Origin: Bacteroidota bacterium
GTDB lineage: Bacteria > Bacteroidota > Bacteroidia > Bacteroidales > GCA-2711565
Reading direction: 5' to 3'
Length of the DNA stretch: 64,000 bases
Assembly: GCA_018816945.1 (NCBI GenBank)
Contig: JAHIVC010000027.1
Coordinates: 62,001-126,000, forward strand
The position numbers and the translations under genes were made by a program. Every line of letters starts with the position of its first letter. Within the stretch, counting starts at the first letter, position 1. The notes under the pieces were generated by a model that saw nothing but the letters and a program-made list of their open reading frames with translations, did no database searches and had not been told where the DNA came from. Positions 1 to 64,000 of the stretch are shown here, piece after piece.

Positions 1-91
1 AAATACTGGATTTCTGAACTCCGATTTCTTCAGCAAATTTTGATGAATTAATTTTATAAAATCTAAGTATTTTATTGATCCGATCAGTCAT
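1..91 (-). CDS. XRE-family helix-turn-helix regulator (5' end only)
   Basis: An ATG at 91 on the minus strand opens a frame that runs off the window edge after 30 codons. The visible N-terminus starts MTDRINKILRFY and continues with SSKFAEEIGVQKSSI, the usual start of an XRE/Cro-type HTH domain: a first helix, then a turn (AEEIGVQ) leading into the recognition helix. Proteins of this family are DNA-binding transcriptional regulators, often autoregulated or acting as antitoxins. Most of the gene lies outside, so total length and any partner domain are unknown. An inverted repeat just upstream (133-168) could be its operator. Family call fairly confident, role unknown. Confidence 0.6.
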   Translation of the reverse strand, partial: MTDRINKILRFYKINSSKFAEEIGVQKSSI

Positions 92-132
92 GAGACAGGT
101 GAATTTATTATACAAATGTAACAATAATTACT

Positions 133-168
133 ATAACATATGTAATTTTTAAATATTACATATGTTAT
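133..168. promoter_or_regulatory. 14-bp inverted repeat upstream of the XRE gene, possible operator
   Basis: ataacatatgtaat (133-146) and its exact reverse complement (155-168) are separated by 8 bases. The repeat lies 42-77 bases upstream of the XRE start codon, a common place for an autoregulatory operator. There is no T-run, so it is not a terminator. The operator role is inferred only from position and symmetry. Confidence 0.35.
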
Positions 169-525
169 CATATTTATCAAGCGCTTATCACATTCATAAT
201 TTACACTTAACAAACTATTATACAATCAATTAATCCTTTGTTAAAAATTAAAACAAAATTTGATGTTATAATAAAGTGTTACTTTAGATTTAATGTTTAA
301 ATCGTTGTTATTTAGACTATATAAATTTATATTATTGATAATTAATTGTAATATTGTGAAAATTCACAAATATTGACTAACTGGTTAATTCAATTAAAAA
401 CTTTACAAATGTAATATGTGTATTAGCTAATTGATAATTAGCATTATAATACCGTTAATTGACATGTGTCACAAATGTAAACTAATTATTATGGTTTCTT
501 TAGATACAGCCCGATTATTGAAAGG

Positions 526-623
526 AAATCATTTATCCCGATACGCTGCGCTATCGGGATTCGTTCATCTTACAGATTTCAATGCAATTCGTTTTTGAAA
601 TCTGAGTTTCACGAATAAAAAAA
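526..623 (+). repeat. Dispersed two-hairpin repeat, copy A
   Basis: About 98 bases reappear in inverted orientation at 20576-20704 with near-identical sequence. The unit carries two potential stem-loops: one around cccgata/tatcggg near 537-559, and one formed by cagatttca and ttgaaatctg near 573-607. Copy A lacks a 29-base hairpin found in copy B. It encodes nothing obvious and resembles REP/MITE-like intergenic repeats. Confidence 0.75.
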
Positions 624-644
624 GCGCCATTACATATGACGCTT
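617..644 (-). terminator. Possible terminator for minus-strand transcripts
   Basis: On the minus strand a stem (aagcg 622-626 with cgctt 640-644) is followed by seven T residues (617-623). It is oriented to end transcripts from the serine hydrolase gene, whose stop is about 260 bases upstream. The stem is short, so this is only a moderate candidate. Confidence 0.4.
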
Positions 645-849
645 AGCTTTACCTTTTTATATTCCGCCTAGCTGGGGCATTTCGATATACTTCAACAAGT
701 TCAGTTCAAGCTTTTCACTTCATGAAAAACTCAATGCCCTACTTAAGATGCACCCTGAGTGTTCTGCGAAGCAGAATATAATGAAGGGTACAATTAATAA
801 TCTTATAAATCGAAGCATGGACAACCAGCCTGCATGGCTGTCTGACAGG

Positions 850-867
850 CCTGCTAGCGCTAGCAGG
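850..867. repeat. 18-bp perfect palindrome
   Basis: cctgctagcgctagcagg is perfectly self-complementary. It belongs in style (CCTGC...GCAGG ends) with palindromes at 30112-30130, 20639-20667 and 38296 onward. A second small hairpin (cagcc/ggctg) lies just before it. Confidence 0.55.
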
Positions 868-901
868 GAAACTGATGACTCTCTCTGAAAATATTTTCTA
901 T

Positions 902-2074
902 TTATATACCTTCATATATAATCTTCAAAAACTGCCCCAATTTACTAGGTTCAAGCCAACGGGTCACAATTACAATATCGTTTTTCTCGTCAATAATAAT
1001 ATTATTTCCGCCAAAACCGGAGGCATAATAAATATTGGCCGGCACCCCTTCCATACTCCGTGGGCCCTGGTTTAACCACCACATGTAACCATAACTTCCA
1101 TAAGCTTTTGAAGGCTGCTGAACGGCTTTTACCCATGCTTTGGAAATGAGTTGTTTGCCCTGCCAATTGCCTTCCCTCAAAAAGAGTAAGCCAAATTTGG
1201 CATGATCGAGGGTATTGATAAAAAGTCCGCCGCCGGTATGGCCTCCCCCACTTACCGATTGCACCTTGATCCCATCCACGTTTACCCATGAAGTTTCGTA
1301 ACCGAACCATCGCCAGGTTGAGGAAGCACCTATCGGATCCATGATTCGCTCTTTTAATACTTGTGGTAAAGGTTTACGCCAAACTTGCAACAATGCATAA
1401 GCGGTTGCATTCACGCGGACATCGTTGTATTTATAAACCGTTCCGGGTTCGTTTAATTTTCTGTATCTCCAATCATCAATTCCTCCTTCACGTGGTGGGC
1501 GATCGGCCCAATCATGCTGGCCAAACAAAGTACCCGACCAATCGGAAGACTGTGTCAACAAATAATCCCAGGTGATCTTCGAGTTATGTTCACCCTGAAA
1601 AGTTTCATCCCATACATAATCAATCACTTTATCGTTTACATTTTGGATTAAACCATCGCCGATAGCCAAACCTGCAACGGTTGAAAGGTAGCTTTTGGTT
1701 ACACTAAAAGTCATGTCAACCCTATCCACATCGCCCCATTGAGCAATGATGTAGCCATTTTTTATGATAATTCCGGCAGGACCTCCTCGGTGTTTAGTTG
1801 GGCCAACGATGTTGATAAAAGGCTCGTTTTTAAATGATTCGTAAATGGCAATTCGCAAATCCACATTTCCGGAATATTCGTTGGCCTTAGCGAATGAAAC
1901 TGCCTCATCAAGTTTTGCAGGGTTGATTCCAACTTCCTTTGGGCTCTTGGTTTCCCAGGTTTTGTTCTTTTCAGGATAATAAAGTTTTTGTGCGTTGAGA
2001 GTTGAAAAGATGAATAAGAATACTCCTGTCAGGATGAAGGACTGGAACCTTAGTTTTTTGATTAACATTTGCAT
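902..2074 (-). CDS. Serine hydrolase, class C beta-lactamase/esterase family
   Basis: This 390-aa secreted protein has an N-terminal signal sequence (basic start, hydrophobic residues about 12-28, likely cut after LNA). The nucleophile motif is SVTK (Ser124-Lys127), followed by a helix LSTVAGLAIGDG. A second-site Tyr lies in YND near residue 216, and HTGGGL late in the protein corresponds to the KTG-like third motif. This is the penicillin-binding/beta-lactamase class C fold; related proteins are esterases, peptidases or amide hydrolases, and the substrate cannot be read from sequence. It stands alone on the minus strand. A second Met two codons in is an alternative start. Not evidence of antibiotic resistance by itself. 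Confidence 0.8.
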   Translation of the reverse strand: MQMLIKKLRFQSFILTGVFLFIFSTLNAQKLYYPEKNKTWETKSPKEVGINPAKLDEAVSFAKANEYSGNVDLRIAIYESFKNEPFINIVGPTKHRGGPAGIIIKNGYIIAQWGDVDRVDMTFSVTKSYLSTVAGLAIGDGLIQNVNDKVIDYVWDETFQGEHNSKITWDYLLTQSSDWSGTLFGQHDWADRPPREGGIDDWRYRKLNEPGTVYKYNDVRVNATAYALLQVWRKPLPQVLKERIMDPIGASSTWRWFGYETSWVNVDGIKVQSVSGGGHTGGGLFINTLDHAKFGLLFLREGNWQGKQLISKAWVKAVQQPSKAYGSYGYMWWLNQGPRSMEGVPANIYYASGFGGNNIIIDEKNDIVIVTRWLEPSKLGQFLKIIYEGI

Positions 2075-2275
2075 GATGAAGTTGAATTTGAGGTTTATGA
2101 ATAAGTAAGTAAATATAAATTGAATTCAACTAATAAAAAAGCAGATTGACGGGTTATCGACAAGGATCAAAATTAATCCCACCAATAATTTAACTTCCCG
2201 ATAAAGAGAAAAAATAATTGTTTTATTATTTATTAAATAATTGAAAAAAATATAATTTCGTAAAAAAAATACAAT

Positions 2276-2614
2276 ATGCCATTTATCAATTTCAACAATA
2301 TAAAAAGAGTTAAGGTATGGGACGGTATCACAGGAACTGTAGCTCATTCGGACTCAATGACCTTTGCCCGCTTAAGAATTAAAAAAGGGACCGTTTTGCA
2401 ACCCCATTCGCATCCGCATGAGCAATGGACCCATTTATTGGAAGGCAGATTGTCGTTCACAATTGGTGATGAAACTCAGATTTTGGAACATGGAATGGCT
2501 GCTCATATTCCTTCAAATGTTCCTCATAAAATTGAGGCACTGACCGAGTGTTTTGTCATTGATTGTTTTACACCGGTTCGGGAAGAGTTTAAAAAGTTGG
2601 AGGTGATAGGTTAA
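2276..2614 (+). CDS. Small cupin-domain protein
   Basis: A 112-aa single-domain cupin. The first cupin motif is visible as HSHPHEQ (His44, His46, His48, Glu49) and the second as PSNVPHK with His84, giving a usual metal-binding His set. Small stand-alone cupins of this type bind a divalent metal and act in sugar or small-molecule chemistry or as sensors; the substrate is unknown. The 3' end overlaps the dapB 3' end by four bases on the opposite strand, so the two genes converge. It is likely cytoplasmic, with no signal peptide. Confidence 0.75.
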   Translation: MPFINFNNIKRVKVWDGITGTVAHSDSMTFARLRIKKGTVLQPHSHPHEQWTHLLEGRLSFTIGDETQILEHGMAAHIPSNVPHKIEALTECFVIDCFTPVREEFKKLEVIG

Positions 2615-3336
2615 AATGATTTGAGGTGTAGAACGTCATTCATTTCAAAAAAACCTTTTTTGTTTTGCATAAATTCGGCTGCTAAAACGGCACCCAATAC
2701 AAATCCTTCCCTGCTTTTCGCCGAATGTGATAACTCTAGCGTGTCAAATGAAGATTCATATTTTATTTCATGAATTCCGGGGACTTCTCCCCTTCTGATT
2801 GCATTAATTCCAAGAATATCATTTGTAGAATGATCGGCGAGATTCCAACTATTCAAGCGATCGATATTATTGATAATGCCTTGTGCGAGCGTAATGGCTG
2901 TCCCACTGGGGCTGTCCAGTTTTTTGGTATGATGGATCTCCTCAATAGCAACACTGTAAGCCGGAAAAGTGTTCATGATTTTTGCCAACATTTTATTCAA
3001 AGCAAATAATACATTTACACCCACACTAAAATTAGATGCATACAAAAATCCCTTATTCTCACTGATACTGATTTGTTTCAGTTTAGCCAATTTATCGGTC
3101 CAGCCGGTTGTTCCGCTTATTACAGGAATATTTGCATTAAAACAATGCAGAATATTTGCGTATGCAGAAGTCGGATTCGTGAATTCAATGGCAACATCAA
3201 CCTGCTCAGTATTCAGGTCGTGAATTTCTTCAAAATTATCCTGATCGATGATAAATTTAATTTGATGCCCACGATCCACTAAAACCCGCTCAATTTCGTG
3301 ACCCATGCGGCCATATCCAATAATTGCAATATTCAT
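2611..3336 (-). CDS. dapB: 4-hydroxy-tetrahydrodipicolinate reductase
   Basis: This enzyme reduces 4-hydroxy-tetrahydrodipicolinate with NAD(P)H in the diaminopimelate/lysine pathway, feeding lysine and peptidoglycan synthesis. The 241-aa protein starts with the Rossmann motif GYGRMG (residues 7-12) and carries the family signature around residues 132-147, EEIHHTKKLDSPSGTA, with His135/His136, Lys139 and the substrate-binding SGTA. Length is slightly short but normal for Bacteroidota. It is the last gene of the dapA-lysC-lysA-dapB run, starting nine bases after the lysA stop, so it is probably co-transcribed and translationally coupled. Confidence 0.95.
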   Translation of the reverse strand: MNIAIIGYGRMGHEIERVLVDRGHQIKFIIDQDNFEEIHDLNTEQVDVAIEFTNPTSAYANILHCFNANIPVISGTTGWTDKLAKLKQISISENKGFLYASNFSVGVNVLFALNKMLAKIMNTFPAYSVAIEEIHHTKKLDSPSGTAITLAQGIINNIDRLNSWNLADHSTNDILGINAIRRGEVPGIHEIKYESSFDTLELSHSAKSREGFVLGAVLAAEFMQNKKGFFEMNDVLHLKSF

Positions 3337-3345
3337 TTCAAGTTT

Positions 3346-4572
3346 TTATGGGTGCATATTAATTTCCATGGGAACGTCTTCCAGGTGTGTACTGCAGTAG
3401 TCTGCAATTCCTTGTTCCGTGAGATCGGAAGAATAATAGGATTTTACCTTGTTTCGTAAATTATAGTATGACGTCATCACCTCACCATAAGCACCTGCCG
3501 ATCTCAAAACGATTAAATCGCCCCTTTTAGTTTCAGGCAAATCGATTCCGCTTCCAAAGCTATCTGTCGATTCGCAAAGCGGACCTACTATATCGTAGGT
3601 TGCAGGTTCCGAATTTGAAGAAATGTTTTGGATTTTGTGATAAGCCTGATACAATGCAGGACGAATAAGTTCAGTAAATCCGGCATCTACAACCGCAAAC
3701 TTTTTAGTGCCGCCATTTTTAACATACAATACTTTCGTAATTAAATTACCACATTGGCCAACGATTGATCTGCCCGGCTCCAAATGAACTTCCTGACCTG
3801 AACGCACTATCAAATTTTGTTCAATGGTTTGGATGAGTTTTTCAAAATCTGGGATGGGATTTTTATCAGGATTTTGATAATCAATACCTAAACCGCCCCC
3901 TAAATTGATGTGGTCAAAAATAAATCCTTTTGAATTAAACCAGTCCTGAATTTCATTTACCCTCAAACATAATTTTTTGAAAACATTTATATCCGTAATT
4001 TGAGAACCAATATGAAAGTGTAATCCGGTTATTTCAATTGCTTTAAAATCAAAAATAGAAGCTATTAATTCATCAAGCTCTTCCTGACTGAATCCAAATT
4101 TATTGGTTTGCATTCCGGTAGTGATGTAATGATGTGTTTTCGCTTCAACATTAGGATTGATGCGAATTGCAATATTAGCCACCTTATCCCGCTCTAGTGC
4201 AATTTCGTTGATTATTCTGACTTCCTGTAAGGATTCACAATTAAAAACTCCGATATTGTGATCCAGTGCCAAACAAATTTCCTCATCTGATTTTCCAACT
4301 CCTGCAAATACAATTTTTTGAGGATCAAAACCCAAGCGGATTGCTTGCAGTATCTCATTTCCGCTTACACAGTCGGCTCCAAAACCATGTTTCCTAATCA
4401 TTTGTAATATAGGCTCGTTTACATTTGCTTTTAAGGCGTAGTGTATTTGATAGTTATTATGAAAAACAAGGCTTTTTAAGCGTAAGATCGTTTGTTCCAA
4501 CTGATCTAAATCGTAAAAATAAAACGGTGTGGGTGTATCCTGAAATTTTTTGATTAATTCGTTGTTAAACAT
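3346..4572 (-). CDS. lysA: Diaminopimelate decarboxylase
   Basis: This PLP enzyme decarboxylates meso-diaminopimelate to lysine, the last step of the pathway. From the ATG at 4572 the protein is 408 aa. The PLP lysine is Lys48 in HYALKAN; HFHIGSQ, the glycine loop GGGLGIDY, EPGRSIVG and the dimer-contributed GPLCESTD are all present, as in fold-type III decarboxylases. A longer frame begins with GTG at 4599, but the ATG gives a conventional N-terminus (MFNNELIKKF). Its start overlaps the lysC stop by eight bases, which suggests translational coupling. Confidence 0.95.
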   Translation of the reverse strand: MFNNELIKKFQDTPTPFYFYDLDQLEQTILRLKSLVFHNNYQIHYALKANVNEPILQMIRKHGFGADCVSGNEILQAIRLGFDPQKIVFAGVGKSDEEICLALDHNIGVFNCESLQEVRIINEIALERDKVANIAIRINPNVEAKTHHYITTGMQTNKFGFSQEELDELIASIFDFKAIEITGLHFHIGSQITDINVFKKLCLRVNEIQDWFNSKGFIFDHINLGGGLGIDYQNPDKNPIPDFEKLIQTIEQNLIVRSGQEVHLEPGRSIVGQCGNLITKVLYVKNGGTKKFAVVDAGFTELIRPALYQAYHKIQNISSNSEPATYDIVGPLCESTDSFGSGIDLPETKRGDLIVLRSAGAYGEVMTSYYNLRNKVKSYYSSDLTEQGIADYCSTHLEDVPMEINMHP

Positions 4573-5893
4573 AAACGGCTGTTTTAAAAAGTGATTCACT
4601 TAAATAATTTAAAGCTTCTGATTTGTTATTGGTATCTATTAATAAGGTGATATTACTGTTGCTTGCGCCAAATGAAATCATTCGAATGGGGATATTTTTC
4701 AGTCCGGTTCCAACCAAACCAATCATTCCCTTTGTGTCCGCATGAAAGTTCCCGACAACACAAATGATGCTCTGATTCATTGTTACGGTCACTTCTCCCA
4801 ATTTTTTTAATTTACTAACTATCTCATTTAAATACTGATCGTTATCAATGGTCATCGAAACGGCTACTTCAGAAGTGGTGACCATATCGATGGGTGTTTT
4901 GTAATCTTCAAATATCTCAAAAACCCGTCGTAAAAAACCATAAGCCATCAACATGCGAGCTGATTTTATTTTTATGGCAATAATTCCATCTTTTGCAGCT
5001 ACTGCCTTTGCACCCCCTTCAATTTGATCATTTCCTATTCTTGTTCCAATGGCATCAGGAGCCATCGTATTTTTTATGAAGATGGGAATTTGATGCTGAC
5101 GAACAGGCAAAATACAAGTTGGATGAAGAATCTTAGCGCCAAAATAGGCCAATTCTTCTGCTTCGCTGTATGAAAGTTGTTCGATAGATTGCGTTGATTC
5201 AACATACCTTGGATCATTATTATGCATACCATCAATGTCGGTCCAGATTTGAACATCTTCTGCATCAATGGCTGCACCAATAATTGTTGCAGAATAATCG
5301 CTGCCTCCCCTGCCCAGGTTGTCAATTTTGCCCTGAACATTTTTACACACATAGCCCTGGGTTATAAAAAATCGGGTATCCGGATATTGATCCAGTATTT
5401 CGATCAAATTTTCAGCAATATAATATTGATCAGGCTCGGCATTTCTGTCGGTTCTCATAAATTGTAAGGCTGAAATATTTTCAACCTTCAAACCCATCAT
5501 ATCTAAATAGGTAGTAAAAATGTGAGTGGTAACAAACTCACCCTGAACCAATAATTCCTTTTCGATTTCTAAAGAATAGTCTTGTTTTGCCAATTGAATG
5601 ATATGATTAAAAAAATCTTCGATCCATTCATCCAAAAAATTAGCACAATTAAAATCAGCAAGCAGTTCATTTGACTCAAAAAGATATTTTGATTTCAACA
5701 CCTGAATTAATCCCGTTGCAATGTAAGTTTCTTCTCTTTTCATAAATTCAGCCACCTTAACAAGTGCATTGGTTGTTCCCGACATGGCTGATAAAACAAT
5801 GATGGCTTTTTGGTTTTTCTGAATAATATCTGCAACTTCCCGCAAACGCTGTGCTGATCCAACCGAGGTGCCTCCAAATTTACATACTCTCAT
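4565..5893 (-). CDS. lysC: Aspartate kinase, lysine-branch copy
   Basis: It phosphorylates aspartate, the first committed step to lysine, threonine and methionine. The 442-aa protein has the N-terminal kinase signature KFGGTSVGS and the conserved GRGGSDYSA and WTDIDGMHNNDPR motifs. The last ~150 residues carry paired ACT domains (for example IRMISFGASNSNITLLI), the usual feedback-inhibition module. It lies between dapA (13-base gap) and lysA (8-base overlap), so it most likely serves the lysine branch and is lysine-inhibited; that last point is inference. A second, divergent aspartate kinase is encoded at 10891-12273. Confidence 0.93.
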   Translation of the reverse strand: MRVCKFGGTSVGSAQRLREVADIIQKNQKAIIVLSAMSGTTNALVKVAEFMKREETYIATGLIQVLKSKYLFESNELLADFNCANFLDEWIEDFFNHIIQLAKQDYSLEIEKELLVQGEFVTTHIFTTYLDMMGLKVENISALQFMRTDRNAEPDQYYIAENLIEILDQYPDTRFFITQGYVCKNVQGKIDNLGRGGSDYSATIIGAAIDAEDVQIWTDIDGMHNNDPRYVESTQSIEQLSYSEAEELAYFGAKILHPTCILPVRQHQIPIFIKNTMAPDAIGTRIGNDQIEGGAKAVAAKDGIIAIKIKSARMLMAYGFLRRVFEIFEDYKTPIDMVTTSEVAVSMTIDNDQYLNEIVSKLKKLGEVTVTMNQSIICVVGNFHADTKGMIGLVGTGLKNIPIRMISFGASNSNITLLIDTNNKSEALNYLSESLFKTAVYV

Positions 5894-5906
5894 CTCAATA
5901 CTTTTG

Positions 5907-6833
5907 CTAATTAGTTTGTGGAGTTAATACTTCAGCATTTATCAATGCAAGTCGTTGTAGTTCTGCAGTATATATTCTTAAGCTTTCTTCTGAAGATAAA
6001 GGAGCCAAAGGCAACCTAAACCTGTTTTGGATCATTCCCATCAAATACAGCGCAGTTTTGGCTGGTATTGGATTCGATTCAATAAAGTTCAGGTTCATTA
6101 AATTTAAATATCGGTATTGGAGTTCCCTTGCCCGTTCAATATCGTTATTTAAGCAAGCATGCATTAATTCGCTGAATTTTCTTGGAAATACATTTGCAGC
6201 AACCGAAATACATCCTTCTGCTCCTAATGCGATCATTGGCATGGCAAGGGCATCATCTCCTGAATAAGCCATAAAGCCCTTGGGTCGTTGATTGATAATA
6301 TCCATAACCTGTCCGATATTTCCCGATGCTTCCTTAATTGCCACAATATTTGGAAAATCATTCGCCAACCTCAGTACCAAATTTGGTGAAAGATTACTTC
6401 CGGTTCTGCCCGGAACATTGTAAAGAATGATTGGGAGATCAACATTTTCAGCAATATACTTGTAATGTTCATACATCCCCCGTTGATTTGGCTTGTTGTA
6501 ATAGGGTGTAACGATCAATAAAGCATCCACCCCTTTTAGGGTTGCGACTTTTGAATTATGCAAGGTATGAGCTGTTGAGTTAGAACCGGTTCCGGCAATT
6601 ACGGGAATTTGATGATTAACCCTTCTGACCACGAAGTCAATAATTTCAGCATATTCAAGCTCACTCATTGTACTGGCTTCGCCTGTTGTGCCGCAAACAA
6701 CTATGCCATCTGTATTATTTTCCAGATGAAAGGTAATTAAGGTGTCTAGTGCTAAATAATCAATATCATCTGTTTCTGTGAAAGGAGTTACTAATGCAAC
6801 TATTGAGCCTCTAAGATTTGAAATTCTGTTCAT
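5907..6833 (-). CDS. dapA: 4-hydroxy-tetrahydrodipicolinate synthase
   Basis: It condenses pyruvate with aspartate semialdehyde, the branch point into lysine. From the ATG at 6833 the TIM-barrel enzyme is 308 aa. Key residues are visible: CGTTGEAS (Thr49/Thr50), Tyr138 in LYNVPGRTG and the Schiff-base Lys167 in IVAIKEASGN. A frame 25 codons longer is rejected because a promoter-like TATTTTTG lies inside that extension (6857-6864) and the extra residues are atypical. It is the first gene of the minus-strand lysine operon, divergent from the ACT-domain gene at 6958. Confidence 0.95.
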   Translation of the reverse strand: MNRISNLRGSIVALVTPFTETDDIDYLALDTLITFHLENNTDGIVVCGTTGEASTMSELEYAEIIDFVVRRVNHQIPVIAGTGSNSTAHTLHNSKVATLKGVDALLIVTPYYNKPNQRGMYEHYKYIAENVDLPIILYNVPGRTGSNLSPNLVLRLANDFPNIVAIKEASGNIGQVMDIINQRPKGFMAYSGDDALAMPMIALGAEGCISVAANVFPRKFSELMHACLNNDIERARELQYRYLNLMNLNFIESNPIPAKTALYLMGMIQNRFRLPLAPLSSEESLRIYTAELQRLALINAEVLTPQTN

Positions 6834-6856
6834 TTTATTTGTTTTTAATGAAACGG

Positions 6857-6864
6857 CAAAAATA
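6857..6864 (-). promoter_or_regulatory. -7 element of the dapA operon promoter
   Basis: On the minus strand TATTTTTG matches the Bacteroidota -7 consensus TAnnTTTG and lies 24 bases upstream of the dapA ATG. No clear -33 TTG is seen at the expected distance. It supports the shorter dapA start. Confidence 0.45.
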
Positions 6865-6957
6865 CCGGATGACGCTTTCCTAAATAAATATTTAATAAAT
6901 ATGTTCAAATATTTTTATATTTGTTTAATATTTAACAATATGTTATAAATAAGTATT

Positions 6958-7614
6958 ATGTTAACAATATCTCAATTGGTTGATCGGATACTGGCCCAAA
7001 GACCTTTTTTAGAAGAAGTTATGTCAGAAGGTTTGGTAAACTTATCAGCAATGGCACGACAAATACAACCAGAAATTGAAACCGCACTTGGACGAAAAGT
7101 AAAAGAAGGTGCCATTCTGATGGCTTTAAAAAGATATTCCTCTCATTTGGATATTTCCCTAAATGTGAAACTTAAGAACTCTTTACAGCAAATGGGTGAA
7201 ATTACAGTCCGTTCCAAGCTTTCCGATTATACCTATAAAAACTCCGATCGAATTGTTGAAAAACAAAAATCCTTATTGCTGATCATCGAGGATAAACGCG
7301 AATGCTTTTATACCTTTTCGCAAGGAATTTATGAAACAACCATGGTTATCAGCAGTTCGATGAGCAGTGAACTTGAAAATCTTTTCAAAACAGAACGTCT
7401 GGTTTCAAAAATAACTGACTTGTCGTCAGTTACTTTACGACTTCCTGAAAACAACACCAAAATGACCGGCCTGTATTATTTCATCCTTAAGAGAATAGCC
7501 TGGGAAAAAATAAATATCATTGAGTTAATATCAACCACCAACGAATTTACCATTGTAGTTGACGAACATGATGCTGCTTTAACTTTCAATGTATTAAAAC
7601 AACTTAGCCAATAA
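6958..7614 (+). CDS. ACT-domain-like protein beside the lysine operon
   Basis: A 218-aa protein with no catalytic motif I recognise. The N-terminal ~85 residues (ISQLVDRILAQRPFLEEVM..., GAILMALKRY) look like a small helical, possibly DNA-binding or dimerising unit. The C-terminal part (LYYFILKRIAWEKINIIELISTTNEFTIVVDE) has the beta-alpha-beta pattern of the aspartokinase-type ACT domain, in which an INI..IS(T/S) strand lines an amino-acid site. It diverges from dapA and its 3' end overlaps asd by 11 bases. An amino-acid-sensing regulatory role for the aspartate pathway is inferred from domain and position only. Confidence 0.55.
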   Translation: MLTISQLVDRILAQRPFLEEVMSEGLVNLSAMARQIQPEIETALGRKVKEGAILMALKRYSSHLDISLNVKLKNSLQQMGEITVRSKLSDYTYKNSDRIVEKQKSLLLIIEDKRECFYTFSQGIYETTMVISSSMSSELENLFKTERLVSKITDLSSVTLRLPENNTKMTGLYYFILKRIAWEKINIIELISTTNEFTIVVDEHDAALTFNVLKQLSQ

Positions 7615-8596
7615 ATTTCTTCTTCAAAAGATACTCCATGATTTGAACTGCGTTGGTGGCTGCTCCTTTTCTGAGATTATCAGAAACGATCCATAGATTC
7701 AAAGATTTTGGCTGCGAAAAATCCCTTCGAATTCGTCCCACAAAAACTTCATCCTTTTCATGCGCGTTTATTGGCATTGGATAAACACTGCTTTTAGTAT
7801 CATCCAAAACAATGATTCCCTCCTCTTTTTCAAGTAATGGCCTGATGTCGGCTAATTCATATTCATGTTCAAACTCGACATTGACTGATTCGGAATGACC
7901 GCCAACTAATGGAACCCGAACGGCTGTTGCTGTAACCTGAATACTATTATCACCTAAAATTTTCTTAGTTTCATTTACCAGTTTAAGTTCTTCCTTGGTA
8001 TAATCCCCTTCACTAAAATCATCGCATTGCGGGATGCAGTTTTTATCGATTATGTGAGGATATTTTTTCGGTCCGTCAATTCCATTACGTTCATTTTCGA
8101 GCTGGTTTACAGCCAAAATGCCCGACCCTGTGATGCTTTGATAGGTGGAAACAACAACTCTTTTGATTTTGTATTTTTTATGTAAAGGTGCTAAAGCCAA
8201 AACCATCTGTATGGTTGAGCAATTTGGATTTGCAATTATTTTATCATTGATGGTTAATTCAGCGGCATTAATCTCAGGAACCACCAGTTTTTTATCCGGA
8301 TGCATTCTCCATGCAGAAGAATTATCAATTACAAAAGTTCCATTGGCTGCGAAAGCCTCTGCCCACTTAAGGGAAGTTTCACCACCGGCAGAAAACAAGG
8401 CAACATCCGGTTTCTGATCAACAGCGTTCTGCATGGAAACTATGGTCCAGTCTTTTCCTTTGAAATTTATTTTTTTACCAACTGATTTTTCTGAAGCAAC
8501 CGGAATTAACTCGGTAAATTGAATATTACGTTCATTGATTACTTCCAAAATTTTTCTACCGACGAGCCCAGTGGCTCCAACTACAGCTATTTTCAT
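7604..8596 (-). CDS. asd: Aspartate-semialdehyde dehydrogenase
   Basis: It reduces aspartyl phosphate to aspartate semialdehyde, the step shared by lysine, threonine and methionine synthesis. The 330-aa protein begins with the NADP-binding VVGATGLVG, carries the catalytic Cys126 in NPNCSTIQ, and has the active-site His in GGHSESV. It starts 57 bases after the metA stop on the same strand, so it may be read from the SAM-riboswitch operon. A TAGTTTTG element at 8621-8628 suggests it also has its own promoter, which would fit a gene needed by all branches. Confidence 0.95.
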   Translation of the reverse strand: MKIAVVGATGLVGRKILEVINERNIQFTELIPVASEKSVGKKINFKGKDWTIVSMQNAVDQKPDVALFSAGGETSLKWAEAFAANGTFVIDNSSAWRMHPDKKLVVPEINAAELTINDKIIANPNCSTIQMVLALAPLHKKYKIKRVVVSTYQSITGSGILAVNQLENERNGIDGPKKYPHIIDKNCIPQCDDFSEGDYTKEELKLVNETKKILGDNSIQVTATAVRVPLVGGHSESVNVEFEHEYELADIRPLLEKEEGIIVLDDTKSSVYPMPINAHEKDEVFVGRIRRDFSQPKSLNLWIVSDNLRKGAATNAVQIMEYLLKKKFIG

Positions 8597-8620
8597 TTAT
8601 TTCTTATTTTTTTGATTTGC

Positions 8621-8628
8621 AAAACTAA
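8621..8628 (-). promoter_or_regulatory. -7 element, possible own promoter of asd
   Basis: TAGTTTTG on the minus strand matches TAnnTTTG and is 24 bases upstream of the asd ATG, in the metA-asd gap. No good -33 box is evident, so this is tentative. Confidence 0.4.
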
Positions 8629-8653
8629 ATTATTTTGAAATTAATTTTTATGT

Positions 8654-9589
8654 TCATTGTTTAAATTTATTTCCTCTTATTTGATGCACATCATAAGGTG
8701 TTTCCTGATAAAGGTAATAGTTGAGCCAATTTGAGAATAAAAGGCTCCCATGGCTTCTCCAATTTACAATGGGCTTTTTTGTCGGGTCATCATCCGGAAA
8801 ATAGTTTTCAGGGACAGTTATATTCATTCCTTTTTTGAGATCCCTCTCGTATTCTGTTTGCAATGTCAAAAGATCGTACTCAGAATGACCTGTAACAAAA
8901 ATTCTGCTTTTATTTTTAGCAGCTACGATATAAATTCCAGCTTTTTCGGAATCTGAAACTATTTCCAACTCATTCACCTTATCAATATCGGCTCTTTTAA
9001 TCTCTGTATTACGCGAATGAGGTACCGAAAAAACATCGTCAAATCCTCTGATGATGGGATATTCACGATTACAAACCTGATGCTTATAAACCCCAAATAA
9101 TTTTTCATCGAGTCGGTGTTTCGGAATTCCATAATGATGATACAGGCCGGCTTGAGCGGCCCAGCAAATATAAAGTACAGAAGTCACATTTTCAGATGCC
9201 CAATCCATAATCCCCTTCATTTCGTCCCAATACAACACCTCTTTAAAATCCATTTGTTCAACAGGTGCTCCGCTCATGATCATGCCGTCGTATTTATCAT
9301 TTTTGATCTCATCAAAAGTTTTATAAAACTGATTAAGATGATCGGCTGAAGTATTTTTCGAATTATAAGTACTGGTTTTGATCAAATCTATTTCTACTTG
9401 AAGAGGTGTATTTGAGAGCAAGCGAAGAATATGTAGTTCTGTCTCAATTTTGAGTGGCATCAAATTTAAAACTGCCACTCTCAGCGGTCGAATATCCTGC
9501 GCCAGTGCTCTTTCTTCCGGCATTACAAAGATATTTTCGCTGATCAAAATATCTTTAGCCGGTAATAAATCAGGAATTTTTATAGGCAT
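8654..9589 (-). CDS. metA: Homoserine O-acetyltransferase, MetA type
   Basis: It acylates the homoserine hydroxyl, the first committed step to methionine. The 311-aa protein is collinear with the MetA family: catalytic Cys142 in YICWAAQAG, His235 and Glu237 in GHSEYD. Residue 111 is Glu (SGAPVE). In this family Glu at 111 is linked to acetyl-CoA use (Bacillus cereus type) and Gly to succinyl-CoA (E. coli type), so acetyl-CoA is predicted even though many databases name the family a succinyltransferase. The adjacent metY, which uses O-acetylhomoserine, agrees. It starts three bases after the metY stop. Confidence 0.9.
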
Positions 9590-9592
9590 GGC

Positions 9593-12273
<2,681 letters not shown>

Positions 12274-12355
12274 TAAGATAAATTTTAAATATTTTTATAT
12301 GGATTGTTGGGCACTTGCTGAGCAGGGCATGATGAAGATAATCTCAAATCTGGTA

Positions 12356-12391
12356 CTAAACAGACTTGATCCGGGCCATGCACATAGACAT
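12356..12391 (-). CDS. Possible Met-rich leader peptide (11 codons)
   Basis: Between the SAM riboswitch and the kinase start, the minus strand has a short frame MSMCMARIKSV followed by TAG. Three of its first five codons are Met and one is Cys, which would be a sensible sensor of Met-tRNA if the leader used attenuation. No Shine-Dalgarno or clear terminator pair was identified, and short frames arise by chance, so this is tentative. Confidence 0.25.
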   Translation of the reverse strand: MSMCMARIKSV

Positions 12392-12457
12392 TTCGGACCT
12401 GGTAAAATGATTACCTAAAAATGTTGAATGTAAAAGATTAAATGTTGTCATTACTTT

Positions 12458-12580
12458 CGTGTTTGTTTATCATTTCCCACAACTTTGCGGGTTAGGTTTT
12501 AGCACCTTTTCCAATACTTAGAAGGTTGCTAGAGGTTCGTTGAGCCTAATCTCTCCCCTCTTCTCTATAACTAAACACCT
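12458..12580 (-). ncRNA. SAM-I (S-box) riboswitch
   Basis: Read on the minus strand, the leader shows the S-box hallmarks in order: agagaagagg, a P2 arm agagg/cctct around the internal loop, the conserved tagcaacctt, a P3 hairpin closed by aaggtgctaaaacc, a P4 arm cccgcaa/ttgtggg, and a closing P1 between gtgttt (about 12578) and aaacac (about 12460). SAM binding normally represses the downstream gene. It sits 185 bases upstream of the aspartate kinase-metY-metA genes, all in methionine synthesis. No classical intrinsic terminator was found after it, so the expression platform is unclear. Confidence 0.87.
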
Positions 12581-12613
12581 ATTTTTTCGGACAGGAGTTT
12601 TAAATAGTGATTG

Positions 12614-12642
12614 CAAAATTATAATTAAAATTTAAAAAACAA
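12614..12642 (-). promoter_or_regulatory. Promoter of the SAM-riboswitch methionine operon
   Basis: On the minus strand TTG (12642-12640), an 18-base spacer and TAATTTTG (12621-12614) match the Bacteroidota -33/-7 promoter pattern. Transcription would begin just before the riboswitch, which fits. Confidence 0.65.
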
Positions 12643-12681
12643 ATAAAAAAAATAAAAAAATTGAAATCAGATTTCGGAAAA

Positions 12682-13584
12682 TTATCTTCCTAATCCCAAA
12701 TACCTGTAATGCCAAGGCTCAGAGATGTATCCTGACTTTTCAGTGTTATTTTCAGTATAAGATTGATAAAACCCAAACTTTTTTGCATTTTCTATCATCC
12801 ATTTACCTTCTTTAGTGGAAGCAAATCCCTCCTCTGAATTTAACTCGGGTACAAATGAACCAACATCAATGGTCGTCCCCAATTGATGTTCACTATGTCC
12901 GGGCTTAGCAACGATATTTTGATTTATGCCATTCTTTGCTATAGCATTTAGGTACATTAATCTTTGCTTATCAAACGATCGGTAAGCGTATAAAATCTTG
13001 AGGGAGTAACCGGCTTTTCGGGCTTCAGCAAACATTTTATCGACAGCCTTTGCCGCATCCTTTCTTAAATAATTTGGACGGTCGCCTGAATGATAGTTCC
13101 AGTTTTGGTTAATTTTTATCAAATCATCAGGCTTATAATCTTTTGATAATGGAGTATCAATATCTACGTTTTCATTTCCAATTGTGAGATTCTTTTTTTT
13201 AGATCCATTTTTTACTTTTTTGAGAAGAAGTTGAACAGGAAGATAATATTCAGTATTATCAATCTTGAATTTAATTACTTCACCTTGAGTAGTCTCAATT
13301 AGCTTACCGTCAATCTCCTTTGGGTAAACCAGCTTAACTGACATATCTTTTTTTATCAACTCATTGGTAAAATAAGGACTAATATTATCCGGCAAAATAA
13401 TCCAAGTATTTTTAAACAGATTTTGGGGAAGTATGAAATTTATTACCAAAAGAATCAGAATAAATATTACTATCTCTAAAAATCTTAGTTTCTTCTTATT
13501 CTTTGATTTCACAAATTTTATAATTTGAATTCGCGAAAATAGATAAAATAAGTCTCCAACCCATATTTTGACAATATTAATCAA
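12682..13584 (-). CDS. D-alanyl-D-alanine carboxypeptidase, VanY/M15B family, membrane-anchored
   Basis: A 300-aa protein with one N-terminal transmembrane helix (about residues 35-53) and a C-terminal zinc peptidase domain. The M15 signature SxHxxGxxxD is present as SEHQLGTTID (His233, Asp240), with the second metal/catalytic pair Glu289 and His292 in EPWHYRY. Such enzymes trim the terminal D-Ala of peptidoglycan stem peptides outside the membrane. The open frame begins with TTG at 13584 and has no ATG before the membrane helix, so the start is uncertain. No VanRS-like neighbours: a cell-wall remodelling role is likelier than vancomycin resistance. Confidence 0.8.
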   Translation of the reverse strand: MINIVKIWVGDLFYLFSRIQIIKFVKSKNKKKLRFLEIVIFILILLVINFILPQNLFKNTWIILPDNISPYFTNELIKKDMSVKLVYPKEIDGKLIETTQGEVIKFKIDNTEYYLPVQLLLKKVKNGSKKKNLTIGNENVDIDTPLSKDYKPDDLIKINQNWNYHSGDRPNYLRKDAAKAVDKMFAEARKAGYSLKILYAYRSFDKQRLMYLNAIAKNGINQNIVAKPGHSEHQLGTTIDVGSFVPELNSEEGFASTKEGKWMIENAKKFGFYQSYTENNTEKSGYISEPWHYRYLGLGR

Positions 13585-13587
13585 ACA

Positions 13588-13700
13588 ATTCCTCGTGGCT
13601 TGCCGCGAGGTTTTCTAATACTCTCCCCTGAATATCAGGGGACCTGCATCGCCGTCAGGCAGGGATGTCAGTCAAAAGACTGACAGAGGGGTGAACTAGT
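13588..13700. repeat. Cluster of small hairpins
   Basis: In about 110 bases there are four short inverted repeats: cctcg/cgagg (13592-13611), cccctga/tcagggg (13625-13641), a CCTGC...GCAGG type arm just after it, and gtcagtc/gactgac (13668-13685). It looks like a REP-like intergenic element. The CCTGC arm seems to interrupt the others, similar to the palindrome insertions at 30112 and 20639. No coding potential. Confidence 0.5.
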
Positions 13701-13864
13701 GAATTAAAACAAATCATGGAAAATGCTTCAGCCATATCACAATTTGTATTAAAAAATTTTCATCCGATATTCATCACAAATATTTAATATTAAAAAAGAA
13801 TAATTTGTATTTGTTTTTTTAAAATCTTGTTTTATTTTGCAGCATGATTATTTTAAAATAAATT

Positions 13865-14251
13865 ATGACATTCCGCAAAAAAATTGCAAACATAGAAAAC
13901 CTTCCGGACAACGTACTGGAAGCACTTCAGGAGAAATACCCTGAGGGATGGGAGGGCCAGACAACAAAAATAACCAATGCAAAAGGTGAGTATTTTCGTG
14001 CAATTACGCTAGATTTTGAAGATATTTCTTATTTAATTAAGGTGCCTATTGAAATTGATTCGGTTAATTACTGGGAAAAAGACGACGATTTAGATGAAAT
14101 TGTTGAAAAAATAGCTGACAAAAGCATTGAAAAGGAATTGGAGGAAGAGGTATCTGATGAAGACGAAGATGTGGATGAAAAAAAAGATGATGACGATGAC
14201 GACGATGTGGACGATGATGATGAGGACGAGGACGGAGAAGACGAAAATTAA
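13865..14251 (+). CDS. Small protein with a long acidic tail
   Basis: A 128-aa protein of unknown function. Residues 1-75 look like a compact domain (FRKKIANIENLPDNVLEALQ, then YFRAITLDFEDISYLIKVP). Residues from about 78 on are almost purely Asp/Glu with a few Lys, ending in a run of Asp and Glu. Such tails bind basic partners, cations or nucleic-acid-binding proteins. No signal peptide. The tail is encoded by gat/gac/gaa-rich low-complexity DNA (14085-14250) that may change length by slippage. The rest is well formed, so I believe it is a real gene. Confidence 0.65.
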   Translation: MTFRKKIANIENLPDNVLEALQEKYPEGWEGQTTKITNAKGEYFRAITLDFEDISYLIKVPIEIDSVNYWEKDDDLDEIVEKIADKSIEKELEEEVSDEDEDVDEKKDDDDDDDVDDDDEDEDGEDEN

Positions 14252-14303
14252 TCTATAATATAATCAAGCAACCCGAACATTTCCAGGTAGATAAGGGTTA
14301 AAA

Positions 14304-14690
14304 TCATTTATTAAGCATTAAGCTAAAGCTTTTTATTAGCACATCAATGAAGACATAAGCTAATTTACGTGGCTTTGTTTCTGTGGTAGCTTTTTCACTG
14401 ACGATATTCTTATCTTTTGCCATTTCTGTTAATAATAATGATTCATTCCCAATGCTGGAGGAAGATGATTTTATTAAAACATTTATCGTATCCGAAAGGT
14501 TATCGTACCATTTCATTAAGCAACTGGTATCTTTTGCGATACGCTGAGAATCCTTAACCCTTTTCACAAATTGACTCTTGTGCTCAATTTCACTGATGCT
14601 TTCACCGGCTTGATTATTTATAGGATAAAATGAGGCGCAAATAAAAATGAGCGTAATTTTTAAAATGGTCCTAATATTAATCGTTTTCAT
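14304..14690 (-). CDS. Secreted hypothetical protein
   Basis: From the ATG at 14690 this is 128 aa with an N-terminal signal sequence (MKTINIRTILKITLIFICASF, cleavage likely near NQA). The mature part is short and polar, with two KSSSS/LIKS-type segments and no recognisable domain. A longer frame starts 12 codons earlier but would hide the signal peptide. It lies alone between the acidic-tail gene (convergent) and the symporter gene (same strand, about 130 bases away). Confidence 0.5.
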   Translation of the reverse strand: MKTINIRTILKITLIFICASFYPINNQAGESISEIEHKSQFVKRVKDSQRIAKDTSCLMKWYDNLSDTINVLIKSSSSSIGNESLLLTEMAKDKNIVSEKATTETKPRKLAYVFIDVLIKSFSLMLNK

Positions 14691-14823
14691 GTCTTGCAGT
14701 TTTTGATTCAAAGATAGTTCAATCAATACTGAGCCACGGTTAACATTAAGTTAATAAATGTTATTAAGTGTTAATTGTTGGGATGGAATTTTATGGTAAT
14801 GTTAAAGTACTTAGCTAAGATGA

Positions 14824-16185
14824 TCAGTTATTAGCTTTCAGCCTATTTAACCTTATGATTTCAAAAACATTTTTTAAAAGTATTACAATAACGATAAGAT
14901 TTATCAGAATTAAAGTGGCATTTAAAATATCAGCAATACTCCAGATGGTTTCTACTTGCATAAAACCCAATAGTATAACCAAGCTAAACATCCATCTAAA
15001 TATTTTTTTAAAATTACTACCCCAAATAAATGCGAAACACTGTTCTCCGTAAAAACACCAGGCAATTAATGTTGAATATCCAAATAAGAATGACGAAAGG
15101 AGAATTAGCAATCCTCCATATTCTCCGAATTGGGTATTGAATGCCAAAGTAGTTAATGCAGTTGAAGTAAGTCCGCTCGTCCATACACCAGTAACTAATA
15201 TGGCCATTATTGTTGCAGATGAAATGATGGTATCAATAAAAACGCCAAACATACTCACCAGGCTCTGATGATAAATATTATCGACCCTCGCTGCACTGTG
15301 CATCATGGGTGAACTCCCGGTTCCGGCTTCATTTGAATAAAATCCTCTAGCAATTCCATAGCGAATCACCATCATCACTGTAGCACCGGCAAATCCACCG
15401 CTTGCACTACTGGCTGTGAATGCATTATTAAGCATAAGGGTAAGTACTTCCTTTATAAGACCAATCCTAGCGAATATAATAATTAAGATTAAACTGATAT
15501 AAATAAGAATCATTAGTGGGGTTATTTTTTCAAGTACACGTGCAATTGTTTTTAATCCACCAATTACAACCATCCAAGTGAGAAATGCCAATATCATACA
15601 AAAAGGAAATTGTACCGGTATCCAGCTGGGAATCCAGGAAACATCTACAATTGAAACCGCCGCCAGAGAGATAGAGTTTGATTGCACCAGAGAGGTTCCA
15701 AATAGGGTTTTAAGGCCCATAGCTAAGGAAAAAGCAACTGCCAACCACTTTATTTTTAACACTTTTTGAATATAGTACATCGGACCTCCGCTATAGGTCC
15801 CATCTTTATCCTTTATTCTGTATTTCAGTGCTAGCAATGTTTCAATAAAAACGATGATCATTCCAATAAAGGCACCTACCCACATCCACAATAAAGCTCC
15901 CGGTCCACCCATAAATACAGCCGTTGCAGCACCAGCTATATTTCCGTTTCCAACCATTCCCCCAAGTGCACCAAACAAAGATTGAAGGGGTGAAATATTT
16001 CCTTTTCCTACACCAGTTCTGGTTTTGTAGGTAAGTTTGGCTGCTTTAAAAAAAGTCCTAAATTGAAGTCCTTTGAGACGTATCGTAAAATAAATTCCAA
16101 CCGAAAATAAAACGATAATCATGGGATATGACCACAGCCAACTCGCAGCCTGCTGTATTAATTCAGCTCCTTTATCAAACATCAT
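14824..16185 (-). CDS. Alanine/glycine:cation symporter, AGCS family
   Basis: A 453-aa inner-membrane protein with about 10 hydrophobic helices. The AGCS signature GNGNIAGAATAVFMGGPGALLWMW lies near residues 78-101 (given here only as landmark) and a second conserved stretch, YSNEAGTGSSPMMHSAA, near residue 280. The family couples sodium (or proton) flow to uptake of alanine or glycine. It starts MM; either Met is possible. It is a single gene, separated from lon by a terminator. Confidence 0.9.
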   Translation of the reverse strand: MMFDKGAELIQQAASWLWSYPMIIVLFSVGIYFTIRLKGLQFRTFFKAAKLTYKTRTGVGKGNISPLQSLFGALGGMVGNGNIAGAATAVFMGGPGALLWMWVGAFIGMIIVFIETLLALKYRIKDKDGTYSGGPMYYIQKVLKIKWLAVAFSLAMGLKTLFGTSLVQSNSISLAAVSIVDVSWIPSWIPVQFPFCMILAFLTWMVVIGGLKTIARVLEKITPLMILIYISLILIIIFARIGLIKEVLTLMLNNAFTASSASGGFAGATVMMVIRYGIARGFYSNEAGTGSSPMMHSAARVDNIYHQSLVSMFGVFIDTIISSATIMAILVTGVWTSGLTSTALTTLAFNTQFGEYGGLLILLSSFLFGYSTLIAWCFYGEQCFAFIWGSNFKKIFRWMFSLVILLGFMQVETIWSIADILNATLILINLIVIVILLKNVFEIIRLNRLKANN

Positions 16186-16300
16186 AAAATAATGTTAAGT
16201 ATATACCATTATGGAAGCTATCGTTGTAGAGAAACCTAAAATCCGTGGATAAAAAATAGAGATTGGCATTTCTATAAAATATTTTACCCACCAAATGTAA

Positions 16301-16329
16301 AAAATCCTGTGAATCAATCACAGGATTTT
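16301..16329 (-). terminator. Intrinsic terminator of lon
   Basis: aaaatcctgtga (16301-16312) pairs perfectly with tcacaggatttt (16318-16329) across a five-base loop, with further T residues following on the minus strand. It begins about 25 bases after the lon stop. Confidence 0.8.
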
Positions 16330-16353
16330 AGTATAATAAGAAAAAATCAACTA

Positions 16354-18789
16354 TTAATTTAAGATGAGTGGCTCATCAACCTTTTCTTTAAGGAGCGCCA
16401 AATCGATGAGTTCAATCATTTCATTAACATAATGAAAATTAAGTCCTTTGATATATTTCTCATTTATCTCCAATATATCTTTTTTATTATCTGCTGATAG
16501 AATGATGTCTTTAATTTTAGCACGCTTTGCAGCTAATATTTTTTCTTTTATTCCACCAACGGGAAGGACCTTGCCACGTAAGGTAATTTCACCGGTCATC
16601 GCGATATTATACCGCACTTTACGTTGAGTAAACGCAGAAGCTATCGCAGTAAACATTGTTACACCTGCTGAAGGGCCATCTTTTGGAGTTGCACCCTCAG
16701 GAACATGAATATGCAAATTCCATTTACTAAAAAGTTCCGGATCAATTCCAATTATACTCGAATGCGCTTTTAAATATTCATATGCCAGGGTTGCTGATTC
16801 TTTCATAACATCCCCGAGATTCCCTGTCATTGTGAGCAATCCTTTTCCTTTGCTCAAACTTGCTTCGATAAAAAGGATTTCACCTCCTACGCTTGTCCAG
16901 GCCAAACCCGTAACTACACCGGCAACATTATTTTTAATATGTTTATCTCTTTGAAATATCGGTCGGCCCAATACTGTAGCTAAATCGGATTCGCTTAATT
17001 TTCTGTCAAATTCCTTATTCATCACAATAAATTTGGCCTTGTTACGAATAATTTTTGCAATATTCTTTTCTAGTGAGCGTACCCCTGATTCACGGGTATA
17101 ATCATCAATAATTTTTTCAACCACATTTTTGCCGAAAGAAAGCTGGCTTTTTTTCAACCCATGTTCAGCAAGCTGTTTTGGGATAAGGTGACGCCTTGCA
17201 ATTTCTATTTTCTCTTCGATCAAATAACCACTTAAATCAATAATTTCCATACGATCCCTTAATGCAGAATGTATCGTCGATAAGGTGTTAGCTGTAGCGA
17301 TAAACATGATTCTTGAAAGATCAAAATCAAGTTCTAAGTAATTATCGTAAAAGGAATTGTTTTGTTCAGGGTCAAGTATTTCAAGCAATGCAGATTGTGG
17401 ATCACCTTGATTGGAATTCCCGCCAACTTTATCAATCTCATCCAATACAAAAACGGGATTCGACGACTTTGCTTTTTTTAAGTTTTGGATTATACGACCA
17501 GGCATAGCACCAATGTAAGTTTTTCGGTGACCACGCAATTCGGCTTCATCCCTAAGCCCACCAAGCGACATGCGGATGTATTTTCGATCAAGCGCACGTG
17601 CTACTGATTTACCCAATGAGGTCTTTCCAACACCTGGAGGGCCAACTAAGCAAAGAATGGGTGATTTCATATCATTCCTTAATTTGATCACTGCAAGGTG
17701 CTCAATAATGCGTTCCTTTATTTTTTCCAATCCGAAGTGATCTTCATCAAGGATTTTTTGTGCGCGATCCAAATCAAAATTATCCTGGGTATATTCATTC
17801 CATGGCAACTCCACTAAAACTTCAAGATAATTAAGTTGAATCGAATATTCAGCAGCTTGAGGGTTCATTCGCTGCAGCTTATTTAATTCTTTGTCAAATG
17901 CTTCCGAAGTTTCTTTCGACCACAATTTGCCTTTTGATTTATCTCTAAGTTCTTTTATTTCCTGCTCATTCGGATTCCCTCCCAGCTCATCCTGAATAGT
18001 CTTCAACTGCTGATTTAGCAAATAATCACGCTGTTGTTTATCTAAATCTATTTTTACCTTTTTCTGAATCTGATTTTTAAGTTCCAACACCTGTAATTCA
18101 TCGGTTAAGGCTTTTAAAACTTTATTTGCCCGATCGTACAAATCGCTTACTTCAAGCAAAGTTTGCTTTTCTACTACATCAATATTCAAATTTGACGACA
18201 CAAAATTTACCAGAAATACCGGGCTTTCAATGTTTTTAATGGCAAAACTTGCTTCAGTCGGAATATTAGGGGATTGCTTAATTATTTGAATTGAAAGATC
18301 TTTTAAGGATGATATTAAAGCATTGAAATTATCATCAGATTTAACCAACTCTCCTGAACCAAATTGGGTCACTTTAGCAATAATATAAGGTTCGTTTTGA
18401 ACGAGAGCCTGAAGCGTAAATCTTTTTTTCCCCTGAATAATGGCAGTTGTACTTCCATCCGGCATTTGAAGAATCTTAATAATCTGGGCAACAGTTCCGA
18501 TCGCGTTTAAATCTTTGAATTCAGGATCTTCAATATCAACATCTTTCTGGGCAACAACACCGATTATTGCTTTCTTTTTATAAGAATCCTTTATTAATTT
18601 GATGGACTTATCCCTTCCAACAGTAATCGGAATTACAACACCGGGAAACAATACGGTATTACGTAAAGGTAAAATAGGAAGCTCCTCAGGCACTTCCTCC
18701 GCATTCATCAATTCCTCATCTTCTGAGGATAATAAAGGGATAAATTCAGTGTCTGAATCGATGATATCTGTAAAATTCAATAAATCCAT
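16354..18789 (-). CDS. lon: ATP-dependent protease Lon
   Basis: The soluble ATP-dependent protease that degrades misfolded and some regulatory proteins. The 811-aa protein has the usual order: N-terminal substrate-binding domain (LPILPLRNTVLFPG near 38-51), a coiled helical segment, the AAA+ module with Walker A GPPGVGKTS and Walker B VFVLDEIDK, then the protease domain with Ser707 in PKDGPSAG and Lys750 in GGIKEK. An acidic N-terminal extension (about 35 residues) is normal for Bacteroidota. The upstream region has no TAnnTTTG promoter but a pair of direct repeats (18814-18833), which may mark stress control. Confidence 0.97.
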   Translation of the reverse strand: MDLLNFTDIIDSDTEFIPLLSSEDEELMNAEEVPEELPILPLRNTVLFPGVVIPITVGRDKSIKLIKDSYKKKAIIGVVAQKDVDIEDPEFKDLNAIGTVAQIIKILQMPDGSTTAIIQGKKRFTLQALVQNEPYIIAKVTQFGSGELVKSDDNFNALISSLKDLSIQIIKQSPNIPTEASFAIKNIESPVFLVNFVSSNLNIDVVEKQTLLEVSDLYDRANKVLKALTDELQVLELKNQIQKKVKIDLDKQQRDYLLNQQLKTIQDELGGNPNEQEIKELRDKSKGKLWSKETSEAFDKELNKLQRMNPQAAEYSIQLNYLEVLVELPWNEYTQDNFDLDRAQKILDEDHFGLEKIKERIIEHLAVIKLRNDMKSPILCLVGPPGVGKTSLGKSVARALDRKYIRMSLGGLRDEAELRGHRKTYIGAMPGRIIQNLKKAKSSNPVFVLDEIDKVGGNSNQGDPQSALLEILDPEQNNSFYDNYLELDFDLSRIMFIATANTLSTIHSALRDRMEIIDLSGYLIEEKIEIARRHLIPKQLAEHGLKKSQLSFGKNVVEKIIDDYTRESGVRSLEKNIAKIIRNKAKFIVMNKEFDRKLSESDLATVLGRPIFQRDKHIKNNVAGVVTGLAWTSVGGEILFIEASLSKGKGLLTMTGNLGDVMKESATLAYEYLKAHSSIIGIDPELFSKWNLHIHVPEGATPKDGPSAGVTMFTAIASAFTQRKVRYNIAMTGEITLRGKVLPVGGIKEKILAAKRAKIKDIILSADNKKDILEINEKYIKGLNFHYVNEMIELIDLALLKEKVDEPLILN

Positions 18790-18813
18790 AAAAATAAAAA
18801 TTTTTAGGCCATT

Positions 18814-18833
18814 CTGTCAGCATAATTTGTCAG
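18814..18833 (-). promoter_or_regulatory. Direct repeats upstream of lon, possible stress-control site
   Basis: On the plus strand ctgtcag (18814-18820) and ttgtcag (18827-18833) are spaced 13 bases apart, 25-44 bases upstream of the lon start codon. No housekeeping-type -7 box is visible here, so this pair may be part of an alternative promoter or a regulator site. Position-based inference only. Confidence 0.3.
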
Positions 18834-18952
18834 TGCTCTGAAATGACTTAAAAATTACACCATTAATCCAGTATAAAACAGCTACTTAAATATACTAGTC
18901 CTCTTTTTATTATAGGTTACCTGTAATGTCAATTAATGTGCCAAACTCCTAG

Positions 18953-20137
18953 TTAAATCTGATGATCCTTTTGTTTTAGTTCAAATATGTGTGAAAATAA
19001 ACCACGATCAATTTCGGTAAACGTCATCTCTCTTCTCGAATAAACTTGTTCAGCAGTGAGGATGGCTCTATCTAGTTTGTGATCGATCATTTTAGATGGG
19101 CTTCCCCAGGAAAATGAAGCAATAAAATTCCGTTGGTAACCAGATCCAAAAACGTTTGAGGCTATGCCAACAACCGTACCTGTATTAAACATGGTATTTA
19201 TTCCTGTTTTTGAATGATCGCCCATAATCAGTCCACAAAACTGAAGCTTTGTATCCACAAAAGTACGTTTCCCGTAACTCCATAATCTAACGTCGTCATA
19301 AGTATTCTTTAAATTGGAATTATTGGTATCAGCACCAATATTGCACCATTCACCAATTACAGCATTTCCTAAAAAACCTTCATGTCCCTTATTTGAATAT
19401 GCAAACATTACAACATTATTGAGCTCCCCTCCTACTTTGCAATATGGACCAATGGTGGTGGGACCATAAATCTTCGCTCCCATTTTCACTTGCGAATGTT
19501 TCCCCAAATAAAAAGGTCCCCGAATCATCGCACCTTCCATGATTTCAGCACCTTCATCAATGTAAATTGGCCCATTCGTTGCGTTTAAAATCGCATAATT
19601 GATAGTTGCGCTTGGATGTATATAAATATTTTCCCCTGATCCAATGTAGGTACAATTCCTGATCTCATTTGTGTGTTTTCCTAATTTTAAAAGATGAAAA
19701 TCCTGAATTAAGGCTTCCCCGTTTCTTACAAAAATATCCCATGAATTTTCAAGAACAATTAAAGGATCAGTGAAATCAACTCTCTGATAATCATCTAAAT
19801 CTTTGAATAAAGTATGTTCTTTCACTGTTTCAGACATAAAAGCAATGACCTCCCCATTATAGACAATGGCTTCTTTCAATTTTAGGGTGCTTATTTTTTC
19901 AAGCAACTTTTTTGAAGGGCAAACAGATCCATTTATCAAGATATTTTCATGTCCGATAACAAGAGGGAATTTCTTACTGAGATAATCTTCTGTTAAACTT
20001 GAAGTTTTTGCATCCAAATACTTCTCCCATTTCTCACGAATAGTGAGTATTCCAATTCTAATATCCGCCGTTGGCCTTAGAAAAGTCAAAGGAAGCAAGT
20101 TTATTCTTTTGCTCGTATCATATAAGATATAGTTCAT
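18953..20137 (-). CDS. GlmU-family putative sugar nucleotidyltransferase
   Basis: A 394-aa two-part protein. The N-terminal ~200 residues (MNYILYDTSKRINLLPLTFLRPTADI region) resemble the Bacteroidota GlmU-like family, but the classic nucleotidyltransferase motif GxGTRM is absent. The C-terminal half has hexapeptide-repeat character (for example IYIDEGAEIMEGAMI, LGKHSQVKMGAKIYGPTTIG), predicting a left-handed beta-helix trimer, as in UDP-GlcNAc synthesis enzymes. It probably binds a nucleotide sugar or acyl-CoA; the reaction is unproven. It precedes lon on the same strand, downstream of the L31 gene, with a terminator between it and L31. Confidence 0.75.
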   Translation of the reverse strand: MNYILYDTSKRINLLPLTFLRPTADIRIGILTIREKWEKYLDAKTSSLTEDYLSKKFPLVIGHENILINGSVCPSKKLLEKISTLKLKEAIVYNGEVIAFMSETVKEHTLFKDLDDYQRVDFTDPLIVLENSWDIFVRNGEALIQDFHLLKLGKHTNEIRNCTYIGSGENIYIHPSATINYAILNATNGPIYIDEGAEIMEGAMIRGPFYLGKHSQVKMGAKIYGPTTIGPYCKVGGELNNVVMFAYSNKGHEGFLGNAVIGEWCNIGADTNNSNLKNTYDDVRLWSYGKRTFVDTKLQFCGLIMGDHSKTGINTMFNTGTVVGIASNVFGSGYQRNFIASFSWGSPSKMIDHKLDRAILTAEQVYSRREMTFTEIDRGLFSHIFELKQKDHQI

Positions 20138-20191
20138 GGCAAGGATAAATGTTTAAACAAAACTAACAATTTATTTTAATCTCAGATGAAC

Positions 20192-20220
20192 AAAAAAAAA
20201 GCCCTTAAAAGATTAAGGGC
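20192..20220 (-). terminator. Intrinsic terminator of rpmE2
   Basis: gcccttaa (20201-20208) pairs with ttaagggc (20213-20220); on the minus strand the stem is followed by nine T residues (20200-20192). It starts about 22 bases after the L31 stop. Confidence 0.85.
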
Positions 20221-20242
20221 CTTTTCGAAAAACGGTACAGTA

Positions 20243-20506
20243 TTATTTACTCTTTTCGTAATGTGATTTGTATTTGGTTTTGAACTTATCAACCCTACCA
20301 GCCGTATCTATAAGCTGCATTTTACCAGTATAGAAAGGATGTGAAGTGTTTGAAATTTCTAATTTTACCAATGGATATTCTTTACCATCTTCCCATGCAA
20401 TGGTATCTTTTGTATTAACTGTTGATTTTGTCAAGAATGCGTACTCATTGGACATATCTTTAAATACAACAAATCTATAATCTTTTGGGTGAATGTCTTT
20501 TTTCAT
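20243..20506 (-). CDS. rpmE2: Ribosomal protein L31, type B
   Basis: A component of the large ribosomal subunit, 87 aa from the ATG at 20506 ([19 protein letters not shown]). The type-B signature is clear: no CxxC zinc pair, [23 protein letters not shown] in the second half. The open frame continues ten codons upstream, but those codons overlap the promoter at 20534-20563, so the shorter start is chosen. It is a single-gene unit with its own promoter and terminator. Confidence 0.96.
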
Positions 20507-20533
20507 CTTTAAATTCTTTGATTTTTCGGTCGG

Positions 20534-20563
20534 CAAAACTACATCTTATTCTTTAAAAAACAA
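20534..20563 (-). promoter_or_regulatory. rpmE2 promoter
   Basis: On the minus strand TTG (20563-20561), a 19-base spacer and TAGTTTTG (20541-20534) match the Bacteroidota promoter consensus closely. The start codon follows 27 bases after the -7 element. Confidence 0.7.
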
Positions 20564-20575
20564 AGCTAAAGCAAG

Positions 20576-20704
20576 TTTTTTTTATTCGTGAAACTCAGAT
20601 TTCAAAAACGAAGTGCATTGAAATCTGTAAGATGAACGCTTGCCTGCCGAAATGCAGTACAGGCAGGAATCCCGATAGCGCAGCGTATCGGGATAAATGA
20701 TTTT
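20576..20704 (-). repeat. Dispersed two-hairpin repeat, copy B, with an inserted palindrome
   Basis: Inverted copy of the 526-623 repeat with near-identical sequence on both flanks. Relative to copy A it holds 29 extra bases at 20639-20667, themselves a hairpin (gcctgcc ... ggcagg). The insertion point is clean, with the copy A sequence continuing on both sides. Confidence 0.75.
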
Positions 20705-20777
20705 AATTCTCCGATGCTTGCATCGTCAATAAAAAGAATTTCCAAATAGATACCTTATCAGCTTGCTGCGAGGTAGT

Positions 20778-21845
20778 TCATTTTATTAATGGTAAAGTCA
20801 ATAAGAATTCCATTGTATCAATTCCATCCGCATAATCCCATAAATTTGGCTGCTGACTTTGACCCGGTAATAAACTTTTTTTCACGCTAGTGTCTTCAGA
20901 TATAATACATTGAATAGATTCACTCTGCAAATCCAATGAGTCATTCAATTCTTCAATATCCTTATAATATTCGTAATGTAAAACAGAAATCGGTGATGGA
21001 ATAGAAGATTCCTCTCGGAGCAACACAAATCCATTATCAAAATGTTTGATGCGATTAACCAGTAAAATAGACTTATTATAATCGTAGTTATTGCGGTATT
21101 TATGATGGTTTTTCATCCATTCAAACTGCCCCATCGACCCGAGCAGATGATCAAACTTATATCCTTCGGGTACATATAGTTTCGATACATTTCGGCAACC
21201 TAATCCGAAATACCTTAAAATATCCTCTGAAAGTAAATCCAATCTTTTCTCTTCTCCGGTTAATACTGCAACACCATTTCTATTCTTCCGAATGATGTTT
21301 GGGTATTTAGCAAAATAATATTCGAAGTAGCGAGCACTGTTGTTACTTCCCGTGGCTATAACTGCCTCAAAATTGGTCAACCTCTCTTCGGTAAATTTGA
21401 TCCTGTCGATAAACTGAGGTTCTAATAGAATTAATATTTCAGCGATAGCAGGAAGTAAATATTTATCGGAAGACGACAATTTGCCAATAAAGTCATTTCC
21501 GGAAGAAAGCACACAAATAAAATCATGAAACCCTACAATTGGTATGTTTCCGGCTAATACCACCCCTATTTTAAATCCATGATCAGAACCAATCCGAGTT
21601 TCATACTGATCAAGCCATTTCTTTAAATTTTCTTCTGTCAAAATTTTCGCCCATTGAGCAAGTGCATAGTCAATATTTTCTTCCGTAAACCACGCATTTG
21701 ATTGAAATGCTTTGGTACACTCTTGTTTGAATTTGATATAATTTGCCAACTTTACTGCATCAATTGATTGATAATCATCATTAAGATAATAATTTAGGAA
21801 TTGACCAAACTTTGCAAAGGTGGTTTGAGTTTTTGAGAAATCCAT
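20778..21845 (-). CDS. Acyl-CoA reductase, LuxC-like
   Basis: A 355-aa aldehyde-dehydrogenase-superfamily protein of the LuxC type. The catalytic Cys is expected at Cys217 in FGLGCRNVSKLYVPEG, and the N-terminal half has the nucleotide-binding pattern GVVLAGNIPIVGFHDF. LuxC proteins reduce fatty acyl groups to aldehydes with NADPH; in Bacteroidota stand-alone relatives are common and their substrate is unsettled. It diverges from serC, a neighbourhood I recall as conserved in Bacteroidales, so a link to serine or acyl metabolism is possible but not shown. Confidence 0.75.
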   Translation of the reverse strand: MDFSKTQTTFAKFGQFLNYYLNDDYQSIDAVKLANYIKFKQECTKAFQSNAWFTEENIDYALAQWAKILTEENLKKWLDQYETRIGSDHGFKIGVVLAGNIPIVGFHDFICVLSSGNDFIGKLSSSDKYLLPAIAEILILLEPQFIDRIKFTEERLTNFEAVIATGSNNSARYFEYYFAKYPNIIRKNRNGVAVLTGEEKRLDLLSEDILRYFGLGCRNVSKLYVPEGYKFDHLLGSMGQFEWMKNHHKYRNNYDYNKSILLVNRIKHFDNGFVLLREESSIPSPISVLHYEYYKDIEELNDSLDLQSESIQCIISEDTSVKKSLLPGQSQQPNLWDYADGIDTMEFLLTLPLIK

Positions 21846-21904
21846 TTTTCTTTTAGTTTACAGGAACTTGAGATCAAAATTACAACTAATATTTATATCG
21901 ATTC

Positions 21905-21938
21905 TTGACTATTATTAAGTCTAAATATTATATCTTTG
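21905..21938 (+). promoter_or_regulatory. serC operon promoter
   Basis: TTG (21905-21907), a 23-base spacer and TATCTTTG (21931-21938) fit the Bacteroidota promoter pattern at the upper end of spacer length. The serC ATG follows 57 bases later. Confidence 0.5.
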
Positions 21939-21994
21939 TTTACTAATTAGTGTTAATTTAATCACAATATCATAACCATTTTAAAATCAACAGA

Positions 21995-23065
21995 ATGAAA
22001 AAACATAACTTTTATGCTGGGCCTTCAATTCTCCCTCAATTTACTATTGAAAATACGATTAAGGCCATTGAAAATTTTTCGGATATGGGATTATCCCTTT
22101 TGGAGATCTCACATAGAAGTAAACAATTTATTGCAGTAGTAGATGAAGCAACTGCGCTTTTCAAAGAATTATTAAACATACCTGAAGGTTATTCTGTCAT
22201 ATTCCTTGGTGGTGGTGCCAGCACTCAATTTGCAATGGTCCCATTCAATTTATTGAATAAAAAAGCCGCCTATCTAAATACAGGAGTTTGGGCAAAGAAA
22301 GCACTAAAAGAGGCAAAACTCTTTGGCGAAGTTGAAGTTGTGGCTTCATCTGAAGATAAAAATTACTCTTACATCCCAAAAGGATATAAAATTCCTAAAG
22401 ATGCTGATTACTTTCATATTACGACAAACAACACTATTTACGGAACCGAAATAAAAGAAGATATCTCTTCTGATATTCCATTGATTGCCGACATGTCATC
22501 TGACATTTTCAGCCGTCCAATGGATGTTTCAAAATATGCAATGATTTATGGTGGTGCTCAAAAAAATCTTGCGCCTTCCGGAGTTACTTTTGTTATTATT
22601 AAAAACGACATTTTAGGAAAAGTTAATCGAATGATTCCAACCATGTTTAAATATGAAACCCATATCGAAAACGAATCAATGTTTAACACTCCTCCGGTTG
22701 TGCCTATCTATGCAGCTTTACAAACACTTAAATGGTTAAAGGCTAATGGTGGCTTAACTAAAATGAAAGAGGTTAATGAGAAGAAAGCAGCTGTTTTATA
22801 TGATGAGATCGACCGTAACCCATTATTCAAAGGTACTGCAAACAAAGAAGACAGATCACTTATGAATATTTGTTTTGTAATGAACGAAGGTTATGAAAAA
22901 CACGAAGAAGCTTTCTCTACCTATGCAACTGCTCAAGGAATGGTAGGTCTAAAAGGTCATCGTTCAGTAGGTGGTTTCAGAGCTTCAACTTATAATGCAC
23001 TGCCGATAGAAAGTGTTCAGGCATTGGTTAAAGTAATGCAAGATTTTGAAAAGAGCATCTCTTAA
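21995..23065 (+). CDS. serC: Phosphoserine aminotransferase
   Basis: It transfers an amino group from glutamate to 3-phosphohydroxypyruvate in serine synthesis (and acts in PLP synthesis in some bacteria). The 356-aa PLP enzyme shows [10 protein letters not shown] at the N-terminus, the GGGAS phosphate loop near 72-76, and PLP-binding Lys190 in [12 protein letters not shown]. SerC first and SerA second is the usual Bacteroidota order; the reaction order is reversed. It is the first gene of the serC-serA-four-helix-DUF1015 run. Confidence 0.95.
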
Positions 23066-23089
23066 ATAAATAATATTAAATAACAATCG

Positions 23090-23122
23090 ATAGTCAGGGT
23101 TGTTTATAACGATCCTGACTAT
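23090..23122 (+). other. Stem-loop between serC and serA
   Basis: atagtcagg (23090-23098) pairs with cctgactat (23114-23122) in the 74-base serC-serA gap. There is no T-run, so it is more likely an RNA-processing or stability element than a terminator. Confidence 0.5.
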
Positions 23123-23139
23123 TACATATAAATGAAAAA

Positions 23140-24060
23140 ATGAAAAAAGTATTAATAGCTACGGATAAGCCTTTTGCAAAAATCGCTGTAACACAGATAA
23201 AAGAAGTTTTTGATCAAGCTAACTACGAAACAATTATGCTTGAAAAGTACACAGATCAATCTGATTTTGTTAATGCAGTTAAAGATATTGATGCAGTCAT
23301 CATAAGAAGTGATTTGGCAACAAAGGAAGTACTTGATGCAGCAAAAAATTTGAAAGTTATTGTTAGGGCCGGTGCGGGATTCGACAATATAGATTTGAAA
23401 GCTGCAACAGCAAATAATATCGTTGCGATGAATACACCCGGTCAGAACTCAAATGCAGTTGCCGAATTAGCAATAGGCATGATGGTTTTTATGGCAAGGG
23501 CGAAATTCAACGGTTCTTCCGGTACTGAATTAAAAGAAAAAACACTTGGAATCCATGCTTATGGAAACGTAGGTAAATATGTTGCTGCCATCGCCAAAGG
23601 TTTCGGAATGAAAGTTTATGCATTTGATCCTTATGTTGCAAAAGAAGCTATCGAAGCAGACGGTATAAAAGCTATTGCTACTGTTGAAGAATTATATCAA
23701 AAATGTCAATACATTTCATTGCACATTCCGGCTAATGAAAAAACCCGTGAAAGCATAAATTTCGAGCTTTTATCAAAAATGCCAAAAGGTGCAACCCTTG
23801 TTAATACTGCCCGAAAAGAAGTAATTAATGAAGCTGATCTTAAAAAAATATTTGAACTAAGAGAAGATTTCAAGTACTTATCGGATGTTGCCCCCAATTG
23901 TGCGGAAGAGCTTATGGCCTCATTTGAAAGCAGATGTTATTTCACCCCTAAAAAAATGGGAGCTCAAACTTCTGAAGCTAATATCAATGCAGGTATTGCA
24001 GCAGCAAAACAAATTGTAAACTTTTTAGAAAAGGGCGACAAAACATTCAAAGTGAATTAG
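23140..24060 (+). CDS. serA: D-3-phosphoglycerate dehydrogenase, short type without ACT domain
   Basis: It oxidises 3-phosphoglycerate to 3-phosphohydroxypyruvate with NAD, the entry into serine synthesis. The 306-aa protein has VRAGAGFDNIDLKAA, NTPGQNSNAVAELAIG and the NAD-binding GIHAYGNVGKYVA, with catalytic Arg225 in NTARKE. The usual catalytic His (TPH) is replaced by Lys271 in FTPKKMGAQ. This substitution defines the type IIIK subgroup known from Entamoeba histolytica and Bacteroidota. No ACT or ASB domain is present, so serine feedback inhibition of the classical kind is not expected. Confidence 0.93.
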   Translation: MKKVLIATDKPFAKIAVTQIKEVFDQANYETIMLEKYTDQSDFVNAVKDIDAVIIRSDLATKEVLDAAKNLKVIVRAGAGFDNIDLKAATANNIVAMNTPGQNSNAVAELAIGMMVFMARAKFNGSSGTELKEKTLGIHAYGNVGKYVAAIAKGFGMKVYAFDPYVAKEAIEADGIKAIATVEELYQKCQYISLHIPANEKTRESINFELLSKMPKGATLVNTARKEVINEADLKKIFELREDFKYLSDVAPNCAEELMASFESRCYFTPKKMGAQTSEANINAGIAAAKQIVNFLEKGDKTFKVN

Positions 24061-24128
24061 TTCACCCGAAAACACGATCATAATTTTGAATTTATTTGGT
24101 CGTTAAAATAAAAATAAAAATTTCTGTA

Positions 24129-24569
24129 ATGGAGAATATTAACGACAAACAATTTACATTTTTCAGGTTCGAAGATTTGCGTGTATACCATAAATCGATG
24201 GATTATGCTTTGTGGGTGAAACAAGTAAGCAATTCATTTTCCAATCTAGCAAATATTGACTTAGCCAATAAGTTTAATACCGCGGCATTATCAATTGCAA
24301 TAAACATAGCCGAAGGATCTGCCAGAAATAAAAGCCAGTTTGTTTATTATTTAAAAATGGCTAAAAGTGTTCTGCGCGAGTGCCTTGTATATGGCTCTCT
24401 TGCATGTAGTTTGGAACTTATTACAGAAGAGGAGGAAATGCATTCAAGAAACCAACTCATGGAAATGACCAAAATGATCGGTGCACTCATTTCTTCACTT
24501 CAACGAAGTGCAGTAAAGGTTGAAGATGAATCTGAATCGGATTATGATTTTGATGCAAATTCCTATTAA
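24129..24569 (+). CDS. Four-helix-bundle protein (S23/IVS family)
   Basis: A 146-aa, almost wholly helical protein. FRFEDLRVYHKSMDYALWV and the conserved AIAINIAEGSARNKSQF-type stretch (here SIAINIAEGSARNKSQF) mark the family first found in 23S rRNA intervening sequences. Members form pentameric bundles; their function is unknown. The ATG at 24129 is chosen over a TTG 33 bases earlier because it gives the typical N-terminus. It sits between serA and the DUF1015 gene with short gaps (68 and 26 bases), so it is likely co-transcribed with serine genes, an unexpected place for the family. Confidence 0.85.
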   Translation: MENINDKQFTFFRFEDLRVYHKSMDYALWVKQVSNSFSNLANIDLANKFNTAALSIAINIAEGSARNKSQFVYYLKMAKSVLRECLVYGSLACSLELITEEEEMHSRNQLMEMTKMIGALISSLQRSAVKVEDESESDYDFDANSY

Positions 24570-24595
24570 CAGTATTATTTCAATTAAAAAATAAA

Positions 24596-25840
24596 ATGGC
24601 GATTTTAAAAGCATTTAAAGGAATCAGGCCTGTTGCTGATAAAGCTCAGGCAATTGCTTCTCGTCCCTATGATGTGCTTAACAGGGAAGAAGCCAGAATT
24701 GAAGCAGGTAATAATAAATATTCATATTTACATGTGATAAAACCCGAAATTGACCTTCCGGATGATATCGATTTACATAGTGAAGCTGTTTATAATAAAG
24801 GAAAAGAGAATTTCTTTAAGCTAATGGAAGAAAAGGTTCTTGTACAGGATGATAAGGAATACCTTTACATCTATGCTCAAACCATGAACGGAAAAACCCA
24901 GTACGGATTGGTAGGTGCTGCAGGAGTTGACGACTATATGAATAATGTCATAAAAAAACATGAATTAACACGTCCGGATAAAGAAGAAGACAGAATGAAT
25001 CATGTTCGCACAAGTGGCATGAACTATGAACCTGTATTTTTTTCTTATCCTGCCGTAAAAGAGATTGATGATATTGTTGCTGAAGTAGTTAAGAATAAAG
25101 CCGTATACGATTTTACCAGTGATGACGGATTTGGTCATCATTTTTGGGTCATACGTGATCAAAACCAAATTGATCTGATTCTTAAAGCGTTTACCAAGCT
25201 TCCGGCCACTTATGTAGCGGATGGGCATCATAGGACCGCTGCAGCTGCACTTGTTGGCAATGAGCGTAAAAGAAACAATGCTAATCACACCGGCACCGAA
25301 GAATATAATTATTTCCTGGCTGTCCACTTCCCTGATAATCAATTGACGATTATTGATTATAACCGTGTTGTGAAAGATTTGAATGGCTTAAGTGCAGATG
25401 AGTTTATTGAAAAACTTAAAGGTGCGTTCAAAATTGAAGCGAAAGGAACAGAAATTTATAAACCGAAATCATTGCATAATTTTTCCATGTATTTAAAAGG
25501 TCAATGGTATTCGTTAACTGCTAAAGAAGGAACTTATGACGATAATGATCCAATCGGTGTTCTGGACGTTACCATTCTGACCAATCAGGTACTCGCTCCT
25601 TATTTAGATATCACAGATTTGCGCAGATCTCAACGTATTGATTTCGTTGGTGGGATCAGAGGACTTAGTGAATTGAAAAGAAGAGTTGATAATGGAGAAA
25701 TGGAAGTCGCTTTTGCCTTGTATCCGGTTTCAATGCAACAATTGATCAATATTGCTGATTCAGGAAATATCATGCCACCAAAAACAACCTGGTTTGAACC
25801 CAAATTAAGAAGCGGTTTAATTATCCATGCACTCGACTAA
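24596..25840 (+). CDS. DUF1015-family protein
   Basis: A 414-aa soluble protein of the DUF1015 family, recognised by its start AILKAFKGIRPVADKAQAIASRPYDV and the YVADGHHRTAAA motif near residue 205, reminiscent of ParB/sulfiredoxin-like nucleotide-binding loops. I recall it as often adjacent to serC/serA in Bacteroidota, firmicutes and archaea, pointing to a role in serine metabolism such as a kinase-like activity; that is family lore plus context, not read from the sequence. Last gene of the ser operon, followed by a strong terminator. Confidence 0.85.
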   Translation: MAILKAFKGIRPVADKAQAIASRPYDVLNREEARIEAGNNKYSYLHVIKPEIDLPDDIDLHSEAVYNKGKENFFKLMEEKVLVQDDKEYLYIYAQTMNGKTQYGLVGAAGVDDYMNNVIKKHELTRPDKEEDRMNHVRTSGMNYEPVFFSYPAVKEIDDIVAEVVKNKAVYDFTSDDGFGHHFWVIRDQNQIDLILKAFTKLPATYVADGHHRTAAAALVGNERKRNNANHTGTEEYNYFLAVHFPDNQLTIIDYNRVVKDLNGLSADEFIEKLKGAFKIEAKGTEIYKPKSLHNFSMYLKGQWYSLTAKEGTYDDNDPIGVLDVTILTNQVLAPYLDITDLRRSQRIDFVGGIRGLSELKRRVDNGEMEVAFALYPVSMQQLINIADSGNIMPPKTTWFEPKLRSGLIIHALD

Positions 25841-25865
25841 ATAAAAAATTGAGTAACCAAATATT

Positions 25866-25892
25866 AAAGCAACGTTAGCGTTGCTTTTTTTT
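25866..25892 (+). terminator. Intrinsic terminator of the ser operon
   Basis: aaagcaacg (25866-25874) pairs with cgttgcttt (25879-25887) with a four-base loop, followed by T residues. It lies 26 bases after the DUF1015 stop. Confidence 0.85.
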
Positions 25893-25903
25893 GCAAAAAT
25901 AAT

Positions 25904-25944
25904 GGCTCCAGCTTGGATATGAGCCTGGAGTTTTAACTGGAGCC
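25904..25944. repeat. Nested inverted repeats after the ser operon
   Basis: ggctcca (25904-25910) can pair with tggagcc (25938-25944), and also partly with the internal gagcctggag (25921-25930), giving alternative hairpins. The rest of the gap 25841-26142 is AT-rich and shows nothing else besides the terminator. Confidence 0.4.
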
Positions 25945-26142
25945 AAAATGCACGTGTGAACTTTTTGGTAGGATACAGTCTGTCTAACAAAATTTATAAT
26001 TGAAAGCACTGTTACTAGTAGTTAATTCCGTTTTTCGGAAAAAGTCACCCTAAAAAATCAATTATTTTTAATTTATTTTGAATATTTTTTTTAATGCATT
26101 GATACTCTATCAATTAATTTTTTTAAATTTGAATAAAAAAAT

Positions 26143-26319
26143 ATGGAAAATACCAGCATAATTTATGAATTTTTAAAAAAAACAAACACTCCACTCAAAG
26201 GAGGTGAAATTTCAGAACTAACATCTCTTGATAAAAAAGTAGTTGATCAAGCTTTAAAATCTTTGTTGAAGGAAGGGAAAATTCATTCCCCAAAAAGATG
26301 TTATTACAGCGCGAAGTAG
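26143..26319 (+). CDS. 58-aa winged-helix protein
   Basis: A short frame from ATG 26143 to TAG 26317-26319 encodes MENTSIIYEFLKKTNT... with the pattern GEISELTSLDKKVVDQALKSLLKEGKIHSPKR: three helices followed by a short beta hairpin (KIHSPKRCYYSAK), which fits a minimal winged helix-turn-helix. Composition and codon use look coding. It is a stand-alone gene between the ser operon and the PLP homeostasis gene. It may be a small DNA-binding regulator; target unknown. Confidence 0.6.
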   Translation: MENTSIIYEFLKKTNTPLKGGEISELTSLDKKVVDQALKSLLKEGKIHSPKRCYYSAK

Positions 26320-26413
26320 AAAAATAAAAGCCAGCATTATTTTTACTTGAAAGAGCTTTTATTATTATTAACATATTGTTTAAATGATGTGTGCAAAATA
26401 ATATATTATATGG

Positions 26414-26442
26414 TTGTAGATTTCGATTAAATTATAATTTTG
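26414..26442 (+). promoter_or_regulatory. Promoter of the PLP homeostasis gene
   Basis: TTG (26414-26416), an 18-base spacer and TAATTTTG (26435-26442) match the Bacteroidota promoter pattern. The ATG follows 15 bases after the -7 box, so the mRNA leader would be only a few bases long. Confidence 0.65.
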
Positions 26443-26457
26443 TAGAAAACACCTTCA

Positions 26458-27126
26458 ATGAGTATTAAAAACGAAATTCAAAAATTCAAAAATATACTCC
26501 CCAAAAATGTTAATTTAATTGCTGTTTCTAAAACGAAGCCTAATGAAGATATTTTAGAAGCATACGGAGCAGGGCAATTACATTTTGGAGAAAACAAAGC
26601 TCAGGAAATGAGCGAAAAATACGCCCCCCTACCTCATGACATAAAATGGCATTTCATTGGTCACCTTCAAACTAATAAAGTTAAGTACATAATCCCTTTT
26701 GCTCATCTGATTCATTCGATCGACAGTATAAAACTTTTAGGTGAGGTTAATAAGCACGCATACAAAAATCAGCTAATTGTTGATTGTTTATTGCAATTTC
26801 ACATTGCCACTGAAGAAACAAAATTCGGTCTTGACCTCAAAGAGGCACAATCCATTTTAGCTTGTGATTATTTTAAAACCCTATTGAATATTAGAATTGT
26901 AGGGATTATGGGAATGGCCACTTTAACTGATGACAAAGAAATGATCAGAAAGGAATTCAGGTATCTTAAGAATTGTTTTGATGAATTAAAAGAGGAATTT
27001 TATCCAAATACCACTTCGTTCAAAGAAATTTCAATGGGTATGACGGATGACTACCAGATTGCAATCGAAGAAGGAAGCACGATGGTTAGGATTGGAAGTG
27101 CAATTTTCGGAGCACGCAATTATTAA
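26458..27126 (+). CDS. Pyridoxal phosphate homeostasis protein (YggS/PLPBP family)
   Basis: A 222-aa single-domain PLP-binding TIM-barrel protein with no known catalytic activity that buffers PLP and keeps amino-acid pools in balance. PLP lysine is Lys25 in LIAVSKTKP; HFGENKAQE, WHFIGHLQTNK and the phosphate-binding SMGMTDDYQIAIEEGSTMVRIGSAIFG region are all present. The gene converges on galK, overlapping it by four bases at the stop codons. It is likely transcribed alone from the promoter at 26414. Confidence 0.93.
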   Translation: MSIKNEIQKFKNILPKNVNLIAVSKTKPNEDILEAYGAGQLHFGENKAQEMSEKYAPLPHDIKWHFIGHLQTNKVKYIIPFAHLIHSIDSIKLLGEVNKHAYKNQLIVDCLLQFHIATEETKFGLDLKEAQSILACDYFKTLLNIRIVGIMGMATLTDDKEMIRKEFRYLKNCFDELKEEFYPNTTSFKEISMGMTDDYQIAIEEGSTMVRIGSAIFGARNY

Positions 27127-28295
27127 TCAATTGGTAGCTCCCTTACCCCTTCCGATGGTTTAAATAAATAAAAAAGTGGTGTTCTACCGGTTTTAAATTT
27201 ATATTCTTTAGTCACTTTTTTGTAAAAATCATCCAGACAATCTTTATCGACCAGACTGATGGTGCATCCTCCAAATCCGGCACCGGTCATTCGACTGCCA
27301 ATGACACCCTCAACTTCTAAGGAGGCATTAACCAAACTATCCAGTTCCAAACCTGTAACCTCATAATTATCTCGTAAGGAAACATGCGATGCGTTTAACA
27401 AATTCCCGAACATGTTAAGATCATTATTTTTTAAAGCCTTTAATGATTCTTCAACCCGATAGTTTTCACTGACGATGTGATAAGCCCTGCGTTTGATCAC
27501 CGGATTTGAGAAAAGATGCTCAATTTCTCTAAAGTCCTTTAAACTCAACTCGCTCAAATTGTTAATTTCTTTCGATCTCCTAACAATCTGCACGGCCTGA
27601 TTACATTCGCTCACTCGTTCATTATATTTTGAATCGGCAAGTCCCCGTTCCTTATTTGTATTAGAAACTATCAATTGAAGATTGTTCAATTCTAATGGCG
27701 CATAGTTAAATTCTAAGGTGGCACAATCTAAGGCAATAGCATTGTTTTCTTTTCCAAATCCAACAGCAAACATATCCATGATTCCACAATTCACCCCAAT
27801 AAATTCATTTTCCGATTTTTTGCATAATTTCACTAATTCCATTCGATCATATTCGGCACTAAAAATCTCATTTAGAGCAAAAGCGGTTACCATTTCAATA
27901 GATGCCGATGAAGAAAGTCCTGCTGCGGGCGGAATATTACCTGAATATAAAACGTCAAAACCCTTGATCTCAACCCCATTTTTTACAAACTCATTTACAA
28001 TTCCAAGGGGATAATTAACCCAAACACCATCTTTTATCTTTTTTAGATTGTCAACTTGAACACTTGCATTAAATTCATAATTGGTTGACGCAAAATTGAT
28101 TTTATCGGATGAGTTTGCACGTATTACCATATAAGTACCGGCATCAATGGCCATTGGAAAAACTTTACCTCCATTATAATCTGTGTGTTCACCGATTAAA
28201 TTTACCCTGCCGGGAGCAAAAAAAACTTTTGGAAGATATTTATCTTTTTCAAAATAATTATCGAATTGAGTTATTAGCTTTGATGGATCCATCAT
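27123..28295 (-). CDS. galK: Galactokinase
   Basis: It phosphorylates alpha-D-galactose at C1 (Leloir pathway). The 390-aa GHMP kinase has the galactokinase signature GRVNLIGEHTDYNGG near residues 29-43, the ATP loop PPAAGLSSSASIE and the third motif SRMTGAGFGGCTIS. No galT, galE or mutarotase lies next to it, so the rest of the pathway is elsewhere. It starts MM; either Met could be used. Confidence 0.94.
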   Translation of the reverse strand: MMDPSKLITQFDNYFEKDKYLPKVFFAPGRVNLIGEHTDYNGGKVFPMAIDAGTYMVIRANSSDKINFASTNYEFNASVQVDNLKKIKDGVWVNYPLGIVNEFVKNGVEIKGFDVLYSGNIPPAAGLSSSASIEMVTAFALNEIFSAEYDRMELVKLCKKSENEFIGVNCGIMDMFAVGFGKENNAIALDCATLEFNYAPLELNNLQLIVSNTNKERGLADSKYNERVSECNQAVQIVRRSKEINNLSELSLKDFREIEHLFSNPVIKRRAYHIVSENYRVEESLKALKNNDLNMFGNLLNASHVSLRDNYEVTGLELDSLVNASLEVEGVIGSRMTGAGFGGCTISLVDKDCLDDFYKKVTKEYKFKTGRTPLFYLFKPSEGVRELPID

Positions 28296-28396
28296 TCAAT
28301 TTAATTAAACTCAAAAATATCAAATTATCATCAAAAATGGCCTTAATTAAATACGGATTCAATAAAAGTACATCAACAAAAATGTTCAGTGATTCA

Positions 28397-29743
28397 TCAT
28401 TGTAAAATTTTTGAAGGACTTGACTTATCAATATGTATCATATAATTATAATAAGACACACTAAATGGCGAAGTATAATAACTTGGAATCCAAGAAGAAG
28501 AAAACATGGAACCAATACTCACAAAATTACTTCCCCGGTTAAAATATTTATTCCATTGATCATTTGCGTTGAGCCTATCCATTTCAACAAAAAAAGTTTT
28601 GTGTGTCCTGGAAAAAACATCATTCAATGAATTATATGGTGGGGATTTTAATTCAAAGCTCATTAGTCCAGCATTGTATGAGCTGGAAGTAAACCATCCA
28701 TTTGTAAAGCTAAAACCCAGATTAGCATAATCATTCGCTAAGAGACCGATTTCATTACCCATCGTTCCACCATTCCCATTTGTATAATTAGCATTTCTTG
28801 CGACATGCATATTGTGTGCCCATACTACCGATTTTGCATGATTGAAATAGTTTCTTATCCATATGGTGTTCTCGGCCATGTAAAGATCTCGATAATCTAG
28901 AAATTTAAAAGTTTTATTATAATGATAAAGCATAACTTGTTTCATAACTGTTATTATTCTTGCATAAAGGTTAAACTCATGCAAACTACTCTCTGCTATT
29001 AATAAATCCTTATAATCATTAAAATTAACTTCTAGTTTTTCAATACTAGAGATTAAGGACAAATAAACAGCTTCAGATTGATTGGAATAGGATGTAGTTT
29101 TAAGTGAGTTCAGTGTAATAATGCTCTTGTCATATAATGCCTTATTGGTTTGATTTAAGTAGTCAATTACCAATTGCGAATTTTTATTATTTATTTGACA
29201 ATCGTTCCCCATATAGATCATACGATCTTCTTCTGGTCTTCCTTTGTTATAATTACTCATCCACTCTAATAAAGTTTGTACTTCTTCAGTGTACCAAGTC
29301 CAAAAATGCATATGTTCAGTCATTAATCCTTTAATATCGGTAGTCCGACCTTCCCATATAGCATTATTTATCAGTAAAGATTCACCAAAATCTGCTTCCA
29401 TTACAAAAACTTTAAACCCATGGTTTTCGACCAGATATTTGAATATCCGATGTTTGGCTTTAAAAAACTCAGAAGTTCCATGTGTAGCTTCGCCCAATCC
29501 AACTATACCTTTGTTGTGAAATACATCTAAACATCTTAATTGTTCATCGGTCCATTCAGACGGATTCTCAGGTAAGTGTACTAAAATATCAGATAAGGCT
29601 AAATTAAGCTTTTCAACATCGCTTAACCCATCAATATCTATTCCTGTGTTATTGCCTTTGGTCCAAACGGGAGTTTTATAATTGCATGAAATTGAGAATA
29701 AAACAAAAATAACCATTACTAATTTTATGCTAGATTTTAACAT
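28397..29743 (-). CDS. Erythromycin-esterase-family lipoprotein
   Basis: A 448-aa protein with a lipoprotein signal (LFSISC, Cys20), so it is probably anchored to a membrane facing the periplasm or outside. The family motifs are GLGEATHGTSEFFKAKHRI (first His and Glu of the active site), FVMEADFGES and VVWAHNMHVARN (second His). True Ere enzymes hydrolyse the macrolide lactone; most chromosomal homologues, especially secreted lipoproteins like this, have unknown substrates. No resistance genes or mobile elements flank it, so resistance should not be assumed. Confidence 0.82.
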   Translation of the reverse strand: MLKSSIKLVMVIFVLFSISCNYKTPVWTKGNNTGIDIDGLSDVEKLNLALSDILVHLPENPSEWTDEQLRCLDVFHNKGIVGLGEATHGTSEFFKAKHRIFKYLVENHGFKVFVMEADFGESLLINNAIWEGRTTDIKGLMTEHMHFWTWYTEEVQTLLEWMSNYNKGRPEEDRMIYMGNDCQINNKNSQLVIDYLNQTNKALYDKSIITLNSLKTTSYSNQSEAVYLSLISSIEKLEVNFNDYKDLLIAESSLHEFNLYARIITVMKQVMLYHYNKTFKFLDYRDLYMAENTIWIRNYFNHAKSVVWAHNMHVARNANYTNGNGGTMGNEIGLLANDYANLGFSFTNGWFTSSSYNAGLMSFELKSPPYNSLNDVFSRTHKTFFVEMDRLNANDQWNKYFNRGSNFVSIGSMFSSSWIPSYYTSPFSVSYYNYMIHIDKSSPSKILQ

Positions 29744-30024
29744 AATACTAATTTGATTTTTTTAAAAAATTATAATCTAATGGCCTCATATTTAGATTGT
29801 GTAAATATAAACAATAATAAATAAATATTAATTATGTATTGTAATAATTATAGAGGTTTCTAACCAATATTTTTATTGGCAATTTTTTTCTTCTTTCATT
29901 AAATATTAGTCATAAATGATGGCATTATTTACTTGGCTAAAAGCCTTTATATTTAGAAATTTATTTTTCTTTTGAAAAAAGATAGACTTGGAATTAAACA
30001 TTAATCTTTCATTAGTAAACGAAA
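29744..30024. other. AT-rich spacer before the tRNA-Arg locus
   Basis: Very AT-rich and without convincing genes. It separates the lipoprotein gene (reading left) from the tRNA-Arg promoter (reading right). No clear repeat or hairpin was seen. Confidence 0.5.
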
Positions 30025-30054
30025 TTGTTATTAGAAAGAATTTTATTACTTTTG
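30025..30054 (+). promoter_or_regulatory. Promoter of the tRNA-Arg/GIY-YIG transcript
   Basis: TTG (30025-30027), a 19-base spacer and TACTTTTG (30047-30054) match the consensus well. It precedes the partial tRNA copy, so one transcript would run through partial tRNA, nuclease gene and intact tRNA to the terminator near 30500. Confidence 0.65.
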
Positions 30055-30075
30055 CAAACGAAAAATTCATAAATG

Positions 30076-30141
30076 GATTTTTTAAAATTGGACCCGTAGC
30101 ATAACTGGATACCTGCCTGCCGCAGGCAGGGTGCCCTTGAC
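30076..30141 (+). pseudogene. Partial 5' copy of tRNA-Arg, interrupted by a palindrome
   Basis: Bases 30090-30111 match the first 22 bases of the intact tRNA-Arg (from ggacccg); after 19 inserted bases the match resumes with gtgcccttgac (30131-30141) and then ends in the anticodon loop. A 12-base match (gattttttaaaa) extends the similarity upstream to 30076, matching the end of the nuclease gene at 30369-30380. It lacks the 3' half and cannot fold into a tRNA. Together with 30369-30420 it forms direct repeats around the GIY-YIG gene. Confidence 0.8.
30112..30130. repeat. 19-bp palindrome inserted in the partial tRNA
   Basis: cctgcctgccgcaggcagg is nearly perfectly self-complementary and is exactly the sequence missing from the intact tRNA copy at 30410/30411. 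It belongs to the CCTGC...GCAGG palindrome group seen elsewhere in the window. Confidence 0.75.
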
Positions 30142-30155
30142 GAGGAAAAATAAAA

Positions 30156-30398
30156 ATGTATTACATTTATGTAATAAGGAGTACAATTGATTCCAGACTG
30201 TATAAAGGAATCACAAATGATCTGGACAGACGGATCAAAGAACATGATACTGGAAAAAACAGATCGACCAAAGCTTACAGACCTTGGGAACTGGTTTATT
30301 TTGAAAAAGTGAACTCAAAAGCTGAAGCCAGAAATCGAGAAAAGTTTTTCAAATCTGGTATTGGAAGAGATTTTTTAAAAAGAAAATTGGACCCGTAG
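30156..30398 (+). CDS. Small GIY-YIG nuclease embedded in the tRNA-Arg locus
   Basis: An 80-aa single-domain GIY-YIG protein (YhbQ/UPF0213-like size). YYIYVIRS and RLYKGIT form the two-strand signature, followed by the conserved Arg in LDRRIKEH and the C-terminal REKFFKSGIGRDFLKR helix. Such domains make nicks or breaks in DNA, as in homing endonucleases and UvrC. The last codons and the stop (KLDP, tag) are read from the first ten bases of the intact tRNA-Arg, and a partial copy of that tRNA precedes the gene. A homing-like role for spread of the unit is plausible but inferred. Confidence 0.8.
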   Translation: MYYIYVIRSTIDSRLYKGITNDLDRRIKEHDTGKNRSTKAYRPWELVYFEKVNSKAEARNREKFFKSGIGRDFLKRKLDP

Positions 30399-30462
30399 CA
30401 TAACTGGATAGTGCCCTTGACTACGAATCAAGAGGTTGGAGGTTCGAATCCCCCCGGGTTCA
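30389..30462 (+). tRNA. tRNA-Arg (anticodon ACG)
   Basis: Acceptor arms ggacccg (30389-30395) and cgggttc (30455-30461) pair with one G-U, the discriminator is A462. The anticodon stem cttga/tcaag encloses ctacgaa, giving anticodon ACG (read as ICG, codons CGU/CGC/CGA). The T-arm has the expected ggttcgaatcc. CCA is not encoded. The 5' ten bases are also the end of the GIY-YIG gene, and its promoter now lies about 340 bases upstream. Confidence 0.93.
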
Positions 30463-30466
30463 CGAA

Positions 30467-30500
30467 AAGACTGTTAGTATTAACTAACGGTCTTTTTTTT
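30467..30500 (+). terminator. Terminator after tRNA-Arg
   Basis: gactgttag pairs with ctaacggtc (one G-U) with a short loop, followed by eight T residues. It lies five bases after the tRNA 3' end. Confidence 0.85.
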
Positions 30501-30598
30501 ATGCACTGTTACATCCTGTATTTAGATTAACTTCTGACTATTTTATTCACAACAAATTTTTCTTTATATTTATCCAACCATCAAATCAATTCTCTAAA

Positions 30599-32161
30599 AT
30601 GAAAAAATACCTTCTCTTTACCGCATTTGTATTTATAACATCCTTAAATTCATGTAACTATCTTAATATGAATAAAGAATCGAAATCGGATACTTTTATT
30701 CTTGAAGAAGCAACCATTGCAGATATCCACAAGGCTTTTAGAAATGGCAGCTTAACTACCGAAAAACTGGTCAATTTATATATTGCACGAATTCAAAAAT
30801 ACGATCAAACAACAGGTTTGAATTCCATCATTTTAATCAATCCAAAGGCCATTGAAATTGCCAGAGCATTGGATAAAGAATTCCAGGAAACCGGTAAATT
30901 AAGACCATTGCACGGAATCCCTATGATTGTAAAAGACAATTACAATACCCAAGGCTTACAAACAACTGCAGGATCATTGACTTTAAAAGGATTCGAACCC
31001 AAAGAAGATGCATTTCAAATTAAGGCCGTAAAATCTGCGGGAGCCATTGTTTTAGCAAAATCGAATATGGCCGAATGGGCATTCAGTCCCATGGTGACAA
31101 TCAGTTCAATTGCCGGAGAAACTTTAAACCCTTATAATTTAAAACATGTTCCTGCGGGTTCGAGTGGTGGAACTGCCGCCTCAGTTGCCGCTAATTTTGG
31201 TGCCGTAGGTTTCGGTACCGATACCGGAAATTCTATCCGGGGCCCGGGATCTCATAATTCACTTGTTGGCTTCCGTTCAACTTTGGGTTTGACAAGTCGG
31301 GAAGGAATAGCTCCACTATATTTAAGAAATGATGTTGGAGGCCCTTTAGCCCGAACCGTTACTGATGCTACCCGAATTTTAGAAGTTATAGCAGGCTATG
31401 ACCCCAATGATCCAATCACCAAACATTCACAGGGAAAAATTCCCGAGAACTACCAGCAGTTTTTGGTTCCTGATGGATTAAAGGGAGCACGAATTGGAAT
31501 TTTGAGAGAGTTAAGCGAAAAAGATCCCAATCCTGAAATTAAAGCTCTTTTTGAACAGGCTATTGAAGATTTGAAGAGATTAGGTGCAGAAATCATTGAT
31601 CCGGTTGAAATTCCGGGTTTTGATACACTTCGCCGAAATCAATGGTGTTCAATGTTTAAGGAGGACGTCAACAACTATCTTGCCTCATTGGGCGACAATG
31701 TTCCTGTTAAAAATTTAGAGGAAATTATTGCCTCCGGAAAATATGCTCCTTATATCGAGGGGAATTTATTATATCATCAAGATGCCGACCCTGATGATGC
31801 CGGACATGAATGTTCCGATCCTTATTCCGATTCGCGAAGAATTGCATTCAGAAAAGCAATCGAGGATGTAATGGATGCAAATCAATTAGGAGCAATGATT
31901 TATCCGACATGGAACAATCCGCCTGCCTTGGTTGGCGATTTTGAAGGATATAAAGGTGATAACAGCCAAATCATTGCTCCACATACAGGACAACCTGCTT
32001 TTACCATTCCGATGGGATTTTCGAGCGGAAACCTGCCTGCAGGATTGCAATTTTTAGGTCGAATGTACGACGAACCCACGCTCATAAAATATTGTTTTGC
32101 CTATGAGCAAGGAACCATGCATCGAAAAGCACCTGAATTATTTCCAGCAATACTGGAGTAA
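30599..32161 (+). CDS. Amidase-signature-family lipoprotein
   Basis: A 520-aa amidase-signature hydrolase. The catalytic triad is visible: Lys112 in HGIPMIVKDNY, the cis-Ser Ser188 in PAGSSGGT and the nucleophile Ser212 in GTDTGNSIRGP. A lipoprotein signal (SLNSC, Cys19) places it on a membrane outside the cytoplasm, so it is not the GatA subunit. The native substrate (an amide or peptide amide) is unknown. It is a single gene with its own terminator. Confidence 0.88.
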   Translation: MKKYLLFTAFVFITSLNSCNYLNMNKESKSDTFILEEATIADIHKAFRNGSLTTEKLVNLYIARIQKYDQTTGLNSIILINPKAIEIARALDKEFQETGKLRPLHGIPMIVKDNYNTQGLQTTAGSLTLKGFEPKEDAFQIKAVKSAGAIVLAKSNMAEWAFSPMVTISSIAGETLNPYNLKHVPAGSSGGTAASVAANFGAVGFGTDTGNSIRGPGSHNSLVGFRSTLGLTSREGIAPLYLRNDVGGPLARTVTDATRILEVIAGYDPNDPITKHSQGKIPENYQQFLVPDGLKGARIGILRELSEKDPNPEIKALFEQAIEDLKRLGAEIIDPVEIPGFDTLRRNQWCSMFKEDVNNYLASLGDNVPVKNLEEIIASGKYAPYIEGNLLYHQDADPDDAGHECSDPYSDSRRIAFRKAIEDVMDANQLGAMIYPTWNNPPALVGDFEGYKGDNSQIIAPHTGQPAFTIPMGFSSGNLPAGLQFLGRMYDEPTLIKYCFAYEQGTMHRKAPELFPAILE

Positions 32162-32162
32162 T

Positions 32163-32197
32163 AAAGGTTTTTGGCATTCAAAAACCTTTGAATTTTC
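32163..32197 (+). terminator. Intrinsic terminator of the amidase gene
   Basis: aaaggttttt (32163-32172) pairs perfectly with aaaaaccttt (32180-32189) across a seven-base loop, then a T-rich stretch. It starts directly at the amidase stop. Confidence 0.75.
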
Positions 32198-32358
32198 TTT
32201 TTTAATCAATACTATTGAAAAAACTGATTCACCCATGTTCTAATGGCCTGAATACCAAGGTAATTTATTCCTAATTTAGACACTTTAAAATTTCTTAAGA
32301 ACTGCAATTTAAAACAAGAATTTTGCTAATTTCACCTTTAAATCCTATCATCGTAAAT

Positions 32359-33537
32359 ATGAAAAAATCAGTTCTCATTTTAGTCGGTTTAGTGCTTCTA
32401 TTCGCTTCATGTAATAGTTCAAAAAAAAACCTGATACATGGTAATTATGACGAGATCATAGATCGTTCAGTTAAAAAGTTGATCAAAAGTCCGGATAGCA
32501 ATAAAGATGCTATCCTTCTGGATAAGTCTTTTAAATTGGCAAATGACAGGGACCTGGAAGCAATTAAGTTTTTGAAACAAGAAGCTAAAGCCGACAATTG
32601 GGATAAAATACTCATGCATTACGATATGCTTAAACGTCGCCAAAACCAAATTAAGCCAATATCACCCTTTATGCTTAATGGCCAATTAACGCAATATCAA
32701 TATTTTGATTACGATGGGGAAATTATTAGAGCCAAAACAAACGCAGCTGCCTATTTTTATGCTAATGGAAAGCGTCTGGTTGAATCACCAGATAAAATGC
32801 TTATTCGGCAGGCATTTTCTGAATTTCTCAGAGTGAAAAATTATGCCGGTTCTGCATATCCTGATATCGATGATTTACTTCAGGAAGCCAAATTCAATGG
32901 AATCAGCAGGGTAATGGTGCAAATTAAAAACATGAGTCAATATAATTTTCAACCCGAATTTATTGAGCGCATCACAAGTGGAAATATTAGTCAACTAAAT
33001 TCCGATTGGGTTCAATTCTTTTTTGATGATTCGGATGAACAAATTGATTTCGATTACCTGACTATTGTTAATTTACTGAATATTCAGGTTTCACCCGACG
33101 ACACAAAAACCACAGATCGCATCCATAAAAAAAATGTTGAGGATGGATTTGACTATATTTTGGATGCAAAAGGAAATGTTAAAAAAGATACCCTGGGTAA
33201 CGATATTAAAATAAAAAAAATCAAAGAAATACAATGCGCAGTTGTAGAAACTGCTCAAGTAAAGGAAGCGCGACTGGACGGTGAAATTGAGCTTTATGAA
33301 TTGTATCCTGTAAATCGTCTGGTTCGGAAAGAACCTATCGGTGCACAGAATATTTTCAGACATTTATCTTACAGGGCAATTGGTGATGTCAATGCTTTGG
33401 ATTCAGAAACTCAGCGAAAAATCAATGCTAAACCTGTGCCTTTTCCACGAGATGAAGAATTGATTTATGATAATGCTATTAAAGTGCAGGAAGCTATTTA
33501 TCAGGTATTGCGTTCTAATCAAAACTATTTCAGATAG
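32359..33537 (+). CDS. Hypothetical lipoprotein, 392 aa
   Basis: A lipoprotein by its N-terminus (LVLLFASC, Cys18) from the ATG at 32359; the frame is open 12 codons further from a TTG, which would bury the signal. The mature protein has no domain I recognise. It starts NLIHGNYDEIIDRSVKKLIKSPDSNKDA, a helical pattern like TPR-type repeats, and its second half is mixed. Function unknown; possibly a structural or assembly factor on the outer membrane. No operon partner is close. Confidence 0.7.
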   Translation: MKKSVLILVGLVLLFASCNSSKKNLIHGNYDEIIDRSVKKLIKSPDSNKDAILLDKSFKLANDRDLEAIKFLKQEAKADNWDKILMHYDMLKRRQNQIKPISPFMLNGQLTQYQYFDYDGEIIRAKTNAAAYFYANGKRLVESPDKMLIRQAFSEFLRVKNYAGSAYPDIDDLLQEAKFNGISRVMVQIKNMSQYNFQPEFIERITSGNISQLNSDWVQFFFDDSDEQIDFDYLTIVNLLNIQVSPDDTKTTDRIHKKNVEDGFDYILDAKGNVKKDTLGNDIKIKKIKEIQCAVVETAQVKEARLDGEIELYELYPVNRLVRKEPIGAQNIFRHLSYRAIGDVNALDSETQRKINAKPVPFPRDEELIYDNAIKVQEAIYQVLRSNQNYFR

Positions 33538-33602
33538 CAGTTTTGAATTGCAGAAACATTCCTTTTATAGCGGTCAACCAAGATGTTTTATTCCATCTTT
33601 AA

Positions 33603-34091
33603 CTAAAGGTTTACTTTAAATTTTTCTAGTATTTGATAAACAATAGGGCAATATCCGGCATTTACTAAATGCAGGTTTAGGTTTTTCATGAACTGCAACT
33701 GATCGGTATGCGGATATTCACGACAGGCTTTTGGCCTGACTTTATAAATAGCACATTTATTATCTGCACCAAGAAAAACACAAGGTACTTTTTTCATCAC
33801 CTGATCCCCATCTTCATCGGTAGTTAAATATTCATGCGTAAATCGGGCAGTTTTTATTCCAAGGAATTTTGAAATCCTTCCGACATCCGTTTCGTTCACA
33901 ATGGGAGGAATGGTGGTGCAGCAATTGGCACAAGCCAAACAATCTATTTTTTTGATTGTATCTGCGTGAAAATCATGTGCAAGCCGGTTGATATCCCCGG
34001 CCTTCAGTTTTGAAATTTTAACAATCAGCTTTTTGTTCAGTTCCGATTTGTGATCTTTTCCTGCCTGCCACTCCCCTATCAGCTTGTCCAT
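33603..34091 (-). CDS. YkgJ-family cysteine-cluster protein
   Basis: A 162-aa protein with the YkgJ pattern: CLACANCCTTIPP in the first half and CVFLGADNKCAIYKVRPKACREYP in the second. The eight or so cysteines are predicted to bind zinc or an Fe-S cluster. Function of the family is not established. The ATG at 34091 is used; the longer TTG frame would overlap the -7 element at 34115-34122. It diverges from the arginine deiminase gene. Confidence 0.85.
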   Translation of the reverse strand: MDKLIGEWQAGKDHKSELNKKLIVKISKLKAGDINRLAHDFHADTIKKIDCLACANCCTTIPPIVNETDVGRISKFLGIKTARFTHEYLTTDEDGDQVMKKVPCVFLGADNKCAIYKVRPKACREYPHTDQLQFMKNLNLHLVNAGYCPIVYQILEKFKVNL

Positions 34092-34114
34092 TTTTATTGT
34101 ATTGATTGATTCGC

Positions 34115-34122
34115 CAAAAATA
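34115..34122 (-). promoter_or_regulatory. -7 element upstream of the YkgJ-family gene
   Basis: TATTTTTG on the minus strand matches TAnnTTTG, 24 bases before the ATG at 34091. No clear -33 box. Confidence 0.4.
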
Positions 34123-34194
34123 TAAAAAATGCGATAAGCTTCATTGTTCGGTGTGTAAAGAAAATTTGTCAATCATAATCTTGGCACGAATGCT

Positions 34195-34202
34195 TAACTT
34201 TG
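34195..34202 (+). promoter_or_regulatory. -7 element upstream of the arginine deiminase gene
   Basis: TAACTTTG matches TAnnTTTG, 21 bases before the ATG at 34224. A TTG at 34166 is too far (26-base spacer), so the promoter is only partly supported. Confidence 0.4.
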
Positions 34203-34223
34203 CAAAAATAAATTTTCAGAAAG

Positions 34224-35477
34224 ATGAAAAATGGGAACCTTGGCGTAAATGTTAATTCGGAAATCGGGAAACTTGAGGCAGTGATCATCCACAGCATGGG
34301 CAGTGAGGTTGAAAATATGACACCCGAAAATGCTGAACGTGCTTTGTACAGCGATATATTAAACCTTTCGGTTGCACAGGATGAATATTCCGATTTCAGA
34401 GGGGTACTGCGAAAAAATGCAGAAGTATACGAGGTTAAGGATTTATTAAAAGAAGTGCTGGAAGATGAAACGGTTAAAAATGAATTGCTTGCCAAAGTGT
34501 GCAGTTCGTGTAAACATTCAAATATCGTTGAAGATATTTATGGCCAAAGCCCTTCACAGCTTGCAAAAATATTAATTGAGGGTGTGGTACTGAACCGCGA
34601 TAACCTTACCCGTTTTCTGAGCAACCAACGATTTGCAGTGCGCCCCCTGCATAATTTTTTCTTTACCCGCGATTCGTCCATTGCCATTCAAAATGAAATA
34701 CTGGTCGGTCATATGGCCAGTCCGGTTCGCGAACGTGAGGCGCAAATCATGGAAACCATTTTTAAAAACTCTAAAATATTTAACACTAAAATTTTCGAAA
34801 TTGAGAATAAACTCAACACCAACGACATTAAGATTGAAGGCGGCGATGTACTTGTTGGAGATAAAGATTTACTGGTAATTGGCATCAGTGCCCGAACTTC
34901 AACACAGGGCATCGACAAGATTATAAAGAATTTCAAACTCCGAAAAATCGATAAACACATCATTGTTCAGGAATTGCCTGCCGATCGCGAATCATTTATT
35001 CACCTCGATATGGTTTTTACCTTTTTAAATTATGACGAATGCATGGTTTATGAGCCAGTAATTATGCAACCCAATCGTTTCCGGACCATCCATATTCAAA
35101 TTGAAAACGGGAAAGTAAAAATCAAGGAAGAAAAGAATATACTCGAATGCCTGAAAAAAATTGGCCGCGACATGAAGCCCATTTATTGTGGCGGAACTGC
35201 CGATCTGTGGACCCAGGAACGGGAGCAATGGCACAGCGGTGCTAACTTTTTCGCATTGGCCCCGGGTAAAGTAATCGGCTATAGCCGTAATGTTTATACC
35301 ATCGAAGATATGAACAAAAACGGTTATGAAGTGATACCTGCTGCCGACATTATAAACAACAGGGCCAATATCGATGATTATAAAAAATGTGTGATTACCA
35401 TCGAAGGTTCCGAACTTTCACGCGGGGGTGGCGGTGCCCGTTGCATGACCATGCCGGTTCGACGAAAGGACTTATAA
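34224..35477 (+). CDS. arcA: Arginine deiminase
   Basis: It hydrolyses arginine to citrulline and ammonia. The 417-aa protein has the guanidino-group-modifying fold with FFTRDSS, the IEGGD motif (Glu/Asp), HLDMVFT (catalytic His) and the nucleophile Cys407 in RGGGGARCMTMP. Length equals that of known ArcA enzymes. Neither a catabolic ornithine carbamoyltransferase nor carbamate kinase is adjacent, so the deiminase may act alone in ATP-linked or acid-stress arginine use, or the rest is elsewhere. The gene appears slightly richer in GC than its neighbours, by eye. Confidence 0.9.
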   Translation: MKNGNLGVNVNSEIGKLEAVIIHSMGSEVENMTPENAERALYSDILNLSVAQDEYSDFRGVLRKNAEVYEVKDLLKEVLEDETVKNELLAKVCSSCKHSNIVEDIYGQSPSQLAKILIEGVVLNRDNLTRFLSNQRFAVRPLHNFFFTRDSSIAIQNEILVGHMASPVREREAQIMETIFKNSKIFNTKIFEIENKLNTNDIKIEGGDVLVGDKDLLVIGISARTSTQGIDKIIKNFKLRKIDKHIIVQELPADRESFIHLDMVFTFLNYDECMVYEPVIMQPNRFRTIHIQIENGKVKIKEEKNILECLKKIGRDMKPIYCGGTADLWTQEREQWHSGANFFALAPGKVIGYSRNVYTIEDMNKNGYEVIPAADIINNRANIDDYKKCVITIEGSELSRGGGGARCMTMPVRRKDL

Positions 35478-35943
35478 GTTAGAAGTGATGAGTGATGAGT
35501 TTTTGATGTAGCGTAATCCAAGCCACTTCACTTTTAACCTTTCATCTCTTAACTTATCATTTATAACTCATAATTTATAACTAATTAAAAAAAATCGATA
35601 TCGATTTTTTTTAATATATTTATTCTTTGAAAATCTTTCCACTTCGGTGATGGCTTTTGTTGATCATAGATTTTCGCTGCCCAAACATTGAAATTTTGAT
35701 CGGTTTGAATGAATCGATAAAAAATATAAGTATATTAAAATTTATTAATTATTACGTTTAATATCAGTAATAAACAACAAGGTTTATCAGCAGAGACAAA
35801 TTGTTTTAAAAAAATCATGCTTTAACAGAAACCTATAAAATATAACAAATATTTCGATGATATTCCTTAATTTTATATAACATTTAAGCGTATACAAAAT
35901 AAGCTACCAGAAAGACTTGCAGTAATTTAATAGTATTATTGAT
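35478..35943. other. Spacer after arcA with one palindrome
   Basis: No gene seen. A perfect AT-rich palindrome (aaaaaaaatcgat and its complement, 35587-35612) could act as a weak bidirectional terminator between arcA and the next gene. The stretch 35500-35580 is low-complexity and repeats short words (aactta, catttata). The remainder is AT-rich. Confidence 0.5.
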
Positions 35944-36879
35944 ATGAAAATCTGGGAAATAATTATATATGTTCTCTTATTTGGAACTTTGATATACTTT
36001 ACAGTATTAAGAGTGATTTGGGAAAATAAAAACAAATTTAATATGCCTTTATTTACAGATAAGCAAAGGCATGAACTATTAGATAAATTAGGGCCTGAAA
36101 GTGTATCGAGTGCATTAGAAATATTAAAAAGAGATTATAATTATGGATGGAATAATTTATTAAAAGCATCAGCCATACTTGGTGATGCAACCGGACTCGA
36201 TGAAGATGAAGCGGTTAACCAATTAATAAGTAACCTTTCTGTAAAAGAGCCAAATCTAGTAACAATATCCGCAATCTCGCTTGGCAAGTTGAGAAATGCC
36301 AGGGCACTTCCTTTTCTTTTAAAACTTATTGACAGCCAACCTAGTCAAAGTGAGATTGAAAGCGAAAAATCATTGCGTTTTCAAAAGACACAGCGGGAAG
36401 CTTATGCAAAAAGGCTTGGTGCTAATCTAATGAATCATCCAAACATACCTTCAGCTTATGAACAACACGAGAAAATCCGAGAGGCGGTAATGTGGGCTAT
36501 ACAAGAAATTAATAGTGACGAGCTTGCCAAAGCTGAAAGATATGAAAGAATAAGATCAGGTAAAAACCTCGATGTATCTGATGCATTTGAGGTATTCAAA
36601 CATCCTGACTTATTTAAGGATGAGATACATATGGTTTCATCCATGGCTTTAACTGAAGCAAGGGGAACGGATATTCCAAGAGCTATTCAACAATTAATTT
36701 CAAATCTGGATCATAAAAACATGATGCTTGTTGATATATCAGTTATTGCACTAGGCAGGATTGCTGACAGTTCTGTAATTCCACGGTTAAAAAAACTATT
36801 GGCAGACAGATCTTGGGAGGATAGCTCCCTGGAAGAATATATCAATGCATCTATAAATGAAATACAACTCAGAAAATAA
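35944..36879 (+). CDS. Membrane-anchored HEAT-repeat protein
   Basis: A 311-aa protein with one N-terminal transmembrane helix (residues 4-25) and then helical repeats of the HEAT/PBS type, for example AISLGKLRNARALPFLLKLI and VIALGRIADSSVIPRLKKLL near the end. HEAT repeats are protein-binding scaffolds; no enzyme domain is present. Probably faces the cytoplasm after the helix. Single gene, function unknown. Confidence 0.65.
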   Translation: MKIWEIIIYVLLFGTLIYFTVLRVIWENKNKFNMPLFTDKQRHELLDKLGPESVSSALEILKRDYNYGWNNLLKASAILGDATGLDEDEAVNQLISNLSVKEPNLVTISAISLGKLRNARALPFLLKLIDSQPSQSEIESEKSLRFQKTQREAYAKRLGANLMNHPNIPSAYEQHEKIREAVMWAIQEINSDELAKAERYERIRSGKNLDVSDAFEVFKHPDLFKDEIHMVSSMALTEARGTDIPRAIQQLISNLDHKNMMLVDISVIALGRIADSSVIPRLKKLLADRSWEDSSLEEYINASINEIQLRK

Positions 36880-37185
36880 ATCACCTCGATAATATAAGCC
36901 TCACTGGCCTTATAAGTTTGGATCATATCCAAGCCGGCAACCTAAAAAGGCGAAAAATCCCCACCATGTTTTTTTAGCGTAAATATTGCAAAGCATGCAG
37001 CAAAAAATGCAATTATAATTTTCAACTCCCATAGATTACATTTATATTTAGGGTACAAAAATCTTAATCTGGTATTTTAAAAGGTAGCTTCATTTATTGT
37101 TTAAGCAGCAAACTTATTTTAAAACTAGGCTTTTGAGAGACCCAAAACCTAAAAACAAACAAAAATTGTATCTTTGTAAGAAAAA
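36880..37185. other. Spacer before the CNNM-type gene
   Basis: No gene found in this 306-base gap. The only signal is TATCTTTG at 37169-37176, a -7 match 9 bases before the next ATG; the -33 box is missing. Confidence 0.4.
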
Positions 37186-38250
37186 ATGATACTTCTTCTA
37201 TCTTATCTTTTCCTCGCTTTATTCGTTTCATTTCTATGTTCTATAATGGAATCCGTGCTTCTTTCTACACCGAATTCATTTCTGATTGTTAAAGAAGATA
37301 ACGGTAACTCCTGGGCAAAAGCCTTTTTAGAACTCAAAAACAACATCGACAAACCGCTATCGGCCATACTTTCGTTGAACACGGTTGCCCATACGGTTGG
37401 AGCAGCCGGTGTAGGTGCCCAAGCCATCGTACTATTTGGAGATCAATACTTCGGGTTAGTATCCGCCATACTTACCATTCTGATCTTGGTCCTTACCGAA
37501 ATCATTCCCAAAACAATTGGTACCAGGTATTGGAGAAGCTTGGCAAAACTTGCTTCCATTGTTATCAAAATTATGATTGTGATAACTTATCCTCTTGTTG
37601 TTATTTCAGCTATAATTACTAAATCCATTTCCAAGAATCAGCAGGAACAAACAACGAGTCGGGAGGAAATCGCTGCACTTGCAAGCATTGGAACAGACGA
37701 AGGGGTTTTTACGGAAAAAGAGCATAAGATAATCCAGAATCTACTCAAATTGAAAAATTTGAAGGTAACAGAAATAATGACACCAAGGGTTGTTGTTGCT
37801 GTCGCCGACGAGAATCTCTCACTTGCCGCCTTTTTAAAGAATAAGGACTACCTGAAATTTTCACGTATACCCATTTACTCCGAAGATGACGAGAACATAA
37901 CGGGTTATGTTTTCAGACAAACGGTTTTTGAAAAACTAGCCGAGGACCAACACGAACTAAAACTTAGGGACATCAAGAGAGACATCGTTATTGTTCCCGG
38001 TTCCATCGTCCTTTTTACCCTATGGGAGAAACTGCTTGAAAAAAAAGAGCATATCGCATTAATAGTAGATGAATATGGTGGTTTAGACGGTATAGTAACT
38101 ATGGAAGACATCATTGAAACATTACTGGGATTAGAAATTATTGACGAAAAGGACACTGTAACGGACATGCAAAAGTTTGCACGCGAGAGATGGAAAGCTC
38201 GTCAGACCAAATATGATATGTTGGACCAATTAAAGAACCAGGATAAATAA
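37186..38250 (+). CDS. CNNM/CorC-type membrane protein with CBS domains
   Basis: A 354-aa protein with an N-terminal DUF21 (CNNM) membrane domain of about four helices (residues 1-145) and a cytoplasmic CBS pair (about 195-310; MTPRVVVAVADENLS, then DEYGGLDGIVTMEDIIETLLG). The C-terminal CorC_HlyC domain is missing. Relatives are magnesium or cobalt transporters/exporters, long mislabelled as hemolysins. Mg2+ handling is the likeliest role. Single gene. Confidence 0.85.
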   Translation: MILLLSYLFLALFVSFLCSIMESVLLSTPNSFLIVKEDNGNSWAKAFLELKNNIDKPLSAILSLNTVAHTVGAAGVGAQAIVLFGDQYFGLVSAILTILILVLTEIIPKTIGTRYWRSLAKLASIVIKIMIVITYPLVVISAIITKSISKNQQEQTTSREEIAALASIGTDEGVFTEKEHKIIQNLLKLKNLKVTEIMTPRVVVAVADENLSLAAFLKNKDYLKFSRIPIYSEDDENITGYVFRQTVFEKLAEDQHELKLRDIKRDIVIVPGSIVLFTLWEKLLEKKEHIALIVDEYGGLDGIVTMEDIIETLLGLEIIDEKDTVTDMQKFARERWKARQTKYDMLDQLKNQDK

Positions 38251-38290
38251 AAAATCGTTTTTCAGCCATAAGCCGAAATAAAGTTAGCGA

Positions 38291-38337
38291 GACCTGCCTG
38301 CCAAAGGCAAGTACTATATGGCTCTGCCACGGGGATA
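38291..38337. repeat. Imperfect hairpin of the CCTGC group
   Basis: acctgcctgcc followed by aaaggcaag forms an imperfect hairpin in the gap between the CBS protein and rsgA. Its CCTGCCTGCC arm equals that of the palindrome at 30112. The rest of the gap (38251-38450) is AT-rich and featureless. Confidence 0.35.
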
Positions 38338-38450
38338 GTCAACTTTAAGGATTTTTTTATTGAATTTGAAAAAACTTTATATTTAATAAAAAACTGATAT
38401 CCGATACTCGGTTTAAATATTAAAAAACGTTCTGTTTAATAGATAAAATA

Positions 38451-39515
38451 ATGAAATTAGAGGACCTTGGATATAATAACATATTTGAAAAATCCAGAAT
38501 AGACAATAATCTGAAAGGCTTTGATGTTGGAAGAGTTGTTGAAGAACATAAAGAACGGTATAAAGTAAGGACTACGACCGGCGAATTTGAAGCAGAGATT
38601 ATCGGGAATATGCGTTTTACTGCAAAAAGCCGTGAAGATTTTCCGGCAGTAGGCGATTGGGTTGCACTAACAACCTATGATGCTGATTTTGCAATAATCC
38701 ATAAAATACTACCCAGATACTCCATCATCAAAAGGCAAGCTGTTGCTCATTTCGGAAAGGTTCAGATCATCGCTGCAAACATTGATTATGCCTTAATAAT
38801 ACAAGCCGTAGATAGGGATTTTAGCATCAATAGACTTGAAAGATACCTAACTATTTGTAATTCATCAAAGGTTAGCCCCATTATTGTCCTCAGTAAAATT
38901 GATTTAATAAGTGAGCATCAAACTTCTGAAATATTGGAGATTATAAAAACAAGGATTAAAAACATTCCGATTATTGCCATAAGTAACGAGTCGCTAGATG
39001 GATACGATGAATTAAAAACAATGATCGAAAAAGAAAAAACTTATTGTATGCTTGGTTCCTCAGGCGTTGGAAAATCGACCCTGTTAAATAATCTTTCAGG
39101 TACGACCATTATGCGAACTGATTCCATAAGCCGGAGCACAAATAAAGGAAGACATGTTACAAGTCACAGAGAACTGATTATGCTGGAAAATGGCGGTATA
39201 TTAATCGACAACCCGGGGATGAGAGAAGTTGGTATTGCCGATTCAGCCGATGGGTTAGAAATTACATTCGACACGATCATCGGTCTTTCTAAAAATTGTA
39301 AATTCAAAGATTGTACGCACACCAATGAGATCGGTTGTTCTGTTCTTGAAGCACTTGAAAAAAGAGAAATAGATGAAGCTTCCTATGATAATTACCTGAA
39401 AATGGAAAAAGAGAAAGCACATTTTGAATCAAGCGTTGCAGAACGAAGAAAGAAAGATAAAGAATTTGGGAAATTTTTGAAGAATTACAAAAAGGATATA
39501 AAAAAAAAGTACTGA
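38451..39515 (+). CDS. rsgA: Ribosome small-subunit-dependent GTPase A
   Basis: A circularly permuted GTPase that checks late 30S assembly. In the 354-aa protein G4 (SKID, 148-151) comes before the P-loop (GSSGVGKST, 202-210) and G3 (DNPGMRE), the order typical of RsgA/YjeQ. An N-terminal OB-fold precedes it (AVGDWVAL) and a zinc-binding tail follows (CKFKDCTHTNEIGC). Length normal. The amidohydrolase gene follows 34 bases later on the same strand and could be co-transcribed. Confidence 0.94.
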   Translation: MKLEDLGYNNIFEKSRIDNNLKGFDVGRVVEEHKERYKVRTTTGEFEAEIIGNMRFTAKSREDFPAVGDWVALTTYDADFAIIHKILPRYSIIKRQAVAHFGKVQIIAANIDYALIIQAVDRDFSINRLERYLTICNSSKVSPIIVLSKIDLISEHQTSEILEIIKTRIKNIPIIAISNESLDGYDELKTMIEKEKTYCMLGSSGVGKSTLLNNLSGTTIMRTDSISRSTNKGRHVTSHRELIMLENGGILIDNPGMREVGIADSADGLEITFDTIIGLSKNCKFKDCTHTNEIGCSVLEALEKREIDEASYDNYLKMEKEKAHFESSVAERRKKDKEFGKFLKNYKKDIKKKY

Positions 39516-39552
39516 ACATCTAAATGGGTATCGTAAATAAAAAACTACAGTG

Positions 39553-40293
39553 ATGATAATAGACGGACATTCGCATGCTTGCGGAAGATTTTTAACCGCT
39601 GATAGTATTATCAAAACGCTTGACTCCAATGGGGTGGATAAAGTGATACTAACATCCGGAGAATTAAACAGCAAAGCTGAATATTCACTTCCCAACATTG
39701 CAGATCTTTTCCCACATCGTAATGTTGTTAAGTTAACCAATTACCTGACCAAATTTGTGATGAAACTAAGCGGGAAAGTCAAGGATATCCCAATGGGGAA
39801 TAAACATGTATATGATTTGACTCAAAAATCAAATGGCCGGGTAATTCAATTTATTTGGATCACCACCCAGATAAATAATCCTTCTGATTATCTTGACAAA
39901 AAAAGAATAGAATGGGATTTTAAAGGGGTGAAACTGCATCAATGCTGGGAGAAATCTTCAGTTGATTCTGATTTTTTCAGAGAGGTTGCCCAGTGGGCAG
40001 AAAAAAATAGCCTGCCCCTATTTATTCATTTATCTAATGATTCGGAGGTAGCTAAAATAATAGGATACAAAAAAAATCATCCGGAACTGAAATTAATCGT
40101 TGCGCATTTATTTGGGCTAGCTGTATTTATCAACAAAAATTTCAAAGATAAGAATCTGTACTTCGACACCTCCCCATTTCAGTTAATATCTAAAAAACGC
40201 CTCATCGATGCCATTCATTTTGCCGGAGCCGACAATATTATATTTGGCACAGATACTCCGTATGGGGAAAAGATAGTATCAGGCAAAGCATAA
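39553..40293 (+). CDS. Amidohydrolase-family metal enzyme, frameshifted near its 3' end
   Basis: A TIM-barrel amidohydrolase (COG2159-like): DGHSHACG at the N-terminus holds the first two metal His residues, followed by GVKLHQCW, PLFIHLSND, VAHLFG and FGTDTPYG (conserved Asp). The frame ends at 40293 after GEKIVSGKA, but in the next frame the sequence reads DSIRQSINRIKSLEISKHD then LILGGNLQKLLKI to a stop at 40380-40382, exactly the usual C-terminus of this family. One base seems to be missing from the run ggggaaaag at 40264-40272. So this is a pseudogene, a sequencing error, or much less likely a recoded gene. Native length would be about 276 aa. Confidence 0.8.
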   Translation: MIIDGHSHACGRFLTADSIIKTLDSNGVDKVILTSGELNSKAEYSLPNIADLFPHRNVVKLTNYLTKFVMKLSGKVKDIPMGNKHVYDLTQKSNGRVIQFIWITTQINNPSDYLDKKRIEWDFKGVKLHQCWEKSSVDSDFFREVAQWAEKNSLPLFIHLSNDSEVAKIIGYKKNHPELKLIVAHLFGLAVFINKNFKDKNLYFDTSPFQLISKKRLIDAIHFAGADNIIFGTDTPYGEKIVSGKA

Positions 40294-40440
40294 ATAGGAT
40301 TAAAAGTCTCGAAATTTCGAAGCATGATAAAGATTTGATACTTGGGGGAAACCTGCAAAAATTATTAAAAATTCACTTCTAAAAAGGTTATAAATAGGAA
40401 AGTTATCAAAAAATAAAAATAACATAAGTGCAGCAGGAAT

Positions 40441-41730
40441 TTAGACTTCCTTATCCATCATCTTAAGTTTTCCGAAGCTCCAGAAAACCAGAGAAAGAAC
40501 CACTCCGATAATCGCGGCAAAGGCCATTCCTTTTAGCTGAACACTTCCTATATTAATGCTTGCACCGCTAACGCCTACCACAAAAGTAACCGCTCCCAAA
40601 ACCATATTGCTGTTTTTGCTGAAATCAACCTTCTGCTCAACAAAAATACGAAAACCCTGCACTGCTATGACCCCATACAACAACATGGTAATGCCACCCA
40701 TCACCGCATTGGGAATCGCTGAAATTGCTGCCGATACTTTCCCGATCAACGAAAAAGCAATGGCCAGCAACGCTGCTCCACCAATAATCCAAACCGAATA
40801 CACGCGGGTAATTGCCATCACGCCGATATTCTCGCCATAAGTGGTATTGGGAGGTGATCCGGCAAATCCGGATAAAACATTGCTAATACCGTCACCCAGC
40901 AAAGAGCGATGAAGACCGGGATTTTTCATTAAATCGCTTTCGGTAATTTTACCGGTTACAATCAGATGACTGATATGTTCGGCAAGCACCACAATACATG
41001 CCGGGGCGATAATAATGATCGCGTTAAGGTCAAAAACCGGTGCCTGAAAATCGGGCAATGCTAACCAGCCGGCATTTGCTATCATAACTGTATCGACCAT
41101 TCCCAGGGTCCAGGCCAGCAAATAACCGACCACCACCGCAAAAAGGATAGGGATTACCTGCATAAAACCTTTAAACAAAACCGAACCGATGATCCCTACA
41201 ATTAAGGTAAACATGGAGACGATAACCACCTGTGTATCCATGACGAACGGTTGAACCGTCTGTCCTACCGCATTTGGCCATGGGGCCAACCCTGACATTT
41301 GCGCAGCTACAAGGGCGAGTTCGAGTCCGATAATGGCAACCACTGCACCCATCACAGCAGGGGGCATAACGATGTCAATCCACCTGATTCCATAATATTT
41401 AACTACAAAAGAAATAGCAATAAAAAATAAACCAAAAAAGATAAACCCTGACTGAGCATGTGCAAAACCTCCATATGCACTGATTACAAGCATGGCAGGT
41501 GCAATAAATGCAAAACTGGAGCCCAGATAAGCAGGAATACCTCCTTTGGTTACCCAGATATAAATCAGGGTTCCAATTCCGTTCATGAATAATGCAATGG
41601 CCGGATCGACCCCCAATAAAATAGGAACCAAAATTGTGGCCCCAAACATTGCCGTCAGATGCTGGAAACTTAGCGGCAAGCTCTCTAAAAGTGGCAATTT
41701 TTCATGAATGCCAATAATCCGTCTGGCCAT
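40441..41730 (-). CDS. Uracil/xanthine permease, NCS2 family
   Basis: A 429-aa inner-membrane protein of the UraA/NCS2 type with 12-14 hydrophobic segments. The start LPLSFQHLTAMFGATILVPI, the SFAFIAP loop, and GLAGSPPNTTYGENIGV-like segment (here GFAGSPPNTTYGENIGV) are classical and contain the substrate-binding Glu. Uracil uptake with protons is the most likely role. It has an exceptional AGGAGG Shine-Dalgarno (41737-41743) and higher GC content by eye than adjacent genes, which suggests acquisition from outside. Single gene. Confidence 0.9.
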   Translation of the reverse strand: MARRIIGIHEKLPLLESLPLSFQHLTAMFGATILVPILLGVDPAIALFMNGIGTLIYIWVTKGGIPAYLGSSFAFIAPAMLVISAYGGFAHAQSGFIFFGLFFIAISFVVKYYGIRWIDIVMPPAVMGAVVAIIGLELALVAAQMSGLAPWPNAVGQTVQPFVMDTQVVIVSMFTLIVGIIGSVLFKGFMQVIPILFAVVVGYLLAWTLGMVDTVMIANAGWLALPDFQAPVFDLNAIIIIAPACIVVLAEHISHLIVTGKITESDLMKNPGLHRSLLGDGISNVLSGFAGSPPNTTYGENIGVMAITRVYSVWIIGGAALLAIAFSLIGKVSAAISAIPNAVMGGITMLLYGVIAVQGFRIFVEQKVDFSKNSNMVLGAVTFVVGVSGASINIGSVQLKGMAFAAIIGVVLSLVFWSFGKLKMMDKEV

Positions 41731-41736
41731 ATGAAG

Positions 41737-41743
41737 TCCTCCT
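41737..41743 (-). promoter_or_regulatory. Strong Shine-Dalgarno site before the permease gene
   Basis: aggagga on the minus strand lies six bases upstream of the ATG. Canonical Shine-Dalgarno sites are rare in Bacteroidota and none of the neighbouring genes has one this strong. Confidence 0.7.
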
Positions 41744-42013
41744 ATTATTTAATTGATGCTTTAATAATCGGCTATTTTTGGTTAATGAATTTATAACACA
41801 TGAATATAATAAATGTTTTCAAGATTGAAATCCTTAAGAATGAATAAGTTTTGATCAGTTTTCAACATTTTAATAAAATAATTATACCGAGTATCAACAC
41901 AAATGTGCTTGGCTTGCAACAAATTAATTTTCGATAAAAAACATCGGATAACTGTTACATTTTGAAAAATTTGAAGTATTTGTATTTAAAAGTTAGTTTC
42001 TAAAATTGAAATT

Positions 42014-44377
42014 ATGCTCCTTAATTATTTAAAAGATTCACTCCGATTAATTAAAAAACACAGTGGATTTGCCGCACTCAATCTTTTGGGTCTCAGCATC
42101 GGGTTGGTAAGCTGTTTGCTGATTATTTTATATGTTAACTTCGAACTTAAATTCGATAAATTTCATGAAAAAGGAAGTGACATTTACCGGGTAGTCATGC
42201 AACAGCCGGGTAACCAGGTGATGGGCAGCACCTCCGATTGGTGGATTGTTTCTCCCGCCATTTTAAAACCTACCTGGGAAACTGAATTCCCTGAAATTGA
42301 TCATATTACACGAACTATTAACCAATCCTGTATTTTTAAACTCAGCGATCAGTTTGTGGAAGAAAGGATACTGATTGTTGATCCCGAATTCTTTGATATT
42401 TTTTCTTTCCCTTTAAAATCAGGTATTAAAACTGAAGTTCTTAAAGAGCTTTATTCCATGGTCATTTCTCAAAAGATGGCAGAAAAGTACTTCGGCAAAG
42501 AGGACCCTATCGGAAAAATCATGGTTAAGAATGATGGCAAACAATTTTTCATTACGGGTGTACTGGAAAAAATACCGAATAATTCGCATCTCCAATTTGA
42601 TTTCCTTGCCTCTTTTAATACTTTAGAATCGATGAGTGGGAAAAGCTTATTGAACAGCAACTGGCTCAATAACAGCTATACCACCTATCTTACATTACAA
42701 AAAAATACCAATCTTGAGCAATTTGATACCAAACTTCGAAAGTATGACGTTGCCGGATTTAACGGTAAAGAATGGTCATTTCACCTTCAGCCACTTTTTG
42801 ATATTCATTTTAATCGCCAAATTAGGGGTACCGGTGACATGGGAACAATCTATATTTTCATATCGATCGGTGTTTTCATCATGTTTATAGCATGCTTCAA
42901 TTATATGAACCTTTATATTGCCCATTACCGGACCCATACTAAATACATTTCCATCAAAAAAGTTGTAGGAGCTTCACGAATGCAACTGGTTCAGCAGTTT
43001 TTGAGCGAATCTTTATTGATGGTTTTGTTTTCTTATGTGATTTCAAGTTTTACCGTGTGGTTGATTTTGCCCTATTTTAATGACTTTTTAGGACAAGAAC
43101 TTGAGTTCAGTTCAATCTGGAATTATCAGATTTTGCTGATCAGTCTGGGAGTGATTATACTGATGGCAATTATATCAGGAATCTATCCTGCAATCCTCTT
43201 ATCGAAAATACAGCTTGCAAAAGCCATTAAAGGGGGTATTGAGAAATTTTCGAAAGGAGGTCTGCTCATAAAGAAAGCAGTGGTAGTTATACAGTTCTCT
43301 GTTTCAATATTATTGATTGTATTTACCTTCAGCGTTTTCAAACAATTAGAATATACCGGAAATAAAAGTCTTGGCTATCAAAAAGAACATATAATTTATA
43401 TGTATGCTGGCCCTATTAGGAATAAAATAAACACATTTAAACATGAATTGTTGAAGGATGCAAACATCGCGAAAGTATCCGCATCATCAGGGATTCCTTC
43501 ACAATTAGGGTGGTCAAATATCCCGGTATGGGAAGGTCAGGCTGAAGGTGAAAATCCCTTTTTCTATAGATTAGAAGTTGATTACGATTTTTTAGAATTG
43601 TATGAGATTGAATTGCAGGATGGCAGGAATTTTTCAAAAGACATTCTCACCGACAATGGCAACGCCTACATTCTTAATCGCGCAGCTGTTGAAAGAGTCG
43701 GATTTAAAGAGCCTTTAGGTTCAAAGTTTGGTTTTAATAAAAAACTGGGCACTGTTATCGGAGTTACTAAGGATTTCCATTTTGAATCTCTTCATAAACC
43801 CATTACACCCTTAGGAATTGGAGTTGCTGAAAACGGTAACTTTAACTATCTTTCTATTAAGTTAAACAACGAGGACTTTAAAAACACCCTTATTCATATT
43901 GAAAAGGTATGGAAGGAAATTGCGCCAAATAATCCCCTGAAATATTACTTTTTTGATGAGCGATTGGAACAACTTTATGCCAAAGATCAGCAACTTTCAA
44001 AGAGCCTGAAATATTTTTCAATCATGGCACTTTTTATTTCTTGCCTTGGGATTTATGGACTGATGTCATTTTCATTAAAAGAAAGGACGAAAGAGATCGG
44101 GATTAGAAATGTATTGGGTGCCTCGTTTATGAACCAGGTAAATCTTTTGACAAGGGAAATCCTTATTATCTTGCTATTTGCTACGATTGTCGGAGGTACT
44201 ATCGGGTGGGTTTTTTCAAGTAATTGGCTCAATAATTTCGCCTATCGATCCGAGATGGGATTTGATATCATTATTTATTCAGCGTTGATTACCCTAATCA
44301 TGACTCTGGTACCTATTAGCTTTAAATTGTTGAAGTCGATAACCGCTAATCCTGTTCAATCCTTAAGAACTGAATAG
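42014..44377 (+). CDS. ABC transporter permease, MacB/FtsX type
   Basis: A 787-aa protein with two FtsX-type halves. Each half has a periplasmic MacB-like core after a first transmembrane helix (LNLLGLSIGLVSCLLIILYV at 22-41) and three or so closing helices; the closing part of the second half reads LLFATIVGGTIGWVFSSNWL. This long duplicated form is typical of Bacteroidota, where it works with a separate ATPase (none in this window). Such systems export lipoproteins, peptides or toxic compounds or act as mechanotransducers. Substrate unknown; single gene. Confidence 0.9.
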   Translation: MLLNYLKDSLRLIKKHSGFAALNLLGLSIGLVSCLLIILYVNFELKFDKFHEKGSDIYRVVMQQPGNQVMGSTSDWWIVSPAILKPTWETEFPEIDHITRTINQSCIFKLSDQFVEERILIVDPEFFDIFSFPLKSGIKTEVLKELYSMVISQKMAEKYFGKEDPIGKIMVKNDGKQFFITGVLEKIPNNSHLQFDFLASFNTLESMSGKSLLNSNWLNNSYTTYLTLQKNTNLEQFDTKLRKYDVAGFNGKEWSFHLQPLFDIHFNRQIRGTGDMGTIYIFISIGVFIMFIACFNYMNLYIAHYRTHTKYISIKKVVGASRMQLVQQFLSESLLMVLFSYVISSFTVWLILPYFNDFLGQELEFSSIWNYQILLISLGVIILMAIISGIYPAILLSKIQLAKAIKGGIEKFSKGGLLIKKAVVVIQFSVSILLIVFTFSVFKQLEYTGNKSLGYQKEHIIYMYAGPIRNKINTFKHELLKDANIAKVSASSGIPSQLGWSNIPVWEGQAEGENPFFYRLEVDYDFLELYEIELQDGRNFSKDILTDNGNAYILNRAAVERVGFKEPLGSKFGFNKKLGTVIGVTKDFHFESLHKPITPLGIGVAENGNFNYLSIKLNNEDFKNTLIHIEKVWKEIAPNNPLKYYFFDERLEQLYAKDQQLSKSLKYFSIMALFISCLGIYGLMSFSLKERTKEIGIRNVLGASFMNQVNLLTREILIILLFATIVGGTIGWVFSSNWLNNFAYRSEMGFDIIIYSALITLIMTLVPISFKLLKSITANPVQSLRTE

Positions 44378-44610
44378 TAGACCTTATTAATTTTATGGTT
44401 ATTCTGTTGAGTTTAAAATTGTTCAATGTGAAAAGTTAAATTATAGCTCCTTTCAGTGTATTTTGGACAAACACACCAATATTTATAATAATATAAGAGT
44501 CTATTAAAAGTGGTCAATAATGATCAAGAGAACATTTATTTCCGTCCATCACTAATACATTAAAACTCTTAGAAAATACCGGATAACTTATTAATCCAGA
44601 TCAAAAAAAA

Positions 44611-45024
44611 CTATTTGACACTAAATTTTTTAACTACTGGTTCTTTATCAAATCCAAGAATGGTCATAATAACTTCATAATCACCTATTGGCCAATCATT
44701 ATCAGGTTTTGGTAAACTTGACTGAAAACTTAATGTTCCGGTAATCGAACCCGAATTTAAAACAACAGCATCAATTTTTACTTTTTGTTCATCGTAATAG
44801 TACCATGCGAATTCGACATCGGTATTATCGGGCGCATTTTTCAAACTGCAGCTAATAAAAATTTCGGGGGTAGTAGTGTTAAATATCGGATTATCAGCCT
44901 CACATTGATTATCAACAATACTTGTACACATTTTAACGTCATCAATATTTGCTGTTGTAAAACTGCATGATGCAATTAACATTAGCAAAAATGAAATAAA
45001 CAAACTTGCAGAAACTTTTTTCAT
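44611..45024 (-). CDS. Hypothetical lipoprotein, 137 aa
   Basis: From the ATG at 45024 the protein has a lipoprotein signal (LLMLIASC, Cys20). The mature part (CTSIVDNQCEADNPIF, later DVEFAWYYYDEQ) looks like a small beta-sandwich domain; the alternation of WYYYDEQKVKIDAV and GTLSFQSSLP fits an Ig-like fold. Function unknown. It lies alone between the FtsX permease and the first fucosidase. Confidence 0.6.
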   Translation of the reverse strand: MKKVSASLFISFLLMLIASCSFTTANIDDVKMCTSIVDNQCEADNPIFNTTTPEIFISCSLKNAPDNTDVEFAWYYYDEQKVKIDAVVLNSGSITGTLSFQSSLPKPDNDWPIGDYEVIMTILGFDKEPVVKKFSVK

Positions 45025-45045
45025 GTTAGAAAATTTAATGATCAA

Positions 45046-45482
45046 TGATTTATTTATAATGAAATGTTAAATAAGATTCGTAATCAGATTAAAATGTCCT
45101 GTGCAAATTCTTTGTGCCATCATTCGAATCCCTGCTAATATTGAGTATTTTAATCACGTTTTCGAAAATCAATCATGAGATACCAACCTGAAATTAAAAA
45201 AAATGCAAATAAATGTACAATATTTTAAGATGAATAAAAATCTCTTCTTGGGAAATAACACAATTTAAACAGAATACAAATAGAAGATCAAATGGATGAA
45301 AACTTGCTAAATTTCGCTCATCAGTATCTTAAGAATCATTAGTAGAACAGATATTCAATCTTGAACTTAAGAGTCAATAATCTATAAGCAAATAATTCAA
45401 TTGCCAAAGCGAAATTCATTTTAATACCTCAATTAAACTATACATTTTTCCTTACCTTTAACCATCAAAATCTATAGATATT
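45046..45482. other. Spacer before the first fucosidase
   Basis: AT-rich, without a credible gene (the longest frame seen is 16 codons) and without a clear repeat. The promoter of the fucosidase gene is presumably at the right end but no TAnnTTTG match was found. Confidence 0.4.
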
Positions 45483-46985
45483 ATGAGAAAAGCAATTTTA
45501 TTAATCCTGGGCATTATATTATTCGATGGAATTATAGCACAAGAACACGAACAAAAATATTTCCCCGAAACTGATCCCCTTGTTTTGGAAAAGCTGGAAC
45601 AATGGCAGGATTTTAAATTCGGGCTCTTGATGCATTGGGGTGCTTATTCTCAGTGGGGAATCGTTGAATCATGGTCGATTTGCCCCGAAGATTACGATTG
45701 GTGCCAACGAAAAAAAGAAGGAACTCCTGACACTTATTTTGAATATGTTAAAGCTTACGAAAACCTAAAAACCACTTTCAACCCAACGAAATTCGATCCT
45801 GAAAAATGGGCAAAAGCGGCAAAAAATGCGGGTATGAAATATCTGGTATTTACCACCAAACACCATGATGGATTTTGCATGTTCGATTCAAAATATACAG
45901 ATTATAAAATCACAGACAAAGAAACTCCTTTCAGCAGCAATCCAAGATCAAATGTTACCAAAGAAATTTTTGAAGCCTTTAGGAATGAAGGCTTGTGGGC
46001 AGGGGCTTACTTTTCAAAGCCCGACTGGCATAACGATGATTATTGGTGGCCCTACTTTCCGCCCAAAGACCGGAATGTAAATTACAATCCCGAAGTTTAT
46101 CCCGAAAAATGGCAAAAGTTTGTAAATTTTACCCACAATCAAATCATAGAAATTTTAACGGATTACGGCAAAGTTGATATTTTATGGCTTGATGGAGGCT
46201 GGGTTGCCAAAGAACCGAAAGAAGAAATCGAGCGATTTTATAAGGAAAAATTGGCTAATATCGGCAATGGCTTTATGAATGGCACCATTGTAAATCAGGA
46301 TATTAAAATGGATGAGCTGGTAGTTAAAGCACGACAAAAACAACCCGGACTTATCGTGGTTGACCGTGCTGTGGAAGGGAAAAACCAAAACTACCTGACA
46401 CCTGAAAACAGAGTACCGGAAAAAGAATTGCCTTATCCATGGGAATCATGCATTATTGCCGGTGGCGGTTGGTCGTATACCCCAAATGCAACTTATATGA
46501 GCGGGCATGATGCCATTCAAATGTTGGTCGATATTGTTTGTAAAGGAGGGAACCTGTTGTTTAACATCGCACCAAGCCCTGAAGGAACCTGGGACGAAGA
46601 CGCTTATAAATTACTAGCAGAAATGGGTGATTGGATCAAAATTAATGGAGAAGCCATTTATGGTACCAGGGCCATTGCTCCTTTCAAAGAATCGAACATT
46701 TGTTTTACGAACAAGAAAAATTCGAATACGGTTTATGCCATTTATTTAGCTGAGAAGAGCGAAAATAAAATACCTCAGTTTATTAACATTAATTCTTTTG
46801 TTCCTGATGAGAACAGTACCGTGACATTATTGGGTAGCCGTCAAAAATTAAAATGGAAAAAAAATGGCAACGGAATTAAAATTGAGATTCCCAGGAAATT
46901 ACAAAATCAACCTCCAAGTAATTACGCCTGGAGTTTTAAGATTGAAAACGTAGGAAAAACGGAGAAATCAAACATCACTTTATAA
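45483..46985 (+). CDS. Alpha-L-fucosidase, GH29
   Basis: A secreted 500-aa glycoside hydrolase family 29 enzyme that releases L-fucose from glycans. A signal peptide (residues 1-19, cut near IIAQ) is followed by the GH29 barrel: HWGAYSQWGIVESWS, TKHHDGFCMFDS, and the nucleophile Asp237 in VDILWLDGGW. The C-terminal ~90 residues form the usual beta domain. A second GH29 gene lies 1.4 kb away; a PD-(D/E)XK-like gene lies between on the opposite strand. No SusCD pair or sulfatase is nearby, so it is not a classical polysaccharide-utilisation locus. Confidence 0.93.
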   Translation: MRKAILLILGIILFDGIIAQEHEQKYFPETDPLVLEKLEQWQDFKFGLLMHWGAYSQWGIVESWSICPEDYDWCQRKKEGTPDTYFEYVKAYENLKTTFNPTKFDPEKWAKAAKNAGMKYLVFTTKHHDGFCMFDSKYTDYKITDKETPFSSNPRSNVTKEIFEAFRNEGLWAGAYFSKPDWHNDDYWWPYFPPKDRNVNYNPEVYPEKWQKFVNFTHNQIIEILTDYGKVDILWLDGGWVAKEPKEEIERFYKEKLANIGNGFMNGTIVNQDIKMDELVVKARQKQPGLIVVDRAVEGKNQNYLTPENRVPEKELPYPWESCIIAGGGWSYTPNATYMSGHDAIQMLVDIVCKGGNLLFNIAPSPEGTWDEDAYKLLAEMGDWIKINGEAIYGTRAIAPFKESNICFTNKKNSNTVYAIYLAEKSENKIPQFININSFVPDENSTVTLLGSRQKLKWKKNGNGIKIEIPRKLQNQPPSNYAWSFKIENVGKTEKSNITL

Positions 46986-47181
46986 GGTGCTTCAAGTTGT
47001 TAAAATAATCTATCAACCAGAAGTCTTATTGAGGACTCAGAATGAAGTATGGCTCAATTGAGATCCATGAGTTTTTAGCTTAATCTAAAAAGTTTGGGTC
47101 TGAGGCGCTTACTTATAATATAAATAGTGAAAATAGCATGACGTTTCATAAGGATTAGTAAGACACTTCGATATTCAATTT

Positions 47182-48153
47182 TTAGCTACTTGGATTAGCT
47201 TCCTTGGAAAGATCTAATCCTAGAGTTCGAATGGTTTCTGGTCTTGAAATTGGATGTAACTCTTCAATTTCTAAATAAACATATTTATTATATTTTTTTG
47301 GGTATGGGTAATCTGGCGATTTAAGCCAATAAATAAGATATATGCCGTAACTAGTGCCAATTCGTTGCATATAATTTGGCAGCTGTTTTGTGAAACCATT
47401 TATTAAATCATCTGATTCTGCCTTTTTAGCTTCAATTGCTATTCTTCCTATTTTATCACCAACTGGAGCAACTATATAAAAATCCATACTTCCCAAGCCT
47501 GCTATGGACTCACAAGTAACATCAAAATTTTTCATCACCCCATATACACTAAGAAAAGAAGCAACAAATCTTGAAATATCAGGTTCGTCAACAGGTTTCA
47601 CCTGATTGCTACTCGATTTTTTCCATAATAATCTTTCCGTACCATGACGTCGAATATCCAGATTACAACAATGAATTGAATCAATCACTGTACCAAAGAA
47701 AATATCCATATTCTCATACCGAGAGTTGTTGAGTAGATTTTCCGTGCGGAGAATATTTACTATTTCGGAAGGTAGAATAGTGATTGGAGTTCTAACTGCT
47801 CTCATATGGGTGTTCATGTTATTAAGTGCATCAGGAGACACAATACCACAACCAATTGAATCTATATCCCACTGAAGCGCTACCTGACATGAGCCATCAC
47901 CCAAATATTCTTCACTATGTTGATAATGCCCATTACGCATAATAAAAATCATACCATCACGAATTTTTGCTTCAAAAACAAACTTATGATAGGTAAACGA
48001 AAAAAGCTTCAAATTTGATTTTAAAAATCCATTGTGTGCTTTAAAATCAATTGTTCCTGCAGGTTGACAAAAGTCCGAAAATGATATTTGAGATTTGAGC
48101 ATTGATGAGAGCTCTAATCTTACTGGACCTAACTCTCTTATTTCATACGTCAT
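47182..48153 (-). CDS. PD-(D/E)XK-like nuclease candidate
   Basis: A 323-aa protein I do not recognise as a whole. The C-terminal ~140 residues fit the PD-(D/E)XK nuclease core: a helix with Glu190/Asp192 (DEPDISRFVASFLSVYG), then GSMDFYI with Asp224, a beta turn and RIAIEAKK with Glu241 and Lys243, followed by a helix and IYLIYWLKSP. The N-terminal part (to about 180) is unassigned and Cys/His-containing. Candidate for a stand-alone endonuclease, e.g. in restriction or defence. It lies on the opposite strand between two fucosidase genes, as if inserted. Confidence 0.5.
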   Translation of the reverse strand: MTYEIRELGPVRLELSSMLKSQISFSDFCQPAGTIDFKAHNGFLKSNLKLFSFTYHKFVFEAKIRDGMIFIMRNGHYQHSEEYLGDGSCQVALQWDIDSIGCGIVSPDALNNMNTHMRAVRTPITILPSEIVNILRTENLLNNSRYENMDIFFGTVIDSIHCCNLDIRRHGTERLLWKKSSSNQVKPVDEPDISRFVASFLSVYGVMKNFDVTCESIAGLGSMDFYIVAPVGDKIGRIAIEAKKAESDDLINGFTKQLPNYMQRIGTSYGIYLIYWLKSPDYPYPKKYNKYVYLEIEELHPISRPETIRTLGLDLSKEANPSS

Positions 48154-48347
48154 AATTGCTTGAGATATTACAAATCATTTCATTGGCAATATTTAAACTA
48201 CATCAAATATACATTATAATATTTATTAGAAAAAATCCTCAAATGCTAGAATTTTATGTAATACAAGTTAGTTCGTTAAAATTCTAATTCAATAGTAGAT
48301 TTATTGCAATATATTTACTATAAATTTGAGTACTAAAAATAATCAGC

Positions 48348-49691
48348 ATGTTTCAGAAATTATTCATTTGTTTGTTATTCTGCCCTACCCTATTGCAAGC
48401 TCAGGATTCAATAGCCCCGGTTTCCAATTTGCAATCCAATAAAATGGAATGGTTTAAAGATGCCAGGTTGGGTATATTTATTCATTGGGGGATTTATGCA
48501 GTAAATGGGATAAGCGAGTCCTGGTCGTTTTACAACGGATATATTTCCTACGAAGATTATATGAAGCAAACCTGCGGTTTCACGGCAAAAAATTATGATC
48601 CGGAATACTGGGCAAAGCTGATCAAAGATAGTGGGGCGAAATATTCGGTCATCACCACCAAACACCATGATGGCTTTGCCCTCTGGAATTCAAAATTCGG
48701 GGAGTTGAATGCTGTAAAAAATTCCGCCGCCCGAAAAGATGTTTTATCTCCGTTTATCAAAGCTTTAAAAAAGGAAAACTTAAAAGTTGGCCTGTATTAT
48801 TCGCTGCCCGATTGGTCGCATGCTGATTACGACATTCATACTAAAAAGGAAAACAGGTATAAAATTGCGGATGATCCAAAACGTTGGGAACGTTTTCTGA
48901 ATTTTTATCAAAGCCAATTAAAAGAGTTAAAAAGTGCTTACAATCCTGATCTATGGTGGTTCGATGGCGACTGGGAACACAATGCCGAAGAATGGGGAAT
49001 AAACAAAACCCGCTCCATCCTATTCGAGGGTTCACGGGATGTTATTTTAAATTCCCGCCTATGTGGAAACGGTGATTATGAAACTCCTGAAAATGGCCCC
49101 CCGGTACTTCGGCCAAAAGCAAAATATTGGGAACTATGCCTTACCATGAACGATAACTGGGGCCATTACCCAAATGACAAAAACTACAAATCTTCACAGC
49201 AAATCATCGATATTTTTGTGGATTGTATCAGCAAAGGAGGAAATCTTTTATTAAACATTGGTCCAAGAGCAGATGGAAGTATTCCTGCGGAACAGGAAAA
49301 TATTTTAAAAGAGCTCGGAAAATGGACCGGCAAACATCAGGAAGCAATTTATCAAACTGAAGGTGGAATTCCGCATGAATATTTTTACGGCCCCACTGCA
49401 TTGTCGAAAGACAGTACTGTTTTATACTTGTATGTAAGGGACAAACCAAACGAAGGACAAATTGCCCTAAAAGGAATCATAAATAAAATAAACCGGATTT
49501 ATGTGGTCGGGAACGGAACCGTTTTAGATCACAAAATATTTAGTAAAGTTTATTGGAGCGCTTATCCGGGCATCGCTTACATCAATGTTCCGGAGGATGT
49601 TTTGGATGAATATTATACCGTTCTGGCAGTAATTCTGGATGGAAAAATTAAATTGTATGAGGAATATCCCTCGGCAATTGAAAGTAATTAA
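48348..49691 (+). CDS. Alpha-L-fucosidase, GH29 (second copy)
   Basis: A secreted 447-aa GH29 enzyme (signal peptide 1-18, LLQAQ). HWGIYAVNGISESWS, TKHHDGFALWNS and the nucleophile Asp206 in LWWFDGDWE are present. It is shorter than the first copy and only distantly similar outside the barrel motifs, so this is an older pair rather than a recent duplication. The two may differ in linkage specificity. The downstream gap holds the palindromes and tandem repeat described separately. Confidence 0.93.
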   Translation: MFQKLFICLLFCPTLLQAQDSIAPVSNLQSNKMEWFKDARLGIFIHWGIYAVNGISESWSFYNGYISYEDYMKQTCGFTAKNYDPEYWAKLIKDSGAKYSVITTKHHDGFALWNSKFGELNAVKNSAARKDVLSPFIKALKKENLKVGLYYSLPDWSHADYDIHTKKENRYKIADDPKRWERFLNFYQSQLKELKSAYNPDLWWFDGDWEHNAEEWGINKTRSILFEGSRDVILNSRLCGNGDYETPENGPPVLRPKAKYWELCLTMNDNWGHYPNDKNYKSSQQIIDIFVDCISKGGNLLLNIGPRADGSIPAEQENILKELGKWTGKHQEAIYQTEGGIPHEYFYGPTALSKDSTVLYLYVRDKPNEGQIALKGIINKINRIYVVGNGTVLDHKIFSKVYWSAYPGIAYINVPEDVLDEYYTVLAVILDGKIKLYEEYPSAIESN

Positions 49692-49942
49692 AAGATATTG
49701 TTGTTAAATAAAAAAAACGACTGCCCCTGTTATTTTTTGACTACTAAGTTTTTAAAACATTCAGCTAATTTCTTCAATTGCCTTTGTTACCACCTGATGT
49801 TCTTTCGCCTTCCATCATTTTTCCTATCAATTTGCTACACTGTTTGTGTCTGCCGTGCAATAGGGTAGGCAAGCTCTTTGACAAAGTTTTGATTTCAGCG
49901 TTGGCTTCCTTCGACAAGTTCAGGACAAGTGTGGGGCTTTGG

Positions 49943-49960
49943 TCCCGATAATTATCGGGA
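49943..49960. repeat. 18-bp perfect palindrome
   Basis: tcccgataattatcggga is self-complementary and shares tcccgat/atcggga arms with the hairpin of the dispersed repeat at 526-623. Confidence 0.6.
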
Positions 49961-49995
49961 TGCTTGCAATTAAATTTGATACTATTAATAGCTAC

Positions 49996-50132
49996 TTGTC
50001 CAAGTTCATTGCCTAAAACACTACTAAAAACATTAGCATGGACAATATGACTAAGTCCTTGTCCAAGTTCATTAACTAATACACCACCAAAAGTATCTAC
50101 TTGGACATTATGTCCAAGTAGTTGTCCAAGTA
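49996..50132. repeat. 63-bp tandem repeat (2.2 copies) with a 25-bp palindrome
   Basis: ttgtccaag occurs at 49996, 50059 and 50122, exactly 63 bases apart, and the 63-base units are diverged copies. On the minus strand each unit reads as 21 codons starting with Leu-Gly-Gln, in the same frame as the upstream deaminase-ATPase gene. The second unit includes a perfect inverted repeat (50097-50121, 12+1+12) centred on an acat/atgt core. Confidence 0.7.
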
Positions 50133-50139
50133 CAATAGT

Positions 50140-51648
50140 TTATACAATAACATACTTATAATTAGGAGAATTAGTATCTGCACCATTATCACTTATAAGA
50201 CCAAGTTCTTTCATTTTTGCCAAATAACGTTGAGCGGTTTTATATCCAATATTAAAATGAGATGAAAATTCTCTCGTACTAACTTCCCCTGTAATTCTAA
50301 TGAATTCATAGCCTTTAAGTTCCTTGTCTGTTAGATTCTTTAACTTTTCATCCATACCCCTAGTTGTAGAAAGTGATCTAGGAAAAGTAACAATAAGATA
50401 TGGCTCTGTATAGGTGATGACAGGCAATGGAAGGTTATATTTTTCTCTCATAGTTCTATATGTATCCATTCCCACTCCTGTTTCCTCCATATACCTCATA
50501 ATATTAAAAATGTAAGCTAGTTCAGGGTTACGAGTTTGAGAAATAGCTGTGAAGTTTTGTAGATCTTTGAGAGTATTTGGTGAAATGGGTTTGCCTGGAC
50601 TTCTAACCTCAATTTTCTCAGGGGTTATATAAAGCTCAACTTTGGCGCTTCTAATTGAATAATCGCGATGAATTATTGCATTAATAATTACTTCACGAAT
50701 AACATCAGGAGGGAAATGTGATGCCTTTTCTCTTGTAAAGTCAGATCGATTAATGCTTTCAGGAATAACCTTCTTTGCCCATTCTTTTACTTTGTCAGGA
50801 ACAAGGATTAATGCATCATCGAAACTTACTGTATCTGGTTCCTCTCCTCCTCCGTAATCAACTTTGACCTTAACCGAAGCTTGTGGATATTTATCTCTCG
50901 GATTACTTCCAAATAACAATATGCAATCACCAGTTGGTATGATTTCATTAGTTTTTTCATCTACCACCAATAGATCTTTGCTAATTAAATCTTTCCTAAG
51001 ATCGTCTGAATTAAAACTATATTTCTTCTTTGTTTTGGATATGTATAATTCAAGTGCTTCTTGTGATAAAGATTCAATGTTGGCATTTTTCACTGGCTTT
51101 TGTAATGGCCCTGTTACAATTGCTTTTGCATTTTCTTCTTTCCAACTTTCTTGTTCAACCCAATCATTAAAATTTTTATTAAAATCAAGTATTTCTCGAT
51201 GAAGGTCCTTATCAAAAGGCAAAACTTTTGCTTTAAATTCAACCTCTAACAGTTTTTTACCACCTCTTGCTTTTGAATTCAATTCCTGAACACCATACCA
51301 CACTTTCTTTATACGGGCGTTACCAATTCTTTCAGCACAACAAAGTTTTGGAAATTTTCTTGCTTTGGGACCACAAGGTTCCAATGTGGCAAATAACCAA
51401 CAATCTGAAAGATCTTTTGCCCGAAATTTTTTATCTATTAGAGTATATTCTGCATGATCGCCTTCACGAAACTCACCTCTACAGGCTGTTTCATAAGTAC
51501 CATCAGGAAATACTAGTACAGCGCCTACTCTGGGACTTGGAGTGTCTTTGTTGATCTCGTCTTTTGAATCTTTCATCACTCTGATCGCTTCCTGCATATA
51601 AAAGCGAGGCTCTTTCCTTTTATCTTCTATGACTCTTTCTTTTGCCAT
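50140..51648 (-). CDS. Deaminase domain fused to a GHKL-type ATPase and winged helix
   Basis: A 502-aa fusion I do not know as a named family. Residues ~15-150: a zinc deaminase domain of the RibD/dCMP type, with His65-Ala-Glu67 and Cys92/Cys103 (TLEPCGPKARKFPKLCCAERI region). Residues ~195-425: the linker and GHKL fold seen in HATPase_c_4 (AlbA_2-associated) regulators, with N-box EVIINAIIHRDYS (Glu319, Asn323, Asp329) and G-box EETGVGMDTY. Residues ~430-502: a winged helix (STREFSSHFNIGYKTAQRYLAKMKELGLI). In usual members an AlbA_2 domain takes the deaminase's place. It starts 14 bases after res, so it is the fourth gene of the radC-mod-res unit. A role in nucleotide-based defence or its regulation is inference. 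Confidence 0.75.
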   Translation of the reverse strand: MAKERVIEDKRKEPRFYMQEAIRVMKDSKDEINKDTPSPRVGAVLVFPDGTYETACRGEFREGDHAEYTLIDKKFRAKDLSDCWLFATLEPCGPKARKFPKLCCAERIGNARIKKVWYGVQELNSKARGGKKLLEVEFKAKVLPFDKDLHREILDFNKNFNDWVEQESWKEENAKAIVTGPLQKPVKNANIESLSQEALELYISKTKKKYSFNSDDLRKDLISKDLLVVDEKTNEIIPTGDCILLFGSNPRDKYPQASVKVKVDYGGGEEPDTVSFDDALILVPDKVKEWAKKVIPESINRSDFTREKASHFPPDVIREVIINAIIHRDYSIRSAKVELYITPEKIEVRSPGKPISPNTLKDLQNFTAISQTRNPELAYIFNIMRYMEETGVGMDTYRTMREKYNLPLPVITYTEPYLIVTFPRSLSTTRGMDEKLKNLTDKELKGYEFIRITGEVSTREFSSHFNIGYKTAQRYLAKMKELGLISDNGADTNSPNYKYVIV

Positions 51649-51662
51649 AATTTGGTTTGTAA

Positions 51663-54248
51663 TTATTCATCTTCCGCTAAAAGCATCAATTCTAATTCAC
51701 TCGTGAACTTATCCTCCAAGAGTTTCCCATTTCGTAAATGATCAAAAAATACAACATACGAACTTGGACTTAGAAAATGATAATGATATGACTCTTTAAT
51801 TTTCTTGGCTTTTATTTCTTTATTCAAATTTTCAAAATGAAGTTTGGCGTATTTATTCTTGGCTTTATTTTCATCACTTGCATCATTGTCAGCTTTTATT
51901 TCAACAACAATAAAATGAGACTGATTTTTGTGTTTTAATTTTATAAAAAAATCGGGGTTAAAGCTTTGTATTTTCGAATGTTTGCCACCAACGCTGGTTA
52001 TTGAATACTCTATTGAATAAAATGCCATATCACGAGATTTAATCCATGAATCGATAATTTGAGCATTTTCATTTTTGCATAAATGTTCAATGAACTTTCT
52101 TTCGGGTTCTCCTTTTGTAAAAACTATATCTAAAGGGGTTTTAATAATGAATGAGTTAATTTCTTTTGATGAACTTTTCGGGAAACTTTCATCTTCAATT
52201 ACAGCGTTTAAAATTTCTCTGTTTTCAACTTCAAGCTCTGTTGAGTAATTGGAAGAATAAAATACAGTAGAATTGTGCCTTAAATTGCCAACTGCAATAC
52301 TTTCTTTCTCAATGGTTTTAGTTGATATAATAAATGGCTCCTTAGCCTTCCTTTCATACACCGTTGTTTTGCCTGACTTACGGAGCAGAGTATTAAAACT
52401 GCTCAGAATTTTCTGCATATTTTTTTCAATAAGGCGATCTCCTTTGATACCTACCCTATCCGTTGAATTTCGAATGATATGTCGTATTTCATCTTTAGGT
52501 GGAAGTTTTTCTTTTGAATAATTACCCGTAGGCAATTTTAAGATTTTCCCTTCCCATTCTCTTAATTTCAATTCATCATGAATTTTGTTTACAATCCACT
52601 CAATCGTATATGTATTGTAAAGAATTAGAGTGTTCTTTGAACTAATACCACCAGACAAATCAGTATATTCGGTATCTTTTTCTGTTTCTTCAACTTGTGA
52701 TTGTAATTCAATAAAACCTTTTGTGTAATCAAATTCTTTATGTTCTTTGTTTGATTCTTTTTCGATTGCCTCTTTTTCGTAATTTATTTGATGCATATCA
52801 AAATGGAATTTAGCTCTATCTCCTTCTTTTATCGAAGAAGATATAAGTTTCATCTCAATTTCTAGTATTTCATCAACTAAACCCTTAATGCTTCTGGACC
52901 ATGCATCGTGATTAAATACCCTAACTTTAGGTTGTGGAGTTTGATATTCGGCTGGTATTCTTAATCCTCTTCCTAAGACCTGTGCTATCAGCAACTTTGA
53001 ATTAAAAGCACGGTCTTCCATCGGAACAATCTGAAAAACATTTTTAACATCCCAACCTTCTGTAAGCATTGAGACAGAAACAATCCACTCAACTTCATTT
53101 TCTTTATTGTCTACCTCTTTTAGTTTTCTGGCATTTGCTTTATGCTCATTTGCAGAAGTAACAATTAGAACTTTGTCTTCGCAAGTCTCGACAGGTATAG
53201 ATTCTTTTTCACAGAGTTTTTCAATTAACCAAGAACGCAATTGTTTTGCCTTTAATATGTCTTTTGTAACCAGAATCGTTAATGGTTTAACTTTTCTATA
53301 TGTATTTTTATTTTGTTGATGGTTATCGTATATTTCCTGAAATTTAATATCATCGTCTGCCTCCTCATTTTTGCTTACATAGTCAACCATTTTTATCATT
53401 TTATCATCAACGGCTTGTCGTAAAGAATACCGATAGATAACATCATTAAAATACTCATCCTGGATATAGGTTGTACCAGAAAATCCAATTGAATATTTAA
53501 AATTGTATTCATCACTAAGTAAAAATTCTTTCCATTTTTTTATACTCTTGCTTTCATTATCACGACCATCAACAGGATTAAAAATATGATGTGCTTCATC
53601 GTTTAAAACTAATGTGCGTGCGCCATTCCCTATAAAACTATCTTTAATAGAAGAACCTGTTCTTTCATACACTGCATGAATGTTTTCAATGCAAATATCA
53701 CCTTCCTTGATTGTGATATCGGCTGTTTTAATTGATGGATTTTTGATTTTACTGTTTTCAGGAATTGATTTTAGTAAGGCAGAGTCTTCGGAAAGTTTTC
53801 GGAATTTTTCCATCAAGCCATCTTCGATAGTAAGGGATGGACAAAGAACAAGAACTCTGTCAACAATGCCTAATCCAAGCATTATTTGAGCAATACCATA
53901 AATCACGTAGCTTTTACCTGTGCCAGTTGCCAAATCAATAGTTGCAGACATTTTTCGATTCATTTGCAACTTACTTTCATATTCATCAATGCTATTGTAG
54001 CGTGTTTTGAGTTCAACCATTTTAGGGTTTAACCAATTCTCACGTATTAAATCATTAATTGAATTGTATAACCCCGAAGCCATAAAAATTATTGATTTAA
54101 TAATTGCTTCTTTCTGATATTGACGATTGCTGCATAAAATGTCCAAAAATCTGTCCCATTCTGCAATATTGAGTGCTGCAGGATTGAAGTTATTCGAAAC
54201 TTGTAAAACAAGATCGGCAGTCTTGTATGTTTTTATTTCTTGTACCAT
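51663..54248 (-). CDS. Type III restriction enzyme, Res subunit
   Basis: The helicase/nuclease subunit of a type III restriction-modification system. The 861-aa protein has the Walker A loop DLATGTGKS (~107-113), the DEAH box LNDEAHHIF (217-220), helicase motif VI AQVLGRGLRIP, and a C-terminal PD-(D/E)XK nuclease with Asp766 and Glu783/Lys785 (FNPDFFIKL, VVEIKAD). It needs the Mod subunit to recognise DNA and translocates with ATP before cutting. Its ATG shares one base with the mod stop (TAATG), so translation is coupled. All catalytic motifs look intact. Confidence 0.92.
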   Translation of the reverse strand: MVQEIKTYKTADLVLQVSNNFNPAALNIAEWDRFLDILCSNRQYQKEAIIKSIIFMASGLYNSINDLIRENWLNPKMVELKTRYNSIDEYESKLQMNRKMSATIDLATGTGKSYVIYGIAQIMLGLGIVDRVLVLCPSLTIEDGLMEKFRKLSEDSALLKSIPENSKIKNPSIKTADITIKEGDICIENIHAVYERTGSSIKDSFIGNGARTLVLNDEAHHIFNPVDGRDNESKSIKKWKEFLLSDEYNFKYSIGFSGTTYIQDEYFNDVIYRYSLRQAVDDKMIKMVDYVSKNEEADDDIKFQEIYDNHQQNKNTYRKVKPLTILVTKDILKAKQLRSWLIEKLCEKESIPVETCEDKVLIVTSANEHKANARKLKEVDNKENEVEWIVSVSMLTEGWDVKNVFQIVPMEDRAFNSKLLIAQVLGRGLRIPAEYQTPQPKVRVFNHDAWSRSIKGLVDEILEIEMKLISSSIKEGDRAKFHFDMHQINYEKEAIEKESNKEHKEFDYTKGFIELQSQVEETEKDTEYTDLSGGISSKNTLILYNTYTIEWIVNKIHDELKLREWEGKILKLPTGNYSKEKLPPKDEIRHIIRNSTDRVGIKGDRLIEKNMQKILSSFNTLLRKSGKTTVYERKAKEPFIISTKTIEKESIAVGNLRHNSTVFYSSNYSTELEVENREILNAVIEDESFPKSSSKEINSFIIKTPLDIVFTKGEPERKFIEHLCKNENAQIIDSWIKSRDMAFYSIEYSITSVGGKHSKIQSFNPDFFIKLKHKNQSHFIVVEIKADNDASDENKAKNKYAKLHFENLNKEIKAKKIKESYHYHFLSPSSYVVFFDHLRNGKLLEDKFTSELELMLLAEDE

Positions 54249-56290
54249 TATTCCAACTTAAATTCTTCTTTAAATTCATTTCCGTAAATGTCAACATAAA
54301 TAAGCATCAACCTTTTCCCACACTCTTTTTTGGGAATTGCGGGTAATTGTATCTGACTCATGTGCTTTAAACCTTCTTTAATATTTTCAACAGATTCTTC
54401 TTCGGCTGTCTTTTTTTTCTTTTTAGGCAATAGATCTTGAGCAAAATAGTACGTATCCATATCAAAGGTTTCTCCATCAAAATCATTGTCTATCAAAATC
54501 ATTGCTAAGCTTTCAAAATTTGCCATATCTCTGTTGGTTTCTTCTTCGCTGAAATCAGAAAGAAACTTGCTTATAGTTATTTGGTACTCGCCAGATTTTT
54601 CTCTTAGTTCGCTTTTCACTTCAGGTTGCCTGATGAAATGGAAGCCAATAGCATCTTCTAAGTCGTTCACATTGCTTTTACTTTGTGGTTGCCTGAATTT
54701 TTTGAACTGAACCTTGTGTAATTCGCGAATTATGTGGTAAGGTACTTTCAGAAAATAGTAACGTACTTTATCTATTTCATAATAATCGCTTATAAAATCT
54801 ACATAACTGGCAGGAGCAATGATATAAACTCTCTTCCCTGCTTTATTTCCTAAATGACTGTGCAGATTATGCAAAAATTCTTCATCTACAGAACTGTCCT
54901 TAAATTTCCAGTATTGCCAAACGATAACATTGTAACCGTCTTTTTTCTCACCATCAATTTGAATTCCACTAATTGTTTTTTTCTTTGGTTCTACTTCAAA
55001 AAGATTCATTACGAAATCAGAATATTCCTTTTGTTTTAAATCGAATATTTTTGCAAGGTCATAATGACCAGTATTTACAGTAATAAAGCTTTTTGCATCT
55101 TTTCCATACTCCTTTTTAAGGTCTAAAGCTTTATTTTGTTTTATATTTAATAGTCGTTTTTGAATTGTGTAAAAAGACAGCTTTCCAATGTCACATACAA
55201 TCCATTTACGATTTGTTTTTTCAGCAACAGCGGCAGTTGTTCCGGAACCCCCAAAAAAATCAAGAATGATATCTCCTTCTTTAGTTGAGGCTTCAATTAT
55301 TCTTTTAAGTAATTTTTCCGGTTTTTGTGTTGGATAACCAGTTCCTTCAACAGATGTGAAGGAATAAGTTCCAACGCCATAATCGTTGAAAGCTTTAGCT
55401 ATTTCATCTTTTCCAATCCAAGTACTCCATGCAGGTTGCGGCCTGTTTTCTTTAGCATTTTCTAATGCCTCCTCCTTAGTCAAATTTGGATTATTGCATA
55501 TGTATGTTTTGAGAAATCCTTTACCACCACTACTTTCTTGCCTACGAGTATAATACCAACCATCTTTATCTTTTGCTAAACTTTTTTTTATGTAATCAGA
55601 ATACCCAAGGCGTGAAGGTGGTTTAAAATAAGCTTCAGGTGATTTATAACAAAAAATCGTTTCATGTGCCTTGGGATAAAATTTGCCAGCACCCATAAGA
55701 CCACATACCCAAATAATTTCACTGAATAAATACTCAGGAAATATTTCATCCAAAATAGTCTTAACGTAATGACCTTTTTTTGCATCTAAATGAACATAAA
55801 TCGTAGCATCCAATGACAATATTGATTTCGCAACAATCAATCTTCGTCTTAGAAACTCAATGAAATCAGCACCTTTTGATTTATCTGTATAAACAATTTG
55901 TTTATTTTTTGAAAAATCACTATCAGTCCCAAATGGAGGGTCAATATAAATTAGTTTAACCTTGCCTTTAACTTTATCTTTAATTAAAGGGTCTTTATTT
56001 TCATAAATCGTTTTAAGAAATTGTAAGTTATCTCCAAAAGCAATAATATTTCTCCAACCATCTTTCCATCGCTCTCTTTTACCGTTGTATATTTTTTCAA
56101 TTTGTAATGGTACAGGAAACACACCATCCTCATTGGCAAGAATATCTTCTCTACGCATTTTACCGCCATAAACTAATTCATATTCCTTTTGCTTAACAGG
56201 GAAAAGCTTGTATTTATAATCCTCCGGAATGGTTTCACCCTTTTGCAATCTTTCAATTAAATCGCTTATATCTTGCTGTGATAATTTCAT
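54248..56290 (-). CDS. Type III DNA methyltransferase, Mod subunit
   Basis: The adenine methyltransferase and sequence-recognition subunit of the type III system. The 680-aa protein has the amino-methyltransferase motif DPPFGTDSD (117-125, in the DPPY class) preceding the SAM-binding motif [11 protein letters not shown] (345-355), i.e. the beta arrangement of type III Mods. The middle part between them is the target-recognition region. It starts two bases after the radC stop. No simple-sequence repeat that could phase-vary it was noticed in the gene. Confidence 0.93.
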
Positions 56291-56292
56291 AT

Positions 56293-56961
56293 TTATTTTT
56301 TATATAAAAGTCCTTCTGTCTGAAAACTAAAATGGTGATTTCTGGTCACTATAATATGGTCAATAACTTGTATGCCAAGAATTCTTGCTGCTTCACAAAG
56401 TTGATTCGTCAATTTAATATCTTCAACCGATGGCTTTGCATCGTCTGCAGGGTGATTGTGAATAAAAATAATCCCGGCTGCTCTGTCAGAAATTGCATCT
56501 ACAAATATTTCTCGTGGGTGTACAATACTAAAATTTACAGTGCCTTTGAAAACCTCGCGTTTTTCAATTAAAGCCGAAGCTCCGGTTAGTGTAATTGTTA
56601 GAAAATATTCTTGTTTTTTATCCCTAATATCTTTTACCAACGCTAGAACATCATCAGTATTTTGAATTTTCTTTTCCTCCTTTATTAAATAGCGTTTCGC
56701 CAATTCAAATGCAGAAAGTATCTGCCCTGCCTTTGCTTTGCCAATACCTTGAATTTTAGTTAGTTTTTCTAAGGTAATATTTTCCTTTTCGGTTTCAATT
56801 ACTTTCAAGATGTCTTTTGCAAGCGTTGAAACATCTCTGCCAATAGTTCCGCTACCGAGTAATACCATTAACAATTCATGGCTTGTCAATGCTTGAATAC
56901 CTCGTGCAGCAATTTTTTCACGGGGTTTGTCAATATTTGGTATGTCGGAAAGTTTTTTCAC
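56293..56961 (-). CDS. radC: RadC-family JAB1/MPN-domain protein
   Basis: A 222-aa RadC protein: N-terminal helix-hairpin-helix part ([31 protein letters not shown]) and the C-terminal JAB/MPN metalloprotease-like domain with [18 protein letters not shown] (His, His, Ser, Asp). It starts with GTG at 56961. The DNA-repair label is historical; RadC-like proteins are frequent near mobile and defence genes and their biochemical role is not settled. Here it is the first gene of the minus-strand run radC-mod-res-deaminase, with a two-base gap to mod. Confidence 0.9.
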
Positions 56962-57414
56962 TCTAAAATTTAGAATTTAAAATACGAATATAGATATTGT
57001 TCTCCATTTGTGTGTAATGAAATTGCACTCATTGAGAAAGCTTTGGTTTGTGTGTCGGCTTTTCTGAAGAATAGAATATTTACTTTAAACGCTACCCTCT
57101 CACCTTCTCAGAGCGTATTAAAAGGTAAATATCGGAAATAATAGTCAAACAAAAAATCTAAAAATCAGGGGCCGCATTCATTTTTTTTTAGGGTAAGGTG
57201 CGACAAATTTAATTTTTGGGTATCAATGAACAATACAGGCCATTAACTCAGCCTTACTGCATGTCAACGCAATAAACTGCTGTTTGGCCTAAGTTTTAAA
57301 CTTAAAAATAATGACTTATGCGCATCAAGCAACAAGCACCATTTAAAAAATATGATCGCATTATAAGCCCAAACGGTTCGCGCTTACCCAAAAACAATTC
57401 GCCCCCACAAAAAA
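56962..57414. other. Spacer before the radC cluster and 21-bp repeats
   Basis: No solid gene. A 37-codon frame from ATG 57318 runs into the first 21-bp repeat unit and stops there. The radC promoter is presumably at the left end (TATATTCG resembles a -7 box) but is weak. Base composition becomes less AT-rich near 57360-57410. Confidence 0.4.
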
Positions 57415-57549
57415 ATGATGCACCACCATGAGAAAATGATGCACCACCATGAAAAAATCATGCACCACCATGAGAAAATCATTCACCACCGTGAAAAAAT
57501 GATGCACCACCATGAGAAAATCATTCACCACCATGAAAAAGTCATTCAC
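57415..57549. repeat. 21-bp tandem repeat (6.4 copies)
   Basis: Units of 21 bases follow each other without spacers (atgatgcaccaccatgagaa type). Read on the plus strand they encode the heptad MMHHHEK/IIHHHEK six times from ATG 57415; in another frame every unit ends with a stop. Differences among units are few (atg/atc, gag/gaa, one cgt). It may be a variable-number repeat, a His-rich peptide or both. It lies 95 bases upstream of the 57644 gene. Confidence 0.7.
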
Positions 57550-57643
57550 CCTTGCAGGTTTATCATTTTATTTAGCGCGGCGGTTAAAAAAATCACTTAC
57601 TAATTAAAAAAATCAATTATTTATTCATTAAAACCATTTTATT

Positions 57644-58300
57644 ATGCAAACAAATCAAAACATAGCCGACAAATTATTAAAATACAGCATTTGTATTGAT
57701 AATGCCAGAAGCGATCGTGACATCCAATCCAAATTAAGTGCTTTTGGTTATACTGCCGAAAAATTAACTATTGGAAAAACCATGTGGGAAGTATGCGACG
57801 TACTGGTAAAAACACAGATTAAAGAATATGGAGATCAGTTTGAAGCTACCAACGTATTAAATGCACTGTGGAAAACGGCTGAAAATGCCTATATAAATTC
57901 GCTGAAAATAGCTCGCGTTGCTTTTGTGGATGATGCTTCGGCTCAGGCAGCACTTTTGCTGAACAACAAACGTAAAGATAGTTTATCGGGCTGGTTACAA
58001 CAAAGTGAAAGCTTTTATGCAAATTTAATAGCCAGTGAATCGTTTAAAACCCGTATGAGTGCTTATGGTTATACCAATGAAAAGCTATTAGCCGAACAGC
58101 AGCAAATAACCAATCTAAAAACTGCCAAGTTGAATCAGGAAAAAGAAAAAGGGCAGGCTCAACAAGCAACGCTTAACCGTGATAAAAAGATGGACGAACT
58201 GGATGCCTGGGTAAGCGATTTTATTGTTATTGCACGCGTTGCCCTTGCAGAAACCCCACAATACCTTGAGAAACTGGGAATTTTAGAGCGATCGGAATAA
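57644..58300 (+). CDS. Helical protein with an internal duplication
   Basis: A 218-aa protein with no known function. It is all-helical and looks like two related halves: KLSAFGYTAEKL ... LKIARVAF in the first and RMSAYGYTNEKL ... FIVIARVAL in the second. This duplicated GYT-EKL pattern fits tandem helical bundles used for protein-protein contact. No signal peptide or transmembrane segment. It stands between the 21-bp repeats and the 54-bp repeats, on the strand opposite to the restriction cluster. I cannot say whether it belongs to it. Confidence 0.6.
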   Translation: MQTNQNIADKLLKYSICIDNARSDRDIQSKLSAFGYTAEKLTIGKTMWEVCDVLVKTQIKEYGDQFEATNVLNALWKTAENAYINSLKIARVAFVDDASAQAALLLNNKRKDSLSGWLQQSESFYANLIASESFKTRMSAYGYTNEKLLAEQQQITNLKTAKLNQEKEKGQAQQATLNRDKKMDELDAWVSDFIVIARVALAETPQYLEKLGILERSE

Positions 58301-58343
58301 AGACCACATTCATTTCGACACCCTTCGACTACATCTCAACTGC

Positions 58344-58482
58344 GCTCGATGTGACAATTTCAGGTCAGTTCGAGCTCGTCGAGAACTGCATTTACCAGCT
58401 CGATGTGACAATTTCAGGTCAGTTCGAGCTCGTCGAGAACTGCATTTACCAGCTCGATGTGACAATTTCAAGTCAGTTCGAG
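58344..58482. repeat. 54-bp tandem repeat (2.6 copies)
   Basis: The word gctcgatgtgacaattt starts at 58344, 58398 and 58452, exactly 54 bases apart. Each unit contains an inverted repeat (cagttcgagctc / gtcgagaactg type). It resembles the common Bacteroidota REP-like sequence and shows no spacer variation, so it is not a CRISPR array. Confidence 0.7.
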
Positions 58483-58515
58483 CCCCAATAAGCAACATAA
58501 AATTCAGTAAAAGAT

Positions 58516-58549
58516 AAGCGGTTCCGAAATTTCGGAACAGCTTTCTTTT
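58516..58549 (+). terminator. Possible terminator
   Basis: gttccgaaatttcggaac (58521-58538) is a perfect palindrome flanked by imperfect aagc/gctt arms and followed by tttcttttt. It could end transcripts of the 57644 gene, though about 220 bases lie between. The rest of the gap 58301-58766 is AT-rich with no gene. Confidence 0.5.
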
Positions 58550-58766
58550 TGAATGAATATCATGAGATTAGGTTTATCAAACTGAATTTTGGCAATTAAA
58601 TTACAAATTTCATTACCACATTATAATTTCAGTTTCATAATATGACAGATGCGGATTAATATTTTTAAATTTCTGGATGCTGTATGCTAAAATATCAATG
58701 TTTTATTTTATTATATGGTATTTCAGAGGCATCGATGCGGATATGATCTGAATTATTATCCAATAA

Positions 58767-61394
58767 TTACTTAATAATTCTAAACCCCAAATCGCTACTT
58801 GATTCATTAAGGTAACCTCTATGTCGGTGATAAACACGACTGTAATCAGAATTTACAAAAAAAGAACCACCGCGAATTACCCGATTGGATCCGCTAGCCG
58901 GACCCTGAGGATTGTTTTGAGGACTATCGGCATAGTAATAGAAATAATACCAGTCACTGCACCATTCCTTCACATTACCACTCATATCATAAATACCCAG
59001 TTCATTAGGAGCCTTTTTACCAATGGGATGGGTTACATTGCTGTTTCCATTATACCAGGCAACATCACCAATAATATTACTTCCGCTAAAGGTTTTGGAA
59101 GTGGTATTGTTTCCTCCTCTGGCCGCAAATTCCCATTCGGCTTCTGTGGGCAAACGGCCACCGGCCCATATTGCAAATGCATTGGCCCCATACCAGGTTA
59201 CTTGTACCACGGGATAATCTGCTTTCCTGCTTTTAGGAATAAATTTGCCATCCACATACACAATTTCACATTCAGGATCAACCATCTGGATATATTCCGT
59301 TCCATTAAAACTGCCATTACTATTACATCCAATATTGTTTAAAAAATCACAATAATTACTATTGGTTGTTTCATATTTACTCATTTGGAAACTACCTACG
59401 CTTACCGTGTGAATCGGTTTTTGATCATCCAACCCTAAAGTGCTGCCCATCTGCATTGTACCGCCACTTACCTGAACCATTTCCATAAATATACCCGAAA
59501 CAAACTGCAGAACCTCTCCATAAGCTGTCCCCTTTTGATTTGTAGCATAAGCAACTACATAATAAACTGTTTGAGGATCTAAATCGTTCATGTCGGAACT
59601 GAAGCTGTTTGACACAATTTCATCAGCAGTATAACCTAAATTATTTTCTAAACTGGGATTCACATTTAAACTCCAACATACTCCAACTGCAGCAAAAGTT
59701 CCATTTCCGGTATTTAAAATCACACCGCCAGAAGATGCAGTATTGGATGTAATATGTTCTACTTCGGAAGTTGTCAGGGTTGGAAGAAATATTTCAATGG
59801 TTTCAAAAGATTTCACTTCGCCATATCCGGTTCCCACACTATTCGTAGCATATGCACAATAATAATATTTTGTTTTTTCTGATAAGCCATCAAGCATACT
59901 GATAAAAGAACCCATGCCGGTACCATCCGATGTAAAACCCAAATTATTTTCTAAGGTTGGGTTATTCGTCAAACTCCAACAAACTCCTCTTATTGTAACC
60001 GTTGCATTACCGTTACTAATAACATTTCCACCAGCTTTCGCTGAAACATCACTCACATTCGTCGCAATAGTTGTAGTTACTGTTGGTTTATTAAGGGCTA
60101 AGGTACTGAAGGACTTAACCATGCCGTAAGTCGTTCCCTTTTCATTCGTCGCATAGGCTCTGGCATAATAAACCGTTCCCTGAGTCAGACCACTTACAGC
60201 AGCTGTAAACTCACCCAAGCCGCTTCCATTCGTTGTATAGCCCATATTGTTTTGCAGGGAAGGAGCTTCAGAGGTACCCCAACAAATGCCTCTTGCCGTA
60301 ACAGTGCCATTTCCTGTTCCAATAACATTTCCACCGATTTTCGCTGAGTTTATGGTGATCTCTGTAATATTGGTTGTATTTACCTCAGGAGGTGTAATTG
60401 CAATAGTAGTAAACTGTTTTATTTCACCATAACTGGTTCCGGCCTGATTGATGGCATAAGCAGTTATATAATATTTTGTACCATCAAACAGTCCTGCAAT
60501 GATGCTCACAAAGCTACCTGTACCGGTACCATTGTCGGTGTGTCCCAAACTAGTTCCCATTGTAGGATTACCTGTGATATTCCAGCACACTCCTCTGGAA
60601 GTAACATGACCATTTCCTTCACCAGTTACCTCGGATGTAATTTGTGCAGAATTTACGGTAACATTAGAAATGATTCCTGTTATTACCACCGCGGAAGTAA
60701 TTGGCACTGTTGAAAACTGTTTAACAATTCCATAACTGTTCCCAATTGCATTAGTTGCATAGGCTCTGACATAATAGGTTCTACCCTGAACAAGGTTTGT
60801 AATTTCACTGACAAAGCTACCAGTTCCACTTCCATTGGACGTTTGACCGAGTTTACTTTCAAGCGATGGATTTTGACTTTGGCTCCACACAACTCCCCTA
60901 TTAAGAATTGGTGAACCACCATCCTGAGTTACTACTCCCCCACTTCTTGCACTGGTAATAGTAATATTTGACACATCATTCGTAAGTACGATTGGAGGGC
61001 CGGTTGTAGAAGTCCTAATCGAGTCCTGAGCACTGTATATTGTTAAAGTTGCAGTAGTTATATATGCCCGAATATAATAAATTGTATTCGAATTTAAATT
61101 GCTTAGTAAACTGGTAAAAGTACCTGCCTGATGAAGAGCTCCTTTTGAAGTTTTAAAATCATTAATGGTTGGGTTTTGATCCACACTCCAACAATGGCCA
61201 TGTTCAATAATTATTAAATCACTAATTTCAGTTATGGTTGTAGTTATTTGAGCACTTTGGTAGCTAACGTTAGTAGAGCTGGTTTGTCCGAATAACACTT
61301 TGTTCTTTTCAATATCCTTTTCATCGGAAAATTTCTGGCAGGAAACAATCAAAAACAGTGAACTAATTATAAAATAAATAATTTGTTTTTTCAT
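58767..61394 (-). CDS. Lipoprotein with Fn3-like repeats and a formylglycine-generating-enzyme-like domain
   Basis: A large (875 aa) surface or periplasmic lipoprotein (Cys19 in FLIVSC). Residues ~30-625 hold six Ig/Fn3-like repeats of about 95 aa, each with RGVCWS...NPT and YYVRAYATN..G..YG, a pattern common in Bacteroidota. The C-terminal ~245 residues are an FGE/SUMF1-type domain: QVSGGTMQMGS, RLPTEAEWEFAARGG, MSGNVKEWCSDW, GGSFF...DLGFRIIK. True FGE converts Cys to formylglycine in sulfatases; many secreted relatives bind rather than catalyse. No sulfatase is adjacent. The repeats may change in number by recombination. Confidence 0.85.
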   Translation of the reverse strand: MKKQIIYFIISSLFLIVSCQKFSDEKDIEKNKVLFGQTSSTNVSYQSAQITTTITEISDLIIIEHGHCWSVDQNPTINDFKTSKGALHQAGTFTSLLSNLNSNTIYYIRAYITTATLTIYSAQDSIRTSTTGPPIVLTNDVSNITITSARSGGVVTQDGGSPILNRGVVWSQSQNPSLESKLGQTSNGSGTGSFVSEITNLVQGRTYYVRAYATNAIGNSYGIVKQFSTVPITSAVVITGIISNVTVNSAQITSEVTGEGNGHVTSRGVCWNITGNPTMGTSLGHTDNGTGTGSFVSIIAGLFDGTKYYITAYAINQAGTSYGEIKQFTTIAITPPEVNTTNITEITINSAKIGGNVIGTGNGTVTARGICWGTSEAPSLQNNMGYTTNGSGLGEFTAAVSGLTQGTVYYARAYATNEKGTTYGMVKSFSTLALNKPTVTTTIATNVSDVSAKAGGNVISNGNATVTIRGVCWSLTNNPTLENNLGFTSDGTGMGSFISMLDGLSEKTKYYYCAYATNSVGTGYGEVKSFETIEIFLPTLTTSEVEHITSNTASSGGVILNTGNGTFAAVGVCWSLNVNPSLENNLGYTADEIVSNSFSSDMNDLDPQTVYYVVAYATNQKGTAYGEVLQFVSGIFMEMVQVSGGTMQMGSTLGLDDQKPIHTVSVGSFQMSKYETTNSNYCDFLNNIGCNSNGSFNGTEYIQMVDPECEIVYVDGKFIPKSRKADYPVVQVTWYGANAFAIWAGGRLPTEAEWEFAARGGNNTTSKTFSGSNIIGDVAWYNGNSNVTHPIGKKAPNELGIYDMSGNVKEWCSDWYYFYYYADSPQNNPQGPASGSNRVIRGGSFFVNSDYSRVYHRHRGYLNESSSDLGFRIIK

Positions 61395-61544
61395 GACCAG
61401 TCCATACTTTTAATTCTTGGTTATTAATGGAGTAGGCTAATTTAAATAAAAAAATTATATATTCAATCAACATCCAAATGAAGAATTATTGAATAGTCAA
61501 AATAATGATGTTCGTGGATTAATAATATTATAAATTTGTAACGA

Positions 61545-61659
61545 AACTCCGAATCAGACATTCTAAATTTTTAAATATGAATTCTGATCGAAGGGTATGA
61601 ACAAAAATGTTTATGCCTCCCGAATCCTGCGGAGCAGGACGAATTGGAAAGGTGAAACG
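61545..61659 (+). ncRNA. Structured leader RNA, candidate riboswitch
   Basis: A -7 box TAAATTTG (61531-61538) would start RNA near 61545, so the 115-base leader up to the ATG at 61660 is packed with stems: atcaga (61553-61558) with tctgat (61583-61588); gaaca/tgttt around 61599-61612 with ggg/ccc extension; tcctgc (61625-61630) with gcagga (61634-61639). Between them sit repeated cgaa joints and conserved-looking gcctcccgaa and ggaaaggtgaaacg, the last holding the ribosome-binding site. The layout recalls, from memory, Moco-type RNAs (GCCUCCC), but I cannot confirm it. Confidence 0.45.
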
Positions 61660-62844
61660 ATGAAATCAAAAGCTGAAGATCTTTGGCTGAAAGCATCTGT
61701 AATAGGTAGCTTATGGGCTTCGGTAGAAATAATATTAGGTAGTTTTTTTCATAACCTGCAATTACCCTTTGCAGGCACATTACTTGCTATTTTTTCGGTA
61801 ATATTTATCGTCGCGAGCCAACAATTATGGAGCGAAACAGGAATTATCTGGCGTGCCGGACTTATCTGCGCCATTATGAAATCTATTTCGCCGAGTGCCG
61901 TAATTCTGGGTCCAATGACCGGGATTTTCCTAGAAGCCATCGTACTGGAATTGTTCATTTTTATTTTTGGGCGAAATTTACTGGGATACATAATTGCCGG
62001 ATCTATTGCGGTATTAAGTGCATTGGCTCATAAAATTTTTACATTATTGCTCATTTATGGCTGGGACTCGGTCAAGATACTTGCTAACCTTTATCGTTAT
62101 GCAATGAAACAAATCAGGGTTGAAAGCATCAATCCAATGGATGCTTTGATTATCCTGATAGCTGGCTATTTGATTTTAGGAATTTTCGCAGCAATTACCG
62201 GATTTTTTATTGGTAAAAAAGCAAAATCAGAAAAAACATATTCCAAAATCAAGATTAGTTCCACTTCTGAAAATCCTGACCTCTTTTACAATTTAAAAGA
62301 ATACCAAAAATATTCATTATGGATTTTAACTATTAATCTGGTTTACATTGTATCCGCATTATTTATCCTCAATAACTACAGTTTAATATTCGGTTTTGTC
62401 GCCACCCTGATTTATATTGGTTTTCATGCATTGAGGTATAAGAATTCGTTTCGTCAATTTAAAAGGCCATTTTTGTGGATGCAACTCTTAATACTTATCA
62501 TCTTATCCATATTCTTTCATTCAGGTTCAGAGCCTAACATTAGTTCAAATTTCGCAGGATTGTTGATGGGTACAAATATGTCGTTGCGTGCAATAATTGT
62601 GATTTTAGGTTTCTCGGCAATTAGTGTAGAATTGAGAAATCCACTCGTTAAAACCTTATTGCACAAGCGAGGCCTTTCACAATTATACAATTCGCTCGGA
62701 TTGGCATTTTCCGCCTTACCTTCTATTTTAGACAATGTTTCAAAACCTCAAAACATGTTTAAAAAACCGTTTAAAACCATCGGAGAAATTTTACTTCACG
62801 CTGATCACTTGTTAAGTATTTTTAAAGATCCGCCAAATGAATAA
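61660..62844 (+). CDS. Polytopic membrane protein, possible transporter component
   Basis: A 394-aa inner-membrane protein with about ten hydrophobic helices, starting at ATG 61660 (MKSKAEDLWLKASVIGSLWAS) with an aaaggtg ribosome-binding site 6-12 bases upstream; a frame 21 codons longer reads through the leader RNA. The first half (LQLPFAGTLLAIFSVIFIV..., SISPSAVILGPMTGI) resembles ECF-type substrate-binding or related permease proteins; the second half is unassigned. It overlaps the NTPase gene by eight bases, so the pair is coupled. Substrate unknown; if the leader is a metal-cofactor riboswitch the pair may handle a related compound. Confidence 0.6.
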   Translation: MKSKAEDLWLKASVIGSLWASVEIILGSFFHNLQLPFAGTLLAIFSVIFIVASQQLWSETGIIWRAGLICAIMKSISPSAVILGPMTGIFLEAIVLELFIFIFGRNLLGYIIAGSIAVLSALAHKIFTLLLIYGWDSVKILANLYRYAMKQIRVESINPMDALIILIAGYLILGIFAAITGFFIGKKAKSEKTYSKIKISSTSENPDLFYNLKEYQKYSLWILTINLVYIVSALFILNNYSLIFGFVATLIYIGFHALRYKNSFRQFKRPFLWMQLLILIILSIFFHSGSEPNISSNFAGLLMGTNMSLRAIIVILGFSAISVELRNPLVKTLLHKRGLSQLYNSLGLAFSALPSILDNVSKPQNMFKKPFKTIGEILLHADHLLSIFKDPPNE

Positions 62845-63313
62845 AATAACAATAATTAGTGGCCAGAAACAAAGTGGAAAAACTACCTATCTGGTCAATT
62901 TCCTAAAAATAAATAAAGCAGACGGAAATAATTACGAAGGCTTTGTTGCCCTTGGCACATTTAAAAATGGCGTCAGAAATTCTTTTAGTTTAATAAATAT
63001 CTCAACAAATGACGAAATGCTCTTTATGAATTCGGAACCTATTTCAAATGCACCAAAACAGGGAAAATTTTACATAAACCCTGAGGGAATTGCTTTTGGC
63101 GAAAATATTTTAAAAAAGGCACTTAACTCTGATTGCAAAGGAGTTGTGATTGATGAAATAGGCCCATTGGAACTAAACAATGAAGGATGGGCCGGGCAAT
63201 TTAAATTATTATTAAATACGGATAAAGAAATTGTCATAACAGTAAGAACTTCTTTAATACAACGTGTGATTTCTTTTTTTGAGCTAAAGAATTTTGTAAT
63301 AATTCGTATTTAG
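62837..63313 (+). CDS. Small NTPase of the THEP1/nucleoside-triphosphatase type
   Basis: A 158-aa P-loop protein. Walker A is GQKQSGKTTYLV (residues 8-19), Walker B is VVIDEIGPLELNNEGW, the pattern of THEP1-like nucleoside triphosphatases (also in DUF2478 proteins near molybdenum genes). It may power or regulate the membrane protein encoded just upstream (eight-base overlap). It has no ABC signature motif, so it is not a normal ABC ATPase. Fairly sure of the fold, unsure of the role. Confidence 0.7.
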   Translation: MNKITIISGQKQSGKTTYLVNFLKINKADGNNYEGFVALGTFKNGVRNSFSLINISTNDEMLFMNSEPISNAPKQGKFYINPEGIAFGENILKKALNSDCKGVVIDEIGPLELNNEGWAGQFKLLLNTDKEIVITVRTSLIQRVISFFELKNFVIIRI

Positions 63314-63443
63314 AAACACAAAAGATCTCATTTTTTGTTCTCATTTTCAGTTTCATATAAACTCTATAATTAAAAGCAATACAATCACCTATATCAAATT
63401 AGTTATTATATTTGATATAGTATTCATATCATACTGATCTTAA

Positions 63444-63818
63444 ATGTTTGAAATAAAGTACAATTATGAAACTCATGACGGTAAGGATGTCATTTTCCGG
63501 GAGTTAACTGGAGAAATAACGATTCTAATCATAATTGAATCCTTTCAATTCTTAATATCTCAAAAAAAAATCAGCAAACAATGTGTTGGTATTATCACCG
63601 ATACGACTAACGCAAAGATGAATGTAAAAATTTCTGAACTCAAAGAAATATATAATTACTTGCGAAAAAGTCCTGAACTGCAAAATATAAAGTTGGCAAT
63701 TATTGTAAATACACCTGGAAAAACAATTCTACCGATGACTGCCATGAGGACATTCACAAATATCAGAATACAGCCATTTAGCGGTCAAAAGGCTGCCATA
63801 AAATGGATACTCAGATGA
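63444..63818 (+). CDS. STAS/SpoIIAA-like protein
   Basis: A 124-aa single-domain protein with alternating strands and helices (VIFRELTGEITILIIIESFQFLIS, then CVGIITDTTNAKMNVKISELKEIYNYL, AIIVNTPGKTI). This resembles the STAS/SpoIIAA-like fold common in Bacteroidota signalling or lipid-binding proteins. No phosphorylatable Ser is certain. It stands 130 bases after the NTPase gene and probably has its own transcription. Role unknown. Confidence 0.5.
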   Translation: MFEIKYNYETHDGKDVIFRELTGEITILIIIESFQFLISQKKISKQCVGIITDTTNAKMNVKISELKEIYNYLRKSPELQNIKLAIIVNTPGKTILPMTAMRTFTNIRIQPFSGQKAAIKWILR

Positions 63819-64000
63819 AGTATTCGTAATTTTTTACTACACTAATATCTTATTTTTCAATTTATTAATTACATCGTTTATTTAGAAGAGGTTTATATTT
63901 TAAATCTAGCTTTATAGATATGTAACTATTGAAGATATTTTGTAAATTTATAAACTGATTCGTGTTTCACATGAACGACTAAAAAGATTTGAACACCTTC
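63819..64000. other. Right end of the window
   Basis: AT-rich, no gene recognised in the last 182 bases; the next gene lies outside. Confidence 0.4.

Follow-up and report, generated by a model that had tools for sequence, protein, structure and literature searches.

A RibD-like deaminase fused to a GHKL–winged-helix chassis, apparently an anti-virus protein of a new type

Introduction

Proteins that combine a Schlafen RNase with a minimal histidine kinase and a winged helix-turn-helix (wHTH) have been described as widespread backup effectors in BREX loci (PMC12839542). With these Schlafen AlbA_2–GHKL–winged-helix proteins (COG2865; 3lmm, DIP2311; Pfam SLFN_AlbA_2 plus HATPase_c_4) the protein analysed here shares a homologous middle domain, the GHKL ATPase and the winged helix, together referred to as the chassis. 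Nucleotide deamination serves as an antiviral effector, alongside an ATPase or switch partner, in the AvcD/DCD dCTP deaminases, RADAR RdrB and Cad1, which is the same idea as the role we propose below. PMC10511110 describes AvcD as a deaminase restrained by an RNA.

We analysed a 64-kb stretch of DNA from a Bacteroidota genome (the window), in which one gene encodes a RibD-like zinc deaminase, a GHKL ATPase and a winged helix in a single chain. The fusion looks like an anti-virus protein of a type not described before, and a deaminase combined with a GHKL–winged-helix chassis was not found in the open-access papers searched.

Results

The fusion gene ends an operon of the order RadC–Mod–Res, and its position as the last gene of a restriction cluster, proposed in a preliminary description of the locus, was borne out: it starts 14 bp past Res on the same strand. 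Mod and Res have one base in common, the gap between RadC and Mod is 2 bp, and Res and Mod both match type III families. The features of the locus, in the direction of the operon, are as follows.

56293–56961, minus strand: JAB protein of the RadC family, which opens the operon (RadC 8.5e-38; NCBIfam PRK00024.1, over cut-off)
54248–56290, minus strand: Mod-like N6/N4 DNA methyltransferase (N6_N4_Mtase 2.8e-39; PADLOC MTase_III 1.2e-41)
51663–54248, minus strand: Res-like helicase/endonuclease (ResIII 8.2e-17)
50140–51648, minus strand: deaminase–GHKL–winged-helix fusion gene (ORF, Pfam, 22-member alignment, AlphaFold2 model)
51154–51648, minus strand: RibD-like zinc deaminase head, residues 1–165, with H65/E67/C92/C104 (Pfam, RibD profile alignment, Foldseek match to RibD, invariant ligands)
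50749–51111, minus strand: middle domain, residues about 180–300, common to AlbA_2- and DUF4062-headed relatives (profile matches)
50374–50748, minus strand: GHKL ATPase, residues 301–425, with N-box E319/N323/HRDY, SPG and E388-x-x-G391-x-G393 (HATPase_c_4, invariant residues, match to 3lmm)
50143–50340, minus strand: winged helix, residues 437–502, a mosaic (weak Pfam wHTH matches, AlphaFold2 model, identity comparison)
49993–50139, minus strand: 3' array of 63-bp units with the half-site ACTTGGACAA (repeat and triple-site scans)

Upstream of the operon, at 57370–57571, the window also holds a minisatellite of 21-bp units, about AAAATGATGCACCACCATGAG.

The open reading frame, with an ATG start, encodes 502 amino acids. 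Pfam placed dCMP_cyt_deam_1 at residues 16–119 (1.4e-11) and HATPase_c_4 at residues 335–422 (4.6e-14), both above the curated cut-offs; wHTH matches at residues 438–491 were weak. Two AlphaFold2 models of the protein had mean pLDDT values of 79.8 and 84.9, with a pTM of just 0.58 for the latter. Both models resemble RibD structures at the N-terminus and 3lmm in the remainder; in the better one, the N-terminal ~155 residues match the RibD structures 2hxv and 4g3m (Foldseek), and the GHKL–winged-helix part matches 3lmm/DIP2311 (E 2.4e-13). The domain order read earlier from the sequence is thus upheld by Pfam, by the model and by 22 homologues.

In a profile alignment, H65/E67 and C92/C104 align with the zinc and catalytic residues of RibD, and the head unites the H-x-E motif and two cysteines with a deaminase fold, as proteins of the cytidine-deaminase-like zinc superfamily do. 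Indeed, the complete HAE and Cys-Cys ligand set that had been claimed proved invariant in the 22 homologues, as did Glu67 and Asn323, which had been singled out as key residues. The invariant GHKL residues are E319, N323, HRDY, SPG, E388 and G393, to which G391 adds in at least 90% of members, so that the N-box Glu and Asn and the glycine-rich boxes of GHKL ATPases are in place. As in COG2865-type proteins, the HATPase_c_4 GHKL domain is followed by a winged helix. R97 and K101, close to the second cysteine, are invariant as well, which in sequence terms suggests phosphate binding. Because the deaminase and GHKL residues are invariant across 22 homologues, the fusion is neither a chance product nor a chimeric assembly.

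Pfam found no AlbA_2 domain in the fusion protein, and the deaminase holds the N-terminus in 22 of 22 members. In related genomes the same chassis is headed by AlbA_2 (L029, L031) or by DUF4062 (L032, L050); we delimited the middle domain from these proteins, which match the profile from about residue 177–185 onward. The replacement of AlbA_2 by a deaminase was therefore correctly seen in the preliminary description, but AlbA_2 is not the sole usual head, as DUF4062 also occurs. Among PADLOC models, SIR2-PNTD matches residues 145–394 of the fusion protein and none of the catalogued defence deaminases matches it.

A sister deaminase with a different C-terminal tail is encoded on two viral contigs (L107:7968-8885 and L108:8007-8900). 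Similar tails follow a DUF4062-like head (a match below the cut-off; tail identity 44%) and a PIN head (32%) on alphaproteobacterial plasmids. Given this exchange with nuclease heads, both on the chassis and on the second tail, the deaminase looks like a swapped-in effector. A further viral contig has a sister deaminase with another partner region (L019:4282-5316). Other viral deaminase matches (L112–L126) were rejected as relatives, being ordinary RibD, TadA or dCMP deaminases.

Full-length members number 22. All come from Bacteroidota as GTDB defines the phylum, which was searched widely, with a shallow search of other phyla. They occur in 12 of 395 Bacteroidia genomes, in 5/98 and 1/196 genomes of two other classes, in 2/197 of a fourth, and in two public contigs with 75% identity. 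Neither Pfam, NCBIfam, PADLOC nor the literature we searched contains the architecture, earlier called apparently new; the Bacteroidia count shows, however, that the window's genome is not alone in having it. Profile scores were 727–872 bits for full-length members and at most 134 bits for the next proteins, which match in the chassis alone; this gap marks the fusion as a discrete clade. The head tree and the chassis tree each place the fusion members in a single clade (support 100/99), indicating a single fusion event that has been kept intact. In plasmids and phages we found no full-length relatives, just matches to the chassis or to ordinary RibD/TadA. One member (L081:9017-10909, 630 aa) has about 120 extra residues inside the middle domain.

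The best NCBIfam match of the fusion protein was RibD, at 35.2 bits against an equivalog cut-off of 156. Neither RibD_C nor RibH was found in the genome of the window (99.5% complete), which excludes riboflavin housekeeping here; the catalogued housekeeping role that the preliminary description had named as the finding that would overturn its reading is, for riboflavin, ruled out on the same ground. From its gene content this genome is probably that of a riboflavin auxotroph. A separate complete ribD, over the cut-off, was present in all six other fusion-bearing genomes tested.

In 11 of 20 genome loci an N6-methylase (PF02384) is encoded no more than 10 kb away, where 0.67 such loci would be expected (P 9e-13); the window's own Mod (PF01555) is left out of this count. 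With four loci that we read as Chlorobium-like collapsed, the figure is 8 of 17 (P 8e-10). By type (genes in the relatives' loci being simple ORF calls), the window is a type III locus, L012–L016, L078 and L082 are type I, and L011, L075, L077 and L081 are Eco57I-like; L072 is mixed, and L017, L071, L074 and L079 lie away from restriction genes. In otherwise similar type I loci, the slot beside the fusion gene is taken by AAA_13, SIR2_2 or Cap4-nuclease genes. The suggested role in defence gains support from genomic association: the fusion genes are enriched next to restriction–modification systems of several kinds. In L072 a TIR–dynamin-like fusion (1334-4006) adjoins the Eco57I-type methylase and the deaminase gene.

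Directly past the stop codon of the fusion gene, the window carries copies of ACTTGGACAA at 50122–50131, 50059–50068 and 49996–50005, together with a perfect 12-nt palindrome at 50097–50121; units two and three have degenerate inner sites. A tandem array behind the fusion genes is a new observation, absent from the preliminary description. The array unit is 60–63 bp long and holds three half-sites (→ → ←) one helical turn apart. In 39 measured units, H1–H2 was 11–12 bp, H2–H3 10–12 bp and the period 60–63 bp, so that the spacings are close to one and six helical turns. The half-sites differ by lineage (CTTGGACA, TCGCGACA, TCTCGCCA, TCCCGCAA and others).

Within 150 nt downstream, a repeat of lag 59–64 scoring at least 20/30 was found behind 21 of 22 members and, among 214 control ORFs of these loci, behind two (maximum 20). 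In contrast, none of 19 AlbA_2- or DUF4062-headed relatives reached 20 (maximum 18), and the triple-half-site array of the fusion genes was not seen behind them. An independent scan for → → ← triples found them at the 3' ends of 21 of 22 members; outside these ends, two triples scored at least 22 in 404 kb. The window has a single copy of the full palindromic site, inside the fusion gene's own array, and in 20 loci the 400 bp upstream of the fusion gene are free of half-site copies. Past the stop codons of the AlbA_2- and DUF4062-headed genes L029 and L032 there are direct repeats of about 11 bp (TTGGCGATTT; GTCCGATAATC), which may be a less elaborate version of the array.

Several other explanations of the array were rejected. 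A coding 21-aa repeat peptide does not account for the 63-bp period, as other members have periods of 60–62 bp and there are in-frame stops. An intrinsic terminator lacks its T-run after the palindrome in the window; an operator of the restriction-operon promoter lacks the full site there; and an attC-like site does not suit tandem copies with no GTTRRRY core.

Separately, in several phage lineages the same type of GGACA → → ← triple, e.g. ACTTGGACACTTACTTGGACATTGTGTCCAAGT, lies 17–67 bp behind a gene for a single-strand DNA-binding protein of phages, phrog_224 (for example upstream of 1551 in L138 and of 11182 in L164; other viral contigs, L131–L164). The triple with a further GGACA was seen in 34 viral contigs.

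The similarity of the half-sites, which were read by eye, correlated with wHTH identity after the other regions were removed (partial r 0.46, p 0.0005), and did not correlate with the deaminase (0.01). The array adjoins the wHTH codons, so the correlation could partly reflect linkage. The winged helix itself appears to have been exchanged between members: that of the window is 67% identical to those of L011 and L072, against 27–52% for the rest of the protein; L009 and L072 are 91% identical in the wHTH and 36–46% elsewhere; and L011 and L073, 75–86% identical over the rest, are 42% identical in the wHTH and have different half-sites. Judged from these sequences, the winged helix quite probably binds the array. 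The wHTH had earlier been assigned to DNA binding, and the cognate-looking sites behind the gene lend that assignment independent support.

In four loci the fusion gene and array are followed by a short DprA-like (SLOG-type) gene (L009:9649-10116, L010:2030-2500, L011:11604-12089, L072:9068-9580). These four members share one wHTH type, and the window has no DprA-like gene; wHTH, array and DprA-like gene look in these sequences like one exchanged block. A second half-site type is present in the arrays of L010 (+159 to +260), L073 (+126) and L082 (+152), as if remnants of an earlier wHTH exchange had been left there.

Discussion

We propose that the fusion protein would be a defence effector in which a RibD-like deaminase takes the place that a Schlafen AlbA_2 head has elsewhere on the same GHKL–winged-helix chassis. 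Through its winged helix the protein would sit, as a phased oligomer, on the half-site array behind its gene, and the ATP-bound GHKL domain would be the clamp or switch that holds the deaminase inactive. This state would be disturbed by infection, or if the neighbouring restriction system failed; the freed deaminase may then attack a free nucleotide resembling the phosphorylated pyrimidine substrate of RibD, and depletion or poisoning of the nucleotide pool would stop phage growth. We infer the array binding, the ATP gating, the deamination of free nucleotides and the abortive outcome; for the mechanism as a whole, in which an array-anchored deaminase gated by ATP acts on nucleotides in abortive defence, we see the chances as evenly balanced. 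Against it speak the members that lie away from restriction genes (L017, L071, L074, L079), the possible share of linkage in the wHTH–half-site correlation, the confinement of full-length members to Bacteroidota in a search that was shallow for other phyla, and the position of the array, as the space behind a gene would be an odd place for a transcriptional operator.

The gene with its array would be the minimal unit: this pair turns up beside restriction systems of type I, of type III and of the Eco57I-like kind, and also on its own. A bolder version, which we regard as rather doubtful, is that a gene with its own helically phased 3' array forms a defence unit of a new kind. A specificity module (winged helix, sometimes with a DprA-like gene), passed on jointly with the array, would keep the protein inactive on its private array, whose occupancy would gate the nucleotide deaminase. 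If so, phages with look-alike triple elements could interfere.

A transcription regulator, whose deaminase-fold head senses a nucleotide or works as a slow enzyme and so cues the wHTH, with no toxic activity, would account for the wHTH and its likely sites being the clearest DNA element, and 3lmm is annotated as of the transcriptional-regulator type (Pfam DIP2311-like_C). It is nonetheless unlikely, as the invariance of the zinc ligands and catalytic Glu goes beyond a sensor's needs, the single full palindromic site does not lie upstream of the restriction operon, and half-sites are missing from the 400 bp upstream of the gene in 20 loci.

Would the deaminase instead act on RNA, as an RNA or tRNA editing toxin with TadA-like chemistry? 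TadA structures also match the profile, and the heads on related chassis include AlbA_2 (Schlafen, an RNase in PMC12839542) and PIN domains. We consider this distinctly improbable, however, as the best structural and profile matches are to RibD, whose substrate is nucleotide-sized, and R97/K101 by their position suggest phosphate binding.

The array might also be a structured RNA that restrains the deaminase in the manner of type III toxin–antitoxin systems such as AvcID, with the gene order reversed; the restraint of AvcD by an RNA, cited above, is a precedent. Folds of three of five members' arrays were better than all shuffles (z −4.3 to −4.9), the window's was better than all but 2 of 200, and H1 and H3 change together in L012. 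Yet one of the five folds weakly (z −1.6), and the outer-arm mismatches (9 A·C, 8 G·U) are not enriched in G·U and give no hint of RNA pairing, which favours a DNA site over an RNA hairpin. In addition, the half-sites track the wHTH and not the deaminase, the spacings fit DNA, and Rfam gave no match for the array. We give this reading little credence. Tandem repeats, which in type III toxin–antitoxin systems give an inhibitory RNA, are present here, but they lie behind the gene and show no sign of RNA covariation.

That the protein is a housekeeping enzyme, of riboflavin synthesis or nucleotide salvage, that became trapped in a fusion is scarcely credible: RibD is the closest named family, but far below its cut-off, the window's genome lacks RibD_C and RibH, the six other genomes have their own ribD, and the distribution of the fusion is sparse and mobile.

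If the proposed defence mechanism is right, a RibD-like deaminase would join the bacterial anti-phage effectors, and the widespread but poorly understood GHKL–winged-helix chassis would be a platform of general use, with Schlafen, DUF4062 and deaminase as exchangeable heads. The array provides a concrete candidate target for the winged helix of such proteins, and 22 natural wHTH–site pairs would make their holding and release directly testable.

Compared with known systems, the operon ended by the fusion gene has the Mod and Res homologues of type III restriction–modification; the deaminase gene is an extra, and its relatives adjoin type I or Eco57I-like systems or stand alone. With the deaminase domain of RibD/RibG the fusion head has in common the fold, the HAE and two-Cys zinc site and, in most members, the D-P-x-P-x-V-x-G loop. 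In contrast to RibD/RibG, it has no reductase domain, has a longer Cys–Cys loop, forms a separate clade (100/99) and occurs in a genome without riboflavin synthesis genes. AvcD/DCD, RdrB and Cad1 differ from the fusion, a putative deaminase, in deaminase family, regulatory domains and partner genes. Schlafen–GHKL–winged-helix proteins are, like the fusion, also found in defence loci (PMC12839542), but where they carry an AlbA_2 head the fusion carries a RibD-like deaminase.
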